Positions 1 through 36,494 of a DNA stretch of 36,494 bases are shown here, piece by piece. The notes beneath the pieces are model-generated. The model made no database searches. It was not told the DNA's origin and saw nothing but the letters and a program-made list of their open reading frames with translations. The stretch's first letter is position 1, and every line of letters starts with the position of its first letter. Source of the DNA: Thermodesulfovibrionales bacterium (lineage in GTDB: Bacteria; Nitrospirota; Thermodesulfovibrionia; Thermodesulfovibrionales; Dissulfurispiraceae); assembly GCA_026415415.1 (NCBI GenBank), contig JAOAHE010000014.1, forward strand, positions 1 through 36,494. The letters are read 5' to 3'. The position numbers were made by a program, and so were the translations under genes.

Positions 1-1
1 G

Positions 2-454
2 GCAAGTGCTACAGTAACTACAGATATAAATGGAGACTACAGATTCATAGGACTTTCAAATGGCAACTATACAGTAACGCCATCTCTTAGTGGGTATAAC
101 TTTACACCCCCAAACAGGGCAATGACGATAAATAACAGCAATGTAAGTGGGGTAGATTTTACAGCTGAATTAGCAGGTGGACCTAACCAATATATTATAA
201 GTGGCAAGGTTGTAAATGCAGTAGGTAATCCAGTAAGTGGAGTAAATGTGACTCTAAGTAGTAGTAGTGGTGGTAGTAGTGTAGTAAGTGTAACGAACAG
301 TTTAGGAGAGTATATATTTAATGGGGTAAGCAGTGGTAACTACAGGGTAACGCCTACTAAAGCTGGCTTAAGGTTTGAACCTGCGTATAGGGATATAAGT
401 GTAACGAATGCTGATGTAGTAGGATTAAACTTCAAAGCACTTAGGATGAGATAG
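2..454 (+). CDS. Repeat-domain (carboxypeptidase-regulatory/Cna-B-like) surface protein, 3' end only
   Basis: This is the C-terminal part of a longer protein. The frame is open from the first bases of the window to the TAG at 452-454, so the start lies outside. Two tandem beta-sandwich modules are visible: the tail of one (about residues 1-55) and a full one (about 60-150). Both share the signatures G-x-Y-x-F/I-x-G-L/V, G-N-Y-x-V-T-P, F-x-P and a closing V-x-G-x-x-F. This is the pattern of carboxypeptidase-regulatory-like/Cna-B-like extracellular repeats. A Ser/Gly-rich stretch from AGT/GGT codons lies at 253-283. No membrane anchor or sorting signal follows, and the protein ends in a short basic tail. 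An extracellular structural or adhesive role is inferred. A perfect terminator hairpin follows the stop codon. Confidence 0.7.
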   Translation, partial: ASATVTTDINGDYRFIGLSNGNYTVTPSLSGYNFTPPNRAMTINNSNVSGVDFTAELAGGPNQYIISGKVVNAVGNPVSGVNVTLSSSSGGSSVVSVTNSLGEYIFNGVSSGNYRVTPTKAGLRFEPAYRDISVTNADVVGLNFKALRMR

Positions 455-481
455 ACAGAAGAAAGTAGCTATAAAAAGGGC

Positions 482-514
482 AAAAAACCTGCACATTATA
501 GGTGCAGGTTTTTT
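482..514 (+). terminator. Intrinsic terminator after the repeat-domain protein
   Basis: A perfect 13-bp stem pairs 482-494 (AAAAAACCTGCAC) with 502-514 (GTGCAGGTTTTTT) around a 7-nt loop. The 3' arm ends in six Ts. It begins 28 nt after the stop codon of the upstream gene. The A-tract/T-tract symmetry would let it act in both directions. Confidence 0.9.
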
Positions 515-608
515 ATTGTCTTTTTATTAAACAATTTTATAGTTACAAAAATTAATATAGGTTAGTGCTTATAAGTAATATATAATCCCACCTAAACTCT
601 CCTTTAAA

Positions 609-659
609 CTAAGGGAAGGGAAAAATCATAGGAAGGAAACTTCATATCCCTTCTCTTAG
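609..659. repeat. Intergenic palindrome, 13-bp stem
   Basis: Bases 609-621 (CTAAGGGAAGGGA) pair with 647-659 (TCCCTTCTCTTAG) with one G-T wobble, around a 25-nt loop. There is no T-tract, so it is not a classical terminator. It sits directly beside the second palindrome at 680-718. Confidence 0.55.
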
Positions 660-679
660 GTAAAAGGTTAAAGTGAAGA

Positions 680-718
680 CTAACCCCCATATTAGCTTAG
701 AGGGGGAAGGGGAGTTAG
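680..718. repeat. Dispersed C/G-rich intergenic hairpin, copy A
   Basis: CTAACCCCC at 680-688 pairs with GGGGAGTTAG at 709-718 with a one-base bulge. The adjacent motif AGGTAAAAGGTT (658-669) is also found beside the hairpin at 35825-35871. Read on the minus strand, both copies have the order ACTCCCC, GGGG, then a tail resembling ACTTACCTTTTACCT. Copies in two unrelated intergenic gaps suggest a genome-wide repeat family. Confidence 0.5.
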
Positions 719-763
719 AAGCATTGATATAGTAGAGATAAAATTTTAGAGGCAGAGAATAGG

Positions 764-790
764 TTGACAAAACTTTCAATTTTTTATTAA
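764..790 (+). promoter_or_regulatory. Candidate sigma70-type promoter for rplM-rpsI
   Basis: A perfect TTGACA at 764-769 is followed, 15 nt later, by TATTAA at 785-790. The spacer is shorter than the usual 16-18 nt, so the exact -10 is uncertain. The position, about 50 nt before the rplM start, suits the ribosomal-protein operon. Confidence 0.35.
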
Positions 791-839
791 CTTAAAAGGC
801 TTTTATCTTTATCAGATTAATACTTAATAGGTGGTAGTA

Positions 840-1274
840 ATGAAAACGAAGTTCGCAAAGAAAGAAGATATAGACCAAAAGTGGTATATTGTTGATGCTA
901 AAGATCAAATCCTTGGAAGATTAGCAACACGTATTGCTCTCTATCTAAGAGGCAAACATAAGCCCTTTTTTACCCCTAACGTTGATACAGGTGATTTTAT
1001 TATAGTTATTAATGCTGACAAGGTTAAGGTTACAGGCAAAAAACTTGATAACAAGATTTACTATTATCACACAGGCTATGTCGGAAATCTTAAATCTATT
1101 TCATTAAGACATAGGATGCAAAAAGAGCCAGAAAAAGTTATCACAGACGCGGTATGGGGTATGTTACCAAAAAATAGGTTAGGTAGAGCAATGCTAAAAA
1201 AACTCAGGGTGTACAAAGGCAGTGAACATCCCCATTCTGCTCAAAAACCTGAGATCTTACAATTAACCAAATAA
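840..1274 (+). CDS. rplM: Large ribosomal subunit protein uL13 (L13)
   Basis: This is ribosomal protein L13 of the 50S subunit, 144 residues, close to the usual 142-150. The family features are present throughout: the [15 protein letters not shown] segment near the N-terminus, the GKHKP...D(T)GD motif, the Y-H-T-G-Y motif and the GMLPKN(R)LGR motif near residue 115. An upstream GTG at 831 is in frame, but it lies inside the ribosome-binding site AGGTGG (829-834). The ATG at 840 has ideal spacing from that site and matches the family N-terminus. The AAGGAG site of rpsI overlaps the stop codon, so the two genes form the conserved rplM-rpsI operon. Confidence 0.97.
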
Positions 1275-1289
1275 GGAGTGTTTTATTTT

Positions 1290-1682
1290 ATGCCTTCTAT
1301 AGAATATCAAGCAACAGGTAGAAGAAAAAGGGCAATCGCCCAAGTAGTTTTATCTAAAGGTGAGGGTAAGATAATAGTTAATGGCAAAGACTTAGAATCT
1401 TATTTTCCTCGTGAAACCCTTAGAATGATAATTAAACAACCCCTTCAAGTAACAGGCATGATAGACAAATTTGATATCAAAGCTAAGGTCATAGGAGGAG
1501 GTATTAGCGGTCAAGCAGGTGCTTTGCGACATGGTATATCAAGAGCACTTCTTAAGTTTGATAATGATCTAAGGCCTAAACTTAAAAAAGAAGGTTTTCT
1601 CACCAGAGATCCAAGAGAGGTAGAAAGAAAAAAATACGGTCAAAAAGGCGCAAGAAAAAGATTCCAATTCTCAAAGAGATAA
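1290..1682 (+). CDS. rpsI: Small ribosomal subunit protein uS9 (S9)
   Basis: This is ribosomal protein S9 of the 30S subunit, exactly 130 residues like the E. coli protein. It shows the Y-x-x-T-G-R-R-K-x-A-x-A start, the GGG-x-x-G-Q-A-G-A-x-R-H-G-I-x-R-A-L core and the basic KKYG-x-x-x-A-R-K-R-x-Q-F-S-K-R tail that reaches the decoding region. A GTG at 1278 is in frame but overlaps the AAGGAG site (1273-1278). The ATG at 1290 is 11 nt downstream and gives the expected N-terminus [13 protein letters not shown]. It is co-transcribed with rplM and followed by a hairpin at 1704-1733. Confidence 0.97.
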
Positions 1683-1703
1683 TTGGAAAAATTCGACTCT
1701 TCC

Positions 1704-1733
1704 TATGGGTAAGCAATCTTATGTTTACCCATA
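1704..1733 (+). terminator. Hairpin after rpsI, probable weak terminator
   Basis: An 11-bp stem with one G-T wobble pairs 1704-1714 (TATGGGTAAGC) with 1723-1733 (GTTTACCCATA) around an 8-nt loop. It is followed by a mixed A/T stretch rather than a pure T-run. It lies 21 nt after the rpsI stop and 33 nt before argC, so it may terminate or attenuate transcription into argC. Confidence 0.5.
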
Positions 1734-1766
1734 ATTTAATTAAATTAAAGCATAAAGGTTTTTATT

Positions 1767-2807
1767 ATGATAAAAGTAGCTATATGTGGTGCCAGTGGAT
1801 ATACAGGCGCTGAGTTACTGAGAATTCTTCATCTGCATCCTGAAGTAGAGATTACAGCCGTTACTTCGGAAAAATCAATAGGGCAAAAAGTAAGTGATGT
1901 GTTCCCCCATTTATCTAATTTTAATGATTTAAAATATGAACCCTTAAATAAATTATCACTTCTACCCAAGGCAGACCTATTTTTTATGGCTCTTCCTCAC
2001 GCAGCATCTCAAGAGGCTGTCTCTTTTTTCTATAACCACGGTAAGAAAGTAATTGATCTCTCAGCAGATTATCGTTTATCAAACCCTATCACTTATGAGC
2101 AATGGTATAAAACACCACATCGCTACCTTGAAATACTCAAAAACGCTGTATATGGATTACCAGAAATCTACAGGGAAAAGATAAAAAAAGCAAATCTTAT
2201 AGCAAATCCAGGCTGTTATCCAACTTCAGTTATCATAGCTGTCTATCCAGCTATAAAAGAAGGCTTGATAGAACCAGATACGATAATAATTGATTCTAAA
2301 TCTGGGACAACTGGTGCAGGAAGAAAGTCAACTCTTGATTTTTCATATTGTGAAGTTAACGAAGGGTTTAAAGCTTATGGGATCGGCATTCATAGACATA
2401 CACCTGAAATTGAGCAAGAATTATCCCTTATAGCAAAAAAAGATCTTACAGTAAATTTTACCCCTCATCTTCTGCCAATTGACAGAGGTATTTTATCAAC
2501 TATATACACAAAACTAACTAAAAAGGTAGATACAGCTGATATTATTGAAGTTTACAGAGAAAAGTTTCTCAGAGAGCCTTTCGTGAGGGTTTTAGAGGAA
2601 GGTTTTTTCCCTAATACTAAAAATGTAAGAGGCTCAAATTTCTGCCATATAGGACTAAAAGTGGTTAAAAGAACAAACTCTCTAATTATAGTCTCAGCTA
2701 TTGATAATCTCGTAAAAGGAGCCTCAGGTCAAGCTATCCAAAATATGAATATTATGATGGGTTTTGAAGAGACAACTTCTCTAAAGTCTTTGGCTATATT
2801 CCCCTAA
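1767..2807 (+). CDS. argC: N-acetyl-gamma-glutamyl-phosphate reductase
   Basis: ArgC carries out the NADPH-dependent reduction of N-acetylglutamyl-5-phosphate to the semialdehyde, the third step of arginine synthesis, in the cytoplasm. The 346-residue length is typical. The N-terminal Rossmann motif is [14 protein letters not shown] (residues 8-21). The catalytic cysteine is C150 in the signature NPGCYPTS. The conserved G-x-H-R-H-x-P-E-I segment follows near residue 210. The next enzyme-family member in this window, argB, is far away at 23233, so arginine genes are scattered. The stop codon overlaps the stop of the convergent acyl-CoA dehydrogenase gene by 3 nt. Confidence 0.96.
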
Positions 2808-3964
2808 AGTTTTTTCTTTACCGTCTCTCTTATTAATGCCTGTCCGATAACATTCCTCTGTATTTGGTTTGTGCCTTCATAAATCTGCAATATTTTTGCA
2901 TCCCTCATCATTTTCTCGACTGGGTACTCTCTCATATAACCAGCCCCACCAAGAATCTGAACAGCATCAGTTGTAACCTTCATGCACATATCAGTAGCAA
3001 ATGTTTTAGCCATAGCTGATTCCTTTGAAACATCTTTTGCCCCACTATCGATGTATCTTGCTACTGCATACACAAGAGCTCTTGCAGCTTCTATTTGGAT
3101 TGCCATATCTGCAAGCATATGTTGAACTGCCTGAAAGCTTATGATTGGATGACCAAACTGGTGTCTTTGTTTTGCAAATGCTAAAGCTTCTTCAAAGGCA
3201 CCTTGGGCTACGCCAACTCCTTGAGCACCAACGCCGGCTCGAGCTTTATCCAAAGTTTTCATTGCTATCAAAAAACCTTTTCCTTCCCCTCCAATAATGT
3301 TTTCCTTTGGTATTCTACAATTATCAAATATTAACTCACATGTTGTTGAAGCTCGTATACCCATCTTTTTTTCTTTCTTACCAAAAGAAAAACCCTTTGT
3401 TCCCTTCTCTACTATAAAAGCTGATGCTCCTCTTGGACCTTTAGTTTTATTAGTAAGTGCAATTATAGTATAAATGTCAGCCTCACCACCGTTAGTTATC
3501 CATTGTTTCGTACCATTTATTACATATTCATCGCCATCTAATACGGCTGTTGTCTGTATTCCTCCTGCATCACTACCAGCATTTGCCTCTGTTAAACCGA
3601 AGGCAACTAAATTTTTACCAGTTGCAATATTAGGAAGATATTTTTTTTTCTGCTCCTCACTACCAAAAAGAAGAATTGGATAAGTACCAAGTGCATTAGC
3701 AGCATAAGAAGTAGATACAGCAAGGCATGCTCTTGAGAGTTCTTCTATAGCTATACATAAATCAAGACTACCTTTACCAAGACCGCCATACTCCTCTGGT
3801 ATATAAATACCAAGCATATCGGACTGACCAAGAATTTTCATTATTTCTCTTGGAAATTCCTCTTTTTCATCTAACGCAGCCCTGACAGGCATGATTTTCT
3901 CTTCAGCTATTTGCCTTGCCATTTCCTTTATCATCATTTGTTCTTCAGTCAAAAAGTAATCCAT
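2804..3964 (-). CDS. Acyl-CoA dehydrogenase (FAD-dependent, short/medium-chain type)
   Basis: This flavoenzyme introduces a trans-2,3 double bond into an acyl-CoA and passes electrons to ETF. The protein is 386 residues, the usual family size. The family order is intact: helical N-terminal domain with PEEYGG-x-G near residue 60, FGLTE-x-x-AGSD in the FAD/substrate loop near 125, NG-x-K-x-W-I-T-N-G, and QILGGAGY. The C-terminal [12 protein letters not shown] contains the probable catalytic glutamate. The ATG at 3964 is chosen over the one two codons upstream (3970) because AGGAGG then has a 7-nt rather than 1-nt spacing. Substrate chain length cannot be read from the sequence; butyryl-CoA or glutaryl-CoA-like substrates are possible. 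It is last in the minus-strand run. Confidence 0.9.
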
Positions 3965-3994
3965 TTGCATTCCTCCTAAACTTTCACTTAGATT

Positions 3995-5332
3995 TTAACC
4001 ACTAATATCTATATCAGCTATTAAAAGAGAGGGAGACCCAAGATTACCATAGAACCTTAAATCATCACCTATCACGACTATTTTTTTAAAGAGATCTATA
4101 ATATTGCCAGAGATAATTGCCTCTTTTACTGGTTGCTTTAACTCTCCATTTTCTATATACAGGCCTGAAATACCTACAGAAAATTCACCAGAAATCGGGT
4201 TTGCTGTATGCATCCCCATAGTCTCTAATACATATACCCCTTTATCTACAATTTTTAACATGTTATTGAAACTTATTACATCATTTTGCTTAGAAGATTC
4301 AATATATAAATTAGAAGGTGATACAGAGGGTACATTGCTAAATCTACCTCTTATAGCGTTTCCTGTGGATGATTTTTTATCTTTTTTAGCAGTATATGTA
4401 TTATACAAAAAAGAACGAAGAAGTCCATTTTCAATCAATACCTTATTTTTCATTGGTACCCCTTCATCATCAAAGGGCTTACTACCAAGCTTACGGTCTA
4501 AGATACCATTATCTATAATATTAACTTTTTCGCTTGTAACCTTTTCACCTATCTTATTTGCAAACATTGATTTACCCTTCTGTACAGACTCAGCAGACAA
4601 AGCTATAGAAAGTAATCCCAAAAAATCCACTGCTATAGCACTATCAAGTAAAACAAAGCCTTTTGTTGATGCTATTTTTTTTGAGTTTAAAAGAGCAAGA
4701 GCTCGTAAAGCAGCTTCCTTTCCTGTATTAGCAAAATCAATTTCCTCTAAAAACCTACTACCACTGAAAAACCAACCAATCTGACTATCACCAAAGTCCT
4801 CGGCAATTGCCATTATTTGGGATGAACATCCAGTTGATGAATAATCACAAATTATACCCTGGGAATTGCATATAAAAGTATCTGAAAACGCAAAGCTAGC
4901 TGAAGCTTTACGCGTTTTTTTAATCTTATCACTTATATTAAAAGCTGCTCCTTCCATCTCTAACACTTTTGAAATAGCCTCTTCCTTAGAGATTGACGCT
5001 ATCTTTCTATCATAAATCTCAACAACAGAGGGCTTTTCAAAGGAAGGCAAACCATTATGCTCATCTTTTTCTGTATATTTTGAGATCTCCAAAGCCTCTC
5101 TTAATACCTTTTCAGCCTCTGATAGATCAGTTGAATAAGAAAATCCTAATTTGCTATCTTTAAATACTCTGAAAGAGTAACCCTTAGTTATTGATGTCTC
5201 AATACTTTCAACCTTTTGATCTTTAACCTCAATGGTAAGATTATTCACTACTCTCAAAAAGAACTCAACTTCCTGAGCTCCTTCTGATAACGCTTTCTCA
5301 ATTAAATATGATGCAAAGGTATAATCAATCAA
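3995..5332 (-). CDS. pmbA: TldD/PmbA family protein (TldE/PmbA-like, metalloprotease partner)
   Basis: A 445-residue member of the TldD/TldE (PmbA) family, known for maturing peptide antibiotics such as microcin B17 and degrading unfolded peptides as a TldD-TldE heterodimer. The PmbA branch is suggested by the C-terminal segment M-G-M-H-x-x-N-P-I-S-G-E-F-S-V-G and by the lack of the HExxxH zinc motif that marks TldD. No TldD partner is in the window. The only suitable start is TTG at 5332; a GGGG sequence lies about 8 nt upstream. It lies 14 nt downstream of queD, in the same operon direction. The physiological substrate is unknown. Confidence 0.88.
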   Translation of the reverse strand: MIDYTFASYLIEKALSEGAQEVEFFLRVVNNLTIEVKDQKVESIETSITKGYSFRVFKDSKLGFSYSTDLSEAEKVLREALEISKYTEKDEHNGLPSFEKPSVVEIYDRKIASISKEEAISKVLEMEGAAFNISDKIKKTRKASASFAFSDTFICNSQGIICDYSSTGCSSQIMAIAEDFGDSQIGWFFSGSRFLEEIDFANTGKEAALRALALLNSKKIASTKGFVLLDSAIAVDFLGLLSIALSAESVQKGKSMFANKIGEKVTSEKVNIIDNGILDRKLGSKPFDDEGVPMKNKVLIENGLLRSFLYNTYTAKKDKKSSTGNAIRGRFSNVPSVSPSNLYIESSKQNDVISFNNMLKIVDKGVYVLETMGMHTANPISGEFSVGISGLYIENGELKQPVKEAIISGNIIDLFKKIVVIGDDLRFYGNLGSPSLLIADIDISG

Positions 5333-5346
5333 TAGTTTACCCCAAA

Positions 5347-5721
5347 TTAGTCTTCATAATAAGTTGCGGAAGCCGTATCAGACTCCCATACAGAAACAGA
5401 TGATAATTTTAAGAAATCATATTCACTCAATTTTTCCTTTAAAGATTCAAATATCCATTTAGCTATATTCTCTGATGAGGGATTTATCTCTGTAAAGGGA
5501 TACACATTATTTAAAACCTTATGATCAAGTTGAGATAATATTTGATGAGTCATACTTTTTAACTCATGGAAATCAACTACAAGATCGACATCATTCAATT
5601 TATCAGAGGTAACACATACTTGCACTTTCCAATTATGACCGTGCAAGTTCTCACATTTACCTTTATATCCTCTCAACTGATGTGCTGATGAGAAATTTGA
5701 TTCTATAGTTAATTTATACAT
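5347..5721 (-). CDS. queD: 6-carboxy-5,6,7,8-tetrahydropterin synthase (QueD)
   Basis: QueD converts 7,8-dihydroneopterin triphosphate to 6-carboxytetrahydropterin in the queuosine/7-deazaguanine pathway. The 124-residue length fits. Zinc ligands are H14 (S-A-H), H27 and H29 (L-H-G-H), and the catalytic C23 forms the C-x3-H-x-H motif typical of QueD. The D-F-H-E-L-K and L-D-H-x-x-L-N motifs and the final W-E-S/T glutamate region are also present. It lies between hpt (16 nt upstream) and the pmbA-like gene. No other queuosine gene is seen in the window. Confidence 0.92.
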   Translation of the reverse strand: MYKLTIESNFSSAHQLRGYKGKCENLHGHNWKVQVCVTSDKLNDVDLVVDFHELKSMTHQILSQLDHKVLNNVYPFTEINPSSENIAKWIFESLKEKLSEYDFLKLSSVSVWESDTASATYYED

Positions 5722-5737
5722 ACTTTAACCTCACAAT

Positions 5738-6259
5738 TTATATTTCCTCTAAGATAGTGATATAAGGTAGATTTCTAAAATTGTTGTTGAAATCTAACCC
5801 ATAACCTACTACAAAAAAATTAGGAATCTCAAATCCTACATAATCTAAAGGAACATCTACTATTCTTCTTTCCTTTTTATCAAGTAAAACACAAGTCTTT
5901 AAACTTCTTGGGCATTTAGATAACAATAAATCCCTTACATAGTTTAAAGAAACTCCTGTATCAATAATATCATCAATCAGTAAAACATCCTTGTCTTTTA
6001 TCTCATCAGTACTTATAAATTTAATAACTACATTTCCAGATGAAACAGTTCCCGAGTAACTGCTTACAGATATAAATTCAATATAAACTGGAACCCTTAA
6101 TGCCCTTACTAAATCAGCAAAAAAAATAAAAGAACCTTTTAACATACCCATCGCCAAGATCTTTTTACCTTCATAATCTTTGGATATCTTTTCAGCTAAA
6201 TCTAAAACCTTATTATGAATAACTGTAGCCGACAACAATGGTTTTTCTGAGAGTTTCAT
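5738..6259 (-). CDS. hpt: Hypoxanthine(-guanine) phosphoribosyltransferase
   Basis: This purine-salvage enzyme transfers a phosphoribosyl group from PRPP to hypoxanthine or guanine to give IMP or GMP. The 173-residue protein has the PRPP-binding signature VLLIDDIIDTG near residues 93-103, the MLKGSFIFFADL loop near residue 38 and the late DYVGFEIP segment that binds the purine ring. The start is the ATG at 6259; the ribosome-binding site is weak. It follows mrdA in the same direction after a 105-nt AT-rich gap and is followed closely by queD. Confidence 0.95.
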   Translation of the reverse strand: MKLSEKPLLSATVIHNKVLDLAEKISKDYEGKKILAMGMLKGSFIFFADLVRALRVPVYIEFISVSSYSGTVSSGNVVIKFISTDEIKDKDVLLIDDIIDTGVSLNYVRDLLLSKCPRSLKTCVLLDKKERRIVDVPLDYVGFEIPNFFVVGYGLDFNNNFRNLPYITILEEI

Positions 6260-6364
6260 CTTAATTTGCCATAAGAAACATATACTTATATAATGTAAAA
6301 CCTATATATTTTACATTTTTCTGTAATTTTTTGCTTATACAAAATATATAAAAGTTTAAATCCT

Positions 6365-8107
6365 TTAATTTTCTTTAGAGTTTTTACTTATAAAGTAAGC
6401 TTCAATAGTTTTTTTAGCTATAGGTGCTGCAACAGCACCACCGCCACCACCATGTTCTACTAAAACTGATATTGCGATCTCAGGATTCTCCAACGGTGCA
6501 TATGCAACAAACCATGCATGATCGATGTATTGCTCACCTGATACCTTTTTACCCTTTCCTACGACTTGAGCAGTCCCTGTCTTACCGGCAATTTTAACTA
6601 TGGTGGATTTTGAACTCTGAGCAGTGCCATTTGGCTCATTCACAACGCCATAAAGGGCGTTCTTAACTATTTCTATTGTTTGTGTTTTTAAATCAATCCT
6701 ACCAACAGGCTCATAACCGCCTATCATAAAAGTTGGTTTATATAAATAACCACCATTTGCAAAAGTAGCAACCAGAACAGCAGCTTGTATGGGTGTAACA
6801 CTTATAAAGCCTTGTCCGATAGAAGATATAAAAGTATCACCAAGATACCATGGAAGTTTAATCTTTTCTTTTTTCCACTCAGCATTAGGGATTAAACCTT
6901 TCTTCTCTTTCAAAGGTGTCATGTCTATACCTGTCTCAGTGCCAAGTCCGAAAAGCTTAGAATAATGATGAATTTTATCTATTCCTAATCTTTTGCCTAA
7001 CTCATAAAAATAAACATCGCATGACTCTACAATAGCTTTATGCATGTCTACACTGCCATGGCCTCCTTTTTTCCAACACCCAAATGTCCATTTACCATAG
7101 TTCAAACCACCGCTACAGTTAATCTTACTGTTAGGGTCAATAATCCCCTCTTCTAAAGCTGCAACTGCTGTTACTATTTTAAAAATAGAACCAGGTGGAT
7201 ACTGACTCTGAATCGCTCTGTTTAACATTGGTTTTCTTTTATCTTCCATAATCTTAACCCACTGAGACATGTCTATACCCTTTGAGAAAACATTAGGATC
7301 AAAAGAAGGCAGGCTAACCATAGCTAATATCTCACCTGTGGTGGGTTTTAGAGCTACTAAAGAACCTCTCTTATCAGCAAATGCTTCTTCTGCTGCTTTT
7401 TGGACATTTATATCTATGCTTAGTTTAATATCTTTACCCATGATAGCACTTATTTCTTGTAACTTTTTTAATTCCCGTCCTAAAGCATCTACCTCTATTA
7501 TTCGTTCCCCAGCAACTCCTCTTAACTCTCTATCAAATATTCTCTCTACTCCCCATTGCCCAGTAAAAGCATCAGGTGGCATCTGTCTTAGATCGGGATC
7601 TCTCAATTGTAATGGATTAATTTTACCTAAATAACCTATAACATGAGCAGCCAACTTACCATATAAGTATTCTCTGGAAACATCTGTGTCAATAAAGACA
7701 CCAGGAAAATCAGAGATTCGAGACTCAATCCTCGCAATTTCAACAAAACTAAGACCTTGCTTTAACTTTACAGGTATGAATGGACTGTTATGTCTGCTTA
7801 GTTTTTGCTCTATTTCTTTCACATCCATATTCAAAAGTTTAGATAAAGCATATACATCTGGATAGTTTTTTTTATCAAAGATTAAGGAGACACTGTAGAA
7901 GGGAATATTTTTTACAAGTGGAATCCCATTTCTATCGTAAATTACACCCCTTGGAGCAGGCATTTTTATGACTCTTAACCTATTATCCTCAGACATTCTT
8001 TTATATTTATCTCCTTCAAGTATCTGGAGCTGAAAAAGGCGAAAAAGAACAATAAGCATTAAAAATAAAACCAAGTAAATTCCTATATTGACTTTTTTGA
8101 TTGTCAT
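6365..8107 (-). CDS. mrdA: Penicillin-binding protein 2 (elongation-specific transpeptidase)
   Basis: PBP2 cross-links peptidoglycan in the rod complex during cell elongation. The protein is 580 residues with one N-terminal membrane segment (about 8-28) and a dimerisation domain beginning P-R-G-x-I-x-D-R-N-G near 52. The C-terminal transpeptidase domain has the active-site S307-x-x-K310 (PPGSIFK), the S-C-D triad at 362-364 and K509-T-G. The upstream mreD stop and this ATG overlap as TAATG (8105-8109 on the plus strand), indicating translational coupling. It lies in the mreBCD-mrdA order typical of rod-shaped bacteria. No rodA follows it here; hpt does. Confidence 0.96.
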   Translation of the reverse strand: MTIKKVNIGIYLVLFLMLIVLFRLFQLQILEGDKYKRMSEDNRLRVIKMPAPRGVIYDRNGIPLVKNIPFYSVSLIFDKKNYPDVYALSKLLNMDVKEIEQKLSRHNSPFIPVKLKQGLSFVEIARIESRISDFPGVFIDTDVSREYLYGKLAAHVIGYLGKINPLQLRDPDLRQMPPDAFTGQWGVERIFDRELRGVAGERIIEVDALGRELKKLQEISAIMGKDIKLSIDINVQKAAEEAFADKRGSLVALKPTTGEILAMVSLPSFDPNVFSKGIDMSQWVKIMEDKRKPMLNRAIQSQYPPGSIFKIVTAVAALEEGIIDPNSKINCSGGLNYGKWTFGCWKKGGHGSVDMHKAIVESCDVYFYELGKRLGIDKIHHYSKLFGLGTETGIDMTPLKEKKGLIPNAEWKKEKIKLPWYLGDTFISSIGQGFISVTPIQAAVLVATFANGGYLYKPTFMIGGYEPVGRIDLKTQTIEIVKNALYGVVNEPNGTAQSSKSTIVKIAGKTGTAQVVGKGKKVSGEQYIDHAWFVAYAPLENPEIAISVLVEHGGGGGAVAAPIAKKTIEAYFISKNSKEN

Positions 8108-8655
8108 TACTCACTCATATCTATAGGTTTAATAAACAAGCCAAATGGGGAATTAATAAATGTTTGAATTATTATGAATTCTAAAATAGAGATAAAATTA
8201 AAACTCAAATCAGTAAAAATAATTCTCACTAGTACATTAACTATTTCACTAAATATAGTAAAAAAAGAAATTAGAACTACACCAATTAAAGGTGACCATC
8301 TGAAGAAAACATCAGAAAATAAAATAGCCCCTATGAAACCTACAAGACCAAGGCTTAAAAAAGACGAACCGATGAAAGAACTCATAACTAAGTCTTCTAT
8401 CAAGCCAACCAAAGCACCAAATATTGTACTTCTTGTTTCATAGCTAAATCTGCCGATAAAACCATCAACTTGCTTTTTCTTATCAGTTTTCAATATATAT
8501 GCATAAACTACCACAACTGTCAAACATAATGGATAACCAAAGATAGCGATCTTAAACTGAAGTACTAAAGCAAGAAAAATTAAAAAGGACCATTTAAAAT
8601 AAATCCAGATCTTACTATCTTGTGAGCTTCTTATAGCTGCAAATCTTTTTTTAAT
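8107..8655 (-). CDS. mreD: Rod shape-determining protein MreD, predicted AUU start
   Basis: MreD is an integral membrane protein that links MreC and the cytoskeleton to the peptidoglycan elongation machinery. The first canonical start in frame is a TTG at 8523, which would give only 138 residues and delete the first membrane helix. The frame is open back to the mreC stop (8677-8679), and the extra sequence encodes a basic segment and a clear hydrophobic helix. In that extension there is no ATG, GTG or TTG. An ATT at 8655-8653 lies 8 nt after a GAGG on the minus strand and gives 182 residues with 5-6 membrane segments, a normal MreD size. Identity rests on topology and position between mreC and mrdA. 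The start is inferred. Confidence 0.75.
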   Translation of the reverse strand: MKKRFAAIRSSQDSKIWIYFKWSFLIFLALVLQFKIAIFGYPLCLTVVVVYAYILKTDKKKQVDGFIGRFSYETRSTIFGALVGLIEDLVMSSFIGSSFLSLGLVGFIGAILFSDVFFRWSPLIGVVLISFFTIFSEIVNVLVRIIFTDLSFNFISILEFIIIQTFINSPFGLFIKPIDMSE

Positions 8656-8676
8656 TTTGCTGACCTCTATATAAGA

Positions 8677-9495
8677 TTAGTTTCTTTTAGCTTTACCCTG
8701 ACCTTGGTTTGTTATATTGCCATATGTATCTAAAATTATTACATCTTCAATCTTAGAATCCTGTTGATAAGGTAAAAGTTCAATATAGTGATAAAAATCC
8801 TTCCTTTCTACGCCTATATAACTTACAACACCTACAGGTATCCCCGGTGGAAAGATACCATCAAGCCCCGAAGTTATAACAGCCTCTCCCTTTTGAACAG
8901 TCTCCTCGGGTGATATATACTTAATCAAGCAATAATTTCTACCTGTTCCTACTACTACTCCTTCATGCCGACTAAGCTGCAACCTAACAGCTACTGAAAA
9001 GTTAGGGTCTTTAAGAAGTAAAACTTCCGAAAAATTACTCCTTACCCGATAAATCTTCCCCACTAATCCTAAATCAGTTATAACAGGCATATCTTTTTTT
9101 ACGCCTTCATCACTTCCTTTGTCTATAATCAAAGTGTGCTTAAATCTATCGTATCCTTTAGCTATAGGTTTTGCCATTGTATAGAAATTCAATCCGTAAT
9201 CTCTTAAACTAAGAATTTTTTTTAACCTCTGTTTCTCCAAAATTATTTCATAAAACAGATGCCTTTCAGCTTTTAATTCTATATTTTCTTTCTTTAATCT
9301 TTCATTTTCCTCTATGACATTAAACATAAGTTTTATTTTTTCAGAGATAGAAGAACTGAGCATGCTTATTAAATCAAAGGGATACAAAAAAAACTTAAAG
9401 TTCTCTGAAACATCTTTTAGCCCTTTATAAGGAAACACAAAAATACTTAAAACAATTAAAAAAAGTAGTATTAAAAACCTCTTTTTTGTTCGCAT
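8677..9495 (-). CDS. mreC: Rod shape-determining protein MreC
   Basis: MreC is a periplasmic scaffold of the elongasome that contacts PBP2. The 272-residue protein has a short cytoplasmic basic start, a membrane helix (about 7-23), a coiled coil rich in E/K/L (about 58-95) and a C-terminal beta-barrel domain with G-S-D-E-G-V, D-L-G-L-V-G-K-I and S-G-L-D-G-I-F-P-P-G-I-P-V-G motifs typical of MreC. It lies between mreB and mreD; the 319-nt gap to mreB is unusually large. mreD follows in the same reading frame after only one stop codon. Confidence 0.95.
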   Translation of the reverse strand: MRTKKRFLILLFLIVLSIFVFPYKGLKDVSENFKFFLYPFDLISMLSSSISEKIKLMFNVIEENERLKKENIELKAERHLFYEIILEKQRLKKILSLRDYGLNFYTMAKPIAKGYDRFKHTLIIDKGSDEGVKKDMPVITDLGLVGKIYRVRSNFSEVLLLKDPNFSVAVRLQLSRHEGVVVGTGRNYCLIKYISPEETVQKGEAVITSGLDGIFPPGIPVGVVSYIGVERKDFYHYIELLPYQQDSKIEDVIILDTYGNITNQGQGKAKRN

Positions 9496-9814
9496 TTTTA
9501 TTTATTGACAATTAGGATAACTAAGAGAAAACCTATCAACAACAAATAATATGTCCTTTTAGCTAAAATAAGTTAGATAAACTTCCCTCTCAAGCACATA
9601 AAGGCATAAATGAAATTAAAGATATATTTTTCATTTTTAAAGTGCATTTTAAAAAAGAGGCGGATCAGTATTAAGATAAAGTCTAAACGCTGGAGGAGAC
9701 AACATATGGTTTTTTACCAACATCTTATACCTTTAACCTTTTTTCTATGATAAATTAAGTGATTTAATTCTAGTGGAAAGATAAAAGACATTAACTATTT
9801 ATTAAGTAAGACTA
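9496..9814. other. 319-nt non-coding gap between mreB and mreC
   Basis: No conserved gene is visible in this gap inside an otherwise compact cell-shape cluster. On the plus strand a GGAGGAG (9692-9698) precedes an ATG at 9706 that opens only a 14-codon frame ending at 9750. Near the same place a GGT/ACC hairpin flanks a T5-6 loop. A 5' leader or internal promoter for mreC-mreD-mrdA could lie here, but I cannot point to a convincing element. Confidence 0.5.
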
Positions 9815-10846
9815 TTAATTAGTGGCAAGAGCTACTCTTTTAAGCAAATCTAATCTATCCAGCATACTTCCACAACCCCTAACTACAGCTGTAAGAGGGT
9901 CATCTGGTAATACAACTGGCACCCCTGTATGTTCCTTAATTAAAATATCTAAGCCTTTTAACAAAGCACCACCACCTGCGAGAACTATTCCTCGGTCAAC
10001 AATATCAGCTCCAAGCTCAGGTGGCGTATTCTCTAAGGTAACCTTTATAGTATCAAGAATAATATTTACACTCTCCTGCAAAGCTTCTCTGATTTCTGAA
10101 TCTACTACCCTTATAGCCTTTGGGATACCAGAGATAAGATCTCGCCCTTTGACTTCCATAGAGGCTCCATTATTTACAGGATAAGCTGAGCCAATCTCTA
10201 TTTTGATCTTCTCTGCAGTTCTTTCGCCTATCATTAAGTTATATTTCCTTTTAATATAAGCCATTATAGCTTCATCCATCTTATCCCCCCCTACCCTAAC
10301 TGCCTTACTATATACAATACCATCTATAGATATAACAGCCACATCTGTCGTGCCACCACCTATATCTACTATCATATTTCCAGAAGGTTCACCTACGGGT
10401 AAACCAACACCTAATGCCGCGGCCATAGGTTCCTCAATAAGATATACCTCTCTGGCTCCAGATGCAGTAGCTGCATCCTTTACAGCCCTTTGTTCAACTT
10501 GAGTAATCCCAGAAGGAACCCCAATGATAACCCGTGGTGAGACAAAACTGCGTCTGTTGTGTGCTTTCTTTATGAAATATTTAAGCATCTCCTCGGTTGC
10601 ATCAAAATCTGCAATTACCCCGTCCTTCATAGGCCTAATACTGATAATATTAGAAGGAGTTTTACCTAACATCTCTTTTGCCTCAATCCCTACAGCTACT
10701 GGTTTTTTATTGTCTTTACGGATAACCACTACTGAAGGTTCATTACAGATGATGCCTTTTCCTTTTACATAAACAAGAGTATTAGCAGTACCAAGATCTA
10801 TAGCAAGATCATTAGAAAAAGTTCCTAATAATTTATGAATAAACAC
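9815..10846 (-). CDS. mreB: Rod shape-determining protein MreB (actin-like)
   Basis: MreB is the ATP-dependent actin homologue that orients lateral wall synthesis. The 343-residue length is normal. It shows the phosphate-1 motif [10 protein letters not shown] (about 17-26), IIGVPSG near 110, the phosphate-2 motif [11 protein letters not shown] (about 164-174), [13 protein letters not shown] near 205 and the adenosine motif VLAGGGALL near 290. The start is GTG at 10846, well supported by GGAGG five nt upstream. It is the first gene of the minus-strand cell-shape cluster. Confidence 0.98.
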
Positions 10847-11047
10847 TTTATCCTCCGTTTCATAAGTTGGGTGTTTAGTTATAGTAATTTTAAAGTAAAA
10901 ATTTTGATAGAGAAAACAGCTTTTAAATAGATTATCAAAGGGATATGCTTTTTTTCAAGAAAGCAAAGATACTACCTAAAACCCTTAGGTTATATATGAA
11001 TTAACTTAATTTAGCTAAATTTTTAAATTGAAATTCAAAATAATTAT

Positions 11048-12286
11048 TTACTTATGGCATTTATCACAATCAGAGGATGAAAAGGCACTTTTGCCATCAT
11101 GGCATTTTCCACAATATTTTCCTTTATACATCTCGTCCATTGTCATTCTTTTTGAAAATTTCTTCATTTGCCATATTTTATCATGGCAGTCGTTACAAGA
11201 AAAAGCTGAGGTGTGGAAATCATGGCTAAACTCAACCTGTCCAATACCCTTTGGTTTATACACTATAGAAGTTTTAGGAGCAGGTATCTCATCATGACAA
11301 TTTTTACAAGATGACCATGAAAAGGCTTTTTTACCATTATGGCAATCAAAGCATAACCTCCCTTTTATGTGATCATCATAAGTGAACTTAGTAGAACCTT
11401 TTTTCATTTGGAAAAGTTTATTATGGCAGTCCTTACAGGAAACAAGAGAGGCATGGGTATCATGACTAAATTTAACAGCTGAAGCACCTCTTCCAAATAA
11501 TATAGGAGTCTTAGGTATCATGCTTTCTTCTGTTAAATGGCAAGCTTTGCAGTTTTCATTAGCTGGTGCCTTAGAAGGACTAATTTTATCATGACAATCA
11601 AAGCAGGTTTGCATTTTAGTTTTATTAACTGGCTGACCACCATGTACCACCCCTAAATGACAATCCACACAATTTATTCCCTTTTCTTGATGCTTTGAAT
11701 GTTTTGGATCAATTGAGGCGCCTTGCCTTAATCCTTCAGTTAATATATCAGTCAACCCTTTTGAATGTCTAAACTCTGGATTCTTTACATTATCTACCAT
11801 ACGCATTGTAAATACAATCTTCATTAACCTTTCTTTTCTAATTTTTTGATTATAAGAGTCAGAATGACAAAATAGGCATGTCTCACTTGGTACTAACTTA
11901 GCAGCATACTTGGTGTCCTCAGTTGATCTTCTTAAAATCTCAAGCTTATATTCAGGCGTCTTAAAAAACTCTCCATACACATCCCGTAGCCCACCCATTT
12001 TTGCCTTCATATAACCAAAAAAGCCTATCTTCCCATGACAATCAAGACATTCAACACCAGCTTTTGCATGAGCTGTCATCTGCCATGTATAAACCTCCCC
12101 TAATAACCCAGCACGATTTTCAGGATGGCAATTTTTGCAAAACTTAGGTGAACTGGTATAATGTAATGCCTCTACACTTATAAAAGTATATATAGCTATT
12201 AATACAAATATAATAAAGATCGTTAATTTAAGATTGTTTTTAACAAAATTTTTAATTTTTTGTTGAATCTTTATAAGCTTTCCCAT
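11048..12286 (-). CDS. Membrane-anchored 12-heme c-type cytochrome (NapC/NirT-like head plus two triheme modules)
   Basis: The 412-residue protein has one N-terminal membrane helix (about 20-38) and twelve CxxCH heme motifs starting at C50, C80, C137, C206, C228, C246, C284, C312, C327, C364, C392 and C407. The helix plus first four motifs resembles the NapC/NirT/NrfH tetraheme quinol dehydrogenases. The C-terminal part is a tandem duplication of a triheme module resembling c7-type cytochromes. V-x-F-S-H-D-x-H starts at residues 271 and 351, and the three heme motifs repeat with an exact 80-residue period. It probably moves electrons from the quinone pool through the periplasm to an unidentified partner. 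No catalytic reductase subunit is adjacent; it stands alone between mreB and cmk. Confidence 0.88.
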   Translation of the reverse strand: MGKLIKIQQKIKNFVKNNLKLTIFIIFVLIAIYTFISVEALHYTSSPKFCKNCHPENRAGLLGEVYTWQMTAHAKAGVECLDCHGKIGFFGYMKAKMGGLRDVYGEFFKTPEYKLEILRRSTEDTKYAAKLVPSETCLFCHSDSYNQKIRKERLMKIVFTMRMVDNVKNPEFRHSKGLTDILTEGLRQGASIDPKHSKHQEKGINCVDCHLGVVHGGQPVNKTKMQTCFDCHDKISPSKAPANENCKACHLTEESMIPKTPILFGRGASAVKFSHDTHASLVSCKDCHNKLFQMKKGSTKFTYDDHIKGRLCFDCHNGKKAFSWSSCKNCHDEIPAPKTSIVYKPKGIGQVEFSHDFHTSAFSCNDCHDKIWQMKKFSKRMTMDEMYKGKYCGKCHDGKSAFSSSDCDKCHK

Positions 12287-12591
12287 TTTAATACGATCCT
12301 TGTTAGTTATTCATAGAGATTTTTAAGAAAAAAGCCTAATATCAATTAATTTATAACTCGCTACTGCTAACTCTTATGAAAGATTATCAAAGAATTTTTT
12401 TTCTATATGTTTAGAAAAGAATGATTTTTAAAATTTATTCATTAATAAAATTCATATTTTTCACTTATATTTAACTGTTATTTATATGAAAATTTTAATA
12501 TTGTCTTTTAAAAGTAAGAAATTATACAATAGTTATAAAAAATTAGCAATAATTTTATTTATGGAAACTTGTTAGTTTACAAGGTAAAAGT
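12287..12591. other. AT-rich divergent intergenic region, no gene seen
   Basis: This gap separates the divergent 12-heme cytochrome gene and cmk and must carry promoters for both, but none stands out. A short CTTGT/ACAAG hairpin (12568-12583) lies just before the AAGGT ribosome-binding site of cmk. No coding frame of note is present. Confidence 0.5.
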
Positions 12592-13320
12592 TTGAAAAAA
12601 GTAATAGCTATAGATGGTCCATCAGGGGCAGGGAAAAGTACTGTTTCTAAGATGCTTGCCAATAAATTGGGATTTCAATACCTTGATACAGGAGCCCTTT
12701 ATAGAACGGTTGCTCTTTACCTCAAAGAAAATGGCCTTAACGAAAAAAGTTCTGATGAGGAAATTTATTCAGCTCTAAATCATATAATAATTTCCATCTC
12801 AAATGGGAAAATCAATATAGTTGATCAAAAAGGTTTTCCACTCCCATACCTAATAGATGGTATTTCTGAAAAAATTAGAACTACAGAAATTGGACACTAT
12901 GCATCTTTTTTTTCAAGCAAAAAAGTAGTAAGAGATTTTCTTTTAAATGTTCAGCGCGAAAGTGCTCTTTTAAATAACATTGTAGCAGAAGGCAGAGATA
13001 TGACAACCGTTGTTTTCCCTAATGCATGGCTAAAACTGTATTTAGATGCAACGGAGAACGAAAGGGCAACAAGAAGATACAAACAGCTAAGATCCTTAGG
13101 GATTAATGTTACAATGGCGGAAGCCATACAGGATGTCAGAGACAGAGACTTAAGAGATAGCAAAAGAGAGATAGCACCTCTAAAAAAAGCAGAAGATGCT
13201 ATATATATAGATACTACCGAAAGAAATCCAGAAGATATCATAGAGCAAATAATGAAAATTATTGATAATAAAGAGAAATCTTTATTGCCTTCGGGTGAGC
13301 CATTAAAAAGTGAAGTTTAG
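12592..13320 (+). CDS. cmk: Cytidylate kinase
   Basis: Cmk phosphorylates CMP and dCMP with ATP. The 242-residue protein opens with IAIDGPSGAGKSTVSKMLA, the P-loop diagnostic of the family, followed by Y-L-D-T-G-A-L-Y-R (about 30-38). The lid/substrate segment includes G-R-D-M-T-T-V-V-F-P and R-D-x-R-D-x-x-R, and D-x-T near the C-terminus is present. The start is TTG at 12592 after AAGGT. A hydrophilic tail of about 15 residues extends past the usual end. It heads the cmk-ispH-rpsA-sppA-ihfB cluster, and cmk-rpsA-ihfB neighbours are also known from E. coli. Confidence 0.96.
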   Translation: MKKVIAIDGPSGAGKSTVSKMLANKLGFQYLDTGALYRTVALYLKENGLNEKSSDEEIYSALNHIIISISNGKINIVDQKGFPLPYLIDGISEKIRTTEIGHYASFFSSKKVVRDFLLNVQRESALLNNIVAEGRDMTTVVFPNAWLKLYLDATENERATRRYKQLRSLGINVTMAEAIQDVRDRDLRDSKREIAPLKKAEDAIYIDTTERNPEDIIEQIMKIIDNKEKSLLPSGEPLKSEV

Positions 13321-13503
13321 TTAAAGTAATTCCTATAAGCTTGTTTCACTTTATCAAATAAAATTTCTTTTTAATTATATTTTTTTATTTATCTATAAAA
13401 AAAACAAACTACTAACCTAAATTGCAATAGAGCAGAATAATGCTTATAATTAGACTTATAACTTAAAATTAAAGTTTAAATTTGATAATACTTTATAATT
13501 AAA

Positions 13504-14367
13504 ATGACAAACCTTAAGATCATAAAAGCTAAAAGAGCAGGCTTTTGCTTTGGGGTAAAAAGAGCTGTAGAGTTAGCCTTTAAATCAGCCAAAAAAAGTA
13601 AAGGAGTATATACCTTAGGACCCTTAATTCACAACCCCCAAGTAATAGAAAAATTAAGTTCTGAAGGTGTTCATCCTACAGAAAATATAGATGATAAAAA
13701 CATAAATACCCTTATAATAAGGACGCATGGCATACCACTTCAGTTACACGAGATGCTTAAAAAGAAAAGCTTTACCATTATAGATGCAACATGCCCTTTT
13801 GTAAAAAAAGCACAACAATATGCTAAACTTTTATCTTCAGAGGGCTATCAAGTTATAATTTTTGGAGATGAAAAACATCCCGAGGTAATAGGTTTAATCA
13901 GTTATTCTGGAGATGATACTATTGTATTGAACTCAAACTCTAATATCATAAAACTAAAAAAGAAGAGAGTTGGGGTAATAGTTCAAACAACACAGCCAGC
14001 TAATCTCTTCAGAGAATTTATCAGTAAATTAGTTAAAGATGTTAAAGAACTGAAAGTTTTCAATACCATTTGCAACTCAACAGCTCTAAGACTAAATGAA
14101 ACAAAAAACATAGCCCAAAAGGTAGATTTGATGATTGTAGCTGGAGGTAAAAATAGTGCAAATACCACTCAACTTGCAACTTTTTGTAGGTTATCAGTAC
14201 CAACTTATCATGTTGAGACTGCTGAGGAAATCCAAAACGATTGGTTTAAACAGGTATCAACCGTTGGTATCACTGCGGGGGCTTCTACACCAGAGTGGAT
14301 AATCAATGAAATAGAAGAAAGAATTAGATATATAGGAGGAAATGGAGATAATGGATACCCACGTTAA
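13504..14367 (+). CDS. ispH: 4-hydroxy-3-methylbut-2-enyl diphosphate reductase
   Basis: IspH is the [4Fe-4S] enzyme that ends the MEP isoprenoid pathway, reducing HMBPP to IPP and DMAPP. The 287-residue length is usual. The three iron-sulfur cysteines are C15 (AGFCFGVKRAV), C97 (DATCPFV) and C190 (NTICNST). The conserved histidines lie in L-I-H-N, T-H-G and K-H-P-E-V. The T-A-G-A-S-T-P-E-W motif near the C-terminus completes the signature. It follows cmk after 183 AT-rich nt with no visible gene, and its end overlaps the rpsA start region. No fusion to the S1 protein is present, unlike some Firmicutes. Confidence 0.97.
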   Translation: MTNLKIIKAKRAGFCFGVKRAVELAFKSAKKSKGVYTLGPLIHNPQVIEKLSSEGVHPTENIDDKNINTLIIRTHGIPLQLHEMLKKKSFTIIDATCPFVKKAQQYAKLLSSEGYQVIIFGDEKHPEVIGLISYSGDDTIVLNSNSNIIKLKKKRVGVIVQTTQPANLFREFISKLVKDVKELKVFNTICNSTALRLNETKNIAQKVDLMIVAGGKNSANTTQLATFCRLSVPTYHVETAEEIQNDWFKQVSTVGITAGASTPEWIINEIEERIRYIGGNGDNGYPR

Positions 14368-15952
14368 GGTGGATGAAACTAAGGATATTGAAAGTCTTTA
14401 CAATGAATCCCTTTTAAAAATAGAGAGAGGGAAAATAACCAAAGGAAAAGTGATAGCCATAAAAAACGATGGTGTAGTAATTGATATTGGTTATAAATCA
14501 GAGGGTTTTGTAGCAAGTAATGAGTTCACAGAAGAAGAAATATCAAATCTAAAAGAAGGTGACGATATAGAAGTTTTCATTGAAAGAATAGATGATGAAG
14601 AAGGAATTGTAATATCAAGACAAAAAGCAGCCAGAATTAGAGCATGGGAAAGGCTAAAAAATGCTTTTGAAAATAATATGCAAGTTGAAGGAACGGTAGT
14701 AGATAAGACCAAAGGAGGGCTTTTTGTCAATGTATTCGGAATAAAAGCTTTCCTCCCAGCGTCTCAAATTGATACTAAAATAGTTAGAAATTTTGATGCT
14801 TATATTGGTCAAAAAATCCCACTTATAATCCTCAAATTAAATCCTCCAAAAGGGATATTAGGAAATCTAACATCTGAGACATCCTTAGTTGTATCACGTA
14901 GACAGGTAATTGAAGAAGAAAAACAGAAAAGAAAAGAAGAAACTTTTAAGCTCTTACAGGAAGGTGCAATCATTAAAGGCACTGTAAAGAATATCACTGA
15001 TTATGGTGTATTTGTTGATATAGGCGGCATTGATGCCCTTTTACATATATCAGATATCTCTTGGAGAAAGGTAAATCACCCATCAGAATTTTTCTCTATA
15101 GGTGAGGAAAAAGAGTTTGTAGTTTTAAAATTTGATAAAGAGACTGAGAAAGTAACTTTAGGCTATAAACAAAAAACCTCTGATCCTTGGCTTACAGTTG
15201 AGGAAAAATATAAGCCTGGAATGATCGTTAAAGGTAAAGTAGTAAACATAACTGATTATGGTTTTTTTGTAGAAGTTGAAGAAGGACTCGAAGGGTTAGT
15301 GCATATCTCTGAGCTTGACTGGGTTTCCAAACCAAAACATCCTTCAAAATACGTATCTATAGGTAGTGAGATTGAAGTAGCTATTATCAATGTAAAAAAA
15401 GATGAGAGGCGGCTATCTCTTAGTTTAAAGCAACTTAAGCCAAAGCCTTGGCAATTAGTAGCAGAAAAATATAAACCTGGAGATAAAGTTACAGGTAAAG
15501 TCAAGACATTAACAGACTTTGGTGCATTTATAAGATTGCCAGAAGGGGTAGACGGCTTAGTTCATATATCAGATATCTCATGGACAAAACACATAACGCA
15601 TCCTTCAGAGGTTTTAAAAAGAAATCAAAAAGTAGAGGCTAAGGTATTAAATATAGACCCAGATAAAGAAAGAATGGCTTTAGGTATTAAACAACTTCAG
15701 CCGGACCCTTGGGTTAACGAAATCCCTGAGAAGTTTAAGCTGGGTGAAGAATTTACTGCAAAAATCCTTAAAAAGACAGATTTTGGTTTATTCGTAGAGT
15801 TACCTGGAAATGTAGAAGGACTGGTCTATTCATCAGAGATTGACAACTCAAAAGAAATTGTAGAAGGTGGCGAGATACAGGTTAGAATTATTAAAGTAAA
15901 CTTAGAAGATAGAAAAATAGGACTTAGTATGAAAAATATCAAAAAGGCTTAG
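14351..15952 (+). CDS. rpsA: Small ribosomal subunit protein bS1 (six S1 domains)
   Basis: S1 binds mRNA and helps load it on the 30S subunit. The 533-residue protein carries six S1/OB modules, the same number as E. coli S1. They start near residues 27, 112, 195, 280, 367 and 455. The central four show the strong G-x-V-x-x-x-T-D-Y/F-G-x-F-V pattern and H-I-S-E/D-L/I motif. Two ATGs compete: 14342 lies only 2 nt after AGGAGG (14334-14339), while 14351 has a more workable 11-nt gap and is preferred. The gene overlaps the end of ispH by 17 nt, suggesting coupled expression. Confidence 0.96.
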   Translation: MDTHVKVDETKDIESLYNESLLKIERGKITKGKVIAIKNDGVVIDIGYKSEGFVASNEFTEEEISNLKEGDDIEVFIERIDDEEGIVISRQKAARIRAWERLKNAFENNMQVEGTVVDKTKGGLFVNVFGIKAFLPASQIDTKIVRNFDAYIGQKIPLIILKLNPPKGILGNLTSETSLVVSRRQVIEEEKQKRKEETFKLLQEGAIIKGTVKNITDYGVFVDIGGIDALLHISDISWRKVNHPSEFFSIGEEKEFVVLKFDKETEKVTLGYKQKTSDPWLTVEEKYKPGMIVKGKVVNITDYGFFVEVEEGLEGLVHISELDWVSKPKHPSKYVSIGSEIEVAIINVKKDERRLSLSLKQLKPKPWQLVAEKYKPGDKVTGKVKTLTDFGAFIRLPEGVDGLVHISDISWTKHITHPSEVLKRNQKVEAKVLNIDPDKERMALGIKQLQPDPWVNEIPEKFKLGEEFTAKILKKTDFGLFVELPGNVEGLVYSSEIDNSKEIVEGGEIQVRIIKVNLEDRKIGLSMKNIKKA

Positions 15953-15954
15953 AA

Positions 15955-16824
15955 ATGAAAAAAACTACCCTTTTTTTTGTCATCTTCTTTACCTCTCTTA
16001 TCATTATTAGTGCTATATTTACAGCATTTTTAAAAGAAATGCCAAAAGACAATAAAATAGCCTTAGTAAAAGTTGAAGGAGCTATAATTGACGCCAAACC
16101 TATAGTTGAAGAAATAAAAGGGTATGTAAAAGATAGATCTATAAAAGCAATACTATTAAGAATAAATAGCCCAGGTGGAGGAGTAACTCCATCACAGGAG
16201 ATTTTTGCTGAGGTCAAAAGAGCTGCTTCAGTGAAAAACGTGGTAGTTTCCATGGGAGCCATAGCAGCATCTGGAGGATACTATATAGCAGCACCAGCTA
16301 CAAAAATAATAGCAAACCCAGGGACAATAACAGGCTCTATAGGGGTAATTATAGAAATACCAAACTTAAAAGAACTGATGGATAAAATAGGGATCAAAAC
16401 CGAAGTTATTAAAAGTGGAAAACATAAGGATATGGCTTCTGTCTTTAGAGGCATAGGTAAAGATGAAAGGGAGATATTACAGAGCCTAATAAACGACGTT
16501 CATGAGCAGTTTATTCATGATGTTGTTGAAAGTCGAAAAATCCCAAAAGAAAACATCTATAAAATAGCAGATGCAAAAGTCTTCTCAGGCCGCCAAGCTT
16601 TAGCAATAGGATTAGTAGATGAGTTAGGTGACTTACAGCATGCAATAAAGGTTGCTGCAAGTCTCTCAGGCATAGAGGGTGAACCAGAAATAGTTACAAA
16701 GAAGAAAAAACCCCCTTTACTTGAGTTACTGGAAGGAGAGTCAAATCTAACCGACTTCTTGCAAAGGTTACTTCCTCCCTTAGAACTCAAATATAAGTTT
16801 GTACCTGATGGAGGGATTCAGTAA
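15955..16824 (+). CDS. sppA: Signal peptide peptidase SppA, short form
   Basis: This S49-family membrane serine protease degrades cleaved signal peptides. The 289-residue protein is the short, single-domain form. It has a membrane helix at about 7-24 and R-I-N-S-P-G-G-G-V near 69-77. The Ser-Lys dyad is probably S106 (GAIAASGGYYIA) and K158 (SGKHKDM), spaced 52 residues as in the Bacillus enzyme. G-T-I-T-G-S-I-G-V near 123-131 is also typical. It starts 2 nt after the rpsA stop, and its stop overlaps the ihfB start in TAATG. Confidence 0.95.
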   Translation: MKKTTLFFVIFFTSLIIISAIFTAFLKEMPKDNKIALVKVEGAIIDAKPIVEEIKGYVKDRSIKAILLRINSPGGGVTPSQEIFAEVKRAASVKNVVVSMGAIAASGGYYIAAPATKIIANPGTITGSIGVIIEIPNLKELMDKIGIKTEVIKSGKHKDMASVFRGIGKDEREILQSLINDVHEQFIHDVVESRKIPKENIYKIADAKVFSGRQALAIGLVDELGDLQHAIKVAASLSGIEGEPEIVTKKKKPPLLELLEGESNLTDFLQRLLPPLELKYKFVPDGGIQ

Positions 16825-17111
16825 TGACAAAATCAATCCTTGCAGACAAAATCGCTGAAAAGATGAAAGATTTAACAAAAAAGCAGATAACCATTATTAT
16901 TGATAACGTATTCAACAGTATGAAAGAAGCCTTAAATAAAGGTGAAAAGATCGAGATAAGAGGATTTGGTATTTTCAAAGCTAAACAAAGAAAATCAAAA
17001 TTAGCAAGAAATCCCAAAACAGGGCAAATTGTCCAAGTCTCAGACAGAAGAGCCATTCATTTCAAAGTAGGCAAAGAGCTTCATAAAGCCTTAAATGAGA
17101 TTAAGGATTAA
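16824..17111 (+). CDS. ihfB: HU/IHF family DNA-binding protein, IHF beta-like
   Basis: This 95-residue nucleoid protein bends DNA. The N-terminal helices begin MTKSxLADKIA. The E-I-R-G-F-G-I-F segment and the DNA-binding beta arm with A-R-N-P-K-T-G (about 61-67) follow. The terminal H-F-K-V-G-K-E-L resembles IHF beta rather than HU. The position after rpsA and sppA matches the ihfB place in other bacteria. It is coupled to sppA by a one-base overlap. An HU-type homodimer cannot be excluded because no second subunit is in the window. Confidence 0.9.
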   Translation: MTKSILADKIAEKMKDLTKKQITIIIDNVFNSMKEALNKGEKIEIRGFGIFKAKQRKSKLARNPKTGQIVQVSDRRAIHFKVGKELHKALNEIKD

Positions 17112-17137
17112 ACTCTTATGTTTTACTAACTCGTTTA

Positions 17138-17587
17138 ATGAATAGAAGGAGTTTTCTAAAAAGAGTTATTAAATCATTTTTCACTCTAATTACTTTTTGC
17201 ATTTCAATATTTGTGATCTATCTTTATCCACCAAAAATTAAAGAGAAAAAAACTTTTCACATTTTTCTGTCAGACGAAGAAAATTTACATAAAATGGGAA
17301 TCAAAAAATACAATTATTCTTTCAGCATCTCTAATAAAATCATAAATAGTTTCGTTTTTCTAAAAAAGACAGAAGATGAGATTGTAGTTTTCTCACCATA
17401 TTGCACACATCTTGGGTGCTTGATTAAGTGGAACAGTATAAGCAATGAATTTATCTGCTCCTGTCACGGAGGCAAATTTGATAAAGATGGCAAAGTAATA
17501 GCAGGACCTCCACCTACACCTCTTGAGAGACTACCCTATCAAATTAAAAACGGTAAAATCTACATTGAGATTAAAACCTATGAGTAA
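17138..17587 (+). CDS. Rieske [2Fe-2S] protein of a cytochrome b6f/bc-type complex
   Basis: The 149-residue iron-sulfur subunit passes electrons from quinol out of the cytochrome b subunit. The N-terminus has a twin-arginine start (N-R-R-S-F-L-K-R) followed by one hydrophobic helix (about 14-30), as in Tat-exported, membrane-anchored Rieske proteins. The cluster ligands are in C-T-H-L-G-C and C-S-C-H-G-G-K-F-D, with the disulphide pair retained, followed by G-P-P-P-x-P-L. It overlaps the next gene's start by 8 nt, forming a three-gene unit with the two cytochrome b parts. The start is the ATG at 17138. Confidence 0.93.
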   Translation: MNRRSFLKRVIKSFFTLITFCISIFVIYLYPPKIKEKKTFHIFLSDEENLHKMGIKKYNYSFSISNKIINSFVFLKKTEDEIVVFSPYCTHLGCLIKWNSISNEFICSCHGGKFDKDGKVIAGPPPTPLERLPYQIKNGKIYIEIKTYE

Positions 17588-18227
17588 GTTTTTTGATTGG
17601 TTAGATAAACAATTTAAAATCCGAAGCCCACATAAAAGATTCTTTCAAAGAACTATCCCTCCAAATATAAACTATACTTATTGTTTTGGTGGGATAGCCT
17701 TTACTTATTTTCTCTTATTAGCTATGTCAGGTTTACTCCTTACTATTTACTACATACCAACAGAAAAAGAAGCATACAATAGTGTTTTGTTGATTACTAA
17801 TGAAGTACCCTTAGGCTGGGTCATAAGAGGTATACATAAATGGTCAGCATCCCTTTACATTACCTTTATTATTTTCCATGCTATTAGAGTCTTCCTATCA
17901 AGAGCTTATAAGCCACCAAGAGAGCTAAACTGGATGGTTGGTTCTTTAGCTTTTATAGCATCTATGGCTTCTGGCTTTACAGGTTATTTATTGCCTTGGG
18001 ATCAAAAAGCTTACTGGGCAACAGAGGTAGGAACATCTATGATCTCAACTATTCCTATAGCTGGAAAATATATAGCTTATTTAGTACGTGGAGACTCTCA
18101 TGTAAGTGCTAACACACTGCTGAGATTTTATGCTTTACATGTATTATATTTACCATTAATTACTATCTTTTTATTATGGGGGCACTTCCACATGATAAAA
18201 AGATTGGGTATAGCCTCAAAATACTAA
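17580..18227 (+). CDS. Cytochrome b6-like subunit (four-helix N-terminal half of cytochrome b)
   Basis: The 215-residue membrane protein holds the two b hemes of the quinol oxidase core. The four axial histidines are H86, H100, H187 and H202, the same numbers as plant cytochrome b6, with the 14-residue helix D spacing of the b6f type rather than 13 as in bc1. C35 matches the cysteine that binds the extra heme cn in b6f and in Bacillus homologues. G-x-x-L-P-W-D-Q-K-A-Y-W-A-T near 135-148 is the conserved Qo-side loop. The ATG at 17580 is chosen because it restores this numbering; an upstream in-frame ATG at 17523 lies well inside the Rieske gene. Confidence 0.93.
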   Translation: MSKFFDWLDKQFKIRSPHKRFFQRTIPPNINYTYCFGGIAFTYFLLLAMSGLLLTIYYIPTEKEAYNSVLLITNEVPLGWVIRGIHKWSASLYITFIIFHAIRVFLSRAYKPPRELNWMVGSLAFIASMASGFTGYLLPWDQKAYWATEVGTSMISTIPIAGKYIAYLVRGDSHVSANTLLRFYALHVLYLPLITIFLLWGHFHMIKRLGIASKY

Positions 18228-18232
18228 GTAAA

Positions 18233-18610
18233 GTGAAAGGTGAACCTAAAAAATTTTATCCAGACTATCTCTCAGAAATAATAGTTGTTATTACTATTGC
18301 CATTGAGGTCTTACTGATCCTTGTATTTTTAATGCCACCAACTATAGGAAGACCCATAGATCTCTCAAAACCCTTCCAAGCTATTCCTGAATGGTACTTT
18401 TTGTGGCTTTATAAGTTAGTCAGTTACTTCCACGGGCCCTTTATCTTTGTTGGAACGGTGATAATTCCCCTAATTTTTATATTTATACTCATAGCCCTTC
18501 CGTTCTTTGATAGAAGAAGAGGTGGTAGACTAATAGCTTCACTATTAGGATCAATTCTACTTCTTAGTTTTGTCATGCTAACTTTAATTAGTATAATAGA
18601 CCTTCAATAA
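18233..18610 (+). CDS. Subunit IV-like C-terminal half of cytochrome b
   Basis: The protein has three membrane helices and the Qo-site motif P-E-W-Y (with F-L-W-L-Y-K-L following) near residue 50. This matches the C-terminal half of cytochrome b (subunit IV/PetD). The K-F-Y-P-D-Y start, before the first helix, is typical of this subunit. Two starts are possible: ATG 18176, which overlaps the cytochrome b6 gene by 52 nt, and GTG 18233, 5 nt after its stop. I prefer GTG, but neither has a strong ribosome-binding site. It ends the operon. No cytochrome c1, f or diheme c subunit follows, so the electron acceptor must be encoded elsewhere. Confidence 0.85.
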   Translation: MKGEPKKFYPDYLSEIIVVITIAIEVLLILVFLMPPTIGRPIDLSKPFQAIPEWYFLWLYKLVSYFHGPFIFVGTVIIPLIFIFILIALPFFDRRRGGRLIASLLGSILLLSFVMLTLISIIDLQ

Positions 18611-18959
18611 TAAAAGTACTTATTTCAAAGAAACTCTAAGACGATAAAAATTACACTTACAAATATAATTGAAAGAAATTTATAAACTTAAATTACAAAA
18701 ATTAATTTTATTAATTACTTTTTAAAACATAAGGCACAAAAACCAATAAGTTTCGTGTCAATAAATAAAGAATCTTATAGTTTTACAAAAAATATAACAT
18801 CTTAAAATTCCCCTTAAATAATAATTTAAGTACTTTTAAGCAAATTTAATGTTTTTCAGTAATCGCTAATATAATATATATATAGCTTTATAGTTATTTA
18901 ATTTAAAGCCTGATAGAAAGGCTTGATTATTAAAATTAATTTTTGTATTCTTTATAAAA
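18611..18959. other. 349-nt AT-rich gap, no gene seen
   Basis: No coding frame or RNA gene is recognisable. The one local structure is a small hairpin AAGCC/GGCTT (18906-18924) without a T-tract, about 35 nt before the amidase start. A promoter for the amidase gene should lie here but none is clear. Confidence 0.5.
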
Positions 18960-19997
18960 ATGCTTAAAAACCTCAATAAAGTTAACTATTCTCCCTTATT
19001 AGTTACTATTACTGTAAGTATAATTTTTTTCTTTGTGATACAAAGTGAGGAGTCTGCTGGAATTTATGAAAAAATCCATGTCAATGTCTTAAAACAAGAA
19101 GTTACAACCAAAATAGTTTTTTCGGTTAGATCCAAAGAGGTATTGGAAAATACCACTGTGTCGCTTTCAGAAAAAAAAGTTATAAAAGTGAACTTTCCCA
19201 ATCCATCAACTTTCACTATTGAAAAATCTGATAAAGAACACAGCTTACCATTAGGTGAAGGTTTTATAGAAATAACTTCTAATGTCAGAATGATGCCAGG
19301 GACAAACTTTTGTCTCATTCAAGTAGAAAATACAGAAAGCATAAAAACTTTCAAGTCTATTTCTGATTTAAAATTAATTATCGATATATTTCCAGAAAAA
19401 CAAAAGATTAAAGCTGAACCGCTCAAAAAAATAACCCCTCAGCAGATTAATCAGTTTAAAAGATCTATCTCATCTATAGTAATAGACCCAGGTCATGGTG
19501 GCTATGATAGAGGAATTTACAATGATGAGTACCGTGAAAAAGATATCGTTCTTAATATAGGAAGAGAGATTGCTAAATCCTTAGCTGCTAAGGATAAGAA
19601 GGTATTTATTACAAGAAAAGTAGACCAGAGATTACCACTGAAAGAAAGAATTTCCATAGCAAACAGTAAGATGCCAGATTTATTCATAAGCTTACATCTA
19701 TCTTTGTCTGAAGAGGGCTTTATTTATAGTTTTGATAATTCAAAGGATTACAATGAATCTAAAGCAAAAATAGCAAATGAAATTGCTATAAATATTGTTA
19801 ATAATCTAAAAAAAGACTTAGAGATTGATATGAAACATGAAGAACTGCCATTACCACTTTTAATTTATACTAAATCCCCAGCGCTATTAATTGAACTACC
19901 CCATTTTAAAAAATTTTCTTACAAAGACAAAGAAAAAGAAAGATTATTAATTAATTCAATTATAAAAAGTTTTACTCTTAAAACGACAGAAAATTAA
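18960..19997 (+). CDS. N-acetylmuramoyl-L-alanine amidase (AMIN plus Amidase_3 type)
   Basis: This periplasmic zinc amidase cleaves the stem peptide from muramic acid. The 345-residue protein has an N-terminal hydrophobic signal/anchor (about 12-28), a beta-rich AMIN-like targeting domain (about 35-150) and an Amidase_3 domain from S-I-V-I-D-P-G-H-G-G (about 172-181). Zinc ligands can be matched: H in DPGHGG, E in Y-R-E-K-D-I-V, H in S-L-H-L-S, and the late catalytic E in L-I-E-L-P-H. The S-L-H-L-S-L segment departs from the usual S-I-H-A-N-A. The start is ATG 18960, with no strong ribosome-binding site. A GerMN-domain gene follows directly. Confidence 0.9.
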   Translation: MLKNLNKVNYSPLLVTITVSIIFFFVIQSEESAGIYEKIHVNVLKQEVTTKIVFSVRSKEVLENTTVSLSEKKVIKVNFPNPSTFTIEKSDKEHSLPLGEGFIEITSNVRMMPGTNFCLIQVENTESIKTFKSISDLKLIIDIFPEKQKIKAEPLKKITPQQINQFKRSISSIVIDPGHGGYDRGIYNDEYREKDIVLNIGREIAKSLAAKDKKVFITRKVDQRLPLKERISIANSKMPDLFISLHLSLSEEGFIYSFDNSKDYNESKAKIANEIAINIVNNLKKDLEIDMKHEELPLPLLIYTKSPALLIELPHFKKFSYKDKEKERLLINSIIKSFTLKTTEN

Positions 19998-19998
19998 A

Positions 19999-20544
19999 AT
20001 GCTGAAGCTAAAAAACCTAATTATTGTATTTTTAACCTTAGTTTTAGCTTTCTTAGCTGGATGGTTTACAACAAAATATTATTTAATTGATGATAAGTCC
20101 AACCAACCTCAATTTAGCGAAAAAAAAGAAACCTCTCAAAAAAACCTATCTGCATCAGGTCAAACAAAAATAGTTAAGATCTATATACCTGTCGATCACT
20201 CTATAGAAACAAAGGAAATTACTATAAATGCTGATTACCTAATTATAAATTTAGCTGAAGAGCTAATTAAAGAATTTTTAAAAGAGCTTAAATATGACAC
20301 AAACAAAACCAAATTGCTTGGAGTATATAGAGATAGTCACAATAACTTTTATATAGACCTTTCTGATGATATAAGAAGATATTTCTTGGCTGATGCAAAA
20401 TATGAGTATAATTTTTATCAGGCATTTGTTAAAACCATAACTGAGAACATTGATTCAGTTGGAGAGGTAAAACTCTTGGTAGAAGGTAAAGAAATTGAAA
20501 GCCTTGGAGGTCATTTCTTTACTTCATATAAAATAGGGCAGTAA
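19999..20544 (+). CDS. GerMN-domain membrane-anchored protein
   Basis: The 181-residue protein has an N-terminal membrane helix (about 6-24), a Ser/Lys/Gln-rich linker (about 33-55) and one GerMN domain. The domain is recognised by V-x-I-Y-I-P, N-F-Y-I-D-L-S-D, and the terminal V-K-L-L-V-E-G-K-E-I-E-S-L-G-G-H. GerMN domains are known from Bacillus GerM and from non-sporulating bacteria, where they accompany cell-wall amidases. The ATG lies 1 nt after the amidase stop, so the pair is almost certainly co-translated, implying a role in wall remodelling. The exact function is unknown. Confidence 0.82.
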   Translation: MLKLKNLIIVFLTLVLAFLAGWFTTKYYLIDDKSNQPQFSEKKETSQKNLSASGQTKIVKIYIPVDHSIETKEITINADYLIINLAEELIKEFLKELKYDTNKTKLLGVYRDSHNNFYIDLSDDIRRYFLADAKYEYNFYQAFVKTITENIDSVGEVKLLVEGKEIESLGGHFFTSYKIGQ

Positions 20545-20560
20545 TAAAACCTTAGGAAGA

Positions 20561-20595
20561 TGTCTTCCCCCCTTACTGGAATAGAGGGGAAGACA
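20561..20595. repeat. C/G-rich hairpin between convergent genes, possible terminator
   Basis: A perfect 10-bp stem pairs 20561-20570 (TGTCTTCCCC) with 20586-20595 (GGGGAAGACA) around a 15-nt loop. It lies 16 nt after the GerMN gene and before the convergent glnA end. No T-run follows in either direction. The C/G-rich arms resemble the dispersed hairpins at 680-718 and 35825-35871, though the match is looser. Confidence 0.55.
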
Positions 20596-20698
20596 GATAT
20601 GATTCAAGAAAGTCTTATTGAAGTTGAAAGTTTAAGCTCAGCAATATCTCTTTAGTTATTGACTAAAACTAATGTATCTTAAACCCTTTAGCAGTCTA

Positions 20699-22111
20699 TT
20701 AAATATCATAATATAAGAAGAACTCATATGGATGAGGCCTTAATCTTAAAGCATCTACCTCTCTTGTTCTCTTATACTCTATCCAAGTTTCTATAGCGTC
20801 TGATGTGAAAACATCACCTTTCATCAAAAACTCATGATCTTCTTCCAGATAACCTAACGCCTCCTCAAGACTGCCTGGCATAGTTGGGACAGTAGCAAGC
20901 TCTTCGGGACCTAACTCATATATATCTTTGTCTAAGGGTTCACCAGGGTGTATCTTATTTTCAATCCCGTCTAACCCAGCCATTAGCATAGCAGAAAAAG
21001 CCAAATAAGCATTACAAGATGGGTCAGGGAATCTTACCTCTATTCTTTTGGCTTTAGGACTTGGCGAATAGGTTGGTATCCGTATAGCTGCAGAACGATT
21101 TCTGGCAGAATAGGCTAAGTTTACAGGTGCTTCAAAACCTGGTGTAAGTCTTTTATATGAATTGGTAGTGGGATTAGTAAGAGCAGCTAAAGCCTTAGCA
21201 TGCTTAAGTATACCACCAATGTAATAAAGAGCTAACTCGCTTAATCCTGCGTAATCACTCCCTGCAAAAAGAGGCTTTCCATCTTTCCAGATACTTTGAT
21301 GAGTATGCATCCCTGAGCCATTATCACCAAAAATAGGCTTAGGCATAAAAGTAACAGTCTTATTATAACGCCTTGCAACATTTTTAATTATATATTTAAA
21401 TAGCATAAGCTTATCAGCCATTCTAACCAATGAGTCATATCTCATATCTATTTCTGCTTGTCCAGCAGTAGCAACCTCATGATGTTCTCTTTCTACATAG
21501 ATGCCACACTTTTGCATTTCCACTACCATTTCTATTCTCATATTAACAAGACTGTCAGTTGGTGGCACTGGAAAGTACCCCTCTTTATGCCGAGGCTTAT
21601 ATCCCAGATTAGGATTTTCTACTCTACCTGAGTTCCAGATACCTTCTACCGAGTCGATGTAATAATAACCGCTATAAGAGTTCTGATCATACCGAATATC
21701 ATCAAAGATAAAGAACTCTGCTTCAGGTCCCATATAAACTGTATCACCTATTCCGGTTGATTTTAAGTAAGCCTCTGCTTTTTGAGCTATATAACGTGGG
21801 TCTCTTGAATAAAATTCCTTTGTTATGGGATCAACAATATTGCATATTAAACTTATAGTGGGTTCTTTAATAAAAGGATCAATAAAAGCCGTTGTTGGGT
21901 CAGGTATAATTAGCATATCTGAGGTGTGAATCGCCTGCCACCCTCTTATAGAAGAACCATCAAATCCAAGACCTTCTTCAAAAACCTGCTCTGTCAATTC
22001 GGATATAGGCACAGAAAAATGCTGCCATATCCCAGGAAAATCAAGAAACTTAAAATTTGCCATTACCGCATTCTTTTCCCTTGCCATTTTTATTACATCT
22101 TTTGGTGTCAT
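20699..22111 (-). CDS. glnA: Glutamine synthetase, type I
   Basis: GlnA makes glutamine from glutamate, ammonia and ATP, as a dodecamer in the cytoplasm. The 470-residue length matches the GSI-beta group. Key segments are [10 protein letters not shown] near 50, G-P-E-A-E-F-F-I-F, the [12 protein letters not shown]-binding stretch near 265-273 and the R-x-P-D/S-P region. The D-I-Y-E-L-G-P-E-E segment aligns with the adenylylated tyrosine site of E. coli GS, so control by adenylylation is plausible. An ideal AGGAGG precedes the ATG at 22111. It lies 63 nt downstream of glnB and is probably co-transcribed with it. Confidence 0.97.
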
Positions 22112-22174
22112 AAATCCTCCTAATCAATTTTTTTCTTAAATAAACAAGCTACTAAGCTTTAATTTAAACATAGT

Positions 22175-22522
<348 letters not shown>

Positions 22523-22550
22523 TTAATTTCAACCTAATATAAACTTTTAT

Positions 22551-22566
22551 AACAATTAATGTGCCT
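22551..22566 (-). promoter_or_regulatory. Candidate sigma54 promoter of glnB-glnA
   Basis: Read on the minus strand, AGGCAC-N5-TTGTT matches the sigma54 consensus TGGCAC-N5-TTGCW with correct spacing and the invariant GG, but has T instead of C in the -12 GC. It lies about 40 nt before the glnB start. sigma54 control is common for glnBA in proteobacteria. The mismatch keeps confidence low. Confidence 0.35.
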
Positions 22567-22902
22567 GAACATAAAAGCTTTATTTAAGCCACATATTCTA
22601 TTTATAAGAATTTTTTTTGCTAAAAAAATATGCATTACATGCTTAAAAAATGAGCACTAATTAAATTTAAGATTATACCTTATAATCAAAGATCTTCCCT
22701 TTTTCAACTGTCTATGCTTTTTGAAAAACATTGAAGTAATTTAGTATTTAGGCTTTATTTAAAAAAACTAATGACTGACAAAACAGAGATAACTTCTTAG
22801 GCTGAAATGAAAGGCTTTTTAACTGCTTTTTAACTTAAGAAATAAATCTTCCTCTATGGATAATTAAAACTACAAATTGTCCCAATAAACTCGGCTCTGA
22901 AG

Positions 22903-22908
22903 TATAAT
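22903..22908 (+). promoter_or_regulatory. -10 element (TATAAT) before the small membrane protein gene
   Basis: A perfect TATAAT sits 38 nt before the preferred ATG at 22947. The best -35 candidate (TTGTCC, 22877-22882) is 20 nt away, which is long. The element would start transcription near 22914, after the alternative TTG start at 22911, supporting the ATG. Confidence 0.4.
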
Positions 22909-22946
22909 ACTTGAAAAGAATCAACGAGATAATTTTAGGGGCTCAG

Positions 22947-23225
22947 ATGGAAATAAAATTTAATAAAAAAAATTATCTGATAAATAAAGAAAAAATTCTC
23001 AATGAAATATTAAAAGTAAAAGGGTTAATGAGTCTATTGATGAAGAAAAGAAACACAGGTAAGAGCTGGACAAAGTACGAGTTAGCAAAAATTAAATATC
23101 ATTTTAAAGCTATATCAAAATCCATCCCTTTTTTTATTGTCTTTCTTCTGCCAGGCGGCATGTTGTTACTAAGTATTCTCGCACTTTATCTGGATAGAAG
23201 AAAAAAGAAAAGAAGATCCTTTTAA
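22947..23225 (+). CDS. Small membrane protein, possibly LETM1-like
   Basis: A 92-residue protein with a basic helical N-terminal half and one hydrophobic segment (about 60-80) containing P-F-F-I-V-F-L-L-P-G-G-M-L-L-L-S, then a strongly basic tail R-R-K-K-K-R-R. The L-P-G-G-x-L-L-L core after a helical K/E-rich segment recalls LETM1-like ribosome-binding membrane proteins, but the match is by eye and weak. The ATG at 22947 has AGGGG five nt upstream and is preferred over the TTG at 22911. It converges on argB with a gap of only 7 nt. The function is unknown. Confidence 0.65.
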   Translation: MEIKFNKKNYLINKEKILNEILKVKGLMSLLMKKRNTGKSWTKYELAKIKYHFKAISKSIPFFIVFLLPGGMLLLSILALYLDRRKKKRRSF

Positions 23226-23232
23226 ACTAAGC

Positions 23233-24111
23233 TTAATTAACTATCTCTGTACCTACACCTTCCTTTGTAAAGATTTCCAAAAGTAAACAATGAGGTATCC
23301 TTCCATCAATTATATGTATTTTCCTTACACCCCTCCGTAAAGCTGAGATGCAAGACTGTACCTTAGGTAGCATTCCCCCACTTATTATTCCTTCATCTAT
23401 CAATTGGTTGAGGGTTTCCTTATTTATTGAAGATATAACATTTCCAGTTTTATCTTTAATACCCGGCACATCTGTCAATATAATAAGCTTTTCAGCATTA
23501 ATTGCTGAAGCTACTGCCGAAGCTACATAATCAGCATTAATATTATAGGTTTCTCCTTTTTCACCGAAACCAATAGGGGAGATAACAGGGATAAAACCTC
23601 CCTTCTGAAGAGTCTCTAATATCTGAGGATCTATATATTCAATATCACCTACATAACCTAAATCAATATAATCTTCATATCCCTTTGAGTCCATCGTTTT
23701 AATAATCTTTTTCTTAGCTTTGATAAGATAACCATCTTTACCACTTAAGCCTACAGCTTTTCCACCATGCTTATTTATCAAAGCAACAATTTCTTTGTTA
23801 ATAAGTCCCCCTAAAACCATCTCAACAATATCCATAGTCTCTTTATCAGTTACCCTTTGTCCTTGAATGAAAATAGGTTCTTTGCCCAGTTTTTTCATGG
23901 TTTCAGAGATTTTAGGTCCACCACCATGAATAATAATAGGCATTATCCCAATAAAATTAAAAAGTACAATATCCTTAGCAAAAGTAGTCTTGAGACTATT
24001 ATCTACTTGTGCTGCACCCCCGTACTTAATTACAAAAGTCTTCCCATAAAAGTTCCTTATAAAAGGTAAGGATTCAATTAATATATTTGCTTTTTCAACC
24101 AGACTTTCCAT
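23233..24111 (-). CDS. argB: Acetylglutamate kinase
   Basis: ArgB phosphorylates N-acetylglutamate, the second step of arginine synthesis; its product is the substrate of ArgC at 1767. The 292-residue protein shows F-V-I-K-Y-G-G-A-A near 26-34, the I-I-H-G-G-G-P-K-I signature near 60-68, and the [11 protein letters not shown] substrate segment. The late [14 protein letters not shown] and H-I-I-D-G-R-I-P-H motifs are also present. It lies 27 nt downstream of moaC and may be the third gene of the activator-moaC-argB unit. In other bacteria, PII can bind this enzyme. Confidence 0.97.
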
Positions 24112-24138
24112 CTTTACTCCATTTCTTTTATCTTTAAA

Positions 24139-24612
24139 TCAAAGTCTTTTAAAATCCCCACTTGTTCCGCCACTTTTCTCCAAAAGCATTATATTTGTTA
24201 TCAACATTTCTTTATCTATTGCTTTACACATGTCATAAATTGTAAGTGCTGCAACGCTAACAGCAGTAAGTGCCTCCATCTCCACACCTGTCTGACCTAC
24301 ACATTTAACCGTCGCTTCAATATCAATCTTCTTTTCCTCATCAACTATTTTAAAATCTAAGGAAACTGAAGACAGATTTAAGTTATGGCATAAAGGTATT
24401 AATTCTGATACCTTTTTTGCTGCCATTATTCCAGCTACTCTTGATACTGATAAAACATCTCCCTTTTTAATCGCACCATCCTTGATTGCCTTTAAGGTTT
24501 GCTCTTTCATGTATATAGAGGCTTTTGCGATTGCCCTTCTTGAGGATATAGGTTTATCCCCAATATCAACCATAATAGCATTACCCTTATCATCAATATG
24601 GGTCAGCTTCAT
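24139..24612 (-). CDS. moaC: Cyclic pyranopterin monophosphate synthase
   Basis: MoaC acts with the radical-SAM enzyme MoaA to make cyclic pyranopterin monophosphate, the first intermediate of molybdenum cofactor. The 157-residue length is standard. The start L-T-H-I-D-D-K-G-N-A-x-M-V-D, the I-P-L-C-H-N-L motif near 73-79, the G-V-E-M-E-A-L-T-A-V segment near 113-122 and the D-M-C-K-A-I-D-K lysine motif are all present. GGAGG precedes the ATG. It sits 17 nt after the sigma54 activator gene. A MobB-like gene occurs at 27782, but moaA and moeA are not in the window. Confidence 0.96.
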   Translation of the reverse strand: MKLTHIDDKGNAIMVDIGDKPISSRRAIAKASIYMKEQTLKAIKDGAIKKGDVLSVSRVAGIMAAKKVSELIPLCHNLNLSSVSLDFKIVDEEKKIDIEATVKCVGQTGVEMEALTAVSVAALTIYDMCKAIDKEMLITNIMLLEKSGGTSGDFKRL

Positions 24613-24629
24613 CTTACCTCCAAAAGGTC

Positions 24630-25982
24630 CTACAGTATATTATACTCTTTCATCAATTTCCAAAGAGTCACTCTACTTACACCAAGGTGCTTTGCTGAAA
24701 GTGTTCTGTTGCCATTAAATCTTGATAGAGCAGAAAGCACTTGTGCTCTATCTAATTTAAATTTTGTAGCAATAGGATAATTTTTATCAGGTCTGGTAAA
24801 AATATACTCTGGTAAATCAGTTATATCAATAGTTTCATCTCTTGTAGTCATAGCCGCATACTCAATAGCATTAATTAACTGTCTAACATTGCCAGGCCAA
24901 TAGTAAGCTTCTAAAGCCTCCATAGCGGCTGGGCTTATCCTTTTTATATTTTTATTATTTAGCAGATTAGCCCTTTCAAGGTAATGAGTCAATAACAATG
25001 GGATATCTTCTCTTCTTTCCCTTAAAGGTGGAACTTTTATAGGAATTACATTTAACCTATAGTATAAATCTTCTCTAAACTGGCCTGTTTGAATAAGCTG
25101 TAAGATGTTTTTATTTGTGGCTGTTATAAACCGAGTGTCAATAGGAATTGGTTTTATATCCCCTACTCTTTCAATTTCTCTTTCTTGAATGACACGCAAA
25201 ATTTTTATCTGCACCGAATAGGGCATATCCCCTATCTCATCCAAAAAAATACTACCTCTATTAGCTGCCTCAAACCTACCTACCCTATCTCTTATGGCTC
25301 CTGTAAAAGCACCTTTTACATGTCCAAAAAGTTCACTTTCCATCAAATATTCATTTAAAGCAGCACAATTAACTTTTATAAAAGGATGCTTACTGCGTTT
25401 GCTCAGTTTATGAATTGCATGAGCAACAAGCTCTTTGCCTGTTCCACTTTCTCCAAAAATTATAATGCTTGCATCACTTTGAGAGGCATTTTTTATCTGA
25501 TCAAATAATAATCTCATTGGTGAGCTACTACCAATCATCCCCATAAAACCATACTCATGTTTTAATTCACTTCTAAGCCTTTCAACTTCTACCTCTTTCA
25601 TGTGTAGATTAGTAATATCCGTCATTACCTCAACCGCACCAATAGGTTTCCCCTTTTTATCCTTTAATACAACAGCATTTTTTAGAATATGCACTTCCCT
25701 ACCATCTTTTGAGATAATTAAACACCTTTTATCACTAATACAACCAGAATCAAATAACTTACATTTCTTCTGTTTCTGACCAGATACATTAATAACACAT
25801 GAACTTGAATTTAAAATAGTACAAGATTTACCAAGTACTTCCTCAGTCTTAAACCCTGTGATCTTTTCAGCCGCTCTATTGAAAAAAAGGATGTTCCCTT
25901 CATTATTTACTACCATCAATCCTTCTGACATGGTCTCTAAAATGCTTTTCAAAAAATAACTATCAGTTAATAGTGATTTCAT
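24630..25982 (-). CDS. PAS-domain sigma54-dependent transcriptional activator
   Basis: The 450-residue protein joins an N-terminal PAS domain (about 10-120), a linker, an AAA+ domain (about 145-370) and a Fis-type HTH at the end (about 420-448). The AAA+ domain has Walker A G-E-S-G-T-G-K-E, the sigma54-contact loop G-A-F-T-G-A, Walker B I-F-L-D-E-I-G-D and W-P-G-N-V-R-Q-L. No receiver domain is present, so it senses its signal directly. The PAS region carries five cysteines (C54, C62, C74, C81, C87), suggesting a metal, heme or thiol-based sensor. It is divergent from the rhodanese selenoprotein gene; repeated half-sites overlap its start. It may control that gene and itself. Confidence 0.93.
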   Translation of the reverse strand: MKSLLTDSYFLKSILETMSEGLMVVNNEGNILFFNRAAEKITGFKTEEVLGKSCTILNSSSCVINVSGQKQKKCKLFDSGCISDKRCLIISKDGREVHILKNAVVLKDKKGKPIGAVEVMTDITNLHMKEVEVERLRSELKHEYGFMGMIGSSSPMRLLFDQIKNASQSDASIIIFGESGTGKELVAHAIHKLSKRSKHPFIKVNCAALNEYLMESELFGHVKGAFTGAIRDRVGRFEAANRGSIFLDEIGDMPYSVQIKILRVIQEREIERVGDIKPIPIDTRFITATNKNILQLIQTGQFREDLYYRLNVIPIKVPPLRERREDIPLLLTHYLERANLLNNKNIKRISPAAMEALEAYYWPGNVRQLINAIEYAAMTTRDETIDITDLPEYIFTRPDKNYPIATKFKLDRAQVLSALSRFNGNRTLSAKHLGVSRVTLWKLMKEYNIL

Positions 25983-26021
25983 TGTTAATATATGTTAACA
26001 TAAATATTAACAATATTAACA
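25981..26021. promoter_or_regulatory. Four-copy TGTTAAYAT half-site cluster, probable activator enhancer/operator
   Basis: TGTTAATAT (25983-25991) and TGTTAACAT (25993-26001) are followed by two inverted copies, ATATTAACA (26004-26012 and 26013-26021). The cluster contains a perfect 12-bp palindrome TATGTTAACATA (25991-26002) and an 11-bp inverted repeat (25981-25991 with 26004-26014). It sits 63 nt upstream of the sigma54 promoter of the rhodanese gene, a usual enhancer distance, and overlaps the activator start codon, so it could also give autorepression. Confidence 0.65.
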
Positions 26022-26083
26022 CTTTGAAATAATGCAACTAACATATCTTTAAATTATTATAAGCAGTTAGCGATTTAATTACA

Positions 26084-26099
26084 TGGTATGTTTTTTGCT
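26084..26099 (+). promoter_or_regulatory. sigma54 (-24/-12) promoter of the rhodanese selenoprotein gene
   Basis: TGGTAT-N5-TTGCT fits the sigma54 consensus TGGCAC-N5-TTGCW, with the invariant GG (26085-26086) and GC (26097-26098) at exact spacing. Transcription should start near 26110, leaving a leader of about 30 nt with an AAAGGAG ribosome-binding site before the ATG at 26141. A sigma54 activator gene lies divergently beside it. Confidence 0.75.
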
Positions 26100-26140
26100 A
26101 CTAATGATTAATAAATCTAAAAAGAAAGGAGATTTAAAAA

Positions 26141-27490
26141 ATGAAAACTAGCCGAAATCTGCTGCTTTATTTGCTATGCCTAATCAGCTTGATTTTAGCA
26201 TCAAGTTCATTAGTATTGGCACAAACCCCAAAACCAAAGATCTTAAAACCCTGTAATCAGTGTCATGCCCCTGATGAGAAAATCCTCAGAGGGACACTTG
26301 GTGGAATCTCCCAAAAGGCTGAGACTTTTTCTGTGAATGCAGGAATAATTTGGACCGTGAAATTTGATGATAAAACAAAACTAACTGGTTGGCCACCACC
26401 TGTAGGAAAAATTCCTAAGGATAAAGAGATCGCTGTCAAATTTATTGAAAGAGATGGTGAAGTTTATGCAGAAAGTATATCAGTAAAACAACCAGCAAAA
26501 CTACCTGAAGACAAGGTAGTAAGTACTGAATTTGTTGCCGAAGCTGTTGAAAGAGGAGATGCCCTAATTATTGATTCAAGACCTGCAGTTAGATATTATG
26601 AAGGTGCTATCCCTACAGCTATCAATATTTATGATGCTGAGTTTGATAAGCATATTGACAAACTACCAAAAGACAAAAATAAACTTATAATCTTCTATTG
26701 TGCAGGACCTACTTGAAGATTGAGTCCATCCTCTGCCAGTAAGGCGGAGAAGTTAGGTTATAAAAATGTAAAGGTCTATTTAGATGGGATGCCAGCTTGG
26801 AGAAAAGCAGGCAAATTAACTATAGAGTGTGTTCAATGTCTTATAGAAAGAGTAAAACTGGACATACCCACTATAATAGTGGATTTAAGACCTGTCCAAG
26901 AGGCTAAAAAAGGTCATATTCCAGGTGCTGTATCAATACCCCTTACTGAAATTAGCACAGCTTATGAAAAATTTCCCAAAGACAAAAAAGCACCTATTGT
27001 TCTTTACTCATATGATACTAAATCTGCTGTCCAAGCTTTTGAGATAATCAGTGTTTGGGGTGGATTTACTAATATCACCGTTTTAGAAGGTGGTTTTGAA
27101 GAGTGGAAAAAAATAAATGGCAAGATAGCCACAGGCGATCTTCCAACAAAGATAGTTTGGGAACCTAAACCAAGACCTGGTGAGGTAAGTGTAGAAGAAT
27201 TCAAAGCTATAGTTGAGAAGAGACCTGCCGATAAGTTCATACTTGATGTAAGAGATACAGAAGAAGCCGAAAATGGCATGTTAATAGGTGCTATAAATAT
27301 ACCTACACAAGATATTCCAAAGAAATTGACTGAAATTCCAAAAGATAAAGAGATTATTGTCCATTGCCTTACGGGTGTTAGAGCAGAGCTTGCATTTCAT
27401 ACACTCAAAAATGCAGGGTATAAAACTCGCTTCTTAAATGCCATAATTAAAATTGACCCTACAGGCAGATACGAGATAACTAAAGAGTAA
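26141..27490 (+). CDS. Secreted triple-rhodanese selenoprotein with a c-type heme motif (in-frame UGA read as Sec192)
   Basis: The reading frame continues through one TGA (26714-26716) to the TAA at 27488-27490, giving 449 residues. The order is: signal peptide (about 1-27), one heme motif C38-N-Q-C-H42, a small beta region, and rhodanese domain 1 (about 113-225). Domain 2 (about 228-330) has Ser (S290) where the catalytic Cys belongs, and domain 3 (about 348-440) has an intact C409-L-T-G-V-R loop. Sec192 lies in the domain 1 active loop, five residues after C187 (C-A-G-P-T-U-R). Sequence on both sides of the UGA is smoothly rhodanese-like: L-S-P-S-S-A-x-K-A-E-x-L-G-Y follows directly. A SECIS-like hairpin follows the UGA. 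A C-V-Q-C pair (230-233) lies between domains 1 and 2. A periplasmic sulfur- or selenium-transfer or redox role is inferred. Confidence 0.85.
26714..26749 (+). promoter_or_regulatory. Bacterial SECIS element with its UGA codon
   Basis: The UGA at 26714-26716 is followed by a perfect 7-bp stem: CTCTGCC (26731-26737) pairs with GGCGGAG (26743-26749), including one G-T wobble, around the 5-nt loop AGTAA. A G is the second loop base (26739), and 22 nt separate it from the UGA. This agrees with the known bacterial SECIS rule of a small loop with G in its first two positions 16-37 nt after the UGA. Confidence 0.8.
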
Positions 27491-27512
27491 AAAATTAGAT
27501 CAATTGTGAACA

Positions 27513-27554
27513 TTAAAAGAGTGCAATGTCCCTCCAGTCATTGCACTCTTTTAA
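27513..27554 (+). terminator. Strong intrinsic terminator after the rhodanese gene
   Basis: A perfect 16-bp stem, 27513-27528 (TTAAAAGAGTGCAATG) with 27539-27554 (CATTGCACTCTTTTAA), encloses a 10-nt loop. The T4 is part of the 3' arm. It begins 22 nt after the stop at 27490, and so closes a single-gene transcription unit. Confidence 0.9.
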
Positions 27555-27781
27555 ACTAAAACTTCTCAACCCAATATAAAAAGATATTATTTAACAAAAA
27601 GCTCTTAACCATCCACTGTATTCAATTCAGAATAAGACATATTGAGATCTCTGAGGATGCAAGCATGTCTTTAAGAAGGGGCAAAAAGTTGTTACCATTT
27701 TATCTCTAAAAATTTTTATAGCTAATTTTGAGCCTTGAGATAAAACTATCATCAATTAATAAAAAAAGTTTATAATTCATT

Positions 27782-28576
27782 ATGTATAAGAAACTTCTTA
27801 TCTTAGGAGTTGGTGGTATAAGTAGTAGCTCAGGTAAAACAACCTTTATCTCGTCTTTACTAAAGTTTTTTAAAAAAGAAGTTATATTAAATCCACCAAA
27901 TATCTCAAAATTTTTAAAAGAAAAGAAGAGATGGGGAGCAATAAAGTATACTAAAACAGATTTTTATTCATCAATATCAGATGAAATTGAACTACTCAAT
28001 CAAGAAGGAAAAGACACTTATAGATATTACGATGCTGGAGCAGAAGAAGTCTTATGGGTTAAGTCACCAGCTAGTGAGCTGCAAGAAATCATGCCTTTCG
28101 CTATTGAAAAATTATCCCATTTAGATGCAATTATAATAGAAGGTAACAGTGCAGTTAGTGCTATTTCACCTGATGTTATTATCTTTACCTCACTCAATAA
28201 CATCAGCGATATCAAACCATCTAGCTGGGATATATTTAAAAAAGCTCATTTATGCATAACAACATCTCAATCACCACTGATGCCTTATCTCAAAGAAAGC
28301 TCAAACTGCAAGGTTTTTATCATAGAAGATTTTATTGATATCTCATCGATTGATAAAATAATAAAAGACATTGTTGAATACATTGATAGTTTACTTAAGC
28401 CTAATCAATCTTTTGATGTATACGAACTTCTTAAAAAATATGCAAAGAACAACAGAATTTCGTGCTATGATGCCAGACGAATAGCTGAAGAGATAAATAT
28501 TCCCTATTTTGAAGTTGGAAAAGCAGCTAATGAATTAAAAATTAAGATATCTAACTGTCAATTAGGTTGTTTTTAA
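27782..28576 (+). CDS. MobB-like P-loop NTPase with a C-terminal Cys-containing winged-helix-like tail
   Basis: The 264-residue protein has an N-terminal P-loop (G-G-I-S-S-S-S-G-K-T-T, about 11-21) and an acidic strand D-A-I-I-I-E-G-N near 114-121. The general SIMIBI-type layout recalls MobB, which binds GTP during molybdopterin-dinucleotide synthesis. Other SIMIBI proteins are possible. The C-terminal 50 residues form a separate helical segment, R-I-S-C-Y-D-A-R-R-I-A-E-E, ending K-I-S-N-C-Q-L-G-C-F. A paired cysteine ending like this is unusual for MobB and may bind a metal or cofactor. The stop overlaps the ccsA-like start by one base. moaC is nearby on the other strand. Confidence 0.6.
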   Translation: MYKKLLILGVGGISSSSGKTTFISSLLKFFKKEVILNPPNISKFLKEKKRWGAIKYTKTDFYSSISDEIELLNQEGKDTYRYYDAGAEEVLWVKSPASELQEIMPFAIEKLSHLDAIIIEGNSAVSAISPDVIIFTSLNNISDIKPSSWDIFKKAHLCITTSQSPLMPYLKESSNCKVFIIEDFIDISSIDKIIKDIVEYIDSLLKPNQSFDVYELLKKYAKNNRISCYDARRIAEEINIPYFEVGKAANELKIKISNCQLGCF

Positions 28577-29394
28577 TGGAAACTTTAACATTCAAACTTA
28601 CTTTAATTTTCTACTTTACAACTACTATCGTAGGTCTAATAGAGATATTTAAAGAAAGCAAAGGTTTATCTAAGATTATTCTAACTTTATCTATACTTGG
28701 GTTTACATTTCATACCTTAAATATTGTAATTAGATATTTTGCCTTTGGCTACTTACCAGTTGTAGGGATGCATCATGCTACATCTTTTTTTGTTTGGTGT
28801 ATAATTGCTGTTTTTTTTGTAATTGAATATAAATATAGAATTAGCATAACAGGTTCATTTATTTTACCTATAGCTTTCATCCTTATACTTGTATCAAGCA
28901 CTTTCAGAAGAGATATTTTCCCTTTACCACCAATTTTACAAAGTTACTGGTTTGATATACATATAACCCTTGCTTTTGTGGCTAATGCCGCTTTTGCTAT
29001 TGCCTTTGCTATTGGTATCATGTACTTATTACAAGAACATTTTTTAAAAAAGAAAAAAGTAAGCAGACTTTTTCAAAGATTACCAAATCTTCAAATTCTT
29101 GATGAGATTAATTATAGACTGATTTCCTTTGGATTTCCCTTTTTAACTTTTGCAATAATTACTGGAGCTCTATGGGCTGAAAATGCCTGGGGCAGTTACT
29201 GGAGATGGGACCCAAAAGAGATATGGTCATTAGTTACTTGGATAACTTATGCTCTAATACTGCATCTAAGAATAATCAGAGGTTGGCAAGGTAAAAAAGC
29301 CATTATTATATCAATAATTGGTTTTATATCAGTTTTATTCACTTTTTTTGGTGTTAATCTACTTCTTAAAAGTTTACATAATTTTAATAACTAA
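28576..29394 (+). CDS. ccsA: Cytochrome c assembly protein, CcsA/CcsB (HemX-like) family
   Basis: The 272-residue protein has about eight membrane helices and the tryptophan-rich heme-handling motif W-G-x-x-W-x-W-D-P-K-E near 203-213, diagnostic of CcsA/CcmC/CcmF-type proteins that deliver heme for cytochrome c maturation. Conserved histidines lie in G-M-H-H-A-T and near the last helix (L-H-L-R). The ATG at 28576 overlaps the previous stop as TAATG and is preferred to the TTG at 28567. In many Desulfobacterota an equivalent gene precedes hemA, as here. Mature cytochromes c are evidently needed: a 12-heme protein and a heme-motif rhodanese are in this window. No CcsB/Ccs1-type ResB partner is seen. 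Confidence 0.88.
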   Translation: METLTFKLTLIFYFTTTIVGLIEIFKESKGLSKIILTLSILGFTFHTLNIVIRYFAFGYLPVVGMHHATSFFVWCIIAVFFVIEYKYRISITGSFILPIAFILILVSSTFRRDIFPLPPILQSYWFDIHITLAFVANAAFAIAFAIGIMYLLQEHFLKKKKVSRLFQRLPNLQILDEINYRLISFGFPFLTFAIITGALWAENAWGSYWRWDPKEIWSLVTWITYALILHLRIIRGWQGKKAIIISIIGFISVLFTFFGVNLLLKSLHNFNN

Positions 29395-29411
29395 CTATTT
29401 AAGGTGAAAAA

Positions 29412-30689
29412 TTGAAAATAATAGTCTTAGGCTTAAATCATAAGACGGCTGCTGTACAATTAAGGGAAAAACTTGCTTTCAATAACGATAAACTTCAAGA
29501 TGCAATTTTAAAAATAAAAAGCTTACCTCAAATAGATGAGGTTGCAATTCTTTCAACCTGTAATAGAGTTGAGCTCTATATATATTCAAGAAACTCAAAT
29601 AATAATATAGTGGATTTAATAAAAGACTTTATCTCCGACTTTCATTCTATCAAAAGAGAAGAATTTGAAAATTCCCTTTACTGCTACACTGATTCAGAAG
29701 CAATCAAACATGTATTTAAGGTCTCCTCAAGTTTAGACTCAATGATAATTGGTGAGCCTCAGATCTTAGGGCAGATGAAAGATGCTTTTGAGTTTGCTTT
29801 AAATAAAAAAACAACTGGGGTTATCCTCAATAAGCTTATGAAAAAAGCTATCTCTACTGCCAAAAGAGTTAGGACAGAGACTAAAATATCTGAAAACGCT
29901 GTTTCCATCAGTTTTGCTGCAGTTGAGTTAGCAAAAAAAATCTTCAAAGACCTATCTCAAAAATCTTTCATGCTTTTAGGGGCTGGGGAGATGGCTGAAC
30001 TTGCTGCAAAACATCTTGTAGCAAATGGTGTTAAGGATGTCAAGATTGCTAATAGAACCTATGAAAGAGGCTGTGAGTTAGCAAAGGATTTTAACGGCAG
30101 AGCTATTAAATTTGAGGATTTTCTAAAAGAGCTTGTAAATACTGACATTGTTATCTGCTCTACTGGCGCCTCACATTATGTACTTAATAAGACCCAGATG
30201 CAAAAAATAATGAAAGAAAGAAAGTACAGCCCTGTATTCCTCATTGATATATCAGTTCCCAGAAATTTAGATCCTGATATAAACGACTTAGACAATGTAT
30301 ATCTTTACAATATAGATGATCTACAAAAGGTCGTAGACAATAATATCTTAGAAAGAAAAAAAGAGGCAGAGAAAGCTGAAAAAATCATTGAAGAAGAAGT
30401 GGAAAAATTCTTTAAATGGCTTTCAACCTTAGACTCTATACCTGTTATCATCTCTCTTCGGCAAAAGGCTGAAGCAGTAAAAGAAGAGGAACTTGAAAAA
30501 TTCAAACATAAATTCCCTCATTTAAATAAAGACCAATTAGCAGCTATTGAACAATTAGCAAATGCTATTACAAACAAACTTATCCATTCACCTACAGTTG
30601 CATTGAAAGAGTATTCAGAAGACAGAGAAGTACTCACTGAGGCAGCAAAAAAATTGTTTAATCTAAATGGCATTGAGGAGGAATATTAA
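29412..30689 (+). CDS. hemA: Glutamyl-tRNA reductase
   Basis: HemA reduces glutamyl-tRNA to glutamate-1-semialdehyde, the first committed step of C5-pathway heme synthesis. The 425-residue length is typical. The catalytic C50 is in L-S-T-C-N-R-V-E-L-Y. G-E-P-Q-I-L-G-Q (about 114-121), the NADPH Rossmann motif L-G-A-G-E-M-A-E-L (about 193-201), N-R-T and the C-terminal dimerisation helix are present. The start is TTG at 29412 after AAGGTG. It follows the ccsA-like gene by 17 nt. No hemC or hemB follows, so the heme genes are split in this genome. Confidence 0.97.
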   Translation: MKIIVLGLNHKTAAVQLREKLAFNNDKLQDAILKIKSLPQIDEVAILSTCNRVELYIYSRNSNNNIVDLIKDFISDFHSIKREEFENSLYCYTDSEAIKHVFKVSSSLDSMIIGEPQILGQMKDAFEFALNKKTTGVILNKLMKKAISTAKRVRTETKISENAVSISFAAVELAKKIFKDLSQKSFMLLGAGEMAELAAKHLVANGVKDVKIANRTYERGCELAKDFNGRAIKFEDFLKELVNTDIVICSTGASHYVLNKTQMQKIMKERKYSPVFLIDISVPRNLDPDINDLDNVYLYNIDDLQKVVDNNILERKKEAEKAEKIIEEEVEKFFKWLSTLDSIPVIISLRQKAEAVKEEELEKFKHKFPHLNKDQLAAIEQLANAITNKLIHSPTVALKEYSEDREVLTEAAKKLFNLNGIEEEY

Positions 30690-31011
30690 GGATTCTAATA
30701 AAAGATAAAAGCTATGTATTACGATAATTCCAACTCTTATTAGATAAACATATTTGCATTTTCCAAGAGCTTTAATCTACTTCATCTTATTTATTCGGAT
30801 TTTAATATATAGAAACTATTCAAATTCATCGCTAATGCAGAAAAAGAAAAGAGATTTTATTAATAATTTCTTGACAAAAATAGCTCATTACGGATTAAGA
30901 TTTAGTAAATAAAAGTTATTTTTATTTATTGCTATATTTTGTTTAATCTTCAGATTGTTTCTATATTGAAATTTATTCCCATTCTTTTAAATTAATAAAC
31001 TAATAAACGAG
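30690..31011. other. 322-nt AT-rich gap, weak promoter candidate only
   Basis: No gene or RNA is recognised between hemA and the alcohol dehydrogenase. TTGACA at 30871-30876 is a clear -35-like hexamer, but the best -10 at 17-nt spacing (ATTAAG, 30894-30899) is poor. No sigma54-type site was found. Confidence 0.5.
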
Positions 31012-32151
31012 ATGAGAGTTATCAAATTTTCTATCCCAGAGATCATTTTTGGAATAGGAAGTATTAACTATGTAGGACTCTGTGCAAAACAACTTGGAGC
31101 TAAAAAGATTTTTTTAGTGAGTGACCCCGGATTAGAGCAAGCTGGTTGGGTTTCAAAAATTATTGATTTGCTACAAAAAGACGATCTTCAATATGCTTAT
31201 TACTCTGACATTACTACAAACCCAAGGGACTTCCAAGTTCACTTAGGAGCTGAAAAATATCTTTCAGAGCAAGCTGATGTAGTTGTAGCATTAGGTGGTG
31301 GTAGCCCCCTTGATGCTGCCAAAGGTATAGCACTTATAGCAAGCAATGGGGGACAGATAAGAGATTATGAAGGTGCAAATAAGATACAAAAGCCGTTACC
31401 ACCTATGTTATTTATTCCTTCCACTGCTGGTAGTGGTTCGGACATCTCACAATTTGCTATCATTACAGATGTTGAACGCCAGATAAAAATGTCTATAATA
31501 AGCCGAACACTCGTACCTAATATATCTATTATTGATCCATATCTATTAACCACCAAAGACGAAAAATTAATAATATCTTCTGCAATAGATGCCCTTTGTC
31601 ATGCGATCGAGTCTTATCTATCAAAGATTGCCTCTCCTTTTACAGAATCTCAATCACTACTTGCAATACAAATAATCTTTAAAAACTTAAAACCTGCGAT
31701 AGAGACAAGATCCCTTGATCACCTCTGCCAGTTAAGTATTGCCAGCACTTCAGCAGGAATGGCTTTCAGCAATGCAAGCTTAGGAGCAGTTCATGCTTTA
31801 GCCCATGCCCTTGGTGGCATGTTTGATACAATGCATGGCTTAGTTCATCCTGTTTTACTCCCACATGTAATGAAGTTTAATCTGCCTTCATGTAAAGAAA
31901 AGATGGCACATATAGGCAAAATTTTAACTGGAGAAAATAAACCTGAATATAATACAGCAATGTCTGCTATTGAAGCTATAGAAAGATTTTTTAGTACATT
32001 TAATATAAACTGTAGACTTAGTAAAATAGTTAAAGATAAATCTAAATTAGAACCAGTTTGCAAGATGGCGCATAATGATGCCTGTCTACTTACAAATCCA
32101 AGAGAAGCTACTTGGGAAGATCTATTAGCTATCTGTGAGGAGGCATGGTGA
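31012..32151 (+). CDS. Iron-containing alcohol dehydrogenase
   Basis: The 379-residue NAD(P)-dependent oxidoreductase belongs to the Fe-ADH family (FucO, AdhB, butanol dehydrogenase relatives). The nucleotide-binding G-G-G-S-P-L-D lies at 95-101 and I-P-S-T-A-G-S-G-S at 135-143. The metal ligands can be matched: D193, H197, H261 and H275, in I-D-A-L-C-H-A-I-E and H-A-L-A-H-A-L-G-G-x-F-D-T-M-H-G. The alcohol substrate is unknown. Its end overlaps the histidine kinase gene, so ADH-kinase-regulator form one transcription unit, an unusual partnership. The start ATG follows an ATGAG-free AT-rich leader without a strong ribosome-binding site. Confidence 0.92.
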   Translation: MRVIKFSIPEIIFGIGSINYVGLCAKQLGAKKIFLVSDPGLEQAGWVSKIIDLLQKDDLQYAYYSDITTNPRDFQVHLGAEKYLSEQADVVVALGGGSPLDAAKGIALIASNGGQIRDYEGANKIQKPLPPMLFIPSTAGSGSDISQFAIITDVERQIKMSIISRTLVPNISIIDPYLLTTKDEKLIISSAIDALCHAIESYLSKIASPFTESQSLLAIQIIFKNLKPAIETRSLDHLCQLSIASTSAGMAFSNASLGAVHALAHALGGMFDTMHGLVHPVLLPHVMKFNLPSCKEKMAHIGKILTGENKPEYNTAMSAIEAIERFFSTFNINCRLSKIVKDKSKLEPVCKMAHNDACLLTNPREATWEDLLAICEEAW

Positions 32152-33362
32152 GCCAAATTAAACCATCTTTACAAGATCTTATTGGTATAGAATATATCAA
32201 ACTTGGATTCTATAGAGAATTACAAGAAAAAATTATAGAACTACAATCATCTAATCTTCAGCTTGATATAAAACAACAGCATTTACAAAGCATTATTGAT
32301 GGTATTACAGATGTTATGGCAACAGTCTCATTAGATTTTAAGATTACCTCAATCAATCGTTTTTACTATGATTTTTTTGAAGAAAAAGATCCTATAGGAA
32401 AACTATGCTTTAATGTATTTAGACAAAGAAATAGTGTATGTCCAGAGTGTCCTATCTTTACCGCGCTTCAGACTAATCAGGTTCAAAGGCAGATTGTCAT
32501 GATCCCTATTAGAGGTAAGATCCATCATTTTGAGATTACAGCATCTCCACTAAGGAAATCAGATAGTTATCCGATAGGTGTTTTGATCCTCAAAAGAGAT
32601 GTTACCCTTGAGAAGGAGTATCAAGCAAAACTCTATCAAGCTGAAAAGATGTCTACCATAGGTCTTTTAGCAGCAAGTGTAGCTCACGAGATGAACAATC
32701 CTTTAACAGCAATTTCTGGTTTCGCTCAAGGATTGAGGCGAAAGCTCCCTGTACTTAAGAAAAACCTTGATAAATCAGTCTCTGACGAGATTGAAGAGTA
32801 TCTTAATATTATATTAAAAGAGTGCAAACGATGTAAGGATATCGTACAAAATTTACTTGACCTTGGACGAATAAGACAGCAAAAGATGACTCTTTTAGAT
32901 CTTAATTCAATCATTATAGACACTGTACAGTTAATAAGGCATCATTCAAAGAAGAGAAAAAAAGATTTTATTAAGCTAAGACTATACAAACAATTGCCTA
33001 TGATATATGGAGATATATCTCAGCTTAAACAGGTAGTATTAAATCTCTTGTTAAATGCCCTTGATGCGACAGAAAAAAAAGGCGATATAATAATTACAAC
33101 TTCTAAAGTAGGGAAAGAGCTGGTTGAGATGTCTATTCAAGATTCAGGGGTGGGAATACCTAAGGAGTACCTTGACAGACTTTTTGAACCCTTTTTTACA
33201 ACTAAACCATTAGGCAGGGGTACAGGAATTGGTTTGTCAACTTGCTATAACATTATAAAAAACCATGAAGGAGATATTTTTGTTAGTAGCGAGCTGGGTA
33301 AAGGAACGACATTTACTGTGCAGTTGCCTATAAAATCTATTATAGCTTTAAGTTCAACCTAA
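32145..33362 (+). CDS. PAS-domain sensor histidine kinase
   Basis: The 405-residue protein has no membrane helix and so is probably cytoplasmic. An N-terminal coiled segment (about 22-50) is followed by a PAS domain (about 50-150) with C88, C99 and C102, the last two in C-P-E-C-P. A HisKA domain has the phospho-acceptor H181 in [10 protein letters not shown]. The HATPase domain has [16 protein letters not shown] and G-T-G-I-G-L-S-T. It overlaps the ADH stop by 7 nt from ATG 32145. The GTG at 32148 has slightly better spacing after AGGAGG (32138-32143), so the start is uncertain by one codon. It pairs with the response regulator 10 nt downstream. Confidence 0.93.
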
Positions 33363-33372
33363 GAATTTTCCC

Positions 33373-34728
33373 ATGACACCAAATAGTTCAATGCTTATCC
33401 TTGTTATTGACGACGAGGACTATATCCGACTACTCATCAAGAAAGAACTTTCTAATAACTACAGAACAGTCTTAGCAGCCTCTTCAGCTAAGGAGGGGTT
33501 GTCACTTTTTAATAAAAAAACTTTTGATGTTGTTTTACTTGATATCCGCCTTCCTGATGGTGATGGTATAGAGCTACTTGATAACTTGCGTGCCAGTCAG
33601 CCTGATTGTGAGGTCATCATAATAACAGGGCATGGAGACATTGAGAGCGCAGTTTCAGCTATGAAAAAAGGGGCATATGATTATATAACTAAACCATTTT
33701 CGTTAGAAAGGCTTGAGTTAGTTGTAGATAAAGCATTTCAAAGAGTCTGTCTTCAAAGAGAGAATCGCTTACTTAAACAATTTCAAGTTTCAAATAAACA
33801 ACCTATTTTGATTGGCAAATCAGAGTCTATAAAACAAATTAAATATCTTATTCAAAAAGTAGCACCTACAGATGCTCCAGTTTTAATAACTGGTGAGAGC
33901 GGAACTGGTAAAGATATCGTGGCAAGACTGATACATACCCAAAGTTTAAGAAAAGACAAACATTTAATAATTAAAAATTGTGCAACTTTGCAGAAAGAAC
34001 TCATAAGAAGTGAACTCTTTGGATATATTAAAGGTGCCTATACTGGTGCCATGCAATCGCAGGATGGTTTGATAGTACTTGCGCAGGGAGGTACACTTTT
34101 TCTTGATGAGATAGGCGAACTTCCTTTGGACTCTCAATCAGCACTTTTGAGACTATTAGAGAACAAAACCTATCGTAGAGTTGGCGAAAAACAAGAAAGA
34201 TATGCAGACGTAAGATTCTTATTTGCAACAAATAAAGACTTATCAGAAGAGGTTAAAGCAGGTCGTTTCAACGAAGCTCTTTATCACCGTATAAATGTAA
34301 TCAAAATATATATACCTCCTCTTAGAGAAAGAATAGAAGATATACCCTTATTAGTAGAATATTTCCTTTCACAATTCAGCACTCATAATCCCTCTTTTAT
34401 ATTATCTGAGGATATAATGCAACATCTCCTTAATTATCACTGGCCAGGCAACATAAGAGAGTTACGTAATGTTATTGAGAGGGCAGTTATCTTAGCTGAA
34501 AATGGCAAAATAACAGAGCATTGCCTACCGACAGAGATGGCTGAAAAAGGAAAAATAAATCTAAAGGTAAACTCTTTAATATCAAATTTGCTACCACTTC
34601 AGACTATAGAAAAGCAATATATCTTGCATGTGTTAGAGTCTGTCTCAGGCAATAGATCAAAGGCAGCAGAAGTGCTGGGGATAAGCAGAAAAACCCTCTA
34701 TCGCAAGTTAAAAGAGTATTTGTTATGA
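33373..34728 (+). CDS. sigma54-dependent response regulator, NtrC family
   Basis: The 451-residue protein has a receiver domain (about 7-125) with acidic pocket D13-D14 and phospho-acceptor D57 in V-V-L-L-D-I-R-L-P, then T-G-H-G and K-P-F. The AAA+ domain has Walker A G-E-S-G-T-G-K-D near 175-182 and the contact loop G-A-Y-T-G-A, in which Tyr replaces the commoner Phe. L-F-L-D-E-I-G-E and W-P-G-N-I-R-E-L follow. A Fis-type HTH ends the protein (S-K-A-A-E-V-L-G-I-S-R-K-T-L-Y-R-K-L). Partner of the upstream kinase. Targets are not visible; the upstream ADH operon lacks an obvious sigma54 site, so targets may be elsewhere. Confidence 0.94.
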   Translation: MTPNSSMLILVIDDEDYIRLLIKKELSNNYRTVLAASSAKEGLSLFNKKTFDVVLLDIRLPDGDGIELLDNLRASQPDCEVIIITGHGDIESAVSAMKKGAYDYITKPFSLERLELVVDKAFQRVCLQRENRLLKQFQVSNKQPILIGKSESIKQIKYLIQKVAPTDAPVLITGESGTGKDIVARLIHTQSLRKDKHLIIKNCATLQKELIRSELFGYIKGAYTGAMQSQDGLIVLAQGGTLFLDEIGELPLDSQSALLRLLENKTYRRVGEKQERYADVRFLFATNKDLSEEVKAGRFNEALYHRINVIKIYIPPLRERIEDIPLLVEYFLSQFSTHNPSFILSEDIMQHLLNYHWPGNIRELRNVIERAVILAENGKITEHCLPTEMAEKGKINLKVNSLISNLLPLQTIEKQYILHVLESVSGNRSKAAEVLGISRKTLYRKLKEYLL

Positions 34729-34746
34729 GATTATTCTTATGAAATA

Positions 34747-34802
34747 AAAAAGACGCTTTCAGCAGCTATATACCTCCTTAAAAACCCTGAAAAGAGCGTT
34801 TT
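34747..34802 (+). terminator. Imperfect terminator after the response regulator
   Basis: AAAAAGACGCTTTCAG (34747-34762) pairs with CTGAAAAGAGCGTTTT (34787-34802), with an internal two-base bulge, around a 24-nt loop. The 3' arm ends in T4. It begins 18 nt after the stop codon, the proper place to end the ADH-kinase-regulator transcript. Confidence 0.7.
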
Positions 34803-35137
34803 ATCTTAAAATTTTTTTGACAACTTATAGATATTCTCAAAGAAGAGGTCTAAGATAGAAAGTAATAAAGCAAGGAATATAAAAACCAATTGATTACCAC
34901 TTTTGATAAGGAAATATATATTAAAAAAGCAAAGTAAATTATTTTTTTAATACTCGATACAATCTTTCGTATTAATTCTTTTATAATACCTCTATTGATT
35001 CTCTTGCAAAGGACAAATAGTTGCATAATCTTTATCTATCTGAATAGATCTTTAATCTCTAACTTAAATTTTTTAAAATTTAAGGATAAAGCCTTTAGAA
35101 TCACTGTTTCATTCTTAAACTCCAAGGTAGGCATAGT
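34803..35137. other. 335-nt AT-rich gap with no convincing gene
   Basis: On the minus strand a 32-codon open frame (35134-35036) runs in phase after the HEPN stop. It shows no HEPN similarity and no clear ribosome-binding site. Nothing else is recognised. Confidence 0.5.
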
Positions 35138-35341
35138 TTAACCTCTTCGTGCTTTATTGGGTATATACCTTGTTAATATCAATAAAACCCTTGCAGCATA
35201 CAACAGGGCATAGTAACTTCTATTTACAGTTGCTCTAAACATCTTACCTTTTAGATTATACTCTGCTTCTTTCAAAGCCTCTTCTGCTCTGTTAACTCTT
35301 ATTTGAGATAGCTCTAATTTTTGCTTTATTGTTAGAGTCAT
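35138..35341 (-). pseudogene. C-terminally truncated HEPN-domain protein
   Basis: The 67-residue frame has the N-terminal helices of a HEPN domain, with R-A-E-E-A-L-K-E-A-E and the R-A-T-V-N-R-S-Y-Y-A-L-L-Y-A-A-R-V-L-L core (about 36-54). HEPN proteins of this type are usually about 120-130 residues. The second half, including the R-x4-6-H RNase motif, is missing, and the other two downstream frames give no HEPN-like sequence. It follows an MNT-type nucleotidyltransferase gene in the same direction, the usual HEPN/MNT toxin-antitoxin order. The RNase toxin is probably inactive. Confidence 0.6.
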
Positions 35342-35676
35342 AAACAGTTCCTTTTAGATAATCAAATATAATCTTTTCTTTCTGCATTATCTCTCTAAAT
35401 AACTGACTATTGAATCTTCCATGACTGAAAAAGTTTTTCTAACCCAATTATTACAGAATATGGTGTAAGAGGGTCTTTATAAAAAACATCAGCCACCTTT
35501 AGCTCAATTTGAAAATCCCTTTTATCTAAGACAACTAAAACATCCATGTCTGACTCTGCTATGAAATCACCTCTTACCCTTGAACCAAACACGGCAACAT
35601 AAAATAAATTATCTCTAAAGGTAGTTCTTTCTAAGTTTTTACTATTTAAATTCCTCCTTGAAACATGCTTAATCAC
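35292..35676 (-). pseudogene. Frameshifted MNT-type nucleotidyltransferase (antitoxin of HEPN/MNT pair)
   Basis: The first frame (35676-35407, GTG start) gives 89 residues with the nucleotidyltransferase signature F-G-S-R-V-R-G-D-F near 31-39 and S-D-M-D-V-L-V-V near 42-49. It then ends abruptly as L-F-Q-S-W-K-I-Q. A shift at the AAAAACTTTTT run near 35432 opens another frame that reads F-N-S-Q-L-F-R-E-I-M-Q-K-E-K-I-I, the expected C-terminal motif of MNT proteins, down to a stop at 35292-35294. In other systems the MNT protein AMPylates and silences the HEPN toxin. A sequencing error in the homopolymer is an alternative to true decay. A good AGGAGG near 35655 has no ATG, GTG or TTG after it, another sign of decay or error. 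Confidence 0.6.
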
Positions 35677-35824
35677 TTTATCACATAAACGTGTTTGCCG
35701 TTAATTAATTTTGCTATATATTGCTATTTTCCAAGGTCATAGCCTTTAAAAAAAGCTTGGGCTATTCAAAGATAGACTTCTTTTGTTACCCGAAGGTAAA
35801 AGGTAAGTAGTCAACGCCTTCTTG

Positions 35825-35871
35825 ACTCCCCTTACACTAAAAGCCTTCCCCCCTGAGTGTAAAGGGGGAGT
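35825..35871. repeat. Dispersed C/G-rich intergenic hairpin, copy C
   Basis: ACTCCCCTTACACT (35825-35838) pairs with AGTGTAAAGGGGGAGT (35856-35871) with two extra bases in the 3' arm. Flanked at 35794-35804 by AGGTAAAAGGT, the same motif as beside the hairpin at 680-718. It lies in the 227-nt gap between the MNT pseudogene and the radical-SAM gene. Confidence 0.6.
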
Positions 35872-35903
35872 TAATCTTAGCTTTCAAAGCTATGACTTTT
35901 TGC

Positions 35904-36494
35904 CTAAATCGCTTCTTCTGCTAACTCCATTAAGATCTGATAATCTCTGTCAGTTTTTACAAATAAATGGATGTTCCCCATTCTAATATTTTTAAGACCA
36001 GCCTCCTTACTTACACAATAAGCATCTAACATTTGATAGAGATTTGGACTTTGAAGCCCTTTAAGTTTATACTCACCAAAGAAAGCCAAGATCGTAAAGG
36101 GTATCTCTGAGCTCGTTTTTGCCAAATGCTTTGCAATTTCTTTAATCTGATCAGTTTCTACCCAACCAGGGATATAGAGAGTTAGAACCTCTAAGGTGAA
36201 ATCCCTTTTTAAAATCTCCTCTGGCAGTCGCAAGATCCATGCATTTTCTGCTCCTGTTAATTTCATATGAACATCGTTATTCCAAGCCTTAATATCTAAC
36301 CAAAAGGAATCTACTCCCCCTTCTTTAAACAAATCCAAATTCTTAGGGGTCAAACCATAGCCATTGGTCTCAAGCAGAACCCTTAAATCCAAATTCAACT
36401 CCTTTATCTTTTCAGCACTTTGGCAGTACCATTCAGCATTGCATGTTAAGTCTCCTCCTGTAAAGGCGACAATATTTCGGGCTGGACCATAGCC
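35904..36494 (-). CDS. Radical-SAM enzyme, activating-enzyme-like, 5' end outside window
   Basis: The frame is open to the window edge, so the N-terminus, including the CxxxCxxC cluster motif, is not visible. The 196 visible codons start G-Y-G-P-A-R-N-I-V-A-F-T-G-G-D-L-T-C, the F-T-G-G-x motif that binds SAM. Then L-L-E-T-N-G-Y-G-L (strand 3 region) and W-L-D-I-K-A-W follow, as in pyruvate-formate-lyase or ribonucleotide-reductase activating enzymes and related proteins. The internal TTG at 36398 is not the true start. G-G-D-L-T in place of the usual G-G-E-P suggests a distinct subfamily. The substrate protein is not in the window. Confidence 0.8.
   Translation of the reverse strand, partial: GYGPARNIVAFTGGDLTCNAEWYCQSAEKIKELNLDLRVLLETNGYGLTPKNLDLFKEGGVDSFWLDIKAWNNDVHMKLTGAENAWILRLPEEILKRDFTLEVLTLYIPGWVETDQIKEIAKHLAKTSSEIPFTILAFFGEYKLKGLQSPNLYQMLDAYCVSKEAGLKNIRMGNIHLFVKTDRDYQILMELAEEAI

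Follow-up and report, generated by a model that had tools for sequence, protein, structure and literature searches.

A three-domain rhodanese gene lies in the window, the whole stretch of 36,494 nucleotides analyzed here (Thermodesulfovibrionales bacterium, assembly GCA_026415415.1, contig JAOAHE010000014.1), and appears to encode a selenoprotein in which the in-frame UGA at codon 192 is decoded as selenocysteine (Sec) under the hairpin that follows it. From the comparative sequence evidence set out below, we place the probability of this reading at about 0.93, because the UGA is conserved among relatives, other relatives carry Cys in its place, and the SECIS element is kept in the UGA forms and not in the Cys forms, and also because the genome holds Sec machinery and other Sec genes. 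An earlier interpretation of the same DNA (hereafter, the sequence-only reading) had likewise argued for selenocysteine and not a nonsense mutation, and on this point it is supported by the same evidence.

Reading frame and domain organization

Gene calling with translation table 11 divides the gene into two open reading frames (26141-26716 and 26720-27490), which are in the same phase and, as the sequence-only reading had stated, have a single TGA alone between them (Table 1). With the TGA read through, the product yielded three matches to the Pfam Rhodanese profile (PF00581; 170 bits, E 1.8e-50); taken apart, its halves scored 39.5 and 124.3 bits. The best joined match extends over residues 130-222 and spans the UGA. 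This codon falls inside the active loop of the first rhodanese domain, C187-A-G-P-T-U192-R-L-S. Three TGAs with at least 70 open codons on either side occur in the whole window, the rhodanese TGA among them; by position, the other two are antisense to 9815-10846 and to the end of the moaC gene at 24139-24612.

Table 1. Coordinates of the rhodanese gene and associated features in the window
Feature	Coordinates	Strand	Basis
PAS / sigma-54 activator / Fis-HTH regulator gene, divergent	24630..25982	-	Pfam
Sigma-54 type promoter TGGTATGTTTTTTGCT (-24/-12)	26084..26099	+	Only match in window, 0.02 expected
Three-domain rhodanese gene with Sec, TGA read through, 449 aa + TAA stop	26141..27490	+	
N-terminal signal peptide (predicted), about residues 1-27	26141..26221	+	Helix 4-20 in model; hydrophobic by eye
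CXXCH (C38-N-Q-C41-H42), candidate c-type heme site	26252..26266	+	Motif counts in relatives
Cys187, first residue of domain 1 active loop	26699..26701	+	Conservation in relatives
TGA (Sec192)	26714..26716	+	U or Cys in relatives
Bacterial SECIS, stem CUCUGCC/GGCGGAG, loop AGUAA, conserved G at 26739	26731..26749	+	Comparative tests
Rhodanese domain 2, bounds approximate, loop LYSYDT without Cys	26834..27130	+	Pfam
Rhodanese domain 3, bounds approximate, loop C409-L-T-G-V-R	27182..27448	+	C409 conservation

From the N-terminus, the product comprises a hydrophobic leader, one CXXCH (residues 38-42), a small beta-rich region and the three rhodanese domains. The description of the protein as a heme form is therefore right as to sequence, and a heme may be bound at this motif; no Pfam cytochrome profile matched the window protein. 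Rhodanese active loops consist of six residues, of which the catalytic Cys is the first. An AlphaFold2 model based on 40 aligned sequences, one of them the window's, reached a mean pLDDT of 90.8 and a pTM of 0.77. It places C187 after the strand 182-186 and U192 immediately ahead of the helix 194-204, so that Sec would occupy the last place of the six-residue loop. A Foldseek search with the whole model returned tandem rhodaneses at a whole-chain TM of about 0.2, from which nothing was learned on function.

Residue 192 across relatives

Two sets of loci were compared, which partly overlap and share genomes: an 81-row set made of the window and 80 named loci (the best 80 of 171), and a set of 30 loci from the matches listed. 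Two peptide patterns served to gather the named loci; one of them holds C187 and codes C at 192, and hence in the 81-row set neither the frequency of C187 nor the proportion of Sec to Cys is free of bias. Position 192 of the 81 rows was occupied by TGA in 51 and by Cys in 30, with nothing else; in the 30 loci, it was TGA in 25, Cys (TGC) in three, Gly in one and Arg in one. The sequence-only reading had asked whether homologues carry Cys or Sec at this site, and those that do account for 81 of 81 and 28 of 30 loci, respectively. Among the matches listed in 100 genomes (E up to 5e-53, the window's included), an in-frame TGA was present in 35 of 46. The two relatives with Gly or Arg instead of Sec (L043 and L048), the former of which also has Ser for the domain 3 Cys, look from their sequences like decaying copies.

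C187 was found in 30/30 loci of the smaller set and, with one gap, in 80/81 of the larger (window and best 80 of 171), in which the Cys-x4-Sec/Cys pair that C187 forms within the loop is kept and position 195 is S in 73 rows and T in eight. The domain 3 residue C409 was present in 80 of the 81 rows, the remaining one reading X. Domain 2, whose loop in the window is without Cys, is probably inactive; a Cys stands at the corresponding position, 290, in 12 of the 81 rows.

The UGA forms come from Nitrospirota, Desulfobulbaceae/Desulfocapsaceae and SAR324 records and, more distantly, from Geobacteraceae, the named TGA carriers including Nitrospirota MAGs, Thermodesulfovibrio sp., Desulfopila, Desulfosediminicola flagellatus and a SAR324 MAG. 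Ten of the 30 Cys rows in the 81-row set are titled Geobacter or Geobacteraceae, and the others are spread across several phyla including Nitrospirota. A quick tree required at least nine Sec/Cys changes, six of them forced by starred branches. We also observed two Desulfopila genomes with two TGA-bearing triple-rhodanese genes each (L185 and L192 in G105, L186 and L193 in G106).

These comparisons bear on the alternative that translation ends at the UGA, whether by nonsense mutation or at a true stop, leaving a short heme protein and a second half that is either dead or separate. Two open reading frames are indeed what table 11 gives, and termination at UGA is a known competitor of Sec insertion; a stop at this codon, however, would split a rhodanese domain, and the same UGA recurs across dozens of diverged loci in which both halves are conserved. 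We consider this alternative hardly credible.

A SECIS hairpin conserved in the UGA forms

The hairpin proposed for the window has a stem of 7 bp (26731-26737/26743-26749) beginning 17 nt downstream of the first UGA base. Its stability was unremarkable when compared with dinucleotide shuffles (z -1.56, with 14 of 200 shuffles folding as well), and for this reason a comparative test was made. Synonymous recoding of the same peptide gave a sharper result for the window, with z -3.15 and none of 200 sequences as stable. The synonymous resampling used each gene's own codon usage and covered the 80 distinct rows of the 81 (window and best 80 of 171). In the 50 Sec rows, 6.54 of 7 pairs were kept versus 4.50 expected, with a mean z of -2.05 and p up to 0.05 in 33/50. 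The 30 Cys rows kept 4.57 pairs versus 3.89 expected, their mean z being -0.16 and p up to 0.05 being reached in 6/30. The G of the hairpin loop followed the same division, as it was present in 49/50 Sec rows versus 7/30 Cys rows. The SECIS-like hairpin noted in the sequence-only reading is thus conserved in the UGA forms and hardly in the Cys forms.

Covariation was assessed in 25 Sec rows, in which 93.7% of the cells pair and 11 cells are changed on both sides. None of 500 shuffles reached the paired share, the count of both-sided cells or the covariation score; three of the seven pairs in these rows had both-sided changes, a number that was not unusual, as 136 of the 500 shuffles were as high. 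The Geobacteraceae Sec forms (n=8) exhibit a hairpin in the same register with 6 or 7 of the 7 pairs and the loop GGUCU, as in the SECIS of E. coli fdhF.

Selenocysteine machinery and the missing selC

The genome harboring the window (G000) is assembled into 1.89 Mb over 118 contigs and is 92.6% complete; that of a member of the same genus (G001) is 80% complete. Searches of the former recovered selB, selA and selD at 389, 627 and 377 bits, each over its cut-off, using models which, together with that for tRNA-Sec, also match weakly in control genomes (over cut-off in 2, 1, 2 and 5 of 14 for selB, selA, selD and tRNA-Sec, respectively). Other Sec genes are found in this genome: selD has an in-frame UGA of its own (AGUASK), and a molybdoenzyme recovered with a reductase query carries Sec in CARLUHAP, presumably a formate-dehydrogenase-like motif. 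Of the four sel genes that the sequence-only reading had proposed to look for, selA, selB and selD were accordingly present, and selC was not found in this 92.6% complete assembly.

In the G000 and G001 assemblies, selC was not found with Rfam, with a 26-base pattern allowing up to three mismatches or with a custom model built from 20 tRNA-Sec genes with the UCA anticodon. A UCA tRNA-Sec was detected in 20 of the 24 genomes tested. The four without it were G000 and G001, both incomplete and with the TGA, and G004 and G005, whose triple rhodanese is without TGA; G017 has a copy without TGA, yet a UCA tRNA-Sec is present. A TGA copy of the triple rhodanese occurs in 21 of the 24 genomes, counting G003 with a broken copy bearing two TGAs; in 19 of the 21 it is accompanied by the UCA tRNA-Sec. 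We infer that the missing selC reflects an assembly gap. The neighbor genes of seven selC loci in relatives differ by eye, and no empty site could be named among them. An overlap of selC with selB is described for some Nitrospirae in the text available to us of PMC8124441; sought at the selB locus of the window's genome, such an overlap was not found.

The same genome contains a selC*-like tRNA-Cys (L007:1501-1628, corresponding to G000:C58:9938-10065), with, by eye, an 8-bp acceptor, a GCA anticodon and U73. This gene is unusually long (128 nt) and is missed by ARAGORN, and a YeeE/YedE-like membrane protein (by eye) begins just downstream of it. The accessible part of PMC7609411 reports this kind of tRNA-Cys from Nitrospirae among others, as well as selC*/selB* clusters. 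As a candidate for selC itself, L007 was ruled out by its GCA anticodon and its discriminator U73. A candidate second SelB in the genome, a 191-bit TIGR00475 match on C96, was taken as EF-Tu from its 402-aa frame. Further tRNA-Sec-like genes with a GCA anticodon, 89-115 nt in length and with differing neighbor genes, were observed in relatives at L070, L073 and L076 (by ARAGORN) and at L075 and L077 (by eye); by eye, L075 and L077 have similar genes downstream, as do L070 and L076.

It is conceivable, with this repertoire, that the UGA is read as Cys through the selC*-like tRNA-Cys of the window's genome, given that a tRNA-Sec-like gene with GCA and U73 is present, that canonical selC is absent from the assembly and that some relatives have Cys at site 192. 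The GCA anticodon, however, does not match UGA, SelA and the Sec-containing SelD are present and the SECIS is intact, the two assemblies from this genus fall short of completeness (92.6% and 80%), and 19 of the 21 TGA-bearing genomes among the 24 tested have the UCA tRNA-Sec. Decoding as Cys is on these grounds very unlikely, and Sec remains the reading that we adopt for codon 192.

Regulation and gene neighborhood

The rhodanese gene is preceded by a sigma-54 type promoter and by a divergent gene for a PAS-containing activator (Table 1). Flank lengths vary among the loci of the 81-row set (window and best 80 of 171), and all neighbor counts are lower bounds. A homolog of the activator was found near the rhodanese gene in at least 16 of the 81 loci, the window included, at a median distance of 195 bases. 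Upstream sigma-54-like sites, matching the consensus at 11 or more of 12 positions, occurred in 6/16 loci that have the regulator, the window among them, and in 3/63 without it, two loci being too short upstream; single-base shuffles gave expectations of 0.06 and 0.22, respectively. From this pattern, sigma-54 and the divergent PAS activator probably switch on expression of the rhodanese gene.

Beyond the regulator lies moaC, and downstream of the rhodanese gene there are a MobB-like gene, a cytochrome c assembly gene and a glutamyl-tRNA reductase-like gene (by eye). A terminator scan detected none on the + strand after the rhodanese gene; by eye, a hairpin with a T tail is located at about 27516-27553. 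Elsewhere in the window, 11048-12286 on the - strand encodes a multiheme cytochrome with a NapC/NirT-like N-terminal region and cytochrome c7 repeats.

Among relatives (window and best 80 of 171), a PsrA-like molybdopterin oxidoreductase is near the gene in at least 17 of the 81 loci (12 Cys and five Sec forms), the FeS protein of a PsrA-type cluster in at least 11 (seven Cys, four Sec) and NrfD in at least nine, Cys forms only. The sole PsrA-like protein tested, that of L128, had as its best match the polysulfide/thiosulfate reductase 2vpw (E 4.6e-205) and scored 512 bits against the PhsA model, under the cut-off of 694. No neighbor of the PsrA, FeS or NrfD type stands beside the gene in the window; the nearest homolog of the L128-type reductase in the window's genome is 34% identical, and no homolog was found in the congener genome.

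Relationship to known rhodanese selenoproteins

The sequence-only reading referred to reports of Sec-containing rhodanese-related proteins from metagenomic surveys, and the available text of a 2026 review lists five rhodanese-like selenoprotein forms, giving form 1 as PF00581, UxxS and WP_010941598.1 and crediting it to Zhang and Gladyshev 2005 (PMC13188914). So far as form 1 is described there, the window protein resembles it, having a PF00581 domain with Sec followed by x-x-S in the UxxS motif (here U192-R-L-S195). The Sec triple rhodaneses of Geobacteraceae, which bear the loop CGGPTUPFS or CGGITUGMS, are lipoprotein-like by eye and have no CXXCH, are probably form 1 as matched by motif description; WP_010941598.1 is presumably a Geobacter sulfurreducens protein. 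The window protein differs from these Geobacteraceae forms by its N-terminal CXXCH and by being without their lipobox-like cysteine (by eye).

Among these more distant Sec forms, L214-L221, from the family of G101 (a Geobacter MAG), are lipoprotein-like triple rhodaneses with FWCGG[PI]TU and no CXXCH, and in G126 and G160 a Sec form of this type coexists with a Cys homolog. L222 and L223 are short single-domain rhodaneses with a Cx4U loop, FYCRG[IV]GU, and a GGUC-loop hairpin in shifted register; they are perhaps, on these motifs, a second Sec subfamily.

No NCBIfam model scored above its cut-off for the window protein. The closest likenesses include TsoB (NF045694, UxxxxU, rhodanese/DsbD fusion-like), whose profile positions 33-153 align with residues 114-224 at 61.4 bits, far under the family cut-off of 805. 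From its UxxxxU motif, TsoB probably has Sec at both of the loop positions that C187 and U192 occupy here; unlike TsoB, the window protein has Cys at the first loop position, three rhodanese domains and a heme motif. The source cited for TsoB in the available text of PMC13188914 is Haft and Tolstoy 2025. NF041203 LYCAU (form 3, CxU) is likewise a Sec-using rhodanese; this model of 126 positions scored 78.3 bits, below its cut-off of 115, with the best stretch at 117-223, and the spacing in the window protein is Cx4U, not CxU. BH2092 (PDB 3nhv, 3o3w) shares the loop spacing with Cys at both places (YCWGPAC) but has no Sec and a single rhodanese domain. By description only, the window protein can also be likened to ExtH (GSU2940) of Geobacter sulfurreducens, a 49-kDa rhodanese lipoprotein in a cluster with cytochromes, which belongs to a different gene cluster from that of the window and is not called a selenoprotein in the accessible text (PMC5877670, PMC6148476). 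Our literature search, largely outside subscription titles, turned up no earlier account of a triple rhodanese that combines Sec and a heme motif. Rhodanese selenoproteins were already predicted, then, and the heme-motif version seems to be new, in agreement with the earlier impression that this form is little described.

Possible function

The selenoprotein is probably located in the periplasm, judging from its sequence, and its probable role would be periplasmic sulfane-sulfur transfer or reduction. Selenenylsulfide chemistry at Cys187/Sec192 would be plausible. We tentatively suggest, at somewhat less than an even chance, that Cys187 would take up sulfane sulfur from polysulfide or thiosulfate as a persulfide, which Sec192, five residues on, would attack, releasing sulfide and forming a selenenylsulfide that would then be reset with electrons supplied by the c-heme or by a partner. 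Domain 3 would provide a second, ordinary sulfurtransferase site, domain 2 would be structural, and the sulfane-sulfur chemistry could feed or replace a polysulfide/thiosulfate reductase. Against the overall reading stand the Gly or Arg at 192 in two of the 30 loci from the matches listed, the 12 Cys forms among the 17 PsrA-like loci (window and best 80 of 171), the confinement of NrfD to Cys forms and the lack of such a neighbor in the window.

The heme motif itself was found in 29/30 loci from the matches listed and in 66 of the 81 rows (window and best 80 of 171). It is missing in the other 15, among which L097 and L130 start inside the gene; five of the Sec forms in this set have their N-terminus present but no CXXCH. 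Heme is therefore not essential to the Sec chemistry, and a heme step cannot be general. We regard as doubtful the stronger version in which the protein would be a heme-wired single-chain sulfur reductase, with Sec attacking the Cys persulfide and the built-in c-type heme reducing the selenenylsulfide.

The protein may instead be an ordinary sulfur carrier, binding sulfane sulfur and passing it to a reductase, with no reduction on the protein and with Sec merely as a better nucleophile or leaving group; this concerns function, not decoding. Rhodaneses such as Sud or PhsE presumably hand sulfane sulfur to a reductase in this way. The PsrA/FeS/NrfD-type genes near relatives, the conventional third domain with C409 and the sufficiency of Cys in 30 of the 81 rows fit such a carrier. 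Cys187, however, is already a carrier site, a second chalcogen is kept five residues off in 81/81 rows (window and best 80 of 171) and lost in 2/30 loci of the other set, and CXXCH in 66/81 suggests redox work. A carrier is thus a possibility that we hold at clearly less than even.

Handling of metalloids or metals (selenite, tellurite, mercury), as ExtH may do, appears improbable. In the available text, ExtH belongs to a Geobacter ext cluster that also includes a porin and ExtKL, a cytochrome selenoprotein, and loss of extI impairs selenite/tellurite reduction (PMC5877670, PMC6148476). A DUF3373-kind barrel is near the gene in at least 11 of the 81 loci (window and best 80 of 171), 10 of them Cys forms, which would suit this role; yet no ext-type cluster was recognized by eye in 17 neighborhoods, the ExtN/ExtO models were matched by one of nine neighbor proteins, below cut-off, and the reductase tested (L128) is of the sulfur type.

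Together, these observations describe a Sec family that is widespread and whose genes are split by gene calling with table 11. The exchange of Sec and Cys at one loop position offers a natural experiment for learning how selenium contributes to the chemistry of rhodaneses, and the Cys-Sec pair of the rhodanese loop, in a protein with a heme motif, would be testable as a sulfur-reducing center. If the doubtful heme-wired mechanism were true, a transferase fold would have been turned into a respiratory-type reductase with no molybdenum needed.
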